The position numbers were made by a program, and so were the translations under genes. The notes under the pieces were generated by a model. It did not search any database. It saw only the letters and a list, made by a program, of their open reading frames with translations, and had not been told where the DNA came from. From Brienomyrus brachyistius (taxonomy: Eukaryota > Chordata > Actinopteri > Osteoglossiformes > Mormyridae), in the NCBI RefSeq assembly GCF_023856365.1, contig NC_064537.1:2645501-2709500 (forward strand): a stretch of DNA of 64,000 nucleotides. The letters run 5' to 3'. The stretch's first letter is position 1; each line of letters opens with the position of its first letter. Shown here one piece after another: positions 1 to 64,000 of the stretch.

Positions 1-1296
1 AAAGAAATAGCAAATGAAATGAGACGTAGCATAAAATGTAGGTCATGTCCTGAGAGTAATGATCAGCTGCTTGTTCATGTTCACAGACGTCTGTCAGTTT
101 TGGCTTTAAACTTGCAGGACAGACAAAAGGACAAAATGATCAACAAACGAACGGGAACCACGTGCCACACACACCTACCAATGAGGATCCAGTCACCTTG
201 GATGGGAAAGATCTAATCCTGCAGCAAAGTCAGAACTTCTGAAGAGCCCCAGTGAACTGGGCAGCAAGCCCATGTGAGACAATAAGCACCGCCCCCTCAG
301 CATCATCAGAACATCGCTCTCCAAGCTCCGGGTCTAAGAGGGCAAGATGGCAGGAATCCAAGCTCCCTACTCCAATGGTGACCAGAAATAACAATCAGCT
401 TTCCCTGACTGACAGGAAGGGACAGAAATCAGCGGTAACTCTACCCTTGACGGACACCAACAAGTGTGTCACTTAATCCTGGGTCAATGTCAAGGCATCT
501 TCTACGCCAAGGAGAAACACCTGCTTCTGTGTCTGAGATGCCGGCCTGTTAATATCTCGACTTAGGGGACGTTTAGAGATTTTGCTGCTTCTAAGAGGAT
601 ACAGGCAGCCTGTCCGCGAAGGAGGAAACCTCCCTGCTCCATAAGAACATACGCACACAGATACAGAGAGACGTAGACATGTGACACACACACACATCCT
701 CCACCTTCAAGAGGGCTGTGGCTGAATTTCCATATCCTTAAGGAAATAAATAAACCATTAGACACTCAGCCACCTCCCAGCCCCACAAACAGGTGAAGAG
801 AAACACATTTGCACATAAGTGAGTAACAGGACCGGTCTCTCCAGTTCGCCCTGCTCACCCGCTCTGTGTGACACAACCCCATTGACTGCATTACAGCCGA
901 TTAAGCCATAATCTCCATGTTTCACATTCTGCATCTGAGTGAAAATTTCTGAATGGGTAAAAAACAACAACTCTTTCAAGCTTTCACTATTCAAAGGAAG
1001 AGAGGTCCACTTGTCTGAAGTAAAATGAGAACATGATGGGGTTTCTCTCTGTAAATTCTAAGCAGCCCGGCAACACGCCTAGCTACTGACAATCTGGGGC
1101 ACAAACAGACAGCTGCATGTTTTTGGGAAGTGAGAAATAGCAGCAGGCTGTTTTCCTAACTATCCATGAGAAGTGAGAGCACATATGCTGGGATCTAGAC
1201 AAGTCTTAATGGAATGATGTGCCATTTGCACCTATACAAGTGCAGGAACACAGCAATTCTTCAGTATTCACATATCTCATCTTTCTGTCCATTGAG

Positions 1297-1314
1297 GCAC
1301 ACACACACGCACAC

Positions 1315-1355
<41 letters not shown>

Positions 1356-1734
1356 CGTGCACACACACACACACACAAACACGTGCACACACACACACAC
1401 ACAAAAACACACACACAGATACACGCACACAAACACGTGCACACACACACAAAAACACACACACAAAAACACACACATACACGCACACACACAAACACGT
1501 GCACACACACACGCACACACACATACAAACACGTGCACACACACACACACGCACACACACATACACACAGACAAACACGTGCACGCACACACACACGCAC
1601 GCACACACACATGCACACACACATACAAACACGTGCACACACACACGCACACACACACACATGCACACACACATACAAACACGTGCACACACACACGCAC
1701 GCACACACACATGCACACACACATACACACAGAC
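1297..1734. repeat. Imperfect (CA)n array with periodic CACGTG E-boxes
   Basis: About 440 bp of CA dinucleotides is broken by a recurrent AAACACGTGCAC block, about eight copies. Each block contains a palindromic CACGTG E-box. The large ORFs on both strands (His-Thr or Cys-Val rich) are translations of this simple repeat and not genes. Confidence 0.95.
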
Positions 1735-1854
1735 AACAGTGATGCTGGGGGCATGAGGGCAGGGCGGTTCTCAGGGTAAAGGGATAAGCCTATAGCTCAA
1801 GGGCCAGACGGTGACGTGTTCTGCCAAGCACAGTATTGAAATTCCAATCATAGG

Positions 1855-2272
1855 CACAGAGACCCCCCCATACCAACAGGCACAGAGACCCCCCCATAAC
1901 AACAGGAACAGAGACCACCCCATACCAACAGGCACAGAGACCCCCCCATACAAACATGAACAGAGACCCCCCCATACAAACAGGAACAGAGACCACCCCA
2001 TAACAACAGGAACAGAGACCACCCCATACCAACAGGAATAGAGACCACCCCATACCAACAGGAACAGAGACTCCCCATACTAACAGGAACAGAGACCCCC
2101 CCATACCAACAGGAACAGAGACCCCCCCATACCAACAGGAACAGAGGCCCCCCCATACCAACAGGAACAGAGACCCCCCATACTAACAGGAACAGAGACC
2201 CCCCCCATACCAACAGGAACAGAGACCACCCCATACCAACAGGAACAGAGACCCCCCATACCAAAACCAGCC
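1855..2272. repeat. 28-29 bp minisatellite, about 14 copies
   Basis: The unit is roughly CAGAGACCCCCCATACCAAC followed by AGGAA. Copies differ mainly in C-run length, 'ccacccc' versus 'cccccc', and GGCA versus GGAA. It lies in ARHGAP44 intron 1. Confidence 0.95.
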
Positions 2273-2504
2273 ACGCGCACTCACACGCATGCATGCACAC
2301 ATGCAGCATGCAACAGAGAGCCATACACATGGGGCATACAGACACAGGTCCTGCTATCATGCAACGCACGCCACACCTACACTATAGTGCTGTGCTGACA
2401 CAGAGCCTAACCACGAAAACACAGGTACGGCTAAAGAGGATATGCTGACACACTGAGGAAGCTCTTATGGGACAAAATAATTCAGGTTCCCCTTTTTTCT
2501 ACCA

Positions 2505-2651
2505 AAAAAATGGTCCTCAAAAGATCAAAATACTAGATTTTTAAATTTTGGATTGCATTCACAGATGTTAAATGGTCCCCACGATGTAAAAAAAAGGGGT
2601 TTATTTCATTGTGTGGGACATTTGGTCCCCACAACATAAGGTAAAGCTAAT

Positions 2652-2685
<34 letters not shown>
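2505..2685 (-). repeat. Interspersed repeat copy ending in a CA/GT tract
   Basis: Read on the minus strand, a (GT)n tract (2652-2685) is followed by about 25 bp and then GTGGGGACCAAATGTCCCAC at 2612-2631. The same arrangement occurs at 17040-17160 on the plus strand. This suggests a dispersed element that carries or seeds a dinucleotide tail. I cannot name the family. Confidence 0.55.
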
Positions 2686-2687
<2 letters not shown>

Positions 2688-2885
2688 TGCTGTAGGGAAT
2701 CTGACTGCGCTTCAGCATAATTGTCAGGCCACCTCCATCTGAATTTAATCATGTGTTCCTGTGCCGGCTCTGGCGATTTCAACACCGTGCCTCGGTCACC
2801 AGGGCGAGGACATTTTCATACTTTGTTGGCAGCGTGTTTACACAGCAGACCGAAAAGTGCGATACTGAGGGTGAGACAAAAAGAG

Positions 2886-2910
2886 CCCCCCCCCCCCCCC
2901 CCCCCCCCCC
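2886..2910. repeat. Poly-C run, 25 nt
   Basis: Pure homopolymer of 25 C on the plus strand, the second longest C or G run in the window. Confidence 0.95.
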
Positions 2911-3362
2911 GCAGGCAGTCTCCACAGCCTCAAAGAACCAGTAGAGAAAAATGAAATGAAATGCCCAAAAAGTAAAAGGGAGCTTTGGCAAATTTGACAG
3001 CGGCATCGCTTCAGTGTTGCTTAGTGACAGCGCCATAAGCGGCCTAGTGGTGTGACTTCATACTCAGTCGAACGCACTGTGAACCCTGTCACATTACCAA
3101 GGCCTACGGCCATCCTGCCTTTTTATAAACCCGGTACGACCAGTGTGTCTGTGTGCTGCGCAGCGTCTCTTTCCTTTAGCTTGTATGCATTTTATCTGCT
3201 CGCTTAGCCGGGCTCCCTGGTGATCAGCCTGGTACCGTAGTGTGTGAACGCAAACACACACGATGTTGACTCTGAGTGACGCGGATCCGCGGTGGGGGAT
3301 CCGGAGGGGCCGCGATTAGCTCGGGGAAGTCCCACCGCTGTCTGCTACGCTGAAATTTAATG

Positions 3363-3445
<83 letters not shown>

Positions 3446-3446
3446 C
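3363..3446. repeat. Compound microsatellite (GT)n(CT)n(GT)n
   Basis: About 25 GT units, about eight CT units, then about nine GT units. No other structure is seen. Confidence 0.95.
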
Positions 3447-3632
3447 GTCATTTCAACAGGGGATCGGGAATCCTTAAGTTCCGGGTTGATAAAAAACAAC
3501 GCAGGTCAGATTTCGGTCCAGCGTTTAACTTTCGGATGCTTCCCAGGGTGCGATTCCCAGTATAAACCGATGACACTTTTCCTGTAGCTCGGAAACCCGA
3601 CATGTTTTCACCCCCCCCCTCCTCCCCCCGCT

Positions 3633-3647
3633 GTTACCACGGTAACC
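3633..3647. promoter_or_regulatory. RFX X-box, GTTACCACGGTAACC
   Basis: GTTACC and GGTAAC half-sites are arranged as a near-perfect palindrome, as in the known X-box consensus GTTNCCATGGNAAC bound by RFX factors. It sits in a locally CpG-rich stretch (about 3040-3760) in ARHGAP44 intron 1. It could mark an internal or alternative promoter, since RFX sites are common in promoters of ciliary and neuronal genes. Confidence 0.55.
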
Positions 3648-4655
3648 AAGGCACCGTTCTCGGGTCTCCGTTTCTCTTGTTAGCCCGGTAGGGATCGGGC
3701 ACCTGGTCCCGGCCGAGATCCGGCCGCTCCGGTTACAGCCCCCTTTAGGGCTCCTGTTTATTGTTACGCTATCACAGAGCTTGCTGAAACATTAGGTGAG
3801 TACGTGACACCCCACGTTAGGTAAAACAAATTAAAAAGTCAGATATCACAAATTCCTTTCATAATTCCTAGTTACGTGACACAGGCTTAAAATTATTGTA
3901 CAAAACGGTAATGAGTAAGGAACATTATGCACATATGGTATACATCACATGCAGAATTTTATATATTATCGGCCTACATCTATATATAAAAATTACATTA
4001 ACAATACAAGGTTTGAATAATGTCACTCAGTCTCTTGATCTCTTGATAATAGGTAATAAGGCTTGTCATCTGTGTCGCTTGCTCTATGCTGTGCAACAGT
4101 GTATAACCTAACACCCAATCTGAAAGATTTGCCTTGCAGCGACAGCCCACACTGTTTGAAACGGTGTCACGACTTGGTTTGCTGAAAAGAGCATCATGTT
4201 CTCTCCTTTCCTTCCTATTCCCCCATCAGGAATCATTGCATTCGCTACGCGATTAAAACATGCGTTTTTTTAGCGATAGGAAGTTCGCGTCTTCATCGCC
4301 CCATCCTTGGGGGGACTTGCGTAAATGCTCATAGCATAAAAATAGATTAATAAAAATCCACACTTCTGTGTAGAGAACCAGGCATACAGCAAAATACTAT
4401 TGGCATTTCTGTTCTGCATCACCTTTGCTTGCCAGCATTAGTCTTTCATAATAACAACGGTGACGTATTGTCTATGCAAAACGTAAGATATGCTGTCAGA
4501 CACGTAGATACTCAACAGCAGCTCGGTTTTTGTCTTACGCCTGATTCCGCCTGGCGTCGATATGAACCCAATCGTGACCATAAACTGGCTTCATGTACAG
4601 CACACAGCCCACGACGAAACGTAATCAACACCCCGTTAAGAGATCGGTTCCCATG

Positions 4656-4676
4656 CCCCCCCCCCCCCCCCCCCCC
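4656..4676. repeat. Poly-C run, 21 nt
   Basis: Pure homopolymer of 21 C. A short AAT-rich microsatellite follows at about 4846-4876. Confidence 0.95.
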
Positions 4677-5255
4677 GACTAAATAAACGGATTACATAAA
4701 CATCGCATTTTTTTCTTTTCCCCATCCAGGGACGGAGCATCGCTCTCTGTACGATTGTCATCAGTATGATTAACACTTTGCGTCTGGGTTTAATCAGGGA
4801 TCGCTGCGCATACTACGGCTCCGAGATCCCAATGTAACCTTCCCGAAAATAATAATAATAAAATAATAAATAATAATGTACAGAAAGTACATTTGTACCT
4901 TTTCAGTATCACGCCCCCACGGTTCCTCTGCGGTATTCTTAAAACCAATTAAAGTCATTAATATGTTATATACAGGCGCAGCGGCGATGATTAAATATAG
5001 AGAATAGGCTACCTAGGCCACTATTTTGGACGTTAAAGACCGAGAGCGATAGAAAACGGTGCAATGGAAATTAAAATATTAAAACGTTCTTGCTTAACCA
5101 CTTTTTACTCGACTGGGATTTGAACACAGCAGCTACCCCATCAGCATATCTGTGCAAATCTTTCCTCATTCAAACACCCCGTCTCCACAAACGACGGTAA
5201 AAAAAATTGTGTCACAACAAAATATAATCAAGGTTGCTTGTTTTTCTCTGCCTAC

Positions 5256-5308
5256 CTGCCAACGGTTTGGTTGGCGAGCTGTCGCATCCGATTGAATTGC
5301 TTCTTCAT
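5256..5308 (-). CDS. ARHGAP44: ARHGAP44 (RICH2), first coding exon, partial gene
   Basis: Read on the minus strand, this exon encodes MKKQFNRMRQLANQTVG followed by two bases of an Arg codon. It ends at a donor, GGCAG|GTAGGC, at 5256/5255. The peptide is the hallmark N-terminus of the RICH family of RhoGAPs. Arg at residue 9 (RMRQ) fits ARHGAP44 rather than ARHGAP17, which as I remember it has RMKQ. The family has an N-terminal BAR domain that binds curved membrane, then a RhoGAP domain acting on Rac1/Cdc42, then a proline-rich tail; in neurons ARHGAP44 limits filopodia and spine growth. Only the first 17 codons are here; exon 2 should lie beyond the left edge, since I found no trace of it in 1-5255. 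The start ATG has A at -3. It is divergent from FBXW10, whose ATG is 3.9 kb away. Seen: peptide and donor. Known: family function. ARHGAP17 is the less likely alternative. Confidence 0.88.
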
Positions 5309-5532
5309 TTTGTCTTTTTCTCTGCGTTAACGCCAATAGCTGAAAGGAGTCGGCATTTCTCATTCACGAAGAGGCAGAAGAGCTCCGCGGCGATCGCACG
5401 GTAAATCCGCCCTGCGACAATCCCTCTCCTCCATTTCACTAGAAAACACACAGTCGATAGCGACGAATGAACCGTTTCATTGCATATTTCTTGCCCGAAT
5501 CTCCCACTCCTCTGCACAGAGATGCTGTGCAA
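5305..5532 (-). CDS. Upstream ORF in the ARHGAP44 5' leader, overlapping the main start
   Basis: A 75-codon ATG-initiated frame lies directly upstream of ARHGAP44 on the same strand. Its TGA stop overlaps the main ATG as ATGA (5305-5308), in a different frame. The peptide begins MHSISVQRSG and ends AEKKTK; it has no recognised domain. If transcription starts upstream of 5532, which the ZNF143-type motif at 5584-5607 suggests, ribosomes would meet this ORF first and ARHGAP44 would need reinitiation or leaky scanning. Whether it is translated cannot be told from sequence. Confidence 0.4.
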   Translation of the reverse strand: MHSISVQRSGRFGQEICNETVHSSLSTVCFLVKWRRGIVAGRIYRAIAAELFCLFVNEKCRLLSAIGVNAEKKTK

Positions 5533-5610
5533 TTTTCTCTTCTTTAGGCAGAATGACAGCTCACGACGGGCTGGCGCTACTCCCTGTGCATTTTGGGAAA
5601 TGTAGTTCCA
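5309..5610 (-). promoter_or_regulatory. Probable ARHGAP44 promoter and 5' leader
   Basis: This is a CpG-containing block just upstream of the ARHGAP44 start. It ends at a ZNF143/THAP11-type element at 5584-5607. I infer a CpG-type promoter without a TATA box; the transcription start itself is not visible. Confidence 0.5.
5584..5607 (-). promoter_or_regulatory. ZNF143/STAF (SBS-type) motif
   Basis: On the minus strand the element contains ACTACATTTCCCAAAATGCA. It matches the known SBS consensus ACTACANNTCCCANNATGC at nearly every fixed position. Such sites typically sit within 100 bp of transcription starts, which supports a promoter here for ARHGAP44 and possibly for a plus-strand transcript. 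Confidence 0.65.
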
Positions 5611-8600
5611 GAATCATGTTTTGGACTATGTTTAAATTAATTAATTGAAACGAGAGAATTAATTTAAAGGATACAGTATAATATACACATACGTTGCATA
5701 ATAACCATCTACATAATAACAGTATTATTATAACTATTTGTTAGTCTTTAGGTAAGGTTTCCCTTTCAGTTGCGCCGTATTAACGTTACGGTTCAGCAGA
5801 CAGTGTAAGTGAGCAATCAAATCACTGCCTGAGGAATAAACAAATTACCAGCGTAATACTGCTACGGTGAAACTGTTGGGCAAATGGAAACATTATACCA
5901 GCTATTTATTGTATTCCATCTTCGTGTTGATATCATACTACATTTTCTTTTGTTGCCATATTCCTTAAGATAACTATCCAAGTCTGTGATTGGTGTAGGC
6001 CTAATTTCGCAAAGGCTATAGGAAGAATACAATTCTTCTCTTGAGTAAGCAACATTTTCAGGTTTCTCACCTCATGGGAAAATGATTTCTGTTTCATAAT
6101 AGTAACAAATACGGTGTAATACAATGCAAACGGAGTGCGTAGTGCCGCATACACACACAGGTCTGGCCCACTGAGCTACACTCTACACCCCAAATCGGGT
6201 ATTTTATTCACTTTATGGCCTGACCCTGCGCTCAATCCCCAGTCTTAGCTCTCAACTGTTATATATGTCTGTGTGTTTCTCTCAAAGACGGGAAATATGA
6301 AAAGCAGCATTCCAGTGTAGCCGTACTCGTACTTGGGCAAGTAGCAAGTAAAGCATCGTTTCGTTTCAAAAGCAAACAGCCTATCACACCGAAACGTTAA
6401 ATACCCCAAACACAATTGGAGTATTTGGAATGCAAGACATTGAACCAACCACAAATATGTCACAGACATAGAATAGGTGGAATGTGTCACATTCAGTAAT
6501 GACAAATGTTTTGTCATCGCAGTGCAGTGTAGCCTATGTCAACACCTCCTAACATATGTCTGATGATCATAAAGCCACAGACGTCAAAAGGTTTAATCGA
6601 GGAAACAGCACAACCTAGTGGCGACACCGCACTGTTCACCGCTCATCGTGAGAATTTGGCCGTGGTGTATCCATCAATCCATACACCTGTTTATCCACTA
6701 CAGGGTACCAAAAATATGCCTAAATAAACATGAAAAAATTAGGGCATCTGCCATTTCAATTTTATTTGTACCACAAACAACACTGAATTATTTTCTCGCA
6801 CATTAATAATGTATAGACAAACGGCCCCAACAATGAATAGTGACAAGTGAGTTAAAAAAAAAACCGGAGGATTAACGCCTAACTGGCCTTATCATAATTA
6901 AACATTTTTAGATGTTTCCATTTCTTTTGTCTTACATTTCTCATACAGTTCTCTGTCTGCTTTTGTGTTCTACCGCAGTAATAACCTCATCCGTCACTGA
7001 CATTTATATAGGAACGCTTGAACTGGCGCCCCGGCAGATTGGCCCCGACAGCGTCTGCTGTTTAGTCCATTTAATGTTCCCTCAGCATTCGGTAATAGCT
7101 TCTAATTTCACACCTCACTGCCCAGAAACAACCAAACCGGACAGGCTTTTCCAAATAAAACGAAAACTTTACAGTGAATGTAATTACATATATTAGCCCG
7201 ATGTCTCGCTCGCTGAATGTTCTTATGTTGCACTTCTGGTTACTGAACAGTTTCATTAGGTTCTTCCTTTGTTAGATGTTGTGTAGCTCTTGCTCCGATT
7301 CTGATTACACTGTACCTAGTCGTTCACTGGAAGTTTAACCGAGCTGCACTTTTGCACTGCTGGCTCTTTGACAGGACGTATGCAAGGGCGTATAGGAATC
7401 AGAGGGGAGACTGAAGCAGGTCATACACGTTTAAAGACTTCTGATGTCCATCCTCTCCGAATAATTCCTGAGCGATTAAAGCGCTCTCTTCTGGAGCTCT
7501 CTGTACCAGTCCAGCAAGGTCTTTCCAGGTGGACCTCTCCACACCTTGATGGTTGTCAGCATGCATGGAAATACCAGGCTGAATGGTCAAAGGGCATCGA
7601 TCCCTATACAGGGGGGATTTCACTCTGTTCGTTGTGAGAAGCCTGCCGGGGCACGAATGACCCGACTGTGAAAATGGGAGAGATGATAACAGGGTTTCAC
7701 ACGTTTACCTTTCGAGTGGTAACTCCATTACACACACTGTCAGTCCTCACAAACGCTCGGGCTCAGTGTTATTATAAGGAGGGAATGAGTTGGTTTCATA
7801 ACTCAGGTGTTTTCGCATCATTTTACACAACGTAAATCTGCTTGTTATTTCAGATGCCTGTGAAAAAAAACGATAAAACTATCGAATCATACTGTACATT
7901 CAGCTAAACTGCACTGAAAAGTTAGACTTTCTGCTTAAGATCGAACGACACACTTATTCACAGTTGTTTAGGTTTAAAATTTTCAGAATTAGATCTTATT
8001 AAAGACAATAAATAATTCTAAGCAATCGCATATTGCATAAAAAGCAATTTGAAGATTTGCGTGTGCGCTCCGAACAATTGCACCCCCTACTGGTAAGATG
8101 AAAATGCTATTTGAATATATTCAGTTCAATAAAATTAAATTACATTCGAAAGTTATATTTGAATGACAAGTTGCTCTCTCACTTTGCAACCCCTGGCAGA
8201 AAAGCCTTAAGTCGCCTATGACTTCAACAAACTTCAAAAAATAATCTTCACAACCATGCGGTAGCCTATATATAAATGAACGGTAACGGCACGTTGCAAT
8301 TCCATCCTGGCGGAAGGTAATTTTAATTTAGTGGCGCCCCAACTTAATCCATTTAAATTAATGAATATGCTACATAAATAAGGAAACTTAACCCCATAAA
8401 TCGATCTGGGCATAAAACGTGCGCTATGTGTGTTTTACACAATTGACTTTCTGACTGAACTTTCTGACACTGATCGTTACCTAATCATGCACGTGTTCGT
8501 CTTATGCTAGATGTCTAAGTCATGGTCACCAAATTAGGGTGGTTACAGATATATGCAACGCATAAAATCATAGTAATACTTAATCAAAATGAAATTAAAT

Positions 8601-8646
8601 GCATATACAAAGTATTAGTATAGTCGTCACAAAATCGTACGATATA
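5611..8646. other. ARHGAP44-FBXW10 intergenic, AT-rich
   Basis: This AT-rich spacer lies between the divergent genes. I see no exon or long ORF. It contains a short degenerate dispersed-repeat core (6669-6711) and a weak CTCF-like core on the minus strand near 8082-8095. The rest is unexplained. Confidence 0.5.
6669..6711 (+). repeat. Fragment of a dispersed CCATCCAT...CAGGGT repeat
   Basis: The segment reads atccatcaatccatacacct followed by gtttatccactacagggtac. It resembles a common fish repeat: CCAT-rich head, 'cttatccagtacagggt' core. Related pieces occur at 17388-17425 and 43946-44060. Confidence 0.45.
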
Positions 8647-8717
8647 GCGCCGCTGGTGTAGTGGTATCATGCAAGATTCCCATTCTTGCGACCCGGGTTC
8701 GATTCCCGGGCGGCGCA
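8647..8717 (+). tRNA. tRNA-Gly(CCC)
   Basis: This is a complete 71-nt tRNA gene. The 7-bp acceptor stem GCGCCGC/GCGGCGC pairs perfectly and the discriminator base is A. The D-arm carries the A box (TGGTGTAGTGG). The anticodon stem CAAGA/TCTTG encloses the loop TTCCCAT, giving anticodon CCC at 8679-8681. The T-arm contains the B box GGGTTCGATTCCC. There is no intron and no encoded CCA, as expected in a eukaryote. A run of five T at 8723-8727 serves as the RNA polymerase III terminator. It reads glycine codon GGG and, as I remember it, is identical or nearly so to human tRNA-Gly-CCC. It stands alone, 455 bp upstream of the FBXW10 start codon. Confidence 0.97.
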
Positions 8718-8722
8718 CTGCG

Positions 8723-8727
8723 TTTTT
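8723..8727 (+). terminator. RNA polymerase III terminator (TTTTT) of tRNA-Gly
   Basis: Five consecutive T begin 6 nt after the tRNA 3' end, within the usual distance for Pol III termination. Confidence 0.8.
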
Positions 8728-9171
8728 GGTATCCTTGTTTTGTAGTGTTTTGGAGCATTGCATGCACCCAGAAAATTCGTTTTCCATTCAGTGTCTTTGC
8801 TTTGTTGCCCGTCTTCTATCTGGGTGGGTGGCGCAGGAATTTATAAGCCCGTTGCACAGCAACAAGGCAACAACCCCGGCATTTCTGCGAAATCTTAATA
8901 GGCTTCTACTTACTGCAAGATATCAGGTCTGTATTTCAAGTAAGCTTTTTTCTAGGACGCTAAATTCTACAATGTATCGCTGAATGTATCAAAACAAGTA
9001 TCAAAATTTGTAAAAACTTCAAATTAAACGAAGGAAACATTGTGACAAGTTAATATTGTTTATTCAACGTTTATACCAAATTCATTGTCAAAATTGAAAT
9101 AAATTGACATGTAAACCCGGTAGAATTTGTAGTACTTTTTAAATTAGACTGATACTGAAAGGCGCAGCGAA
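8728..9171 (+). other. FBXW10 upstream and 5' leader region
   Basis: This non-coding stretch separates the tRNA terminator from the FBXW10 ATG. No TATA box or named promoter motif is clear. The transcription start is not determined. Confidence 0.4.
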
Positions 9172-9690
9172 ATGAACCTTTTTGGAGCAGAGGAAGCGTG
9201 CGAGCCCAGCATGGGTTCGGCTCCCCGGCTGCACTGCAGAAGCGGCGAGCCAGGAGTGAGGGTGTGCGGGTGTCGGCTCTGCATCCTCGGGTCCAGACTC
9301 TCCAGCACAGCGGAGTGGTTTCTGCGGGCCGGGGACGCGCCGAAGAGGCGCTTTCTCACTGGTTTACTTCTTCGCTGTCAGAGCCTGGATATTGTGCGAA
9401 ACGTCGCACAGCTGTTACAGGTAACTCTGGGCAAAGACTTTACCTACGCCAGGTGCCAGCAAAGGCCGGCTCCGTCGGCGGACCTAGACGCTTGGAGTTC
9501 GGACCCAAGCGAAGTACTCAGCGGGGAAATCAGGGAAACCTGGAAGTGGTTCAGCTGCAGCTCAAACTGGACCAAAGCGAATTACGTTTTGGGAGTTTTC
9601 CCTCTCTGCGATGTCAGTCTTCTTCACGTTCTGGGAAATCTTACTCGGGCGCTTCTGGCAGGGCAAAGTCGAACTTTTCTCCATCATAAC
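9172..9690 (+). CDS. FBXW10: FBXW10 exon 1
   Basis: Encodes residues 1-173, from an ATG with G at -3. It contains the Cys-rich start, AEWFLRAGDAPKRRFL and SSNWTKANYVLG, which align with human FBXW10. The donor is CATAAC|GTAAGT at 9690/9691, phase 0. Intron 1 (9691-9786) is 96 nt and stop-free, so the frame stays open through it. Confidence 0.88.
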
Positions 9691-12600
9691 GTAAGTAAGT
9701 GGCGACGAACGACGCACATCTCTGTGTTTTCTTTGTCACGTCCCCAAAACCATACATTAGTACACATTTTCTGTTTGACAGTGCAGATGCAACCATACAT
9801 TTCAGACACGAGACAAAGACCCTGCCTTTTGACTCCTTTATCCCGTGTAGTTGTAGACAACCTTGAGGACCACGCTACTTCCATCCCAGAATCACATCAT
9901 TCCTTCTACTCGGATGAACACAAAGGGCTTGACCTACTCATCCGTACCAGTTCCAACTTTGCACCACTGGAGTATGCCTGGGACCTGGAACAGCAAATAG
10001 ATTTCGCGCCAAATCCTGGTATGATGGAGGAAGCGCATTTGCATAACCGGAAATTTAATAATGTCTATAACCGATACCGTGCGTCTCGCTCAGCAGGGAC
10101 CGATGCCCTGAAGGAGGCGTCCCAGTCAGTCTCGGCGGTTCGGAGGCGTGATTGGAGCCAGGATGGCGATGGGAACTCTCTGTATTCCCCAGACAGCGCG
10201 CGCACGGCGTTCCTCAGGGCCTCGGAGCTGCTGTCTGGAGTCAGTCGCTACACGGATTTTATCCGTCGGCTGCCGGTGCACCTGGCCAAAAGGATTTTAG
10301 GTAAGAAAGTCCTGAGAAGGGCAGGACAGCGTTTAATGCGTACTGCTCAGTCTCTGGAAGGAGCTGCCGTGACAGGAAAATGGCCTCATTAACCTAGGAG
10401 AATTTGGTTTCTTCAGCTCCGTTTTATTAAAGCGGCAATAGGAATGCAGGAGACCTACAAGAGTAGGATGAAGTGCACGTTTTTGTTGCTCACATATCTT
10501 CACTGGAGGCTGCCACTAAATGGATGCTTCTGACATTAGTGTTTACCAACAGCACGTAGTATCGTCTGGTCCATTCTTTTCTAAGGATACTTTCGCTAAA
10601 AGGAAACTTAACCAATTTTCACAGTATCATATTAACTTAATTGTAGGTGCCTTCCTGGCTTTATAAACGTTACCAGGGAAACGCCGAATGACGCTTTGAA
10701 TATGAGGCTCGTGGCATACGGTGCATGACGTTCTTCAAACAAGAAGAGCAATCTGAATCTAAGCTGTGGAATGTCACCCTGCATGTGGCTGACACAACGC
10801 AGCCAACCACTTAAAGTAACTGGCGTCATTACATGCGTTTTGCCGTTTTTTTTTAATTGTGAAACTGGAAACTGGCCTTTAATTTAATTTTAAGTGGCAT
10901 TAACAGGTATTAAAACGTCTTAAATGTAGCTTCCCTAAATCTGCAGATACCCTGCAGTGGTGCTTATCCACAGTTTAGATTTAGACCCCATCAACTTTAC
11001 GTACTTTCCTGGCCTGCAGCTGCTCATCTCCACCTCCCTGGGAAGGATAAGCACTTGTGCAGAGTGTGTATGCTCATACGGACTGTGTGTGTGCTCGTGT
11101 GTGTTCCAGCACTCTTGGACGAGCCCTCACTCTGCAGCTGCTTGTTTGTGTGCCGCCACTGGCATTATCTGGCTGAAGAGGTGCAGGTGGAGTCCACAGT
11201 CAGGCGGAAGATGGAGAATCTAGCGGTAACCATGCAGGTGCTCACACACCACAAGTTGGACTCCTCTGGCCTCTTTCTTTGGACACTAATAATTACAGAT
11301 AGTTCAGTAATAACATGTATAATTATGTAATGTCATTGTTGTCAAAAGGACTGGAAATATATAAAAATGGGCAATTGGGAAAACTGGAGGAGATGACTTT
11401 GGAATTGAAACCTGCCATTATGATGACATCGTATACCTTGTTCTAATGAAAAATATTAGCTTGATTCCTATTTATAATTAGAAGACAAGTTTCACAGTGT
11501 TTATCTGCCATCCCCTGCTGGATGAGCGTGTTGATGGGCTCCCCCTGCTGGATGAGCGTGTTAATGGGCGCCCCCTGCTGGATGAGCGTGTTGATGCGTG
11601 CCCCCTGCTGGATGATCATGTTAATGGGCGCCCCCTGCTGGATGAGCGTGTTGATGCGTGCCCCCTCCTGGATGAGTGTGTTGATGCGTGCCCCCTCCTG
11701 GATGAGTGTGTTGATGCGTGCCCCCTCCTGGATGAGTGTGTTGATGCGTGCCCCCTCCTGGATGAGTGTGTTGATGCGTGCCCCCTGCTGGATGATCATG
11801 TTAATGGGCGCCCCCTGCTGGATGAGCGTGTTGATGCGTGCCCCCTGCTGGATGAAGGTGTTGATGCGTGCCCCCTGCTGGATGATCATGTTAATGGGTG
11901 CCCCCTGCTGGATGATCATGTTAATGGGCGCCCCCTGCTGGATCATCATGTTAATGGGCGCCCCCCTGCTGGATGATCATGTCTCCTCAGGCCAATTTCT
12001 GCTCAGGGCCCAATCCAGTCTATGCCAGAATTCGGGAGGTTCTGGTTCCCGTCATGGAGGAGGAAGAGCAGCTGCAGACCAGAGAGTGTGTTTCCAGAAC
12101 CAGAACGGTAAAGTTGGACATTTTCACAGCCTTCTCCTTAGCAACATGTGGTGTTTTAGCCACTCATTTTAATTCACAGTGGGCGACAGACAGTATGTGT
12201 AATTATATTATTTTGATTTCACTGAAATCCTGATATAACTGGATAAATGTCGGTCATTTAAAGGAGTACTAGTACTTAATTTGGTTATATTGTGGGTTAA
12301 ATGTAACACAAAAATGTGAGTAATGAATCAACGACATAATACATTTATCCAAAGCAACCTACAGTTACAACCTAGTTGTGCTCTCTGGGATTCAAACCCA
12401 TAACCTTCATATTGTTAGCCTGTTGAGATACTTGCTGAACTACATATCTCATGACTGACCTTGATTACCCGATTACCCGTTTTTTAGGTCAGTTTTGAAT
12501 TTAGAGAGGATCTGATTGTGATCATGGTTCCTCTCAGACCTCGGCTCTGTTTCTGAAGGAGCGGAGCTTCACCATGAAGATGGTGCCCTGCTTCACCACA

Positions 12601-13675
12601 ACCCCGCGTGTCCCACTCTGTCTCCCCAGGGTACAGCCTTCGAGTCGGTCTATGCTGGGGTTGCGACCAGGGCACTGCAGATGGAGGAGAGGAACGTCTA
12701 CTGTGGCGTGTTCAGCGTCACTGTGCTGTCTGAGCAGTTGGGGTGGGGGTCAGAGCCATGGGGAGTGGGTGGTGTCATCCTTCAGGTAGTTGAGGCGGGT
12801 CTGGCTGTTGTAAATCCCTACTCTGTGCTTGGGTTCAGGGACGACCCTCTGCGAGTGGTGCATTTCTGTGGAGGGAACCTGGTGGCCATGGGTTCGAGGG
12901 ACAAGGCAGTGCGGCTGTTGGACACGAAGACAGTGAAGCCAGTGATGCGCCCCCTGTTGGGTCACACGGGGAGTGTCCGCGTCGTGCTGCTGAGTGAGGA
13001 GCGGGGACTCGTCCTCAGTGCGGGCTGCGACCTCACGATCAGGTCCGGACAGCTCCTCTCCTCCACACACGGCAGTGCTTAACGGTTCCGGAAAAGCCTT
13101 TCTAGCAGTGGGTTTACTGTGGATTACACGGGAGTGAGATTTTTATAGTCCATCAGCTGACTGGCTAATTTTATGAATCATTTTGGGGTTTTCAAAGGTG
13201 CAACAGCGAAGCTCAATATATATCGTTCACCTCTTCTCTCACTGTACAGTGACCCTGTCACTGAGATGCCGTACAGATCACAGAGCGTTTCGCACAGCTT
13301 ATGGCAGCTTTCCAGTGGAAATTTTGTGAGCCGTATCTGTGCCGACGTGCCCTGCAGGGCCAACAGATTGATCTCAGTGATCTGCAGTGATATGCAGTGA
13401 TCTGCATCGAAATGCATGTATTATCTGAAGGAAAAAATGGCATATTCCATATATTATTTATTAGTAGCAGTATTGCACATCGTGATGTATTAATGCATTC
13501 CCGATAATTCAGAACTTGAAAGTTCCCAACCTACTTAAAAAAGTACCGTAGAACAGCTGAATGTAATGGATTTGTTATTTATACAAGCAAGTGCTAATTC
13601 TGCTAGCATTTGATACTTGCATGACATGGTGATTCTCATAGATGTGCTAGCAGACATTAGCAGACAGTAAAATAA

Positions 13676-13711
<36 letters not shown>

Positions 13712-16600
13712 TGCACATAGTAAATCATGATGTACTCTGTGTGATGGCCTTTACTGAGCCGGCCCTTCTGCAGTGGAAACCTGAAGTGAGCTGGAACCGC
13801 GTTGTAACCATGTTGTAACCGCACTGTAACTCGTCTCTGTTCCCGGTATGGCTCAGGTACCAGATAATTCCTGTACACCAGTGGAAAAATGCCATTAGAG
13901 TCGTCAGACAGAAGCCCACCTTCAGTGCAGTACCTCTGTAAGCCTGCAGGGTGGCTGCTGTGGGCCCAAGTACTAGAATTACGACATTTTATGATGTAGG
14001 AAACCATTGAGTGAAAATGTCAGGGAGCAGGCTGCTCTTTTACCTCTCTATCTGCAGCGAGATAAAGTTTAACAAAGACATGATCATGAGATCTGCTTCC
14101 TGTGTGTCTGTTCTCACTTCCTGTGAGAGGACAGAGACCCCAGTGCAGTGGTCATTCTGGGATGTCTGTGCCACGTGTCCCATTCAGTGTCTGTCATAGC
14201 GAGGCATGTGGCATAACGTGGCGTGAGATAGGTTCATTCTGAAGATCCAGTGGGATCCAGTTGTCTAGCACATATACTGTACAGATGAGGGCCTGGAATT
14301 CACATTCCCCCCCCCCCCCCCCGCTCAGGTGCTGGAGCCTGCAGACTGGGCTGTGCATGAAGGTGTACTTTGGTCACACTGGCACCGTAAACTGCCTGGA
14401 TCTGCAAGAAGACCTGCTGGTTTCTGGGGCCAAGGACTGCAAGGTGAAAGGTCAGAGTCGCTCGGCGTCAGCAGTGTGACAGTGTTCTTCTTCAGGTGAC
14501 AGTGGGGGGCGTCAGCAGTGTGACAGTGTTCTTCTTCAGGTGACAGTGGGGGGCGTCAGCAGTGTGACAGTGTTCTTCAGGTGACAGTGGGGGGCGTCAG
14601 CAGTGTGACAGTGTTCTTCTTCTGGTGACAGTGGGGGGCGTCAGCAGTGTGACAGTGTTCTTCTTCTGGTGCCAGTGTGGAACCTTCACACTGGAAAGTG
14701 TTACAAAAAGCTGAAGTTCCATCATGACAAGCCCATCCTGTGCGTGAAGATCCAGAAGAACCTGGTGCTGAGTGGCTGTGATCAGGGTCTGCTGAAGGTG
14801 GGGGACCTGGAGACAGCCACGATCCTCCGGGTGAGTGCCTCCTCTTGCCTCCTCCCGCGTTCCTCACTCAGCTGGCGGACTGACGGCAATCTCCCCCCCT
14901 AAATCCTTGGCTTTCTGTCCCTCGGCAGGCCATCGCTGCCCACGAGGGCCCTCTCAGATGCCTCTTCTGTGACCCATGGCACATCCTGTCCGGGGGTGGC
15001 GACGGACTGGTGAGGGCTTGGAGCACCAGCTGCGGGTTCGAGGGCAGCCTGATGACCTTCCGGCATCCTGCGTGAGTGGGGGTGGGGCCGGGATTCTACT
15101 TCTGCTTGGGTATGGGCTCTCTGCTCGCCGCCTGGGACGTCACGGTGACTGTGAGGCTGTTCCTCAGGGAGGTGCTGAGCCTGGCATTCCTCTTCCTGCG
15201 TGTGATCACTGGCTGTGGCGACGGTAAGATCCGCATCTTCAGCTTCCTGTCGGGGGAGTGCCTGAGGGTGATCAGGGCTGGCAGGCAGCAGATCCCAGTG
15301 CGCTCCCTGCATGCGCACCCAGACAAGTAAGTGTCCCCCACCCCCCCCGCTTCGCTTTGCTCCATGCCTTGTCTTTATGTCTAGTCCCTCCCCTTGATAT
15401 TACCATGGGGCTCGAGGTCTGTCGTGTTCCCTCTGCAGAATCGTTGTGAACACCAGCGCCACCTTGGTGCTGCTGAGGTTCGGCACGGTTCACTGGAACT
15501 ACACTGCAGCAGTGACCTTGCCAGACGGCCCGGAGGCATCCTGGAGGCCCGCAGTGCAGGAGGATCCACACACCTTGGCGGGCACTTTCCGCCGCACCCG
15601 CCCCTGGGAGGGTAGTAATGCGGCCAGAAGGGCGGCGCCACCTGCTCTGAGCGGTCGGCAGGTGCAAGGTATGATCCATGAGTCCCTGCAGCGTTTCAGC
15701 TACCAGGTGGGTGTCCTGGTGCCTAAAAAGTCTGAAAATCATTTGATCGGCAGGAGACATATTTGGGGCCCAGACGGAGTCCCCCAGTGAGGCCAGGAGA
15801 GAGAATCAGGCTTATTGCACCCAACTGCTGCTCAGGAGGCCATGGGGAGGATTGGGGTCAGGCAGCCCTGCGGGGGGCAGCCTCACAAGGGATGCTGACA
15901 CTGCTGGATTTGGTAAGTCAGTGCGGAGGGTTCTTCAGTGAAGTGGGGAATCTGTAGTGAGGATGTCTGCCTGTCTCCCCTCACCTCCACAGCAAAGAAG
16001 TGGTACAGGCCAGTGAGGAGTGTCCCATCTGGTGGTAAGAGGGCTGTCGTACAGGCGGCAAAGATCTCCCAGCATTCTCAGCGGCCCGAGCCACAGGCCC
16101 AAAACATGGACATGTGGGAATCTCCACCCACTTTTTCCAGGAAGAACCTTGTGGTCAAATCCTCATTGCCACAGAAACTGTGCTTACCAGCGCCCCCTGC
16201 AGGGATGGGCATTGGAATGAGCCAGACCGAAATCCTGCAGCTCACCTGGACCCAGATCCCCACACACAGCGGTGCATCTACTCTGGTACCCCCCACCTCA
16301 AGGAAGGTGGGGCTTCCCCAACGACGCCAAACCGCACGCCAAGCCCCTCCATCCCCCCACAACCACCCCAACACACATGGAGCAGGTGGCCCAGCCCCCG
16401 CGTGGGGTTCCAGCTGCCTGATGGCACGGAGCCCCCACCCCAGCGTGGTCCCACCCACTAGACCCCTTCTGACCCCTTCCGCCTATCCACAGCCACACAG
16501 CTGGCGGAGGAGCAGGGGCTGTGGGTGCGAGCCCAGCGGGAGTAGGAGGTCCTCGGGACGAGGCGGGGCAGCACACAGTGGTGGGGAGCCTGAGCAGTGA
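9172..16600 (+). CDS. FBXW10: FBXW10, F-box and WD-repeat protein (whole gene, 14 exons)
   Basis: This is a putative substrate-recognition subunit of an SCF (SKP1-CUL1-F-box) ubiquitin ligase: the F-box would bind SKP1 and the WD propeller the substrate. Exons: 9172-9690, 9787-10300, 11110-11237, 11991-12107, 12538-12582, 12630-12742, 12839-13042, 14329-14450, 14676-14830, 14929-15071, 15168-15326, 15439-15710, 15754-15912, 15993-16600. All phases agree and give 3258 nt (1085 aa), close to human FBXW10 (about 1050). Conserved blocks shared with the human protein include EWF...RRFL and WTKANY (residues 45-155), the F-box LPVHLAKRILALLDE (about 333-372), EERNVYCG (about 460), and six or more WD repeats from about 480 to 720. 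Weakest points are exon 5, the exon 12/13 junction and the exon 14 end. The gene lies head to head with ARHGAP44. Confidence 0.9.
9787..10300 (+). CDS. FBXW10: FBXW10 exon 2 (linker and F-box start)
   Basis: Begins after the acceptor GTGCAG|ATGCAA and encodes a poorly conserved linker, then SGVSRYTDFIRRLPVHLAKR, the start of the F-box (human has SKYRDFIRYLPIHLSKY). It ends at TTTTAG|GTAAGA in phase 1. The 5' limit could instead be 9782, but only 9787 keeps the frame. Confidence 0.85.
10301..11109 (+). other. FBXW10 intron 2
   Basis: An 809-nt intron with GT at 10301 and AG at 11108-11109. No repeat or other feature is recognised in it. Confidence 0.75.
11110..11237 (+). CDS. FBXW10: FBXW10 exon 3 (F-box end)
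   Basis: Acceptor GTTCCAG|CACTC and donor ATGCAG|GTGCTC. It continues the F-box as ALLDEPSLCSCLFVCRHWHY and then LAEEVQVES. The pattern Leu-Leu-Asp, then Cys-x-Val-Cys-x-x-Trp is typical of F-boxes. It ends in phase 0. Confidence 0.88.
11513..11980. repeat. 30-bp minisatellite in FBXW10 intron 3, about 16 units, each with a CTCF-like core
   Basis: The unit is exactly 30 bp: CCCCCTGCTGGATGAGCGTG then TTGATGCGTG, with variants. On the minus strand the unit reads CCAGCAGGGGGCGC or CCAGCAGGGGGCAC in nine units. Both fit the CTCF core consensus CCASYAGRKGGCRS at all 14 positions. Four more units read CCAGGAGGGGGCAC (13 of 14). The array runs to within 10 bp of the exon 4 acceptor at 11990. Its ORFs in several frames on both strands follow from the period being a multiple of three and are not evidence of coding. 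Confidence 0.95.
11991..12107 (+). CDS. FBXW10: FBXW10 exon 4
   Basis: The acceptor is GTCTCCTCAG|GCC and the donor AGAACG|GTAAAG, phase 0 on both sides. It encodes ANFCSGPNPVYARIREVLVP, which aligns with human GSYTRGIDPNYANKVSIPVP, then an acidic stretch MEEEEQ. Confidence 0.85.
12330..12455 (-). mobile_element. tRNA-derived SINE fragment
   Basis: Read on the minus strand there is an A-box-like ATGTAGTTCAGCAAGT, a B-box-like GGTTATGGGTTTGAATCCC, then a tail ending GTTGCTTTGGATAAATG. That tail is the typical 3' end of many fish SINEs. The copy is short and lies in FBXW10 intron 4. Confidence 0.7.
12538..12582 (+). CDS. FBXW10: FBXW10 exon 5 (micro-exon, tentative)
   Basis: A 45-nt exon after CCTCTCAG|ACC, ending ATG|GTGCCC, encoding TSALFLKERSFTMKM. 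Phase 0 on both sides. It implies a 47-nt intron (12583-12629). The downstream frame is closed upstream of 12522, so some splice is needed here. This exon is the least certain of the N-terminal half. Confidence 0.5.
12630..12742 (+). CDS. FBXW10: FBXW10 exon 6
   Basis: After the strong acceptor CTGTCTCCCCAG|GGT it encodes GTAFESVYAGVATRALQMEE then RNVYCGVFSVTVLSEQL. The EERNVYCG block matches human EERNVFCG. It ends TTGGG|GTGGGG in phase 2. Intron 6 (12743-12838) is 96 nt, in frame and stop-free. Confidence 0.85.
12839..13042 (+). CDS. FBXW10: FBXW10 exon 7 (first WD repeats)
   Basis: Encodes DDPLRVVHFCGGNLVAMGSR and then LLGHTGSVRVVLLSEERGLV and LSAGCDLTIR, matching the first two human WD repeats. 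It ends ATCAG|GTCCGG in phase 2. Confidence 0.92.
13043..14328 (+). other. FBXW10 intron 7
   Basis: A 1286-nt intron. It contains an (AAT)n microsatellite at 13670-13711 and ends with a 16-nt poly-C run (14307-14322) as its polypyrimidine tract, followed by GCTCAG. No gene is seen inside it. Confidence 0.8.
13670..13711. repeat. (AAT)n microsatellite
   Basis: About 12 AAT/TAA units in FBXW10 intron 7. Confidence 0.95.
14329..14450 (+). CDS. FBXW10: FBXW10 exon 8 (WD repeats 2-3)
   Basis: Encodes the end of one WD repeat (CWSLQTG) and most of the next: YFGHTGTVNCLDL, then LLVSGAKDCKVK. I chose the donor AAAG|GTCAGA at 14450 over AAG|GTGAAA at 14443, because only the former joins exon 9 in frame and gives DCKVKVWNLHTG as in human DCQVKVWDVDTG. 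Confidence 0.88.
14465..14675. repeat. 44-bp minisatellite, 5 copies, abutting the exon 9 acceptor
   Basis: Units begin GCGTCAGCAGTGTGACAGTG at 14465, 14509, 14553, 14594 and 14638; the third unit lacks 3 nt. Each unit includes a pyrimidine tract plus AG (TTCTTCTTCAGGTGACAG). The last unit ends at the presumed functional acceptor GGTGCCAG|TGTGG. The 3' splice-site region of exon 9 has thus been tandemly duplicated. Confidence 0.9.
14676..14830 (+). CDS. FBXW10: FBXW10 exon 9 (WD repeats 3-4)
   Basis: Encodes VWNLHTGKCYKKLKFHHDKP and then LVLSGCDQGLLKVGDLETAT. The codon at 14801-14803 is GGG (Gly, about residue 630), where WD repeats normally have Trp (KVWDL). TGG to GGG is one base change. 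The donor is CTCCGG|GTGAGT, phase 0. Confidence 0.9.
14929..15071 (+). CDS. FBXW10: FBXW10 exon 10 (WD repeat 5)
   Basis: Encodes AHEGPLRCLFCDPWHILSGG and then DGLVRAWST and LMTFRHP, aligning with human GHEGAVKCLFFDQWHLLSGS. The acceptor is CTCGGCAG|GCC and the donor CCTGC|GTGAGT, phase 2. Confidence 0.92.
15168..15326 (+). CDS. FBXW10: FBXW10 exon 11 (WD repeat 6)
   Basis: Encodes EVLSLAFLFLRVITGCGDGK and then IRIFSFLSGECLRVIRAG. Human has EVLDVSLLFLRVISACADGK. The donor is GACAA|GTAAGT, phase 2. Confidence 0.93.
15439..15710 (+). CDS. FBXW10: FBXW10 exon 12
   Basis: Starts after CTCTGCAG and encodes KIVVNTSATLVLLRFGTVHW, matching human MVVNTESNVLMFQFEHIKW. A variable, Pro/Arg-rich segment follows. 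The 3' end is either 15706 (CAG|GTGGGT) or 15710 (GTGG|GTGTCC). I prefer 15710 because its phase leads into the open frame of exons 13-14. Confidence 0.75.
15754..15912 (+). CDS. FBXW10: FBXW10 exon 13 (tentative)
   Basis: Lies between GATCGGCAG|GAG and the strong donor GATTTG|GTAAGT. In the preferred frame it encodes GAQTESPSEARRENQAYC and a Gly-rich stretch. It implies an intron of only 43-47 nt before it. Conservation of this C-terminal region is low, so the frame choice rests on phase alone. Confidence 0.55.
15993..16600 (+). CDS. FBXW10: FBXW10 exon 14, C-terminal (tentative)
   Basis: After CACCTCCACAG it opens KKWYRPVRSVPSGGKRAVVQ and stays open for about 200 codons to a TGA at 16598-16600. 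The composition is rich in Pro, Ser and Gln, as in the disordered tail of the family. Further splicing inside it is possible. Confidence 0.5.
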
Positions 16601-16682
16601 GGGTGGGGGGCCCACCATCCACCCAGAGCGTGCAGGAGGGCCAAGTGTACGTCAACGAACCGGGCCATGTCGCTGCTGCCAT

Positions 16683-17072
16683 GTGTGTGTGTGTGTCTGT
16701 GTGTGTGTCTGTGTGTGTGTGTGTCTGTGTGTGTGTCTGTCTGTGTGTGTGTGTGTGAGTCTGTGTGTGTGTGTGTGCGTGTGTCTGTGTGAGTCTGTAT
16801 GAGTGTGTGTGTCCGTGTGTCTGTGTGAGAGTGTGTGAGAGTGTGTGAGAGTGTGTGTGAGTGTGTGTGAGTGTGTGTGAGTCTGTGAGTGTGTGTGAGA
16901 GTCTGTGTGTGTGAGTGTGTGTGTCTGTGTGCGTGTGTCTGTGTGAGTCTGTATGAATGTGTGTGTCCGTGTGTCTGTGTGAGTCTGTGTGAGTGTCTGT
17001 GTGAGTCTGTGTGTGTGAGTCTGTGTGAGTCTGTGAGTCTGTATGAGTGTGTCTGTGTGAGTGTTTGTGTCC
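16683..17072. repeat. Imperfect (GT)n array with GTGTCT and GAGTGT variants
   Basis: About 390 bp of degenerate GT repeat just downstream of the FBXW10 stop, perhaps in its 3' UTR. The Thr/His-rich minus-strand ORFs over it are repeat translations. Confidence 0.95.
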
Positions 17073-17300
17073 ATTTTTGTAACTATTACCCAGTGGGGAC
17101 CAGACTCCCCCACACTGTGAGAAAAACCTGGACATTTTTTATAACCTCAATTTTATAAAAATCCGTGACTGTAATAAAAAAACTACAAATGGCAAAAGGC
17201 TTTTGTTTGGTTATCTGGTTAAATTTAGGGCTGGTTAGGGCTGGTTAGGGGTTAAGGGTGTCATCGCTGGGGTTAGGGTTTCTCCCCACAGGTGTGTGTG
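17040..17300 (+). repeat. Second copy of the GT-tailed interspersed repeat
   Basis: Follows the GT array directly and contains CAGTGGGGACCAGACTCCCC at 17091-17110, then CACACTGTGAG. It parallels 2505-2685 read on the minus strand. Confidence 0.5.
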
Positions 17301-17315
17301 CATCATATAAATAAA
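17173..17315 (+). terminator. FBXW10: Candidate FBXW10 polyadenylation signals
   Basis: AATAAA hexamers occur at 17173-17178 and 17310-17315, about 0.6-0.7 kb past the proposed stop. Which one is used, if either, cannot be told from sequence. Confidence 0.35.
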
Positions 17316-17387
17316 CCACCTTTATTTTCTCAACCCCTCGTTCCTCATTTTCTGTGATGCACTGGAATTTTTTCACATAACTTCACC

Positions 17388-17425
17388 CATCCATCTTCCA
17401 ACCCCTTGTCCCTGGTAAGGGTCAC
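17388..17425 (+). repeat. Fragment of the CCATCCAT...AGGGT dispersed repeat
   Basis: Reads ccatccatcttccaacccct followed by tgtccctggtaagggtcac. Same family as 6669-6711 and 43946-44060. Confidence 0.45.
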
Positions 17426-17464
17426 ATGATTTAGGAATATTTGTCACTTCATATTTGATCATGA

Positions 17465-17480
17465 CCAGCAGGGGGCAGCA
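17465..17480 (+). promoter_or_regulatory. CTCF core motif, plus orientation
   Basis: CCAGCAGGGGGCAGCA fits the CTCF core CCASYAGRKGGCRSYR at all 16 positions. It lies about 860 bp past the FBXW10 stop and points toward a second, minus-strand motif at 17764-17777. Confidence 0.6.
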
Positions 17481-17524
17481 GTAGACAGGTTAAGGGTGAC
17501 GGCCTGCATCCTGCTCTGTCTCCC

Positions 17525-17610
17525 GGGGTCACGACCAGGACCAGGCCGCTGGAGGAGAGGAATGCCTACTGTGGCGAGTGGTCGGGGCGTGTGTCTGCGT
17601 GGACGGTCCA
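17525..17610 (+). pseudogene. Degenerate copy of FBXW10 exon 6 (EERNAYCG relic)
   Basis: The frame TTRTRPLEERNAYCGEWS resembles exon 6 ATRALQMEERNVYCGVFS, and the DNA matches closely over about 50 bp (GGAGGAGAGGAA.G.CTACTG). No neighbouring WD exons follow, so it looks like a remnant of a partial tandem duplication of FBXW10. A diverged functional exon of a second paralogue is less likely. Confidence 0.5.
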
Positions 17611-17763
17611 GTCATCTGCCTCCGCAGAGCTGCGGCTGTCTGGCGGGTCTCTGGGAAGCTGGATGACTGTGAGATCCGTGGGTCCTGATGCTGCTCCACC
17701 GCAGGCAGGTCCTGATGCTGCAGTGGGGCGCAGGCTGGGGGGAGGCTCAGGCAGCCTGTGAGA

Positions 17764-17777
17764 GCGCCCCCTGCTGT
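17764..17777 (-). promoter_or_regulatory. CTCF-like core, minus orientation
   Basis: Minus-strand ACAGCAGGGGGCGC matches the 14-nt core CCASYAGRKGGCRS at 13 positions. With 17465-17480 it forms a convergent pair 300 bp apart, flanking the exon 6 relic. Confidence 0.5.
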
Positions 17778-18361
17778 CACTGCCCAGGTATCTCACTGAC
17801 TCACCATTTCTTCCTGGGTCATTGGCTCTTTATTCGTAGGGGCTAATAACTGGGATTTAAAGACCACTGGGACTCTGTGGTTATGGCCCTGAGTGAGGCT
17901 CTTCATCTGAGAGTCATCAATGGAATATTCCAGACTGACAGTTAGAAGGTTGGGAAAGTGGCATCTGTGGGATGTTCACTCTGTGACACAGTGACTCGCT
18001 TCCTTCATGCTCCTTATCACAGGGCAGCCAGGATTTATGGCCTTTGCAGTCCCCCCCCCCCCCCCAGCCCCCCGGCCCTCCTCTCAGAATCAGCACCGCT
18101 AAGAAAGGCCTGGCAGGCTCCATTACTGTCATTTGGTCATCTGTCCCGCAGAGACGGTGAGTTCAAGGATTTCTTTTGCCGACACGCCGTGGGGGCCGCC
18201 AGACACAGCAGGTTTCCTGCACCCCCCAACCCACCCCCCCCCGCCCTCCGGCCCTGCTATGAGCGTCCCTCCTCTGGGGGCTGTGTCTCAAAGCAGCGTT
18301 GCTCAGTGCGGTTTTCAAGACGTTATGCTTGTCTGTCACCTGCCTGATCAGAAGGGTGACT
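17778..18361. other. Non-coding, nothing recognised
   Basis: C-rich sequence with a 15-nt poly-C run at 18051-18065. No exon is supported. Confidence 0.4.
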
Positions 18362-18485
18362 CTGCCAGGGGGGGCTGGTCCCAGATCAGTCTGCCAGGGG
18401 GGCTGGTCCCAGATCAGTCTGCCAGGGGGGCTGGTCCCAGATCAGTCTGCCAGGGGGGCTGGTCCCAGATCAGTCTGCCAGGGTG
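18362..18485. repeat. 28-bp minisatellite, 4-5 copies
   Basis: The unit is CTGCCAGGGGGGCTGGTCCC followed by AGATCAGT. Confidence 0.95.
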
Positions 18486-18565
18486 CCCTGTGTTTCTCTA
18501 TCTGTGTGGTGAACAGGTGGTCAGCAGAGACCCTTGATCAGAATCCTCGGCCCCCAGCAACCCGT

Positions 18566-18586
18566 GGGGGGGGGGGGGGGGGGGGG
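18566..18586. repeat. Poly-G run, 21 nt
   Basis: Pure G homopolymer in a G-rich neighbourhood. Confidence 0.95.
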
Positions 18587-20228
18587 TTGGGGTCATCAGG
18601 GTGAAGCAGGGGGTGTCTCTCCGCTCCGCTGGTAATGCCGCTGGCACCCAGCTCCCCCGGGGGCATCATTACAGGAGGTGTGGTAGTGTTTGGGGGGTTC
18701 ACAGGGTCTTCAAATAGAACAGCTGTACAGTGACTGGGGGGGGGGGCAGGAAGGGACACGCCCCCCAGCCAGAGAATGAGGATCCCTCTTCCAGAAAGGC
18801 AGCCAGCCGCTAATTTGGTTTAATCTGCAGAAAATTGGGGTTTACTGTGCCCCCTTTTCTCTGGGGGCGTTGACTGCATCGGGGAGGGGGGATGGGGGGG
18901 GTCCAATGCACTCAGCTGCCCATTGTTCCCCCAGGTACATGACCCCTTGGTCGGGGGTCACCATGGTATAACGAGCATGAAATCAAAGAAAAGGTAGAAA
19001 AGGGAGACTTATATGGAGGGTGGGGGTGCTGGTGGATGGCCCCCCAGTAAAAAAAAAAAAGCTTTAGGAGCTTGGGGAGGGGTGGGCTGTCAAGCACAGT
19101 AGTGCCCTCCAAATAGGGCTAAGTTGCCCTTTTTCTGTGAACCCCCCCAGCATTGTGGGGCATGGATTTGGGCTGAGTGGGGGTTGGGGAGCAGGGCTGG
19201 GGGGTGGGGTGGGGCTGGCTTTGACAGCTCTGGTGGGGGCCCACTGGAGCCGGGATGCGGTCAGGCTGGATTTGCATGACACACAGATGCTCTGCTCAGT
19301 GCCCCCGGCACCAGTGCTAATATGATCCCCGCGATCACAAGTGCTGAGTCAGCGCTCTTCAGGGAGCGAGAGGGACAGGGCCAGCAGCTGCAGTGGCCAG
19401 TGCGTGTGACAGCCAGATCACTGGTCCCGGGACGGAACCCACTCCCTTCCACCAGACTGCGCCTGCTGTTTGTCAGTCTACATCAGCGCCTCCTGTGTAG
19501 ATGGAGGAGGAGCAGAGTTCTCCTTGTTCCCCAACATTCTTTCCCTTTTCCCTCTTTCATGAACCCTTTTGTATAAATGCAGTAATAATGTATTGCCACA
19601 AACTCATGTCATGCATAGAAGTTGAATCTCTCTCTCTCTCTCTCCTTTTCTCTCGCCCTTTCTTTCGTGGACATGTGGTCATAAAGAGTGATGTTCTCTG
19701 GGAAGCGGCGCTGATGCAGGCAGACTCGCCGGCTAAGCACCGCCCACAGGCCAAGGCCCTGCCAGAGAAGCTTGTGGCTCCAGCCCAGATCGGTAACACT
19801 GGGACCTCTTCGGAGATCCATGCCTAGCGATGCAGGAGCGCTAACTAAGCCAATCGGCAGGACCAGCAGCCCTGATCTGATCAACAGCTGGAAAGCCAAT
19901 CAGATTGGCCGGTGAGATTTGGGTCGATCACTGATTGGCCTCGCTGACGGACATGTGACGCGTGATCTGAGAGTACCTTGCGGTAGCCGCTATGTCCTTC
20001 TGAACAGGCTGACCCCCTCCCGCACTAGTCCCCGCCCTCTCCGCCGGTCCCTCCAGAACTGCAGTTCTCTATTGGACGTTGCTGTTTCCAAACTGCTAAA
20101 CGCAGCCACCGTTAGTTAGACAAAATGTCGCCCCCCCCAGTTAGGGCTATTCCCCTGCATTTTGATGTGTGTTCAGGAAGGTGAACAGTTTTTTGTGTGA
20201 CTGTGGAGGTATATTTTGAGTCTCCATC
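18587..20228. other. Non-coding, G-rich then mixed
   Basis: Many short G runs lie around 18840-19210. A (CT)n tract is at about 19626-19650. No exon is recognised. Confidence 0.4.
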
Positions 20229-20272
20229 CATCCGTACATCCCTCCATCCATCCATCCATCCATCCATCCATC
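20229..20272. repeat. (CCAT)n microsatellite
   Basis: About 10 CCAT units. Confidence 0.95.
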
Positions 20273-20494
20273 TATAAATAACCAAACAAAATAACAAAAC
20301 AAAATGCTGAGGTGTTACATTGTTTGGAAGGCGTGGCCACACGTTGTACCCGTGCATGATCTCCAACCACACCTGGAGATAGATTCATAAAGGCAGAAAT
20401 GTACACTGAAGTTACGAAGTTCACCATTTGAAAGCCACACTTTTTCAGAAGTTTTATATGCTTTCGTAAGGGTAGCATGCAGTCCCATGTCCTT

Positions 20495-20508
20495 CCACTA
20501 GAGGGCGT
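20495..20508 (+). promoter_or_regulatory. CTCF-like core CCACTAGAGGGCGT
   Basis: Matches CCASYAGRKGGCRS at 13 of 14 positions, in plus orientation. Confidence 0.5.
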
Positions 20509-20693
20509 CCGCACCTCACCGATCGCACGGAGCTCCGCTAGTCAGGTATAAATAATTCAACAGCCCCGCGGTGCACCGTTACTTCCCCATACACCCTGCA
20601 TTTTTCTCTGTCATCTACTGTCTCCTTCCTACCTTTAACTCAGCCTTGCAGGATTTGCTTGTTGTCAGCCCGTCTCCACAATGGACCAGGGCA

Positions 20694-20783
20694 CGATGTG
20701 AGGTGCGTATGGGAGTTCTCCATGACGGCACCAGGGGACGATGTGAGGTGCGTATGGGAGTTCTTCATGACGGCACCAGGGGA
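20694..20783. repeat. 45-bp direct duplication
   Basis: Two nearly identical 45-bp copies starting CGATGTGAGGTGCGTATGGG. Confidence 0.95.
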
Positions 20784-23637
20784 CACTCTGCTTTTCAGAA
20801 CCAATTAGTCAATTAGAATGATTTAGAAATCAGACTAATCAGTGAGGGTTTTGTGTGTTTACTGTAAAAATGAACTTGGAGAGAATGGTCTGAGAGTTTA
20901 AGTGCTGCTTAAATCGATAGAGAGTTTAAGTATTGCTTAAATCGCACATTGAACTTTAGGGGAATCAGAGAGGGACTGGAATTATGATTTGGGGGGGATT
21001 TTGGCCAGCCTCTGCTCACAATGAGGTTACTCCAAGTCTTTGAGGGCAACCTGAGAGTCGCAATCTGCAGAATCATCCCAGGGGTTTGAACAAATTAGGC
21101 GAGGGGACAGGTTAGGGGTCTCGCTTTGGAACGGTCTCGGGCAGGGCGTGGGGTGAAGAGCCCCCTTTCATCACCACTTCCTGTACCTCCAGAGCAGGAA
21201 TTTAATCTCGGCATGACGATTGGGGGGGCCCTCGCCCCCGGGCCTGGATGGAAGCCCCGTCACAGGTGACTGCTTGTGTTCCAGCATGAAGATCTGTGAA
21301 TTTTGGCAGGCAGCTTGTGGATTTTCTCACGATTAGCTTGGGGAGTTTTCATTTTCCTCTCATCTGAATGTTTTCAGACCTGATTTTTAAATTCTGAGTT
21401 AATCGCCTTAGAGACACTTTGCTGATTCTGTTGCTATAGCCCCTTTGTGAGGAACATTCTCCAAACCTTCACTACCTAAGCTTAGTTGTGTTGGGAAAGA
21501 TGCTATATGGAAAGACACAAAAGTGAGGCAGGGTGTACTGACAGCATCTCCAGCCCCCCAGCTCTGTCTGATGTAAATGCTCCATGGTGGTGGTGGGGGG
21601 GTTTACTGTAATATGTTTCCACACGACATTCAGGATCCAGTCAAACCAAATCCCAGGGTCTCCTTGCTGGTTCTTTAAGCGTCTCAGTGACATCACCCCC
21701 CCACCCCTCCCCCCACTTCTAGGCCTCCCTCTCTCACTCTCTACCCCGATTTCAGCCAAGCGAGAGCGGCGGACAGCCCTGATATCGACAGGCAAAGATG
21801 GCTAATGGGCAGCTTTATCAAGCCCCCCTCAGTGTGGCAATAAAGCACTTAAATCCCAGTTTAACAGGCCATTAAGCACCCGGCTCCACCAGTATCAAGT
21901 GCTGCCACCCCGCTGGGCGTGACTGGGAAGGGGAGCAGCCATGCAGCCTTGCGGGCACCTGAGGATTACTCTGCGGCCCCCTGTGTCACGTGGCCCCCTA
22001 GTGTGACACTCAGCTCTGACCACCAGGATTGGCCTTTTGAACTGGTTGGTTGAACTGGCCCCACCTGGCAAGAGACGTTGGTCGCCCACGTGGTTCCGGA
22101 CCTGCTTGTATTTTCTGCATCAGTGAAAGAAATTGTCAACTAGAAGACATGACTTTGATCCACTGTCAGATTAATTGGGGGGGGGGGGGTTAAGCCATAC
22201 GCTGAAGATTGGGGGGATCTGAAAATTCGTCACTCTCACCACTCATCGCAGGCGTGACCCCCACCCCCGCAGATTTGCGGGTGTGACCACTGTCCCAGTT
22301 CTCCGGTGATGAATGGATGGTTTTTCAAACTTGTTATTTTTATACAAAACGTTATTTTGTAGCTCTGATGAACACAAGCTGTAAAATCATGCAGCGGACA
22401 TTTACACCCGATCAGAGTGGGAGGGGCCCTTCTCAGTGCCAAGCTGCTGGAGCAGATGCCCCGCCCAGTTTTCCGTGACATTCCTTCATGACTAGAGTGA
22501 CACCTGCCTCGACCATAGTAACCCCCCTGCCCCCCAGGGAGCCCTAAATTTCCTAGGTGCGGACGCTTAAAGTCAGCCGTGATGAACTGATGTCACAGCC
22601 ACTCCGAGATGGTTGGCTGGCTTCTCTGTGGTCTCTCTGCACGGGCAGTTATGGCATCCTGAGGGACTCCTCTCACAGACACGTCCCACGCCAGCTGCCC
22701 CCGACCTGTCAGCGGTTCTGAGCGGGACAGGAGGATGAGCCAGGCCCCCCACCTCCAAAAAGGAACACCTGCTAGACTCAGTGACCTCACTCCTTAACAC
22801 TCACACCTCACTTTGCTCAGTTCCAGTGTTCAGGGGATTTTCCATTTGAGACCCGTTCCGATTTTCGCGACTCTCTGTAGTGCTTGTCAGGTGTCATTTG
22901 CACGTGAGCTTTGCTGGGAAGCTGGTCCCACGACTGCCGGAGGAACGACACAGCAGACGCATGAAGTGCGAGGAGTTGGGCTTAATGTTCACCAGCTGCT
23001 TCATCACCCCGGGGCCTGCAGGGGGAGCTCTTCTTTAAGCTCCTCCGTGTCGTCGACTGACGGGAAAGTGTCAAGTCCATCAGCAAAGTCCTTGACTTCC
23101 CAAAAGTACCAGATTGTTTTCCACACTCACAAGTCTGAATGCGAAACAGTCCCCTTCAGCGTGGAACGTGGGAATCCGATACGGTCCAAAACCCCAGAGA
23201 TGTGGGATCTCATCTCTAAGGTCAGACCAGTGACAAATGATCTGCTTTCCAAGAATGGCCTGGACTTTGCTTGAAATGTCCACGTGTTTTGCATTGTGTC
23301 TTTCCTTTCTTACCAGCAGGTGGTGCTGACGAATGTTTAATCACACCCCGTCTACCAGCCAGTAAATATACAGTTGGGTTTTCATACAGAACATCCCGCA
23401 TGTCTTGCCAATTTTTCGGTAATTTGATGGCATTTTCTCTGTCACTTCACAGTTTCTAGCAGACTTTGGGATAAAACATACGAAATGGCAGGGGTGACCA
23501 AGTGAACAGAGAAAGAGGAACACACTTGTTAACTGGAGAGTGCAGAAGATCATTTGAATTAGCAACCACAACCATAAAAACTGCTGAGACCAACAAACAA
23601 CGAAATGCAGCAGTGTGTCCCATGCATTCCACATGAC
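20784..23637. other. Non-coding, nothing recognised
   Basis: Contains a diverged direct repeat (AGAGTTTAAGTNNTGCTTAAATCG, about 20890-20943) and scattered short G runs. The 153-codon plus ORF at 22813-23274 has no recognisable domain and no splice support. Confidence 0.4.
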
Positions 23638-23725
23638 GGGTCACATGACGGGTCACATGATGGGTCACATGACGGGTCACATGATGGGTCACATGATGGG
23701 TCACATGACAGGTCACATGGCAGGT
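23638..23725. repeat. 12-bp repeat with TCACATGA E-boxes
   Basis: The unit is GGGTCACATGAC or GGGTCACATGAT, about seven to eight copies. Six contain TCACATGA, the M-box type E-box bound by MITF/TFE factors. Confidence 0.9.
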
Positions 23726-25069
23726 CATAGGACATGCACTAATGCACATAAACACCAGTGATCTGAAGTAGCACTAGTTCATGGTTCTGTGACGCACCCT
23801 TTCCAGGATTACCCTGTGATCTCACCCAGAAAAGGACTGCCCCCCTCCCCATTAAAGCCCTTTCCCTTATATACAGGGTTTAACAGCACATAACTGGGGT
23901 GTAATAGCTCTCTGTGGGTACAGCTTCTCCTGGACAGACTCAGATACTTAACCAAAGACTGAGTGATCCTGACCAAAACCTCCATCTTGAATGGGTCTTT
24001 ACAGGAATCTAAAGATTTTTAATGATGCAGATTTCTGTCCGGAAGGTTGGCAGCCTGGAGGTTCGAGGTTTCAGTCTGAGGAACCTGCTTTACATAAGAA
24101 GATGCTTTTTGACATTATCTCAGACTAATGGGCAACTTCACTGCCGATCTGATCTGAGGTAATGTGCGGATTTGCCCCCTCCCACCCTACAGGGAACTTT
24201 ATTTCAGGCTTCCTTTGTTCTGATCCAGAATGGATTTAAACTTACTTTCCATTTGTGTTCTCTTGTAATCTCCAATCAGTTGCCCTTGTAGGTTGAGGTT
24301 CTGTGTGCTTGAACCCAGCCCCTTTTTCATCGCCCCCCCACCCCCATGCCCCTCCGGGTAGGACAAAACGGGGCCACATTTTCCCTCCCATGAAAAGCAG
24401 AATACAAAGACATGGGGGGGGGCGGGTAGGTTTTGGGCACTTATGCTCTCTGGAGGTCCCCCGGATGTGGCAGCGTGTGGCTCCCAAGCCTGCTGGGACC
24501 GTTCCTGCTTACGGGCCCCCGGTGGGAGATTACGGCCCCTGCCTTTCTAGCCGTTCCCAGACGGGACGCAGCGGGGTATTACTTCAGTCGTTCTCATCGG
24601 TGGCCAAACGTGGAACGCGGCCGGGCCCCCGCAGGCCCTCAGAGGGGGCTGTAAAGAATAACGAGCGAGATCTACACAGCCGAATAAAACGAGTCATGAA
24701 GCGCGGCACGGCTCCGCTCCACTTCACAGGCCTGCGTGTGTCGCCCTCGTCCAGCGAGATCGCGAGGAACAGCGCGTTGGCGGGGCGGAGCTGAATCCGC
24801 GGCAGGTAAAGTAGCAGAACTTTCCAGAGAAGGTCTGAGTGTGACCTCAGCCGTAAAAAAAAACTAGCTGCACACAGCTTCAACTTCACAAAGGATTTGA
24901 AAATGCAAATAAAAAATTGATAAAAGTGCACATAATGCTTCAGGTGGAGCTCTGTTCACAAAAAGCTGTATAATTAGGGAGCACTATGATGCTTAAAAAG
25001 GTTTTAAACGCTGTTGTTAACCTGTAATCGGCTGGTATTGAGAGGGGTGGGCTGTGTTGGGAGTACTAC
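23726..25069. other. Non-coding; possible conserved element at 24640-24850
   Basis: The block around 24640-24850 has low repeat content and dense CpG, unlike its surroundings. The rest shows nothing recognisable. Confidence 0.3.
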
Positions 25070-25670
25070 TGAGAAGAACAGAGAGGAACACAAGAACAAA
25101 GTATGAGAGAGGAACATAAAACATCACAGAGAAGCAGAAAACAGAATAGAACAGAAAAACAAAGAGAAAGAAAGGAACAGAGAAGAGGACAGAGCAATGC
25201 AGAAGAACAAAGAGGAACGGAGGGGAACACACTGGAAGAGAGGGGAGAGGAACAGTAAAGAACAGGAGAAGAGGAGAGGATAACAGAAAATAACAGGGTG
25301 GATCAGAGACAAATGGAGGACCGGAGAAGAGCAAAACGGAACAGAAGGAAAAAGGAAGCGAGAAGTATAAGGAGAGATGGAGAAGAGGAGAGAGGAATAG
25401 ATAGAAAGAAATGGAGAGAGGAAGAGAGAAGGGGAGAGAGGAAGAGAGAGATGACGAATGGAGCAGATGGGAGCAGGGAAGAGGAAAGAGAACAGTATGG
25501 GCCAGAGATAGGGGTAGATGGAGAGGGCAACCCAAAGAAAGAGAGAAGAGGAGAGACAAAGGAAAGCAAAAAGAAATGCAGAGAAGCCAAGAGCAGGAAA
25601 GGTACCAGAGAGAAGCCAAAAAGCAACGGAGCGAAAGAAAGAGGTGCAAAGAGGAGGAGAAGTGCCAAGT
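25070..25670. repeat. 600-bp polypurine tract (degenerate GAGGAACAGA units)
   Basis: The plus strand is almost pure A/G for about 600 bp, with loose GAGAGGAACAGAGAAG-type units. Long ORFs on both strands (Lys/Arg/Glu-rich or Leu/Phe/Ser-rich) are composition artefacts. Confidence 0.9.
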
Positions 25671-27061
25671 TGTTCAGCACGGTGCCCGGACGCCCAAGCC
25701 GGTCGAAGTCCATGCTGAAGCAATTATAGGCATGGCAGCAGTGTTTTAACAGCTGAGCTGCAGGAAGGAGGGAAGGGAGACCCCCACTGGCCTGGGAACA
25801 ATGGCTGCTTCACGCTAAAGAGCACAGGGCTGTGTGCCTAGGCTGGGGACCACCGGAGATGATGTCATTCAAACAGGTGACCTCATGCATGGGATTTTAC
25901 CCTCATCCAAGGCACTTAACCCAAGTGGAAACATCCAAATGTGTAAATGAACATCAGTGAAATTTATTTGTTTTGGATGAAACCAGAAATAGAAAATACT
26001 GCCTCTATAAAATGTAATCGTGGCTGGGCACAAGGTGGATTGTGTTTGAAATTTTATGTCACATTTATTTAATTGCAAATATGGGTGGGTCACTGTGCCC
26101 CCAGTGTGCTGCAGTGTGGTGCTGCAGTGAGGTGACGGCTGCGTCCCGACTCCACTGGGAAACATGAGCGGTACAACTGTACCAGCTCCAGGGGCGTGAC
26201 ACTGAATCCTGCAAAACTCACAACTTTATGGAAACTCAATTCAATAAATTTTTATACAGCGGCTTTCACAACCGAGTCGCCCCAAGGTGCTTTAAAAAAT
26301 TCAAGCATGATTGTCACAGTTACATCCTTCATGACTTAGGGATACAAAATAGTTGCTGTAATATTTAAGTTGCGTCAGACAGGAATAGTGTGTTTAGTTA
26401 CAGTGCCGGAAGGTGAGTGATATTTACAGCATGTACATGATTTATAAACAGCCTACAAAAGTGCTTAACAAAATACAAGAAGTACTGACACAGCCTGTAA
26501 CTGCGCATGCAGGGGTAATCTGCACGTAAGGCGCAGACCTAGCAGAGATCCAGCAGTACGCACTCCCTGATGGGGTAAAGCGCAGTGCGACTGCCTGGGG
26601 GACTGGGCCGCCGGGTCTCCATAGCGACATTTGAGATGTCAGACACTGACTTTCTGCCAATATCACAACGGCCTGACAGCACACCTGCACCGTGTAGCAC
26701 TCCATGCCGGCCATTTCTTGCATGCCCCAATAACGACCGCGATGAATTTCAAGTTGAGACTTGTTAGAGAAAATGAGAACGGTAAGCTGAGCATCACACC
26801 GGGAGCGTGTGTCTCTTCTGCCCTGACAGTAGTAATTCAATGAGAAGCACAAATCACGTAAGACGCGAACTTCGGACATGTGTGTGCAGGTTTAGCTCTG
26901 CTTGTGTCGCCCTGATCGGAATCAGATGGGGTCAGTGGGGGTTTGCCAGGGAGGCCCCCACTCTCTCACTGGAAAGAAAGAGGTCTATGATGGATGGATG
27001 TCCGCCATGAAAAACTGGAGCCACCAACGTGGGACAGTGCAAGTGCCAAAGATGGCTTCTG
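25671..27061. other. Non-coding with a dispersed-repeat fragment at about 26229-26300
   Basis: ATTCAATAAATTTTTATACA and AGTCGCCCCAAGGTGCTTT resemble the common fish repeat with 'tttatttatatagcgc...caaggcgcttt'. The rest is unrecognised; the 145-codon minus ORF at 26442-26879 has no domain. Confidence 0.4.
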
Positions 27062-27265
27062 TGATTGGTCAGGACACTGTCTATGTATGGTTAGGGCACT
27101 GTGATTGGTCAGGACACTGTCTGTGTATGGTTAGGCATTGTGATTGGTCAGTACATTGTCTGTGTATGGTTAGGCATTGTGATTGGTTAGGACATTGTCT
27201 GTGTATGGTTAGGGCACTGTGATTGGTTAGGACACTTCTTATGATTGGTTAGGATGCTGTAAGTC
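27062..27265. repeat. About 38-bp minisatellite with NF-Y-like ATTGG boxes, 5-6 copies
   Basis: The unit is GATTGGTCAGGACACTGTCT followed by GTGTATGGTTAGGGCACT. Every unit carries TGATTGG(T), the reverse of a CCAAT box. Two further ATTGG boxes follow near 27281 and 27314. Confidence 0.9.
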
Positions 27266-27919
27266 TGTTCTCAAGCTCAAGATTGGTGGAGTTTGCAGAG
27301 GAAGCGGTTTTTGATTGGTCCTGTAATGCTGCTAGTGCTGCTGGACAGCACCGGCTTATGTGCTTATTTAGATACTAACACGGCTGCTGCGTGTTCGCAG
27401 GGCTGGAGACACGGCCTGACTGAAGGTGCCTCCACGAGCTGGACAGTCAGGTTCCAGAGGTCCGCTTTCAGCATGGTAGCCAGCACATAACAAAAATAGC
27501 CAGGATAGGGAAGGGCCTCTTTTAGGCAAATCACCGTGCATCAGGTGTATGGAGCGGACCTTGGCTTTATGGTCTCCAGCACTAGTTTAAGTGCTTTCTG
27601 CAGGGTATCCATTTCACTTGATTGTACAGGACGCAAATTTATGGGGGCCGACAGCTGGCTTTTACGAGTCTCTCGTTAGCAAAGCCGGCTTCTTGAAAGG
27701 CAGCGGCGTGGAAAGGGGCCGTGCATGGCGGCTGGCCGGGACAACCTCAGATGTGCGTCCAGCCTCGGGTGTAACCCGAGTCGGAGCCACCTCATGCATC
27801 TTCATCTGACTGTCATCGGCTGGTGCTTCCAGAAGGATCCGGCAGATAGTGATGACCTCGTCTCTGTGCGTGTGATCGCAGTACTTCTAAGAAGATGCCT
27901 TCTAAGAGAAACCTCCTCC

Positions 27920-27931
27920 ACTATCTATCTA

Positions 27932-28012
<81 letters not shown>
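27920..28012. repeat. (ATCT)n microsatellite
   Basis: About 22 tetranucleotide units. Confidence 0.95.
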
Positions 28013-28575
28013 CATGACCATGCTTAGGATAGATAGCTGAAAGGCTTGGAAAAGGTCTGTTTCTGGATAACAGGACTGATAAATATTGGTGTAGGTTTGT
28101 TTCCTTGTTTGCATTTATTAGCTACAGACATTTCATTTCTGTTTATTTTTAAGTGGACATGTTAGGAGGGAGAACCTCCATCCTCGCTCCAAGCCAGAAG
28201 TGGTAGGATATGTGTGCCCTCCCCCCTCACTGATGCATAACTGCCCCCCTTATTTACATGCTGTTAAAAGCTCGTTACAGCGCTATGTTATAGCGTATGT
28301 GGCATTGGCTGGATCAGCCTCCGTGTAACGACACGCCCCCTTCATACAAGGAAAACTGCGGGCTCTGGATGGAGGGAGGAGGGGGCGGCAGGGAGAAAAC
28401 GTCAAAATAAACTAAACACAGACACTTTTCAGGGCGGAAAATTAAATCCAGGGCTTGAAAAACAGATTTCACTGCCGCTTTAATCCCAAACTGCACGTGT
28501 TCTTCAATTGTCACATTTCTCTGCATCCCACAGACGTTTGGACACAAATCCAGCTGGTGAACCTGCTGTGCCACC

Positions 28576-28690
28576 TGGAACGGCACTGGAACGGCACTGG
28601 AACGGCCCTGGAACGGCACTGGAACGGCACTGGAACGGCCCTGGAACGGCACTGGAACGGCCCTGGAACGGCACTGGAACGGCCCTGGAA
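28576..28690. repeat. 11-bp minisatellite, about 10 copies
   Basis: Units alternate GGAACGGCACT and GGAACGGCCCT. The 11-bp period is about one helical turn. Confidence 0.95.
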
Positions 28691-28914
28691 TGGTGGGGGC
28701 GCCCGTCTCCGCAGGCTCCTTCATCACCCTCCGGACGGTTTTGTAATTCCACATTCGCATTCCGGGGGTTAGCCGCTATGCTAATCCATCGGCTTTTTTG
28801 GATGAACATCGCTGTGTTTCCCAGTCTTTCAGTTTGCTGGGGTCTGTTAATCCCAAGAAACCTCAAATGCAGAAAAGAAAGACTCACGGCACCATTAACT
28901 TCTTATAACAATTG

Positions 28915-29160
28915 CCCCCTCCCAGTGTCCCCCCGCATTACACCCCCGTAGTCTCTTTCGGCATACCCCCCCAAGTATCCCCCAACATTGCCCCCCCCGC
29001 TTCAGTGTCCCCCAGTATTGCCCCCTCCTCCATTCTCCTTCAGTATTGCTCCCCCTCCATCTCCCCTGGTATTGCATGCCCAGTGTCCCCCAGCACTGTC
29101 CCCCCCTCAGTGTCCCCCAGCATTGCTGCCCCCATTCTCCTCCAGTGTTGCCCCCCTCTA
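28915..29160. repeat. Degenerate C-rich repeat
   Basis: Loose units of about 24-30 bp containing CCCCCAGTATTGCCCCC. Boundaries are approximate. Confidence 0.7.
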
Positions 29161-31046
29161 TTTACATTTTCATGAACTGGCAGTGTCCCTGCAATAGATT
29201 TTGTGTGATCGTCAGTTATCGAAAAGGACCACCTTGGAAAAGGTCGCCGGTGCCAGGGCTGGACGTACCAAGGCAAGCGGAGGCAGCCGCCCAGGCCCCC
29301 GAAAACTGGGGGCCCCATGAAGACAGAATATCCAGGATATCAAGAAAGCTGCCCAGCTTTCTCTTCACACTGGATTCTGGTGGTAGGGTTGGGGTTAGAC
29401 AAAGTTGCCCTCGCGTCCTGGCTGTAATGGACCGTTCCTACCTTGAGACGCCAGGCTGCTGGCTGTCCTTCACACTGGATTCTGGTGGTGGGCTGTCGGC
29501 TGTTTCACTGCCAGATGAACTGGCACAAAGTCGCCGAATAGGAGCAGAAAACTTCCCAAAGATACAAGACTAACCTCAGCCTCAGGAAGGAGTCAGGCAT
29601 ACTGTAGGTTTGAGACGTCTGGGACCCCCAGGGAAGTTAGCCCGCCCCAGGCAGGTCCTCCGGCACCTCAGCTATGCCCCTCTCTGCACGTGCCTCACAG
29701 AAACCATTTGGGAACACAGGAAAGCAGGAACAGAATTTGGGGTCTTTTATCACTGGAAGATGTGAGCACATTAGGGGTCAAACAGAACTATATGTGACCT
29801 AGGGGCCTAGCCAATCATGAGCCCTGGAGGATCCTTGCAATAAGGGCCTAGCCAGTCACGAGCCCAGAAGGATCCATGGGGTAAGGGCAGAAGATTCCAA
29901 CTGTAACATCTCTGCTGGATGGTGCGGCTCTCTGGGTGTGTGTCGGTTGGGGGGGAGGTGTATTCCCTGAATGCTGGAGCAGCCCCAGAGACAGGACCGC
30001 TCACTCGTGTCCTGGTGGGCTAAATTTGGGAAGACAGAGATTGATGTGGAGAGTCAGTGTGTGCTGTGGTTCAAGGGCAGCGGCAGCCTGAAATCGGGGC
30101 CTCCTTTTGTATGAGGACGTTAACAGAAGCAGGCTGGGGGGAAACCCACAACTCTGAGCCTAAGTGAAGCATCGCACAAGCAAGGAAGACGAATAACTCT
30201 GAATTACAGTCCCTCCCTAGACATTAAAAGGGAGAAGACTGGGTGGTTCCCCACCCCGCCCTTAAAGACACGCATGATCCCTCATATGCAGAGGAACTGA
30301 TGAGCTGTTAACAGAACTTGCTGTTGAACTTGGACCACAAGGGTGTAGGGGACGAACCTTTGCCTTGCATCCAACTGTCCGAAGCACACAGAGAGCCCAT
30401 ATCAAAGGAAGAAAGCACACACGTGTCGTTTCATTTAAGGAATGATCCCGTGCTGATTACCATGAAAGAACAGCCGCTCGCATCACACTGTTGGCATATG
30501 TGCCTGTTTTCGCATGTGTGCACGCGGAGCGGGGGGGGGGCGGGGGGGGGGAGAGCTCTGGGGAAAGTGGCCCATTCCAGAGTTAAGACGATTTCGCTGC
30601 GAAATAGGAAAGCATCGCTTTGAACCTCGTGCTGCAGAGAGCAGGAAGCAGTCATACTTAATAAGCACCAATATGATTAGTGTCTGGCTGTGAAGTATCA
30701 CTCAGTTATCTCCAAGCGGCAGCTGACAAGGGACATTTCAGGGAAGCGTTTTTTCTTTGCCAAGATGTGAGCAGCAGCGGCAATGATCCCTACACTTGCG
30801 GCCCCGTCCCAAGGACGTACTGCCCTCCGTCTCGCTCGGCTCTCTCTGTCCTGCTTGTATTTGCCCTGATCACCCTCCAATCCCCTCACGACTGATTTTG
30901 AAAAGTGTCTTTTTGTGAGCTCAGAAAATGAGACCAATACGAGACAAACAAACGTCCTGATGCACACAGATGGAGCGATAATATTTCAAACATCTGCCGG
31001 GTTACTCGCTTACGTACAGGAGACTGGATCCCACTTGACATCATGA

Positions 31047-31056
31047 CCATATAAGG
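31047..31056. promoter_or_regulatory. SRF CArG box, CCATATAAGG
   Basis: A perfect CC(A/T)6GG element. In human, ARHGAP44 neighbours MYOCD, an SRF co-activator; whether that matters here is speculation. Confidence 0.45.
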
Positions 31057-31391
31057 AGAATCCAGTACATTGGGGGTTCTCGTCTAGAGGACCAGCACTT
31101 GGGTGTTTGTTCTGATCCTAAAAAAGGAGAGAGGGGTGAAGTTTAATTACTGTAGTATCTATTTGGGGGTACAGCAGTTGTTCCTTGACTGCTTAACCGT
31201 TTGAGAGGCGTAAAATACACATTGATGCTTGAGACTCCTCCACAGCAGGTGAGTGAGAAAAATGGTGGCTGGATCTCTGCTGATGTTTGCTGCCCGCTGA
31301 GTCCTGAATGGGCGCCTGGTCCTTATGACCCGACGCAGTCAGTGTTTCATGGCAGCTTGGCAGAAGCTGTAGCCTGGCGCTGTGGTGCCCC

Positions 31392-31406
31392 GTCGCCCCC
31401 TGGTGC
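31392..31406 (-). promoter_or_regulatory. CTCF-like core GCACCAGGGGGCGAC
   Basis: On the minus strand it contains the strong core CACCAGGGGGCG and matches the 14-nt consensus at 12 positions. Confidence 0.45.
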
Positions 31407-31986
31407 AGCCAAGCGGTTTCTGGCTGGCTTCTGACCCATATACCAGCTGTCAGTGAGCATTCATCAATGGCCTCTGACCAGAACCGCTCACGGCAACCTA
31501 CTGGCGAGCTGGAACTCAGGACCCGGCCACAGCGTCCAGCACAGCAGCGGCGGGAAGGTCCCAGAGCGGAGCCACCAACCATGTCACAGCGAACTACCAT
31601 GCAGAACAAAAGTGTGTGTATCCTGGAATCCTGAAGTTTGGTGGTTTGAATCCCATGAGGAATTCGTTGTTGTACCCTTGAGACCTTGAGAGACATGGGG
31701 GGGGGGGTGGCAGGGTTACACTAGAGTATCAGTGATTTCGATAGCCATCCGTCTGTGCTTATTTGGGGGGGGGGGGTGGTATTCCACACACTGTTTTTTA
31801 CTTCTCATCCTCCCCAAGTCCATGAAATCACCCTCCCCCCCGCCAGATGGCAGAGGAGGGGTAGCTACAGCATGTACATGTCTGCGAGACAAACAAGCTG
31901 GTTTAACCCTAACCTGTATTTCACTGCAGTTGTGAACATACTAAAATCATCCCTGCCCCCCTATGACTGTGTTCGGGTGGAAACGT

Positions 31987-31987
<1 letters not shown>

Positions 31988-32020
<33 letters not shown>
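31988..32020. repeat. (CA)n microsatellite
   Basis: About 16 CA units. Confidence 0.95.
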
Positions 32021-32024
<4 letters not shown>

Positions 32025-32245
32025 AGACTCTGCAGGCTTTGCATCTCAGCGAATGTCCCAGTGAGCCACGGGTCTCGCCGCTGGTTTTAAAGAGATAACT
32101 GTGTCTCACATTTGCGCTTCTCCCTCTTTTTTTGTTTGCGGAGACCCAGAGGAAAGCAGAGCTTTTTCACGCTCAGCCCTGGAGGCTCTGGAAGGAGCCG
32201 CAATTGCAGCTGTGAACGCAAACCAACCCAGGTCTTGGAAGTGTT

Positions 32246-32267
32246 GGGGGGGGGGGGGGGGGGGGGG
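32246..32267. repeat. Poly-G run, 22 nt
   Basis: Pure G homopolymer. A second, slightly broken G run follows at about 32370-32386. Confidence 0.95.
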
Positions 32268-32498
32268 CGTCAGACAACACACAGGCAAGGGGGATTTGGT
32301 TTTAGTGGAAACACACAAGATGTCTGTTTTGCTGGAAAGGTCTGCACTGGTACAGACTTTCTTGAAGGGGTGGGGGGGGGGGGGGGACTTGTGAGTGACT
32401 CGAGACAAATAAATCATCCAGGAAACAGATTCTGTTCCTTTGGGGGCTCTTGCTTCAGAATGTCCTTCTACAGATCAGGAGGACAAAGGGAAATCAGG

Positions 32499-32700
32499 GA
32501 TGTGTAGCTCAGTAGGTTAGGAATCAATATGCAGTAGGTTGTGGGATTGAATCCCCTTAGTAGAGCCTTAATTCCTGCTGCTCAAGGGACATTGCTGGCT
32601 TTACCCTGAACTCTGCCCCCAAATCTAGTTCTCAAGTGTTTAAAGGTGTTTCCAAGGCGTCCTGTGCCAAAATGTGGAAATTAAATTATATACAATTCAT
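32499..32700 (+). mobile_element. tRNA-derived SINE
   Basis: The A box TGTAGCTCAGTAGGTTAGG (32503-32521) and B box GGTTGTGGGATTGAATCC (32538-32555) are correctly spaced and oriented. A non-tRNA body follows (TGCTGCTCAAGGGACATTGC). The 3' end is approximate. Confidence 0.75.
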
Positions 32701-32745
32701 CGATGTAAAAGGAATGGACAAGTCAACAGCAGCTAGGTCTGGCAG

Positions 32746-32790
32746 GTGGTCTAGAAGGTGATCTAGAAGGTGATCTAGAAGGTGGTCTAC
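32746..32790. repeat. 15-bp repeat, 3 copies
   Basis: The unit is GGTGATCTAGAAGGT with small changes. Confidence 0.8.
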
Positions 32791-34012
32791 GAAACTGCTG
32801 GCTCCGGGAAGATAGTGACATTGATTAAGCGTTGGGGGGAAACAAATACTAAGTAATAAGTCAGTTACTACTGAAGTGCAAATTATGGACAAATATAGTT
32901 ACCGCTTCAGATAACAGATGCATCACGATTCATTAATGATGAACAAAGATGAGATCAGTATTTCACTTGTTCTTTCAGTAGGTCACACAGGTTTACAGAA
33001 TTAATAGATATAGTAACAAATATAGTAATTATTTGGGGGTAAAAGCCATCATCATAATTCATTGATGATAAACATGAGATCAGTATGTAACTAAGACTTA
33101 GTTTGTGGTTCATTAATACACAAATAATAGATTAATTCTACACTGTTTGTGCCCCCTACAGTAAAACATTACCGACGTTTCCTTCCTCTCAGACAACAGG
33201 CACAGAAACACTATCGGTATTTGAATTGTTGATTTGCTGAAGCCGGCCTCTGGTCTGCAGCCAGGAATGAGTATCAAACATGGGAACCTGCACTGAAACA
33301 CGCTCATCATAAGCACAGGCTAAGGTGGGCTGCGGGCTGGGGCGGAGTCCACATGGACCAATCAGAAACGACGGCAGCCCAGGGGATTGTGGGAGAGCTG
33401 CCGGCAGGATGATGGCACCTTGATTTATTTCCTTTCGTCCCATTTCCTTTCTTCTCAAAGGTCTTCATTTTTAAAAAAACAGCATAATGAGAAGGTAATG
33501 AGCGCAGAGGCCCTGCGGAGGGCAGCCCCTACTGCTGCACCCTATGAACTCACACACTATTCACTCTTTTAGGGCAATCTTTGGGAGTGATCACCCCCCC
33601 AATCAAAATAACCTCTTCCTGGGTCTGGCTGTGGTTCCAGTACCTTCCACTCGAATCAGAATGGAAAGCGCCCTTTACAATAAGCAAGGCTAGGCTGTTG
33701 TACCCTTCAATAAATAGCCCTGATGGCCCTAAACTGCTTTGCTAGAGTGCCCAGTTGAGCTAAAACCTTTGGATTAAATTATCAAAGTGAAACGCTGAGG
33801 TTGTGTTGGTGCAGTAGAACAGGTGTGGGAATGTGCAGGAGTGCAAATTGCAGGCACACCCTGGTGTTCCAGGTGCACGGAGCAAGTCAGGCAGGGATTA
33901 GGAGGCGAGTGTCACCCCACATTTGCTGCTGGGACCCAAGTTACAAACGTTATCGCAGTTACACAGACCCTTGGGCTCCTTTTCAAGCTGCTACTAGTTC
34001 CGATGGTTTTGG
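32791..34012. other. Non-coding, nothing recognised
   Basis: An AT-rich first half with no repeat or exon I can support. Confidence 0.4.
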
Positions 34013-34212
34013 GGATCTGCAGGTAGTACACTGCACACGCCACAGTGGATCTGCAGGTAGTGCCCTGCACACCACGGGAGACCTGCAGGTAGTGCACTGT
34101 GCACGCCACAGTGGATCTGCAGGTACCGCACTGCGCACGCCACAGTGGATCTGCAGGTACCGCACTGTGCACGCCACAGTGGATCTGCAGGTAGTACACT
34201 GCACACCACAGG
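34013..34212. repeat. About 30-33 bp minisatellite, 6 copies
   Basis: The unit is GTGGATCTGCAGGTAGTGCA followed by CTGCGCACGCCACA. Confidence 0.93.
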
Positions 34213-37200
34213 TCATGGACCTCATTTTGATTTGTTTGGTTCTGGGTCAAACACTGGCCTTTCGAGGAATATTACCTCGCGCCTTCCGCAAATAGAGTTG
34301 CTTGTAATCCTTTCGTTCACACGGTTCTTACAATGGCCTGTCTTTAGACTTATGGTTTTGTCCAATCACTCGACTGGGACCTTTTTGGAGTATTCGAACC
34401 TTGTCCACAACCACTCAGCCCTGCTACACATTCAAAAAAACCATTTTTAATGTCTGTGAGCTTTGTGGCCAGACTGGCAGCCGTCACAGTGTGGCTGGGG
34501 TTCTCTGGGTGGACAGACATGACCCATGATATGGAGGCAGACTGCGCAGAGTGACAACACACCTGGAAAGTCAGTGGAGGATGACACGAGACCTTTTGTT
34601 TTCTTCTTGACATTCAGAAGTAGAATCAGAACTTTCCACATCCATCTGTGACAGAGATAAAACAGGAGCTGGCGAGCCTGTAGAACTTTCTTTATAGTCC
34701 CTCCATGGACTTTTCCAGAAGAATAAAGACAAACGAGCTGTGATTTCGCTGTTGGCACGGCAACCCCCCTCCATGCCAGAGCGGAGACTTAAAAGGACCT
34801 TCCGCTCATCCCTGCGTCCAAACAGCTCTGTGCGGCTGATAACGAGCGGGAAAGAAAACAGAACTCCGGGAAGTGAAGGGAAGAGTAATGAAAGAGGGAT
34901 GAAAGAGGGGCGATGCAGGCAATTTAAGGTAATCCGATTAGCAGTTAATCCCACAGTCCGAGTTCAGTGGCTGACAGACTTTGAGACAAATGTTTACTCC
35001 TCGACTGTGGTAACATATCCTGCTCCTTCTGGTACCCCCCCCCTCCCCTCTGAAAACAGTGACAATGCTCTCGTATCCATGGGGAAGCTCAGGTCACATG
35101 ACACACCTGACCAGGCAGCTACCGCCAGTCCCAGCTGACTAATCATGAGGGGAAGCTCATGGTACCGGTCTGGTCGCGGTCCCACTGCTGGAGACGTAGA
35201 TCTTGAAAATTTGGAATCTTTGCCATCTTTCTGTCTTTCCTCTGGGTTTCCGTCACTGCCACTGGGCTGGGTGGATGTGAAGGCTAGGAGTCGTATGCTG
35301 CATTACCACACATGGCAAACAGGGGGCACTGTGTCTGTCCTGGAAAACCCAGCAGGCAGTTTCAGAGGACTGAATTCACCCGCCATATAGGAGGTTTCTA
35401 AGTAACGGAATTAAAGGATGGATTTCAGGTCCTAATAGAGCCTTCTGATCACTTAATCTCCTTCACAAAGGCTTGCTCTCTCCTCGCTCCTCTCCCTACT
35501 TCCCCACCCCCCCAACCCCAGAATCCCCAATTAAAGCCTGACAGGCTTGGGGGAGAGTCACCCCCGTTGAGCTGAGCTGTAGTATCTAGGTACTATCCCG
35601 CCCCCCCCAACATTCACCCCTCCTGTTCAGCTGAGCTTTAGCGTCTAAGTGCTACCCCCCCACTCCAATCTTCACCCCCCGCCCCTGCCCCCCCCCCAGT
35701 GCTGCCCGCAGTGCCGATGGTGCATGGTTATCATATGGAAACTTCTGGGGGGGGGTGGGCAGAATGAATGGACCAGTGCGGAGCTCGGAAACCTGGCCTG
35801 TTTGCCTTGAGCTGCTCCAACACCCCATTAATCCCTCTGTGGATGGCACCCCCCGGGGAGGGGGGGGGGTCTGCCTCAGCTTTTCCCAGCTATGCTTCTT
35901 GAAGAGTCTGGAAGCTCGGGTTGGTGGGTGATTATATTTTTTTTTGGGGGGGGGGGATGCCGTATGAAAAGTATTTTATGATTAAACGGCTTGGGGGAGG
36001 GGGGGTTGGAGTAGGAAGTCAACCCACTTCCATGCCTGTGCTCCTCTAATGATGTGGGAAGACTTTTCCCACCTTCTCTTCCTGGGGAGAGCCCAAGCTT
36101 TTACCCCCCACCAAATACAATGAAAGGCATAGGTATATGGCCTGATTCTTAGTGGACCATGTCGTTTCTGGTCCTGGTGGGGCTGGACCTCAAACCTCGG
36201 TTCCCTTGCATCAAATCAGATGCCCATCTGACACACACACACACAGATGCATTTTGTGCCATTAAGCTCAGTCTTGTCTCGCCGTTTCATGTCTGACAAG
36301 TAACAGGGCATCAGTGAGGGAGGTGAAGGGAGGAGAGGGAGCTGAGCACCGCTTATGAGAAGCACAGGGGGGTCGCCTGCCCGTAGCTGCTCTGGGCTAC
36401 TCCTTCAATCATTCACCTTGTCGTCTCAGCTCTGTCCAACCCCGGTCCCATTCCCTCGCGCCACCCTCGGAGAATCACACCTCCTATGTTCCCTGTTCTG
36501 TGTCCGATGCTAAGTGATGATGCCGAGGAAATGGCTAAAAGCATTGCACTCCAGTTGTCGACCCTGGGAACCAATATGTGTCAGCTGGTCCCTTGTTGCT
36601 CCAGGATTGGCCCCTGGTAGGAGCGGGAAGACCGTATATTATGGGAGCGAGACAGAGCACATGGCTATGTAATCCGCAGTGGCCCATGATGGAAAATGCA
36701 GGGGCTCATGCTTCCCCGAGTAACCGTAAAGGTGGCCTGCTGCCAATGGTGAGTGTTAAAATCGATCTGCGTGAGGTGCTGCTTGCAGAACCCTGTGTGT
36801 CTGCTGTTGGGGGGAGGGGGCAGCAGGGCCTCTCCTGTGGTCTTGACTTTGCTAGTAGTATTGTTGGTAAGTCAAGCTTCCTGCCGTGAGCTAAACTGTT
36901 TGATGGACACTTTCTCTCCTCTTGGGTCTCTGCGTTGTTGGAGAGTCACGTCTCTGTGTGTCTGAATTTTTCTTCCTAGTGTTACATAGGAGTTTCTGCT
37001 GCGGGAGGATTCTCTAAGGTCGGGGCGGGGTGGTGGTCACCAGAGGTTGATTACACTCACGTATAGAGATATGGTCAGAGATAGAGTCATTTTGATTAGC
37101 TGTTACCGCTGCTCATTGAAGATCTTCATTGCTTGGTATGTGACAACCATGTGTGGAGACTGGGCAGGACAAGGCAAACATGATAATTTGACCTCAGGGT

Positions 37201-39569
37201 CCCCTACTCCTCCACCTCCAAATACCCCCCACCACTACTCACCAACTTCATGCACAAATGCCAATATGGGTAGATGATGACAAAATCCTCAGGGGTTCAG
37301 GTTTCCACTGGTGGGAGAACTGAGCTGCTCAAAGAGCTGAACATAATAACCATCACAAAGGAAAGGCCATTTGACCCACCTGCTAGGGCACTTAATGTCG
37401 AGTTTAGAGAATTTAATCCTGCTCTTGCCAACTAATGAACTTGAAGACTGCATCATTAGGAAGCTAATCATATTTGTCAAGTGGGCTACCGCAAGCTAGT
37501 CATTCTTGGACTTTTGGGAACAACCAATAGGCTTTTGTTTTTATCAGTCCCATTTTAAAGCTTAATCACCTATTTTAGGGTTTGCGGTGATGCAGGGTGT
37601 GGACTGTGTCTATCTTACAGTTTGGTTACCGGGAGCTGGGCCTTCTCCTCATAGCATGCTGGGATTCTGCTCCGCTTATCCATCCTCACAATCTTGTTCT
37701 CTTTCTCCTTTCTGTCCTACCCACCCTTTGGAAACCCTAACCCCCCACCACCGCAGTGGTTCATCACCCTTCCAGACCTCTTCTTCCTTCGCCCCCACCA
37801 GGTGGTCTTCCTGCCGGGGAGGTTGGGGGGCAGACGACAAATGGGGCCCTCACACCACGGCTCCAGGTGTGGCCGGCACTCCCAGCTGCGTGCGTCCGGC
37901 TTGCACATCTGGAAAGCTCCGAGCCAGAGACAGGACAGCGGCAGGCTGAGGGGTGACTGGGGCGGGACGCTGGGGGCGGCGCTGGCGGGATGCCCACTCT
38001 TGGGGTTTCCTGTTGGCTTTTGGGGCAGGGGGCATGGAAACCATGAGATGAATTTACGTATTTTCTCAAGCCGCCATGCTCGGTACGGCCGTGTCTCTTA
38101 GACCCTCTCTGCATGAATAATTCATGTGGGACCGTTCTCTGACCGGGGAAGGAGGGCACTGTGTTTTGCCAGCTGAATGATGGGTCACAGTTAACCCTTT
38201 CAGGAGGGGGTTCACTTCTGAGGAGCAGAGTCTGGAACGAGTTCAGCAGCGAACCTCCCTGTCAGTTCCTGCTTCCAATCATTTCGATGTTCCTTTTGTT
38301 TATGTAGGACTCTGAGAAATCAGTGCTAACCGCAGTGGGAGAGGGACCGTGCACGTGTTGTTGGAAAAAGCCGAATTCCTGCTCTTTGTTTTGCTCAGGA
38401 CTGCAGGAACACTGCGGCGTTGAACATGCAGGAATCTGAGGGGGGAAAGCTAGAAGACAGGCTCCAGCAGGGGCATCTGAAAGCGGGGCAGTGAGAAAGG
38501 AGACTACACAGCAGCTGCACATTCATTCAATGAGACGGGTGTTATGGGCACCCCCCACCAGAATGGTCCACATATGTACAACTGTACTACTATACTACCC
38601 TGCAAGGGGAGGGGGTCACATTGCTGGGTCACAGCATCGCATGCAGTACCGCTTCACGGGTCCGGGGAGCATTTTGCATCAGGTTCACGCTTTCTAGATA
38701 CTGCCCTCACTGTGGAACCAGACCCCCCCCCCATACCCAGCTGGTCTATAGCGGTAATGGAGGTCCTTCATACTAAAGACCAGAGTGCGGGGGAGTGGGG
38801 TAGAAATAGAGGAAACAGGAATTGTCCTCCCTGGGTAGGTGCTTTGTACCTGGTGGGAGACAGTGGGACCGGTGCCCAGATCAGTTCCACACTGCTAGCA
38901 ACCGGAAGCTTCCACACCTGGACTGCATGCTACCCCCCTCCCAAGCCCAGCTGTAGAGACAAGACACAGCAGCTGGACCCCCCTCCTTGCCATCTGATCT
39001 CCATCAGTCTGTACACCATCCTTCCCCAAACAAAAACTCCCTACATCCTATGTATCACAGGTAATGAAGGCTAATGTCACTGGTTTACGGAATCAGGGGG
39101 ACGTGGGAAGAGGCATGAGCTCTAGCCCAACCAGCAGGAGGAGGGTTAGGAGCACGCAGTGCCGTTTCCAGCACTAGGGGGCAGAGTTTAATATCAGGGA
39201 AGAGAGCCTGATTGGTCCAAAACCAAGGTAATAAAAGCCCAAGTGATAAGCAGCAAGCCCCCGTGAGTTACGGGTCCGTCACCAGAGTGACATTAATATG
39301 TATATCAAAATATCACCATCCCACAGTCTAACGATATTCAGTCACTTGCATGCAGTTAATCTGGATTTGATTACACACACCATTAATTTACGTGCACATA
39401 CTGTTGATGTGGCTATACAAATGTTTATTTTACTTGCATACACTGTTTATTTAATAATTTCCTGCACATTCACTACACAACATTCTATTTCCTTTTGGCT
39501 CTATACCAGGGATCCACACTGTACATCCATGGGAGTCACTGCTACTGTGCCGCTGTAATTCATATAAGT
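34213..39569. other. Long non-coding stretch
   Basis: C- and G-rich in 35480-36020, with short G and C runs. A low-repeat block at 38030-38130 (TGCATGAATAATTCATGTG) has the look of a homeodomain/POU-type conserved element. No exon is supported. Confidence 0.35.
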
Positions 39570-40205
39570 AACCACTTCACTGCCGGGACTCATTAGCCAT
39601 GTGAGTCACTGCAACCACACCGCTGGGACTCATCAGCCATGCAAGTCACTTTTACTACACTGCCATGACCAGCCATACGAGGAACTGCCACTACACTGGT
39701 GGGACGATTTAGCCATAGGAATCACTGCCATCAGCCATGTGAATAACAACACCATTGGGACTCATTAGTCATGTGAGTCACTGCCACCACACTGCCATGA
39801 CGCATCAGCCATACAAGTAGCTGCCACTACACCACTGGGAGGCTCATTTGCCATGCAAATCACTGCCATCAGCCATGCGAGTAACAACACTGTTGGGACT
39901 CATTAGTCATGCGATTCACTGCCATCAGTCACGTGATTAATGACATCAGTGGGACTCATTAGCCATGTGAGTCACTGCCATCAGCCATGTGAGCATCTGC
40001 CGCTATACCGCTGGGACTCATCAGCCATGTGAGTCACTGCCATCAGCCATGCGAGAAACTACACTGCTGAGACTCATTAGCCATGCGAGTCACTGCCATT
40101 AGTTATGCAAGTAATTGCCACGACACCACTGGGACTCATTAACCATGTGAGTTACTGCCATCAGCCATGTGAATCACTACCACCAAGCCACTGTGACTCA
40201 TCAGT
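39570..40205. repeat. Degenerate tandem repeat of about 45-50 bp
   Basis: The recurrent core is GGGACTCATTAGCCATGTGA followed by GTCACTGCCATCAGCC. Copies vary in length and sequence, suggesting an old array. Confidence 0.85.
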
Positions 40206-40471
40206 CTGTTTCTTCATTTAGGTCACTAGAGACTCATTGGCCCTTAATGTTCTATGAGGTGTGAGGCGGGTGGGGCTTTTCACTGCCTCTCGCCTTGCAA
40301 AGAGTATCTGATTCCGTTGGAGAACTGCGTTCCATTTTAATGGCACGTTCCTGCTGTCTCAGACAAAACCCTCATCCAAACTAAATGCTCATGAAACTTT
40401 CACTTACACAAAAATGTTCTGAGGGCATAAGGAAAAATGATTGGTTGAGAGATATCTCCAATCAGGTTGTG

Positions 40472-40562
40472 GAGGAGGTGGATCCATGCAGCTAGAGGAG
40501 GCGGGTCAAACCAATAACATGTCTTGGTCCCACATCCTCTAGTTGCTTGGACCCACCTACTC
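40472..40562. other. Imperfect 27-bp inverted repeat with a 37-nt loop
   Basis: Arm 40472-40498 (GAGGAGGTGGATCCATGCAG...) pairs with arm 40536-40562 (CCTCTAGTTGCTTGGACCCA...) at 23 of 27 positions. The 91-nt hairpin is not part of any tandem array. Confidence 0.6.
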
Positions 40563-42164
40563 TATATCCGCCGTGATCCACAACCCATCGGCTCTGATCC
40601 TGACCCATTCACCATGATCCCGACTCATCTGCCACGCAGCCGTAACTCAAAATAGCCATCACTGTCCCTCGTGAAGAGAAGCACCCCCTGGTGGCAATCA
40701 TGCCCCCTTCCCCTAATGGAAAAAACACACCAACCCCCCCCACACCCCTGGAGAGCACGGAACAAGGCCTGCAGGACACGGCTGAGCTTTAATTAGCACC
40801 CATGAGCCAGTGTGCTACAATAAACGCAGTCCTGGCGGCTGAAAGTGATATTGTACGATTTACGATGAGAATAAGTGATTCCCCAGCCCTCGGCACGCAG
40901 CAGAAATAGGCCCGTGTGCCGATGCTGACTGGCCAAGTAGCTGCCTCAGCTGCCCATTCTTGCTAGTTAGGGGCGACAAGGAGGAAGCATTTTGGCTTCT
41001 CAAACACATGTCACTGAGGCTGCCCCCCTCCTCCATGGAACTGAGGGGATGGTCTCCCTGAAGACTCGAGCCCCTCTACTTTTAGAATGATAGGGGACAT
41101 TTGCCAGAGTGACAGTTCCACCGCACTATGGTGGTATGTTCCATAAGTGTGTCCCCACATATACAGCACAGACTCTGCCAGTCAGTGAAAGCGAATGGGG
41201 GAGGTTCTGGGGACGGAGGAAGGACGTCCAAGGGACATGGGGGAGGTCTACTTTCCCAGGCTCATCATAAAAGGCACCCCCGCCCTTGCTGACACACCTT
41301 TCAGCAAGGGCTGCAAAGTTGTCGCCCTTGCGGTGCCAAATCAAAATGCCTCGGGGAAGGATTCATAGGTGTCTGGGTGGTGGGGTGGGAGTGGTGGGGG
41401 CTAATGGCAGGCTCCATGCCTCGGGAATCTGAAAATGTACACTCCGGCTACGAAAATAAATGGACATGCAATGGGAATGCTGGAGGCTTGTCCGTTATCG
41501 GGTGTGAAAATGCCTCAGAGCCCCTCCCTGCTGACTGAGTTGGTGCCCCCCGACCCGAATGCCCAATGACTACTTTCCTTTTACTTCCCCTTGGGGAAAA
41601 TGGTAAACATGCAGGGCGCAGCAGGCTTGCTGTGAAGATAATAGGGGATTAGCCTCACACTTATTACCTTTGACTGGCCGGATCCCAGTCACCAGACACC
41701 AGCTCTGACACTGACCTGGTTGGACAAACTGGGGCATGCAAGGGCCTGAAAGGACGCCCCCCCGCTCCAGATGAGAAATACTTCCGGGTCGGCCTAATGC
41801 CAGCCAGCCCCCCATGTCTATGGCAGTGCCAGCTTTGTTCACAGTGTACTCAGTGTTTACACTCAGCAATTACGATGCCCGCCTCCCGGGTGCCAAACTG
41901 TGAAGGTGATAATTAACCTTGGAAAGTGTTAGCTGGGTGATTAAGAGAGGAATTATTAATGAGTGGTCGAGTGAACCTGATAAGCCTGAACGAGGGATTG
42001 GATCATTAAGCCTGCTGGTGCTTAGCAGTCGCAGGGATGGGAGATATTGGGGGCAATGAAGGGGTGGAGAGAGTAAGAGACAGGGAGAATGATAGAGGGG
42101 GAGTTCTGGGGGGTAGGTAATGAGAGTGACACCCCACAGGTATGACGAGGTGTTTCTGAAGGGG
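40563..42164. other. Non-coding, nothing recognised
   Basis: Mixed composition with a minus-strand CTCF-like core near 40681-40695. No exon is supported. Confidence 0.35.
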
Positions 42165-42845
42165 GACACTGGGGAGAGACCCTGGGGAGAGAGACTGAGG
42201 ATACATACTGAGGAGAGACACTGAGGAAAGACAATGAGGAGAGATACTGAGGAGATACTGGAGAGCGACCCTGGGGGGAGACCCTGGGGAGAGAGACTGA
42301 GGATACATACTGAGGAGAGACACTCAGGAAAGACAATGAGGAGAGATACTGAGGAGAGACACTGAGGAGAGACACTGAGGAGAGACAATGAGGAGAGACA
42401 CTGAGGATATATAGTGAGGAGAGACACTGAGGAGATACTGGAGAGCGACCCTGGGAGGAGACCCTGGGGGGAGACCCTGGGGAGAGAGACTGAGGATACA
42501 TACTGAGGAGAGACACTGAGGAAAGACAATGAGGAGAGATACTGAGGAGAGACACTGAGGAGAGACACTGAGGAGAGACAATGAGGAGAGATACTGAGGA
42601 GATACTGGAGAGCGACCCTGGGGAGAGAGACTGAGGATACATACTGAGGAGAGACACTGAGGAGAGACACTGAGGAGAGACACTGAGGAAAGACAATGAG
42701 GAGAGACACTGAGGAGAGACACTGAGGAGAGACAATGAGGAGAGATACTGAGGAGATACTGGAGAGCGACCCTGGGGAGAGAGACTGAGGAGAGACACTG
42801 AGGAGAGACAATGAGGAGAGATACTGAGGGGATACTGGGGTGAGA
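42165..42845. repeat. 12-bp minisatellite with higher-order structure
   Basis: The base unit is ACTGAGGAGAGA. It is grouped into larger blocks that repeat GATACTGGAGAGCGACCCTG and GAGACTGAGGATACATACTG. The 313-codon minus ORF over it is a consequence of the 12-bp period. Confidence 0.95.
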
Positions 42846-43945
42846 CATGATCACTGTCAGAGCCGTGCCACATTTCCCAAAAGAGAGACGCGTGGTGTGC
42901 TGGGCATGGCAGCCTGGCTTATCTGTGGGGTGCTAATAAAATGGCCCGGTTCTAGCCTGCAGCCCCTCTGTGCTTTTTCACAAGGCTCACTCGCTGAACC
43001 ACTGCTTCCTGAAAGAACGTTCATTAAAAGCATCAGCTGCAGGGCCGTATACAGGGGTGGGGCCACATGGGTAAAAGATATGATTGGCAAATTATAATTA
43101 TGAATTATGGTCCCTCCTATGCCCCCCACCTTAAAAATTCCAAGCGTTGCTCCCGATTAGCTGGTGGTGTCCATAGCCAATCATCTACCTTGCAATTTAA
43201 CACATTTATCCTCTCTCAAAGGTACAACAGAAAAGCGCCCTGGGGCTTGTGTCAGGTGACCTTGGAACCCTGCTCGTTATATGCTGCACACCGTCGCCAT
43301 GGCGCTGGCCACTTTTGCTCTCACAGCGCTGTGTTTGGCCCAGAGAGGTTCATCGTAATGCATTCTGAGCCATGACCTGGGCCTAATTGCTCCGGCGCTC
43401 TGCCTGCAGAGGAATGCGTTGGTCTGATCTCCCAGTACGGCGTTCAGACCAGAGCACTTGTCTGCCCGCCTCGGCATCTGGCGAGTGACAGATGTGGTTT
43501 GCCTGGTTACCACGGAGACAGCTGTTAATCTCCCTCAGGGTATCGACGTGGGGGGTGCAGGACGCATCAGCAGGGGTCACTGGGGGTCGAGTGGTTTCTG
43601 GAAACACCTCGGGGTCACAGGGAAGATTGTCCAAATTTAATCCCAGTGATGCATTTCTGTGACTCTTCTGTCCTGGGAAGGATCTTCAGGATGGCAACTG
43701 ATGGTCTGGAATGAAGGAAAAAGGCGCAAGAATCTCAGAGGACAGGGCCTGGATATGGGGGCATATCGGGCAGGGGGGTGTCCTTTGCCGGGGTTAGGGG
43801 ACAGGGCAGGGAGGGGCCATTTTTGAAAGACGAAAATAGAAATGTAAGGCGGGTACAGGTGATGAGGGTGAGTTATTCCAGGGCAGGTGTGGGATTTGGG
43901 AACAGGGACCAGAGGAAAAAGGACTTCAGGGGTCAGGTAAATCCG
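42846..43945. other. Non-coding, nothing recognised
   Basis: No exon or repeat is identified. Confidence 0.35.
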
Positions 43946-44060
43946 TCCATCCATCCATCCATCCATCCATCCATCCATCCATCCATCCATCCAGTGAGCC
44001 AGCCAGCCAGCCAGCCATTTTCCTCAACTCCTTTCCAGTACAGTGCTGCAAGGGGCCTGT
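43946..44060 (+). repeat. (CCAT)n, (CCAG)n and dispersed-repeat core
   Basis: About 12 CCAT units, then about five CCAG units, then CATTTTCCTCAACTCCTTTC and CAGTACAGTGCTGCAAGGGG. It is the longest of three related fragments in the window. Confidence 0.7.
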
Positions 44061-44096
44061 AACATGAACAAAGAAGCAGTAGGAATAAGGATTATT

Positions 44097-44193
44097 GTGA
44101 GTCCATGAATTCAGTGTGAGTCCATGAATTCAGTGCGAGTCCATGAATTCAGTGCGAGTCCATGAATTCAGTGCGAGTCCATGAATTCAGTAT
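44097..44193. repeat. 20-bp repeat, 5 copies
   Basis: The unit is GAGTCCATGAATTCAGTGC, with a palindromic TGAATTCA in each copy. Confidence 0.93.
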
Positions 44194-44805
44194 GTATGAA
44201 TTCAGCTTTAAGGGGGTGAATGATTTGGCTGACAGATCATGATAAACACACTGATATGGAGACCATACAGACATGCGAGTTCCTCTGCTTTTCTTTGATG
44301 AGACAGAAATGTCACCCGATGGCATCAGGTGGTGAAATGTTAAGGCAAAAACAAGACTCATGTTACTGGGTGGGATGTTATTTGGGAGTCTGGAGCACCA
44401 GAGGTAAACATGAGAGTGTGAAGATTCCCCGTCAGCTTTCCATTGTCTGAAAATAAAATAAATTGTGGTTTCATTTTTAATGGAGTAGTAAAAGTTTTAG
44501 TTCTTTTTCATTTTTTATTCAATTTAATTAGCATTTAGGCACCATGGCAGTAAAATGTTTATATGTATCTCTTGCTAAAACGACGCGTCAAAATGACCAT
44601 TTTGGGCACTGCCCCCCCACCCAGATTGTGTTTCCATGACCAAAGCCCACTTTAATAAGGATGTTTTGCTCAGGAATCACATTAAGCACACTGATGCTCT
44701 TGCAGATCTGTTTATTTCTCGGCATAAAGAAACACGACGTCGGGAGAGGAGCTGCAGTTGATTAGTAGAGTCTGTCGAGGATCCTGAGAGACTTGAGGGG
44801 CGGGT

Positions 44806-44822
44806 GGGGGGGGGGGGGGGGG
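44806..44822. repeat. Poly-G run, 17 nt
   Basis: Pure G homopolymer. Confidence 0.95.
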
Positions 44823-44974
44823 CTCCAGGTCTCACCTCTACTTCTCCGGGGTGAGGAATGTGAGTGAGCTGCCAGTCCCCTCTATCCCATCAGCAGGGAA
44901 ATCACAGCAGAATTCCAAACAATCATTGGCTCCCTGCCAGCTTATGAGATCACGGGCCCCCACCTGTCACCCCT

Positions 44975-45030
44975 CCCCCCCCCCCCCCCCCCCCCCCCCC
45001 CCGACACACACACACACACACACACTCATA
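44975..45030. repeat. Poly-C run (28 nt) followed by (CA)n
   Basis: The longest C or G homopolymer in the window, directly followed by a CA microsatellite. Confidence 0.95.
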
Positions 45031-45654
45031 CACACACCCGGGATGGGTCTACACCCACAGCTGTTTTAGTGGGAATATTATCTGGTCATGTGAGAAGCAT
45101 GTCATATTGAAAAGGACCCAGTGTCCAGCTTCCAGCTCTTGACTGGGTCCCTGGGGGGGGCCTGTCTGGGTGTTGGGGGCCGGAAATCTGTGCTGAGAGG
45201 CAGCAGAGCCTCACCAAGAAATAACTCACCACGAAACTGGACGGTCCACCAAGAAGGCCTTCAGTGCACACAGAAGCAGTGCCCCCCAGGGGTGATTTCA
45301 CGTGTAAGCAGTCTGGTGAACAGAATCATCTCCTCCATTGAGTTCATTTTCCTAGATCTGCTCTGGCGGGTTCCCCGAAGCCTGTTGTGATGGCCTGGTG
45401 CAGACTGGGAGCTCCACGTTGTTATGTGATGCTCTCAGGCTCACTTTGTCTCCCGGAGGCATGAAACATATCCGAACAAATGGGTGGGGTCACAGGACAT
45501 GTCATAGGGACACAGGCTGACATGTCCCATGTCTTTGTCCTATGTGACAGCCTTTTTCAGAGGATCTCTCTGCTGCTTTACCCGCATGCACACCCCCATG
45601 CATGGGGGAGGAAGAATATACACTCGTATATTACACTGGGGGGGCGGGGCGGGG

Positions 45655-45900
45655 GCTGGGGGTAAACACTCTATTATTACACTGCGGGAATAAACACCCA
45701 TCTATTACACTGGGGGATAAACAACTATTTATTACACTGGGAAATAAACACTTATTTATCACACTGGGGAATAAACACCCATTTATTACACTGGGGGATA
45801 AACACTAGATTATTACATTGTGCAGATAAACACCCATTTATTATACTGTGGAATTAACAACCATTTATTACACTGTGGAATAAATAGCCATTTATTACAC
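45655..45900. repeat. About 26-bp AT-rich minisatellite with ATAAACA cores
   Basis: The unit resembles GGGGATAAACACCCATTTATTACACT, about nine copies. Most carry the forkhead-type core ATAAACA. Confidence 0.9.
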
Positions 45901-46362
45901 ATTCATTGTAATGCTGTACACACAGATCCTCCTGCTGCAGGTTAATTGGTGTTCAGGGTGATAATCCCACACCTTTACTGTAATGCTGTACACATAGGTC
46001 TTCCTGCTGCAGGGTAGTTGGTGGTCAGTGTAACACTCCCACACCTTTACTGTAAAGCTGTACACATAGGTCTTCCTGCTGCAGGGTAGTTGGTGGTCAG
46101 TGTAACACTCCCACACCTTTACTGTAAAGCTGTACACATAGGTCTTCCTGCTGCAGAGTAGTTGGTGGTCAGTGTAACACTCCCACACCTTTACTGTAAT
46201 GATTTACACACAGGTCTTCCTGCTGCAGGGTAGTTAGTGTTCAGTGTAACACTCCCACACCTTTACTGTAATGATTTACACACAGGTCTTCCTGCTGCAG
46301 GGTAGTTAGTGTTCAATGTAACACTCCCACACCTTTACTGTAAAGCTGTACACACAGATCTC
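45901..46362. repeat. 72-bp minisatellite, about 6 copies
   Basis: Starts of CCACACCTTTACTG recur at 45967, 46039, 46111, 46183, 46255 and 46327, exactly 72 bp apart. The period is 24 codons, which explains the open minus frame. Confidence 0.95.
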
Positions 46363-46445
46363 TCAGCATAGGAAATACAGCATTAGAAGGCATCGTTGTG
46401 GGTGTCATTCTGAAGTTAAATACAATTCATCCCACATCAACGCAG

Positions 46446-46563
46446 GACATCTGCCCCTTCTGCAGTGAGAGCCCGCACTCGAACCCAGAGCCACTCATCC
46501 TCCGCAGCTCAATATGGAGTAAAGCCACATTCCTCTGGGACGTTCAGTCACAGAAGCAGAAAG
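46446..46563 (+). CDS. Unassigned exon-like segment
   Basis: Between CATCAACGCAG and CAGAAAG|GTAAAG there is an open frame: DICPFCSESPHSNPEPLILR then SSIWSKATFLWDVQSQKQK. It has a CxxC pair and balanced composition, unlike the surrounding repeats. The acceptor's pyrimidine tract is weak. I do not recognise the protein. Confidence 0.25.
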
Positions 46564-49500
46564 GTAAAGGTCACTTTATTTTCAGACTTATATTTTGAAA
46601 TGTGGAGTGCGGGGGTGCAGTAGAGAGAAAACTGTCGTGGAAAAAACTAAGAGACCACAGCACAATATTTTGTTTCCCTCCTTTTTCAAGTTACGAGTGT
46701 GTGTGGGTATATATGCTTCTTCTCTGCTTCTCCTTAATGAAGAGCTTCTTCCTGGCTTTATGGGACCTCAGTCCTGCTTCTAGAAGCCCGATACGACCTG
46801 TCAGCAGTGCACTTCACACCCGCACTTAATGTTTCCCATTCACTCAATGCCATCCACCGATCTTACTGCCATCTGCCAGCAGAACCATAATTAAACCAGG
46901 ATTTAAAATGCAAATTTGTTTGAAAATATTGAGCAGTGTCTTACTGTTTCCATGGGTTTTGAGGGTTCTGGTGATTTTAATACAGAAACAGGTTGAAAAT
47001 CCCATTTCAAAGACCTTACAGAAGGACGTAAAGTACTTTAAGTGTGCTTAGCCGGTGTGAAGAGGATGTTACATGCTGAGACATGGTCCTGCTCTCTCTG
47101 AAAGCCAGTTCCCTGCCACTTGGTAAGCAGCTGGCTTCTACTGGGCCCTTAGATGTTCCTGAGTCCAGGTACAATAGAACATCACAGATTTTTAACTTTT
47201 ACATATGCCACTTGTACCATGCACTTATACCGTAAATATACAATGGCGTAAAGTTTAATTTTGTATGACTCAGATTCCTTGCATGGTAAGAAAATTTCGA
47301 TTCAATGTTTGAATGCAGCACAAAAAATACTTTAGGATTCCCCACTTTCGATTTGTGTGACAAAAAGCCAGTGAATATTTGTTGAGTGGTTCTGCTGCGT
47401 TTCGGTATGGCCCACGCACTGCGCCAGTCCGCAGTCCAGGCGGAGACAAGGGCCAAACCAAACAAGCAGGGCAGCCCAGGTTTGTTTTGGACGCAGACCC
47501 TGTTTGGGGTTAGACGTACCCCTCTGGGAAGCCGCAGAGGGCAATTAACACAAATCAGTGACTCCAGTCGAGCCACTAAGAGACACACTGCCGACTGAGC
47601 AGTGGCACTAAGACTGCCCCCTGCCTGTAAGTAGACACTGCACCAGCAGGGGTCACCCTATCAAACTATGATGAGTGAAAAACTGGAGCAAAAACCTCAG
47701 TGAACATACTGAATGCAGATGGACAACCATTCCGGAAGGTTCTTTGGGTTGGGATTTTCACACAATGCAATGGAAAGTTGACTTGGTCTTTGAGAAAAAG
47801 TGGCAAAGGTGTGACGGCTTCACAGTGCTGTCTGCTTGTCCTAGGACGGAGGGGGGGGGGTGGGCAGCAGAGCAAAAAAAAGGCATTGTGGGAAGTGTGA
47901 TGGAATGAGAAACGTCCCCAAACGTATCAGGTGCTACACATCCTGAAGGATCATGGGGGGTGGGGGGGGGGAAGCCAAACTAAAATTTTTGTCCTCACTT
48001 GTGATTGTAGGGGTGTAGTTGGGAATGTGGGGGGGTAACCAACTAGCAGGGAAACTGGACACTGAAACCCAGATGGGGGGGGTCTCAGTCAGTCAGACTC
48101 AGAGGGGTCTACAGCCTCTGCGGAGATCAGGAGCAGCCTTTGATCACTCACCCCCCCCCCCCCCCCCAATACGCACTGACGCTGGAACCCAACACTGAAA
48201 TGGTTTGGGCGGGGGGGGAGGGGGGCTGGAGATTATGGGCTGGTTTTCACGTCTGAAGGACGGCGGCAGGGGCATGAAGATCCGGGTGGTGGGGGGTTCC
48301 AAAGAGCCTACAGGCTGACAGCCTCTTGGCCCATACTGAGGCTGATTAGGGGCCTGGACCCCCCCCCACGTAGGAATTGGAGACAGGGGAGCTGAAGGTC
48401 TAGTAATTTCATTTCTCACATTTACAACCTCTTTGTAACTATTGTGGAGGGGGTCAGAAAGTAAAACATGATGGGCCAGCTGCCGAATGATGGGGGGGCA
48501 GGGGGGGGGCGTCGAAGCTGGTATTGCGGGGGTCAAATTCGGACTCGACCAGTCCCAGTGTCATCACCTTGTTTTTCATACCCATCTCATCTCTCGGCGC
48601 TGCTATCAGAGGTGGGATCGGGTTGCGGTTTGGCCGTGGCGTGATTTACATGGGAATCCCGGGGTCATGCCACACACACATGCACATGCACATCCTGACA
48701 CTAGCACGCTTGTGGCTACAGACGCTGCCGGCCTTCTCTAAATAGCATCAAAGACCAGGGTCATTAATATCGCGCACGTCTATATCTTTAATATCGCTGA
48801 GTCACCAGCTGGACTCTCCTGAGCGGTCCTCTGGGTCCTGAAGATAGCCCCTCCTAAATATGCCACCCCCCCTGAGGGGTCTGGGATGTCAGACACGTCA
48901 CTGGGGTGTGACGGGGGTGGGGGGGGTAGTTTGAGGAGAGGATCCTGGAAATTGCTCCACAGAGACCCAACGGTCCGGTTCTCATAACATGACCGCCATG
49001 GGTCACGGGTGAACTCTCGTTCAACCCCCCTAATTATCCACAGCTACATACGTTGAGCAGACTGGTGGCCAGTTTGATCCCAGGTGTCGGGAACTGGAAA
49101 CCTGTTTGCATCCTGTTTTCCCTCTGCCCGCACGGGACATTTTTTCACACTGTTTTTCAGACATTTGATTCTCGTTTGGATTTCTCCGTTTCTGCTGTTG
49201 TTCCCACTTTCCCTCGTCTCCCAATTGCTAAGGGTGGGACCCCCCAGTTTCCAGTGGCTGGGGAACCGGCTGGAGTAGTTATACATCGGCGTGTCCAATC
49301 GGAGTAATTAGCAGAGGCCGGGTAACAGACGCAGGTCCTGTAGCGACAGGTCGGCATTGCCGGGTGATGATGGGTTAGCTGACTCTGCATCTTAGGGATA
49401 AAGTGAGAGACACAAGTCCCCAGGGGACAATGTCCTCAGCTGTCACTGCCCTATGGAGCACATGTGCATTTTGCAGTATTTACATACAATGGTGTACTTC

Positions 49501-49682
49501 TTATATAACTTTGAACTCAGGAATAAGAGAAAACCTTTACTGGTAAATAATAAAATGACACGTTACCCACAAAGCAGAAAATGAACATTACGGACAAGGG
49601 GTTTGAGGGTGGAGAACAAGGTGGAAACTCCACTAGGCCAGTTGTCCTGTCAACGACTTGTCCCTCATCACTAATATTAGGA
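46564..49682. other. Non-coding
   Basis: 47030-47560 is low in repeats. 47850-48380 is rich in G and C runs, including 17 C at 48151-48167. No exon is supported. Confidence 0.35.
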
Positions 49683-49842
49683 TAAGCTCCAGCTACTCCT
49701 GCTCCTCCTGCTCCTCCTCCTCCAGCTCCTCCTCCTGCTCCTCCTCCTCCAGCTCCACCTGCTCCTCCTCCTCCAGCTCCTCCTCCTGCTCCTCCAGCTC
49801 CTCCTCCAGCTCCTCCTGCTCCTCCAACTCCTCCTGCCCAGA
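49683..49842. repeat. CTC/CTG trinucleotide-rich repeat
   Basis: Degenerate (CTCCTC/CTGCTC)n. It reads as Glu-rich or Gly/Ala-rich peptides in other frames, none of them supported as coding. Confidence 0.9.
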
Positions 49843-50829
49843 CACCCATGTCTGCCTCACCCCCAGCAGCCCCTCTGTAACCATATAGCCGTTAGTTTGA
49901 GGTTTGCTCCTGCACGCATTTCCCTCCCAGCTATTTTCTGTTCCTTCCTGCTGCTTTAGTTAGTCGCGTCTTCTCTCATTCCTCTCTCTGCACATGATGC
50001 TGTCTGTCGAGAGAGGCTCTTCTTCTGATGATGATCAAAGTACCAAGAAGCATCTACAAGAGGGTGACACCTCAGGCCGTGACTTGCAGTCTAATTCAGA
50101 AATTTCTGGACAAAATGGCTTTTTTTTCAAGTGGTATGATATTATTGAAAAGTGTGGAGACACATAAACGCTTACATGGCCTTTAATATCAATACTCTAT
50201 TCATTGAATTGATGTATTTGCAATTGATCTTTATAACTATTTTCAGACATTAATACGTACACGAATAATTAGTTATGTCTAAAATGAACTTCAATATGGC
50301 TGAATTGAAAAGAAAATTAGAAAAACATGTTGTGTCTCTAAATTTAATTAGTTTGGTCTTGCTGGACACTCGAATACAGCTGCTGGGTGGTCTCTCTGGA
50401 AATCTGGATTTTCCTCGAGCCATGGACAGTTTCACAGCATGCTGCTATTGGGTCCAACCACACCTGGGGTCCTGTGATAGACCCTCCTAAGCCAGAAGGC
50501 CAGGTAGAAGGAATCTATAAAGGTAAAACTTTGATAGAGGAACACAAGTCCTTATAGGACCGAATGTTCATATTGTGCACTTATAATAATTTAGGATTCA
50601 GGGCTGTACAATAAAAAAAAACACAAGGAAAAGATTTACGAACCGTACATCTGTAAAAATTAAAGGAGAGCCAGAACATAATTCCAGCATGCTTCACTTC
50701 AGCGGATAGCTCTGAAGCAGCATCGGCCTGCTTATTCTGATTTAGGACGATGTCAAGAAATATGAAACATACCAAGTAGGACAGACAAGCCAATATGCTT
50801 TTGGGGAAAGTCCAAAAAACAGGCCGGAA
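49843..50829. other. Non-coding, AT-rich
   Basis: No repeat or exon is recognised. Confidence 0.35.
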
Positions 50830-51570
50830 CTCAAAGCCAGGACCCTTCAGTGGGAACATCCAAAGGACAGGCCGCACTTCATGACCAGGACCATCCAGTG
50901 AGAATGTGCAAAGATGTGCCTGGACCTCATGACCAGGACCATCCAGTGACAATGTGCAAAGACGTGCCTGGACCTCATGACGAGGACCATCCAGTGAGAA
51001 TGTGCAAAGAAGTGCCTGGACCTCATGACCAGGACCATTCAGTGAGAATGTGCAAAGAAGTGCCTGGACCTCATGACCAGGACCATCCAGTGAGAATGTG
51101 CAAAGAACAGGACAGAACTCATGACCAGGATCATTCCATGAGAACATCCACAGAAAAAGCTGGATGTCATGAGCTGGGCCATTCAGTGGGAATGTATGAA
51201 GAACTTGCTGCACCTCATGGGCAGGACCATTCAGTCAAAAATGTTCAAAGAACAGGACAGAACTCGTGACCAGAACCATTCAATGGGAACGTCCAAAGAA
51301 CAAGTTGGAACTCATGATCAGGCCATTCAGTGAGAACGTCCACAGAATAAGCCGGACTTCATAGCGAGGACCATTCCTTGGGAGGATCCCAAGGGCAGGT
51401 TGGAACTCATGACCACAGCCATTCAATGCGAATGTCCAAGGAACAAGGCAGAACTTAGAACCAGGGCCATTAAGTGGGAATTTCCAAAGAAAAGGCATGA
51501 AATCATCGGCAGAACCATTCAGTGAAAATCTCCAAAGAACAGGCTGGAACTCATAGCCAAAGCCGCTTCA
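50830..51570. repeat. 48-bp minisatellite, about 15 copies
   Basis: The unit contains GACCAGGACCATCCAGTGAG then AATGTGCAAAGAAGTGCCTG. The 16-codon period keeps minus frames open (210 codons, repeating GPGHEVQ). Confidence 0.93.
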
Positions 51571-51677
51571 GTTTTAAGAGAGTTTTACCGTCTCTAGACT
51601 TCCTGTCAAAGTTTGGGCCTCCATTCTCAGCAGCAACTGCAGGGCATTTCTGTGGCTTTCAGCATGTTTTTGGATGC

Positions 51678-51697
51678 GGGGGGGGGGGGGGGGGGGG
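51678..51697. repeat. Poly-G run, 20 nt
   Basis: Pure G homopolymer. Confidence 0.95.
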
Positions 51698-53962
51698 ATA
51701 AATGGTTTAGTGTCTCAATAAGCATGGGTCTGACTGTGTCTTACCTACAGCTGTGGTCTGCATGCTTGCTCCTGCAGGCCAGCGCATAATTAAAAGCATG
51801 TGTGGAAAACCACAATCAAATATGTCTAAGTCCAGAGAGACATTTGAACCTTCTGTTAGGATTATTGCACGCAAAACACCCTGTAACCCCTATTCTTCTG
51901 GCCCAAAAGAAAGCCAGGGTCCAGGGGTCTCAGATCCCCCTGGACAGTGGGGACAGGAATGTGAATTATGAAAAAATGGAACAAAAATATAAAAATGTGT
52001 CTCTGGCTCTGGTCAGTGAGGTGGGCGTCATGGTGAAGGTGGTGCAGGGGGCAGGTCTATGATGGGAAGGGTGCCCCCAAGCACTGGCAATCAAAACACG
52101 CTTCTGTTCACCTGTAGCTGAAATGCACAGGGGCGAGGAGGGGGGAGTAGTGACCCCCCCAGGTAATGTAGTGCCTCTCAAATAGTCTGGGTTAGTTAGG
52201 TTTAGTTAATAGTCACTCCACCTGTGGTTCATTTCTCTGCCATAACTCCATCTGCCCCCGAAGATTGGGACCGCAGCAAATTGGGTGGTTAGGACTCCCC
52301 AGCTGGGGAGGTGGGGGTTAGATTTCTAGAAGGATCCGGTTGTGAGGGGCAATGGGCCAGGATTAGAATGCCGACAGCACTCCACACGCCTGTGTGTCCG
52401 GTGGCTTTCCGGTTATTCCTTACGGGATATCTGATAGGGGTATCATGCTCCCTGGGGCCCCACCACCATCTCTGTGGGGCCCCTTAAGTGAGACTCCAGC
52501 TGGTACCTCCACCCCATCACCCCCCCACACGCACGGCGATGCAGCGGCGGGCTGGCCCCAGAACAGGCCTTCGGTGGGCTGTCTCTTGAGGATCGGTAAT
52601 TGGGAGAAATCTTGGGGGGTAATCCTGGATCCGCTTGCAGATCAGACTCGTAATGACAGAGCACAGACTCCCCCCCCCCACCAACAAGCTCGATCTCGCT
52701 TCCTGAAACCCAAACCGCTCATAGGACCTCCTGAACATGATTAGACTCCCCTCACTACAAATTGGCCACAGGCCCCACTGCTCGTTGTTACATTAAAGTC
52801 CCCATTTCCTGCTGAAGCTACCCCCCTCCCCCCCACAAGAACAGCAGGCTCACCCACACCCACTTAGCTGGGTGAAGTTACTGGGAGATGGACAAGGGGA
52901 ACTTGGAGAACTGGACGATGTGGACAGGGGGAGAGGAAAGTGGAGACAGGCAGCAGGTAGAGGTCACACATCAGGAAGGCCATGAATGTCAAGATGGGGG
53001 GGGCTGCGCCGTGCCCCCACTCCCTACTTTCGTCTATGTCCTGTCTGCATTCCATCTGAGATTATCTGCAAAGTGCTTCCAAATCTGCTCCCTCTCCATG
53101 GCATGGTGTCCTCCTCATGCTAATACCGGATGAGTCATGTGGAAGGGGGGGCTTCACTGGTACCACCTCCCCTTTAAACTCTCAAATGCCTTTGACAGCT
53201 GGAAAAGCAGCCCTGGCTACACCAGCAAGCCACAAGTAGAATGTGAGTCTGGGTGGGTGTGTGTGGCTGCAACCCCTGTCTGGCCATCCGCGCCCAAGGA
53301 GCTCCTCAAGGCTGCACTGGCCGAACCTTACTGGTTACCTCTAGGTACAGTAAGTTGGACGAAGGGTTGTTCCACATGTTCTGGAGATCTGCAGTGTGTT
53401 GTCAAGGTACCACATCCAGGCACTTGCTCTTAGCGTGGGTGTGCTACATGGAAGCGCCGGTCAGACTGAAGTCACGAGGTGTCTGAGGTACGCAGCAGGT
53501 ATCTGTTTCCAGGGCAGAAGAGTCAAAACACCTGAACGATGATGTGAACAAATGCCATCCAATCCTTGGGTTCTGCATGAAAACCCTCCTGACTACCTGA
53601 GCAATCAGGGGGCAGGAAGAAAACAGGTGACAGACACCAGGTACTGACCTCCATCTGCAGTTGTTACTGGCATGAGCGCCCTTGAGTTATATCATGTGAC
53701 TTTTCTTTCCACCATCTTCAGGTGTCCAACAGCAATGTCATTCTAAGGCTTATCACAATATTTCTTGATTAATTTGTGTCAGATGGGAAGAACAACTGTC
53801 TACCTCAAATCCAGACTGTGACGACAACCACAGGGATAATCCCACCCTGACTCCACTCTGAAAGTGGTTACACACTTACACACAGAACCCCCTTTGTTGG
53901 TAGTCAGGCACCTGTGAGGCCATTATAGGCATTAATTTAGCCTACAGTTTGACTTAGCTCAC
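51698..53962. other. Non-coding; possible conserved block at 51770-51900
   Basis: 51770-51900 (GCGCATAATTAAAAGCATGT...) is AT-rich and repeat-free. The rest is mixed with no supported exon. Confidence 0.3.
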
Positions 53963-54162
53963 CTTTCACACAAACCCCTCGATTTGGAGTGATATTCCCT
54001 TGAATGAGATCACCATCGTTAGTTACCCTTCGTTTAGCTTGGAGGTCGATATCAATTCGGTACAAATTAACATCCTGCAACATCTCTGTTGAAAACAGCT
54101 GAAAATCACTGCAGAAGAGCGAGGTGATATTTTCCATTTTCCAGACTCTCACTTGCCAGAAA
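53963..54162 (-). CDS. Unassigned exon-like segment, minus strand
   Basis: On the minus strand, GAAAGCAG|TTTCTGG opens a 200-nt segment ending GTGAAAG|GTGAGC, a strong donor. It encodes FWQVRVWKMENITSLFCSDF then QLFSTEMLQDVNLYRIDIDL and QAKRRVTNDGDLIQGNITP. Composition and the two N-glycosylation-type NIT sites suggest a real, perhaps extracellular, protein segment. I do not recognise the family. It could be an internal exon of a gene that also uses 58086-58210. Confidence 0.4.
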
Positions 54163-54214
54163 CTGCTTTCTTCTTGTAGAACATCACATCAGAAGTCGGA
54201 CAGGTCAGCGGCAG

Positions 54215-54680
54215 CTTGCGGCAGTCTTCCTGCTATCTCTTCTGGAGGTCTATTCTGGAGATTACTTCCTGTGATATCATCCTGTGGTCACTTCTGGTGG
54301 TCTCTTCCTGCAGTCTCTTTTCCTGTTGTCTTTTCCTGCCATCTCTTCCTGTAGTCTCACTTCCGGAAGTCTCTTCCTGTAGTCTCTTTTCCTGTTGTCT
54401 TTTCTTGCCATCTCTTCCTGCGGTCTCTTCCTGCAATCTCTCTTCCTGCAGCCTCTCTTCCTGCAATCTCTCTTCCCGCAATCTCTCTTTATGTGGTCTC
54501 TTCCTGCAGCCTCTCTTCCTGTAGTCTCACTTCCGGAAGTCTCTTCCTGTAGTCTCTTTTCCTGTGTCTCTTCCTACCATCTCTTCCTGCAGTATCTGCC
54601 TGCGGTCTCTTCCTGCAATCTCTCTTCCTGCAGCCTCTCTTCCTGCAATCTCTCTTCATGTAGTGTCTTCCACTGGTGTC
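54215..54680. repeat. 15-18 bp CTCTTCCTGCAGT array with ETS motifs
   Basis: Over twenty TCTTCCTG units (CAGGAAGA on the minus strand, an ETS core). Two perfect ETS palindromes, ACTTCCGGAAGT, occur at 54359-54370 and 54529-54540. Confidence 0.93.
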
Positions 54681-56356
54681 TTCTGTTGATCTTGGTTTTC
54701 ATTAATGATGAGTAAGACAGAAAAATGAGATTTACTGGAAACACCAGAAGAACTGAAAACGAGGGGGAATTTCCACCCCCCCAGCTTCAAGGCTTGCTGA
54801 TGTGTCACAGGAGGTGGTGGTAGGAAGTTTCCAGACTCCAAACTCGGGGGCTTTTGGGTGAAACTCTCATGAATGGAGGAGCAGAAGTGGTATCAGGCTA
54901 AGCTTGAGACACCAGATTCACTGCTCCCTGCTGGTACAACTGCATGAAAACCCAAGGTAGCACATGGCGAGCAGGAAGAGAGGTGGAAAATCACAGCTGT
55001 GGCTGGTCACTAGCAACCGGGATGAGGCTGAGGGTGGGGCGAGGAAGTGGGCGTGGCTACTATGTGGGCAGGACTAGTATGTGGGCATGGTAGGATGTGG
55101 GTGAGGCTTGTATGTGGGTATGACCAGGGTGTGGGTGGGGAGAGGAAGTAGGTGTGGTCAGGACGTGGGGTGGCTTTGAGGGCCTTACCTAGCATTCATG
55201 TCAGCACACATACAAAGGCCCAACAGACTGAAGATGACGTCATGGAAGGGACAGCTTGATTTAACCACGGTCCTCCAAAAGGCAATTAGGAAAATGAGAA
55301 TAGATGAGACTGGCCTGGGGATAGGTGGGCACTCCCCCCCGTTGGCACCAGCCCAGCTGCCCAATCCTGAAGTGCTCGTGGCTGGTTGGATGTTCCTGTT
55401 GTGTCTGGCCTAATGGCTGATTAATGACCACTTGGAGGGCGGCTGTCGGGATCCTCTCTCCTGTCTGCTCTTCTCTGGCTTTTGCACTCTTTGTATCGTG
55501 GCATATAAATGTATTTTGGCAGATTTTTTTTTTGTTATTCAGATGCCTAATGTAATGCAATTTTGTAAACACTGTCATAACATATTAAGTATCTAAGAAA
55601 ATCTGAGAATGGGTAATGGCCGACTTGAGAATGGCTTCAATCAATTTTGGTTTCATCTTGCAGGAGCGGGTTGTAATGAGGCTGTCAGGGGGGCTGGGGG
55701 GGGGGGGGGGAGTAAACTTAATATCACTGATAGTTGACTGAAGATTTGTCTAATGACATTCCCCAGCCCTGGGATGTCCAGGGAAGTCAACTGAAATACA
55801 GCAGGTTGCTACAGAAAGGTGAGAAGTCATCTAACCCTGACAGTGTTCAAAACTAAAATAAAAATTAAAACACGATGCCACAAGACAGAACACAAGGCAA
55901 ACAAACACTGATTCACATCCAAGAAGCGAGCAGAACCACAAGCATTCATCTGTGAGGATGGCCTGGGCGCAGTTCCCTCCAAGCTGATAGGGGGCAGCAC
56001 ACTCAAAGACATCTGAACAGCAGCTGAGCTTTCTGGTGTTTCTCAGAAAAACAGCCATGTGGAGGAAGAGCACTGTGTCTATGCTTCGGATTGATCATGT
56101 GAGAGCAGCTCCGGCTTTCTGCAGGACACAGGATCAGACGGGACGTATCAGAAATGCTTTTAAATCACGGGAAATCCGAACTAAAATCATCTTAGCAAAA
56201 AAATAACAAAAATAAGTCAATAATTACATCTAAACACCCTGTAAGCAGACAGAAATGGACTGTGCCCTGGTGTAGATCTCACTGTGATTCGTCTTTTTCT
56301 GACTGCTTGTACGTTTTTAGAGCCCGGTGTTGGATGTGACCTGAGGCAGCCAAGGA
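54681..56356. other. Non-coding with a degenerate GTGGG repeat
   Basis: 55030-55175 repeats TATGTGGGCATGG-like units. A 15-nt poly-G run is at 55696-55710. A minus-strand open stretch at 55831-56073 lacks clear splice sites. Confidence 0.4.
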
Positions 56357-57298
56357 CACGCCCACAGCTCCTGACACGCCTTACTTACGCCCACAGCTCC
56401 TGACACGCCTTACTTACGCCCACAGCTCCTGACACGCCTTACTTACGCCCACAGCTCCTGACACGCCTTACTTACGCGCACAACTCCTGACACGCCTTAC
56501 TTACGCCCACAGCTCCTGACATGCCTTACTTACGCCCACAGCTCCTGACACGCCTTACTTACGCCCACAGCTCCTGACACGCCTTACTTACGCGCACAAC
56601 TCCTGACACGCCTTACTTACGCCCACAACTCCTGACACGCCTTACGCGCACAGCTCTTGACACGCCTTACTTACGCCCACAGCTCCTGACACGCCTTTCT
56701 TACGCCCACAACTCCTGACACGCCTTACTTACGCCCACAACTCCTGACACGCCTTACTTACGCCCACAGCTCCTGACGCGCCTTACTTACGCCCACAACT
56801 CCTGACACGCCTTACTTACGCCCACAACTCCTGACACGCCTTACTTACGCCCACAACTCCTGACACGCCTTACGCGCACAGCTCCTGACACGCCTTACTT
56901 ACGCCCACAGCTCCTGACACGCCTTACTTACGCCCACAGCTCCTGACACGCCTTACTTACGCGCACAACTCCTGAGACGCCTTACTTACGCGCACAGCTC
57001 CTGACACGCCTTACTTACGCGCACAGCTCCTGACACGCCTTACTTACGCCCACAACTCCTGACACGCCTTACTTACGCCCACAACTCCTGACACGCCTTA
57101 CTTACGCCCACAGCTCCAGACGCGCCTTACTTACGCCCACAACTCCTGACACGCCTTACGCGCACAGCTCCTGACACGCCTTACTTACGCCCACAGCTCC
57201 TGACACGCCTTACTTACACCCACAGCTCCTGACACACCTACTTACGCGCACAGCTCCTGACACACCTACTTACGCGCACAGCTCCTGACACGCCTTAC
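56357..57298. repeat. 29-bp minisatellite, about 32 copies
   Basis: The unit is ACGCCCACAGCTCCTGACAC followed by GCCTTACTT. It is the largest array in the window. Variants include GCGCAC for GCCCAC and units lacking TTACTT. Confidence 0.97.
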
Positions 57299-57560
57299 TC
57301 GCCCTCTCAATCTCCCCATCCCCACTCCACCTTCTCAATCTCCCCATCTTCTCTCCACCTTCTCAATCTCCCCATCCCCTCTCCACCTTCTCAATCTCCC
57401 CATCCCCTCTCCACCTTCTCAATCTCCCCATCTTCTCTCCACCTTCTCAATCTCCCCATCTTCTCTCCACCTTCTCAATCTCCCCATCCCCTCTCCACCT
57501 TCTCAATCTCCCCATCCCCTCTCCACCCTCTCAATCTCCCCATCCTCCCTCCACCCTCTC
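57299..57560. repeat. 30-bp minisatellite, about 9 copies, abutting the 29-bp array
   Basis: The unit is CTCAATCTCCCCATCCCCTC followed by TCCACCTTCT. It starts within a few bases of the end of the preceding unrelated array. Confidence 0.95.
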
Positions 57561-58085
57561 AACCTCCCCACCTCTTCTGCACACTTTCTGCTGTCACCTG
57601 CCCCTTTAGCCTCAGATACCCTGGTCCTGTGCTGCTGCAGATATTTTTTGACAGAAATAATGTTTAATAATGAAAGATTTGTGTCTTGAAAGCCTATAAT
57701 TACAAGGTGCAGTTGACAGTTGGGTGCCTCAGTTCATCCCACACTTTCCCAGCCCCCCCTCCACATCTTGTATCATGAGGACACAATCTCCCTCATCTCC
57801 AGCCATTAAAACAGTGGTAACCCAGAGTGTGAGGTCCATCTGCCAGCCCCCCCCCCCCCGCTCACCCAGGTACCCAGAGGAGGTCTCTCAACGCCCTCCG
57901 CCTCCCCACCATGCACTCCTGCACTTCTCAGTAATCCATCACCTCTCCCAATCTCCCTCAGGGGCACATGGACACTGGAGGTTTTGATATCTCAATAGGC
58001 GCCCTTCCACTATCGCGTTACAGCCCATAATTGCAGCAGGCTTGGTCGTCCAGGGGATGTCTGCATGAACAGCCTCGGATAGCAC
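57561..58085. other. Non-coding
   Basis: C-rich. No exon is supported before 58086. Confidence 0.35.
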
Positions 58086-58210
58086 CTGGTGCAGGCGATG
58101 GCCCCGTCCAGCAGCGGGTTCGGGGGGCCGTGCTGCACATCAAAGAGGGCTTTGTAGAGCTCACCTGCCACTGTTATCTCGTTGTGATACAAAAGGGACG
58201 TTTCCAGTGC
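58086..58210 (-). CDS. Unassigned exon-like segment, minus strand
   Basis: The minus strand is open from 58210 and encodes ALETSLLYHNEITVAGELYK then ALFDVQHGPPNPLLDGAIAC and TR, ending at ACCAG|GTGCTA. Codon use is strongly coding-like. An internal GGCAG|GTGAGC at 58165/58164 is an alternative donor, which would end the exon after VAG. I do not recognise the protein. It shares its strand with the 53963-54162 segment. Confidence 0.45.
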
Positions 58211-59109
58211 TTACTGGGGAATGTGCGACCTGGAAGGACCATCAGCTGAAACATTATACGAGTGACAAAAATGAAACTATTTTTCATATTTGTTGACAAA
58301 GAAACAGGCAGCAGTTCCCAGCCCCACACACCCACCATGGTACACATCCCTCTGACTCCATGCAGTGATCACAGCCCCCATCTAGACTACCTTTGGACTC
58401 ACTTCTGTCCCTGTACTGAGCTGTTGGGCCCACTTTGAATCCCCAAAACCACTTGTCACATGACTGACATCCTGTCAGTTGACTGCCGATTCAAGCCGTG
58501 CTTCATATGCAAAGTGCTGTCAAACAACCTCCGACCGTGGGTCAGACGTGAAGCTCCTTGTCGGTCTCTGCCTTTTACTGTTAATTTTAAGTACTCTAGA
58601 AAGCCAGTGATGTTTTATACATAGTGGTATAACACTGGGGAGGTTATATGGGAGAAAGGTCCACCCATTAACCAGCCTGGGAGAACCTGCATGGGGCTAT
58701 GTAACCCCCACCCCCCTCCCCCATGGCCACACCCCACAGGGGGAGACCCAGAGACACTTGTGAAGATTTTCATAAACACATGTGCCTGCTTTGCAAATGC
58801 TGAGTAATCGGAGATACCGACATCCTCATGCGTTACCTCCAGCAGTGGCGTGTGTGAGAGCGGCTTACGTACAGGAGGTGGCAGGGGAACCCAGATACTG
58901 TGTGCGGAGTCCCACCTTCCAGGGAACATGCCTGGATATCAAGTATCATGGTGTATAATGCAGCTTTATTTACCATTTTTTAAAATTGCACAGATTGCAG
59001 ACAGGTTGGCCTGATGTCGCCTTAGGTGGACTATTCTGTTTCTTCGATTTAATATATAGTGTCTTTAGTGCATTGACTAAACTACATAATACTATAGGTG
59101 ATTCTAAAT
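58211..59109. other. Non-coding; candidate conserved block at 58740-58860
   Basis: 58740-58860 contains TGCTGAGTAA, a Maf/AP-1-type element, in repeat-free sequence. It is also open on the minus strand (EDVGISDYSAFAKQAHVFMK), without convincing splice sites. Confidence 0.3.
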
Positions 59110-59790
59110 CAGGTCTCTAACATTCTTTCATTACAGGCCATTCACTGTTCCCTCATTACAGGCCAATCACTGCTCCCTCATTACAGGTCACCCACTGCTA
59201 CTCCCTCATTACAAGTCACTCACTGCTGCTCCCTCATTACAGGCCATTCACTGCTGCTCCCTCATTACAGGTCATTCACTGCTCCCTCATTATAGGTCAC
59301 TCACTGCTGCTCCCTCATTACAGGCCATTCACTGCTGCTCCCTCATTACAGGCCATTCACTGCTCCCTCATTACAGGTCACTCACTGCTGCTCCCTCATT
59401 ACAGGCCATTCACTGCTGCTCCCTCATTACAGGCCATTCACTGCTACCTCGTTACAAGTCAGTCACTGCTGCTCCCTCATTACAGGCCATTCACTGCTAC
59501 CTCATTACAAGTCAGTCACTGCTGCTCCCTCATTACAGGCCATTCACTGCTGCTCCCTTCATTACATGCCATTCACTGCTCCCTCATTACAGGCCATTCA
59601 CTGGTCCCTCATTATGCGTCACTCACTGCTACTCTCTCTTTCCAGGTCATTCACTGCTGTTACCTCATCACACATTATTCAATGCTGATCTCTGATTACA
59701 AGTTATTCACTGCTGATCCCTCATTACAGGCCATTCACTACTGCTCCCTCGTTACAGGTTATTCACTGCTGATCTCTGATTACAGGTCAT
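59110..59790. repeat. 27-31 bp minisatellite, about 22 copies
   Basis: The unit is CTCATTACAGGCCATTCACT followed by GCTGCTCC, with copies differing by one CTG and by GGCC versus GGTC. It decays toward the right end. Confidence 0.95.
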
Positions 59791-60287
59791 TCACTGCTAT
59801 TCCCTCAGCAGGCTGAGCTGTGGGTTTGCTCCTTCTGTATTTTGGGAAGACACCCTTCCAACAGATTGCATGGGCTCACCTGAATCCCCTCCTGGGCTTC
59901 AACCTGGGCTTCTCAGGATAAAACACAGAATATTACTTCAGAATAAGGAGTAAAGCCTCATTCCATCAATGTTGGACCTTTGTCTTCCCCTCTTACCTGT
60001 GTGGTCGAGCTGAACGGCATCAGCACTCCACCCCAAATCTGAACCAAGCTCAGATGAGTGCTAAGAGAGTAAAAGCAATGACAGCAGAACGTGCAGATAA
60101 ATAGGCAAAAAAAGCCACTGGGTGGATATTACCGTCTCTAATTATTGTTATGACAGCATGCAGTGGGAGAGTCTGCCTGCGTAGATGATTATTTAAGCGT
60201 AACTTACATCAAAGCTGCATCAGACCAATTTCCTTAAATTCCTTTCTTATGGTTATCAGTGTAATGACACTTGAGTAACATACGCGT
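59791..60287. other. Non-coding, nothing recognised
   Basis: No repeat or exon is seen. Confidence 0.35.
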
Positions 60288-60572
60288 AAGGTCCACGGGG
60301 AACAGTAAGGTCGAAGGGGAACAGTAAGGTCGAAGGGGAACAGTAAGGTCCACGGGGAACAGTAAGGTCCACGGGGAACAGTAAGGTCGAAGGTGAACAG
60401 TAAGGTCCACGGGGAACAGTAAGGTCCACGGGGAACAGTAAGGTCGAAGGGGAACAGTAAGGTCCACGGGGAACAGTAAGGTCGAAGGGGAACAGTAAGG
60501 TCCACGGGGAACAGTAAGGTCGAAGGGGAACAGTAAGGTCCACGGGGAACTGTAAGGACCACGGGGAACAAG
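60288..60572. repeat. 19-bp minisatellite, 15 copies
   Basis: Two unit types, AAGGTCCACGGGGAACAGT and AAGGTCGAAGGGGAACAGT, are interleaved. A 57-bp frame cycle explains the minus ORFs. Confidence 0.95.
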
Positions 60573-62475
60573 TCACTTTTCATGGATGTGACTTTCGAGC
60601 TGGACGTGACGCAATGAAGTTTGGTCATTCTGGCAGCCTTCGCAGGCTGAGTGTCGACGTTCTGGTGGCTGCAGAGCTGAAGTGCCCCCCCCCCCCCCCC
60701 ACACACCCCGAGGTGCCGACGTCTTTGTGGGATTTTCAGTCACACTCTCCACTTGCTCTTGAGATGAAGATGAACATACGTGCGCGACTGACGGTTTGCA
60801 CGATGTTTGGGATTCCTCAGGGACTGTCTCTAGGTAGGACAGATACTAACGCAAACATGGATAGTTTTTCCGAACAGACGCTGGCATCCCTCAGCATTTG
60901 GATGGCTTCAAATGGTCTGCACCCCCCGTGACTTTAAAAAGATTCAATAACACGGTTTTACAATGTTAATAACTGTGAGGATTCCAGCATGGAATCACTG
61001 TGACGGTTTTGGGTACAAGAAGTATGAATCATAACACGATGTTGAGCAAACGTTTCTATCTTCCACCAAGTACTCACTCCTACTCCCCCAGCTTCTAGCA
61101 GTTTCTGCAACAATTGGGACCATTTTCCTTTATCCCAGATCTTCCCTCCCCCACCTGGTCTGCCCTGCTCCACTCTCCAGCCCAAAGCACTTCCACATGC
61201 TCTGGTCAGAAGACTCTGTGAGGAATTAGGCCGGGTGCCAGCGCTCTGGCTGTCCTGGGCTTAGATCCAGACCTATTCCAACCTCACCACTGCCCCACCC
61301 CTTCTTTTTCAGGTATTTTAGGTCGTCCCCTGCAGTACTGACACTGGCCTTTAGAGGGCAATCAAAAACAATCAAGAACAAGTAGACTGTGAAGAAGAAA
61401 CAGACTGAATGAAATGGACTGTTTACTTCTTTGTTATCTCCATTTGGGTAATTTGATGATTGCTCTGTTGCTCAGGGATGTAATTGTCTCCTAGGGAAGT
61501 AGTTTGTTAGCCTGCTACTATCCCCGTGCCTAATTCTCCGAAGTGGAGGGGGGAGGGGTCTCTCCAGGCTGGTCAACAATGATTGTAGTGTCAAACCCAT
61601 AATCCGTCAAAGACCTGCACTTCCTTGGACACAAAGTATTATAGCATTAGCATGTTAATGCTAGCAGCACTGTTTATGCAGTTTGCTGCTTGTGGCCTCT
61701 GTTGGGTGTTGGACTGCCCATGCGGCTCCTTTTAGCCAGACAAAATGCCCACACTGGGGCAGTGAGGGCAGTGTCACACACACACCTGCTCACACCTGCC
61801 TTCCACCACTGCGGATTGCCCATTTTCTGCCCCATTAGCTCTCATTAGCACAGCACTGCGGGGTACTGACAGCACTGTGGATCTGTGAGCAGGTCACTAT
61901 AGTGAATGGTGTGTCTTGAACCCCCAAATACCTCATATAAACTGCCCGCCTTATTCTGAAGCCCAGGGCCCAATCATATCGTGAGTAGCTCGGCCGCGTT
62001 GAGAGACTCCCAGCTTCCTCATCCCAAACCCAGGGGGTCTGGACCTCATTGTGTACTCGGTTGGGGGCTACTCAGCCAAAGCTCTCCGCACTGTAGGCAA
62101 TTTTGGAGCCCCGATGGGTCCTAATAAGTGCAGGCAAAGCAAGATAGGAAGGGCAGTCCCTTGCCTGCCTGAAAAGCACATTCATGCGGCCCGTGATTTT
62201 ACCTCCGCTTGGGCTGCTCCATCCTTCAGAACATGCTCCAGCTGTCAGCCTGTCCCGACCTCATAAATACAGCATCTTTCTCTCTTTTTTCCTCCCTTTC
62301 ACTCGCTCTCACTCCTTCCCTCTCTCCCCTCGCCCTTTTCTACACAAAGCATCCATTTTCCTTCCGTCCTGCTCGTACATTACGCCATGCGTTTACAACA
62401 CGCTAATAAGTCAGCAAAAGTGCGTGGACATGGAGTCACCGTGGCCGTCAAAGAAAGCTGTTTTCTGCCAGAGGT
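60573..62475. other. Non-coding
   Basis: A 16-nt poly-C run is at 60685-60700. No supported exon; the plus ORF at 60614-60931 has no recognised domain. Confidence 0.35.
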
Positions 62476-64000
62476 AGTTATACCCCCAAAGAATTTATAT
62501 ACATATATGGCTAAAAGAGCACTTAATGATTTAAAGTTAATTTGAACTAAAAACGCAAATTAACTTTGTAGCCTAGCCCTGGTGCAGAGGTGCTGTCGCT
62601 TACCTGAGTTATTGTTGCAGCCATAATATAATCAGCCCTTTTTAAAGGGATTCATTTTCCCCTAATGTGTCAACAGGCAATGTGCAGCCCCTGACCAATA
62701 GGAGCAAGGATTTATTATATGGCCTGCAAAGCATTGTGGGTGAAATTTCTGAACAGTTCTCATCCCACATAGGCCAGAGATTTTTCCACCTTGGCATGCT
62801 TCACTCTGGGTCCTGCAGCTCCTCTTTGCCAAAAGCATTTAGTGGTACATACACCCCTTCAAAAGGGCCCGTAGGGGGCAGGGCTGGAGAGCTGGGGAAA
62901 CAGTGGTGTGCAGCAGAAGGGCGTCTTAACGTGACTCATAATGACTTGTGATTCTCTTTGCAGTGAGAGCTGCGAGTGTGACTTTGACGTGGCGGCACCC
63001 CCTCCCCCGGGACCTTAATGCGACGCTCTTTGGTCTCCGCTTCGGCTCGTTAGCAAGCGTCACGACGCCGCTGCCCGGGGTAAATTAGCGACAGCCCCGT
63101 CTTTGGGATGCCTCTGCGACTGCTATGACACGTGGCCCCCCAGGGGTGCCAGTGACACAATGCTGAGGGGTGGGGGAGCAGGGAGACGAGCTTTGGGGCT
63201 AATTTGCGGGAGTGCTGATGTCAGGTTTGTTTTACGTGCAGAAGAAAGACTGGGGGGGGCGGTGACTATGGCTGGGGGCCCATTCTGGTCAGTCTTTGGG
63301 TTTCTTTCCTTAAACCTTAATTCAAATTAATGTTTAGGTGGCGTTTCAGGTTATTGTGTCACATGCAGTGGCAGATGCAGGTTGGCAGGCGTGCAGGAGC
63401 AGCAAAAATCAACATTATCTACGGTGTGGCTGTGAGGTGTGACACTCTTATCCTCGGCAAACACCGGAGAAGCAGAACAAGGGAGACCATTAATCGCAGA
63501 GACACACACACACAAATCATTTTATTTTAAAAGTCACGTGTTAGCGCATGGCCTGCAAACAGCTGCCACTAACCTCAGATGCGTATTTCAGGTGATGTGA
63601 GTAGACTTTCATTTTCTCTTGACCTTTGAATTCCGATATCTAGACATCAGGCTTTACCCGGCTGTGGGACGTCTGAGCCGGTTCACAAGTGACAAAAGCG
63701 CATATCATCAGCTATGTCTCCCGACAGCTCATATAAACAGTTTGCGTGGAAATGCCTGTATGTCAAAGGATCATGGGTAGTGGCTTTGATGCGGATCAGT
63801 CAGATCCCACCCGTAACCCACCCGATGATGTGTGTGCACAGTGCGTGGGATCCATGGATACACGCTTGACGTGGCAGTCCTTTCCAGCGACTTTCCGCAA
63901 TGAATCAGTAGCTAAGCCATCAATGCTGAAAACGGATGGGAAATTCTGCGGGGGAATTTCGGAGTTCCGTGCTTTCAACAGATTTGAAAGCTTAGTTAAA
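62476..64000. other. Low-repeat block, candidate conserved non-coding region
   Basis: 62480-62870 and 63530-63960 lack tandem repeats and carry AT-rich motifs such as ATTTATTATATGG and TTGACCTTTGAA. Apart from a short CA run near 63502 I see no other feature, and no exon is supported. Confidence 0.3.

What the first reader, a model, noticed from the sequence alone, without database searches (positions are those of the whole stretch)
11513..11980. Minisatellite made of tandem CTCF-like core motifs inside FBXW10
The 30-bp unit carries, on the minus strand, CCAGCAGGGGGCGC or CCAGCAGGGGGCAC. Nine units match the CTCF core CCASYAGRKGGCRS at 14 of 14 positions and four more at 13. All point the same way at an exact 30-bp spacing, in the intron of one of two divergent genes. 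An array of some 13 same-orientation CTCF cores in under 500 bp would be an unusually dense boundary, conceptually like the large CTCF repeat arrays on the mammalian X. Unit divergence is concentrated outside the core. Copy-number change would tune motif number.
Basis: partly seen in the sequence, partly recalled or inferred. Interest (0 to 1): 0.78.

Follow-up and report, generated by a model that had tools for sequence, protein, structure and literature searches.

The report
Intron minisatellite with CTCF-like repeat units
A 30-base sequence repeated about 16 times inside an intron carries in nearly every copy a good match to the recognition site of the genome-folding protein CTCF, and its last copy also seems placed to serve splicing; repeats of this kind are known, and whether CTCF binds this one is untested.

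Summary
The array is real: 16 copies of a 30-bp unit at 11508-11982, one orientation, 30-bp steps (last step 31). Nine of 16 copies match CCASYAGRKGGCRS at 14/14, five at 13/14. The motif claim stands. An evolved dense boundary is not shown: core columns are not significantly less variable than linker columns (3 of 14 against 6 of 16, p=0.29), a site-weakening variant fills four identical copies, and no copy has the upstream finger 9-11 motif. CTCF minisatellites with ~30-bp units (mouse DXPas34; human simple repeats) are already described. Beyond the finding: the array takes 62% of intron 3 of an F-box/WD40 gene and ends 8 bases before the acceptor; the only YTNAY branch-point-like motif within 60 nt of that acceptor lies in the array. 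A second minisatellite abuts another acceptor of the gene. Verdict: intronic minisatellite with CTCF-grade units; occupancy untested.

The parts
11508..11982 (.). 30-bp minisatellite, 16 units (TRF bounds 11512-11976; unit identity runs to 11982 by eye)
11506..11524 (-). CTCF-like site, unit 1, 13.6 bits
   Evidence: recalled JASPAR MA0139.1
11536..11554 (-). CTCF-like site, unit 2, 17.5 bits, 13/14 core
11566..11644 (-). CTCF-like sites, units 3-5, 17.7-20.3 bits, 14/14 cores
11656..11764 (-). CTCF-like sites, units 6-9, four identical 30-mers, 14.5 bits each, 13/14 cores (C to G at core position 5)
11776..11944 (-). CTCF-like sites, units 10-15, 17.7-20.3 bits, 14/14 cores
11957..11975 (-). 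unit 16, site broken by one extra base, 7.2 bits
11951..11955 (+). branch-point-like TTAAT (YTNAY), A at 11954, 36 nt before the acceptor G; the nearest of 15 such motifs in the array, one after each of units 1-15
11857..11988 (+). 132-nt stretch without AG before the acceptor, spanning the last units
   Evidence: AG positions 11856 and 11989
11989..11990 (+). acceptor AG of intron 3
11238..11990 (+). intron 3 of the F-box/WD40 gene, 753 bp
11110..11237 (+). exon 3 (part of the F-box)
11991..12107 (+). exon 4
   Evidence: phase-consistent with exons 3 and 5
14464..14677 (.). second minisatellite (period 44), fills most of intron 14451-14675 and crosses its acceptor by 2 bases

Best explanation
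It is an intronic minisatellite, one of 27 larger tandem arrays in the window. It grew at the 3' end of intron 3 of a plus-strand F-box/WD40 (FBXW10-like) gene. Its unit (branch-point-like TGTTRAT, then a C-rich tract, then TGG) reads as a CTCF core on the other strand. Shown: the array, the matrix-grade cores, the single orientation, the near-fixed spacing, the position 8 bases from a phase-consistent acceptor, and that no other YTNAY motif lies within 60 nt of that acceptor. Inferred: slippage or unequal exchange spread the unit; CTCF can bind some units where chromatin allows, most likely every second one, so that it acts as one compact CTCF cluster rather than a 13-fold wall; and the last copy supplies the branch point of intron 3. 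Copy number is probably near-neutral, because internal copies are interchangeable and the acceptor keeps the last one.
For: Array and spacing. Matrix scores: 15 of 16 units at p<1e-5, best 20.3 of 26.1 bits. Decoy controls. Only this one of 27 larger arrays, and none of 16 small ones, has such sites. Core not significantly less variable than linker. Weak variant in four identical units 6-9. No upstream motif: best 4-5 of 10 in 16 of 16 units, random-flank mean 4.7. Gene model of 8 exons with GT-AG ends and consistent phases, F-box and WD40 by Pfam, WD40 part matches FBXW7 chains at 3.1e-48, after designed propellers at 6.6e-97. YTNAY motif at -36 inside the array and 132 nt without AG. Array ends lie within 15 nt of 2 of 7 acceptors of this gene; 195 of 63999 circular shifts do as well with 27 arrays, 559 of 63999 with all 43. 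CTCF occupancy of simple tandem repeats is documented in human cells (PMC5007689, section 6 read).
Against: No occupancy, RNA or population data. The CTCF matrix is recalled, not fetched. The strong match is unlikely by chance within one window (expectation about 0.01 arrays with >=4 hits), which leaves room for selection. Relatives could not be searched, so conservation is open. The position at the acceptor was noticed afterwards, so its p-values are post hoc. Branch points need not fit YTNAY.
Confidence: 0.6

Rival explanations
1. A working CTCF cluster: several CTCF molecules bind the array at once, all pointing one way, and stop cohesin arriving from one side, so that unit number sets boundary strength.
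For: 15 of 16 units score p<1e-5 in one orientation. The strongest single site in the window (17462-17480, plus strand, 23.4 bits) points the opposite way about 5.5 kb downstream, a divergent pair of the sort I recall from domain borders. Clustered CTCF sites are enriched at TAD borders in mouse (PMC6945661, passages). None of the 16 cores has a CpG at core position 2, one of the two methylatable positions named in PMC6222495 (passages).
Against: No significant core constraint, weak variant in four units, no upstream motif of the kind needed for insulator activity at IL3 in PMC12885311 (passages). Motifs about 11 bp apart, against a 30-40-bp linker in the pairs shown in PMC4562119 (passages). 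Single CTCF-like words are about tenfold enriched in the rest of the window too (12 against a decoy mean of 1.1), so such sequence alone is weak evidence here.
Confidence: 0.2
2. A splicing module: the repeat is kept because each copy carries branch point plus C-rich tract, which makes the acceptor of intron 3 insensitive to loss or gain of copies.
For: TGTTRAT is intact in units 1-15. The copy nearest the acceptor puts its A at -36, and the last 132 intron bases before the acceptor AG hold no AG. The last four units all lack the AG that 10 of 16 units carry; 0.008 by simple permutation. A GAGCGT-type last unit would place an AG at 11976-11977 and add 13 nt to exon 4 (worked out).
Against: One branch point is enough; neighbouring units share ancestry, so the permutation value overstates the case. 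The tract between branch point and AG is only 65% pyrimidine.
Confidence: 0.15
3. Pure chance: a neutral array whose unit resembles a CTCF core and is never bound.
For: There are 27 larger arrays in 64 kb; at 20 hits in 54000 array-matrix pairs about 156 arrays per Gb would carry >=4 hits to any given matrix of this kind by chance, so such arrays should exist somewhere in a genome like this.
Against: In this window alone the expectation is about 0.01, and 0 of 5000 permuted matrices did as well on this array. Scores this high are usually bindable sequence (recalled).
Confidence: 0.2

Closest known systems
DXPas34 (Tsix, mouse X)
   Same: Minisatellite with 34-bp monomers, each with a CTCF site; TRF blocks of 34, 31 and 30 bp in mouse; copy number differs between vole species (PMC3149622, passages).
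   Different: CpG-rich and part of X inactivation; here the chromosome is unknown, a CpG at core position 12 occurs in only 4 of 16 units, and the array sits at a splice acceptor of a coding gene. In one vole, DXPas34 lacks CTCF sites altogether.
Human simple tandem repeats bound by CTCF and BORIS
   Same: Short tandem units whose CTCF signature is duplicated and staggered; the class has 171 repeats, mostly simple repeats (PMC5007689, section 6).
   Different: BORIS arose in early amniotes (PMC5973138, abstract start in listing); the host here is unnamed and, I guess, a fish, so BORIS may be absent. Binding is measured there, only predicted here.
2xCTS (paired CTCF sites)
   Same: Closely spaced CTCF motifs, in the set shown both on one strand (PMC4562119, passages).
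   Different: Linker 30-40 bp in the pairs shown, 33-58 bp at TSP50; about 11 bp between 19-bp motifs here, so alternate units fit that geometry better than adjacent ones.
DXZ4 and the 1q23.3 tRNA VNTR
   Same: Tandem arrays bound by CTCF (PMC3491370, listing only; PMC4041453, passages).
   Different: Units of 7.3 kb at 1q23.3 and kilobases at DXZ4 (recalled), against 30 bp.
Amphioxus 'mirages'
   Same: Minisatellites at intron-exon boundaries that do not stop regular splicing (PMC3087553, passages).
   Different: Those span the boundary. The second array here (14464-14677) does so by 2 bases; the reported array stops 8 bases short.

Membership tests
CTCF-site minisatellite (DXPas34 type) | Short tandem units with a CTCF motif each | tested here: met
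   15 of 16 units p<1e-5 with a recalled matrix
CTCF-site minisatellite (DXPas34 type) | CTCF bound in vivo | not testable with these tools
   no ChIP data in reach
CTCF-site minisatellite (DXPas34 type) | Copy number varies between individuals or species | not testable with these tools
   no second genome; the genome search unanswered
[quoted passage not shown]
   15 motifs at p<1e-5, 30 bp apart
2xCTS | Spacing of the described pairs (30-40-bp linker) and double occupancy | tested here: inconclusive
   about 11 bp between adjacent motifs, 41 bp between alternate ones; occupancy not testable
CTCF site with upstream motif | Sequence like CAGCTGTTCC a few bp upstream of the core | tested here: not met
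   best 4-5 of 10 in 16 of 16 units at spacings of 2-10 bp, background mean 4.7
DXZ4-type macrosatellite | Kilobase units | tested here: not met
   unit is 30 bp
Mirage minisatellite | Repeat spans an intron-exon boundary | tested here: not met
   array identity ends at 11982, exon 4 begins at 11991; the second array crosses its acceptor by 2 bases

The most novel reading that the evidence does not exclude
A two-strand minisatellite: on DNA each 30-bp unit is a CTCF core on one strand, and on the transcript of the other strand the same bases form branch point plus C-rich tract of an acceptor. CTCF bound over the array would slow polymerase exactly at the 3' splice site whose branch point the array provides, so that copy number would tune both cohesin stopping and inclusion of exon 4.
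Probability: 0.06. Interest if true: 0.7.

Novelty: new member of a known kind. Interest (0 to 1): 0.36.

Why it matters
If bound, it would extend the DXPas34 kind of CTCF minisatellite to the intron of a coding gene, with a natural series of near-identical sites to ask how many closely packed CTCF cores count. If not bound, it is a clean example of how repeat expansion makes clusters of convincing but empty motifs. Either way, an acceptor whose likely branch point lies inside a minisatellite makes a testable link between copy number and splicing.

Tried and rejected
Dispersed origin of the unit: BLAST of doubled units against the window gave, outside the array, only short matches, best E 0.03 at 17456-17476; by eye the flanks of 13 other CTCF-like words share no sequence, so a transposon source is not supported here. 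Coding origin: the array is open in three frames, but in the frame of exon 4 it has a TAA that contains the branch-point-like A; rejected. Relatives: an exact 26-base piece of the unit has 0 matches in viral contigs, as expected; genome contigs was not scanned because it holds only bacteria and archaea. The protein search with exons 1-4 scored 7999 candidates, none at E<=0.001. Rfam at gathering threshold finds only a tRNA in the window. G-quadruplex or hairpin function: a three-unit stretch was folded on both strands without a shuffle control; not pursued. Literature: no paper on a minisatellite that provides a branch point appeared among the rows shown (15 of 41 and 8 of 18 papers); this is no proof of absence. 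Host species was not established by any search; 'fish' is my guess.

Rows dropped: the 27 'larger arrays' were merged by hand from 75 TRF rows; 16 small or short-period arrays were left out and looked at afterwards (none has a CTCF-like site; they raise the acceptor shift count from 195 to 559 of 63999).

Full report
What is there. Positions 11508-11982 hold 16 head-to-tail copies of a 30-bp unit (TRF: 11512-11976, 15.5 copies, 90% matches). Anchors fall at 30-bp steps except the last, which is 31. On the minus strand, nine of 16 units match CCASYAGRKGGCRS at 14 of 14, five at 13, and two (units 1 and 16) less well.

Is the motif match real? Fifteen of 16 units reach p<1e-5 and ten p<1e-6; the best is 20.3 of 26.1 bits. 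Permuting the columns of the matrix 5000 times gave no matrix that scored as high on the array or hit it as often. Over 27 larger arrays and 2000 permuted matrices, 20 of 54000 pairs gave four or more hits (5 of them on this array), 5 gave ten or more (none on this array) and 1 reached 20.28 bits, on the array 42165-42847. By that rate one would expect about 0.01 arrays with four or more hits in a window like this, but about 156 per Gb at this array density. Permutation breaks the G-run of the motif, so the control is lenient. None of the other 26 larger arrays or 16 small ones has a site at p<1e-5. Outside arrays there are 12 such sites where permuted matrices give 1.1 on average and 5 at most in 200 trials, so single CTCF-like words are common in this sequence anyway.

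Is the core under constraint? Among units 2-15, 3 of 14 core and 6 of 16 linker columns vary (p=0.29). Over the 30 possible 14-column windows the core is 5th to 6th lowest. Units 6-9 are identical and share a core change that costs about 3 bits. Homogenisation of the array explains this without selection on CTCF binding. The upstream motif bound by fingers 9-11, needed for insulator activity at IL3 in PMC12885311 (passages read), is absent: best match 4-5 of 10 in 16 of 16 units, random flanks 4.7. That paper also says only 13-15% of CTCF sites have it, so its absence does not argue against binding.

Geometry. In PMC4562119 (passages) the paired CTCF sites shown have a 30-40-bp linker. Here 19-bp motifs are about 11 bp apart, so alternate units (41-bp gap) resemble that geometry better than adjacent ones. 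Fingers 3-7 take 15 bp, finger 8 bridges about 5 bp and fingers 9-11 take 9 bp (PMC12885311), together about one unit, so full packing would be tight. I infer seven or eight molecules at once at most. This is inference.

Where it sits. I built a plus-strand gene model of eight exons (9172-15071) with GT-AG introns and consistent phases. Its product has an F-box (2.5e-6) and WD40 repeats (PF00400, 2.9e-16); the WD40 part matches designed propellers best (6.6e-97) and FBXW7 at 3.1e-48. The array takes 465 of the 753 bases of intron 3 and its identity ends 8 bases before exon 4. The YTNAY motif nearest the acceptor is TTAAT with its A at 11954, 36 nt before the acceptor G; the next are 66 and 96 nt away, also in the array. 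No AG occurs between 11857 and 11988. Ten of 16 units carry an AG in the linker, but none of the last four does (0.008 by simple permutation; units share ancestry, so this is only suggestive). A GAGCGT-type last unit would make an AG 13 nt upstream of the true acceptor and shift the frame.

A second case in the same gene. The 44-bp minisatellite 14464-14677 fills most of intron 14451-14675 and crosses its acceptor by 2 bases; the splice gives the WD40 sequence VKVWNLHTGKC. Array ends lie within 15 nt of 2 of the 7 acceptors in the model. With the 27 larger arrays 195 of 63999 circular shifts do as well, and 5 of the 9753 shifts that avoid exon overlap; random placement of three arrays in the introns gives 0.003. 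With all 43 arrays it is 559 of 63999. This was noticed after the fact. It recalls the amphioxus 'mirages' (PMC3087553, passages).

What is known. DXPas34 is a minisatellite with 34-bp monomers, each with a CTCF site, and by TRF also 31- and 30-bp blocks (PMC3149622, passages). In human cells 171 repeats, mostly simple tandem repeats, are bound by CTCF and BORIS, with a staggered signature (PMC5007689, section 6). Hence a CTCF minisatellite is a known kind. BORIS is an amniote paralogue (PMC5973138, abstract start in a listing), so in a fish only CTCF would be expected.

Verdict. I take it as an intronic minisatellite, probably near-neutral, whose unit is a bindable CTCF core and whose last copy probably provides the branch point of intron 3.

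Noticed in passing
14464-14677: 44-bp minisatellite that fills most of an intron of the same gene and crosses its acceptor by 2 bases; three of its units carry CAGGTGACAG, like an acceptor plus donor.
   Followed up: partly
17462-17480: Strongest single CTCF-like site of the window (23.4 bits), plus strand, so it points away from the array.
   Followed up: no
1-64000: 43 tandem arrays cover 9356 bases, about 15% of the window; 12 CTCF-like sites at p<1e-5 outside the larger arrays, about tenfold over permuted matrices.
   Followed up: partly
8647-8718: tRNA-Gly (anticodon CCC) about 450 bp upstream of the first modelled exon.
   Followed up: no
12943-12960: A near-CTCF word (CCAACAGGGGGCGC, 13/14, at 12947-12960) inside WD40 coding exon 5, part of an 85% match over 20 columns to the repeat unit, E 1.3.
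   Followed up: no
11443-12172: The array is open in three of six frames, as 30 is a multiple of three; no sign of coding.
   Followed up: yes
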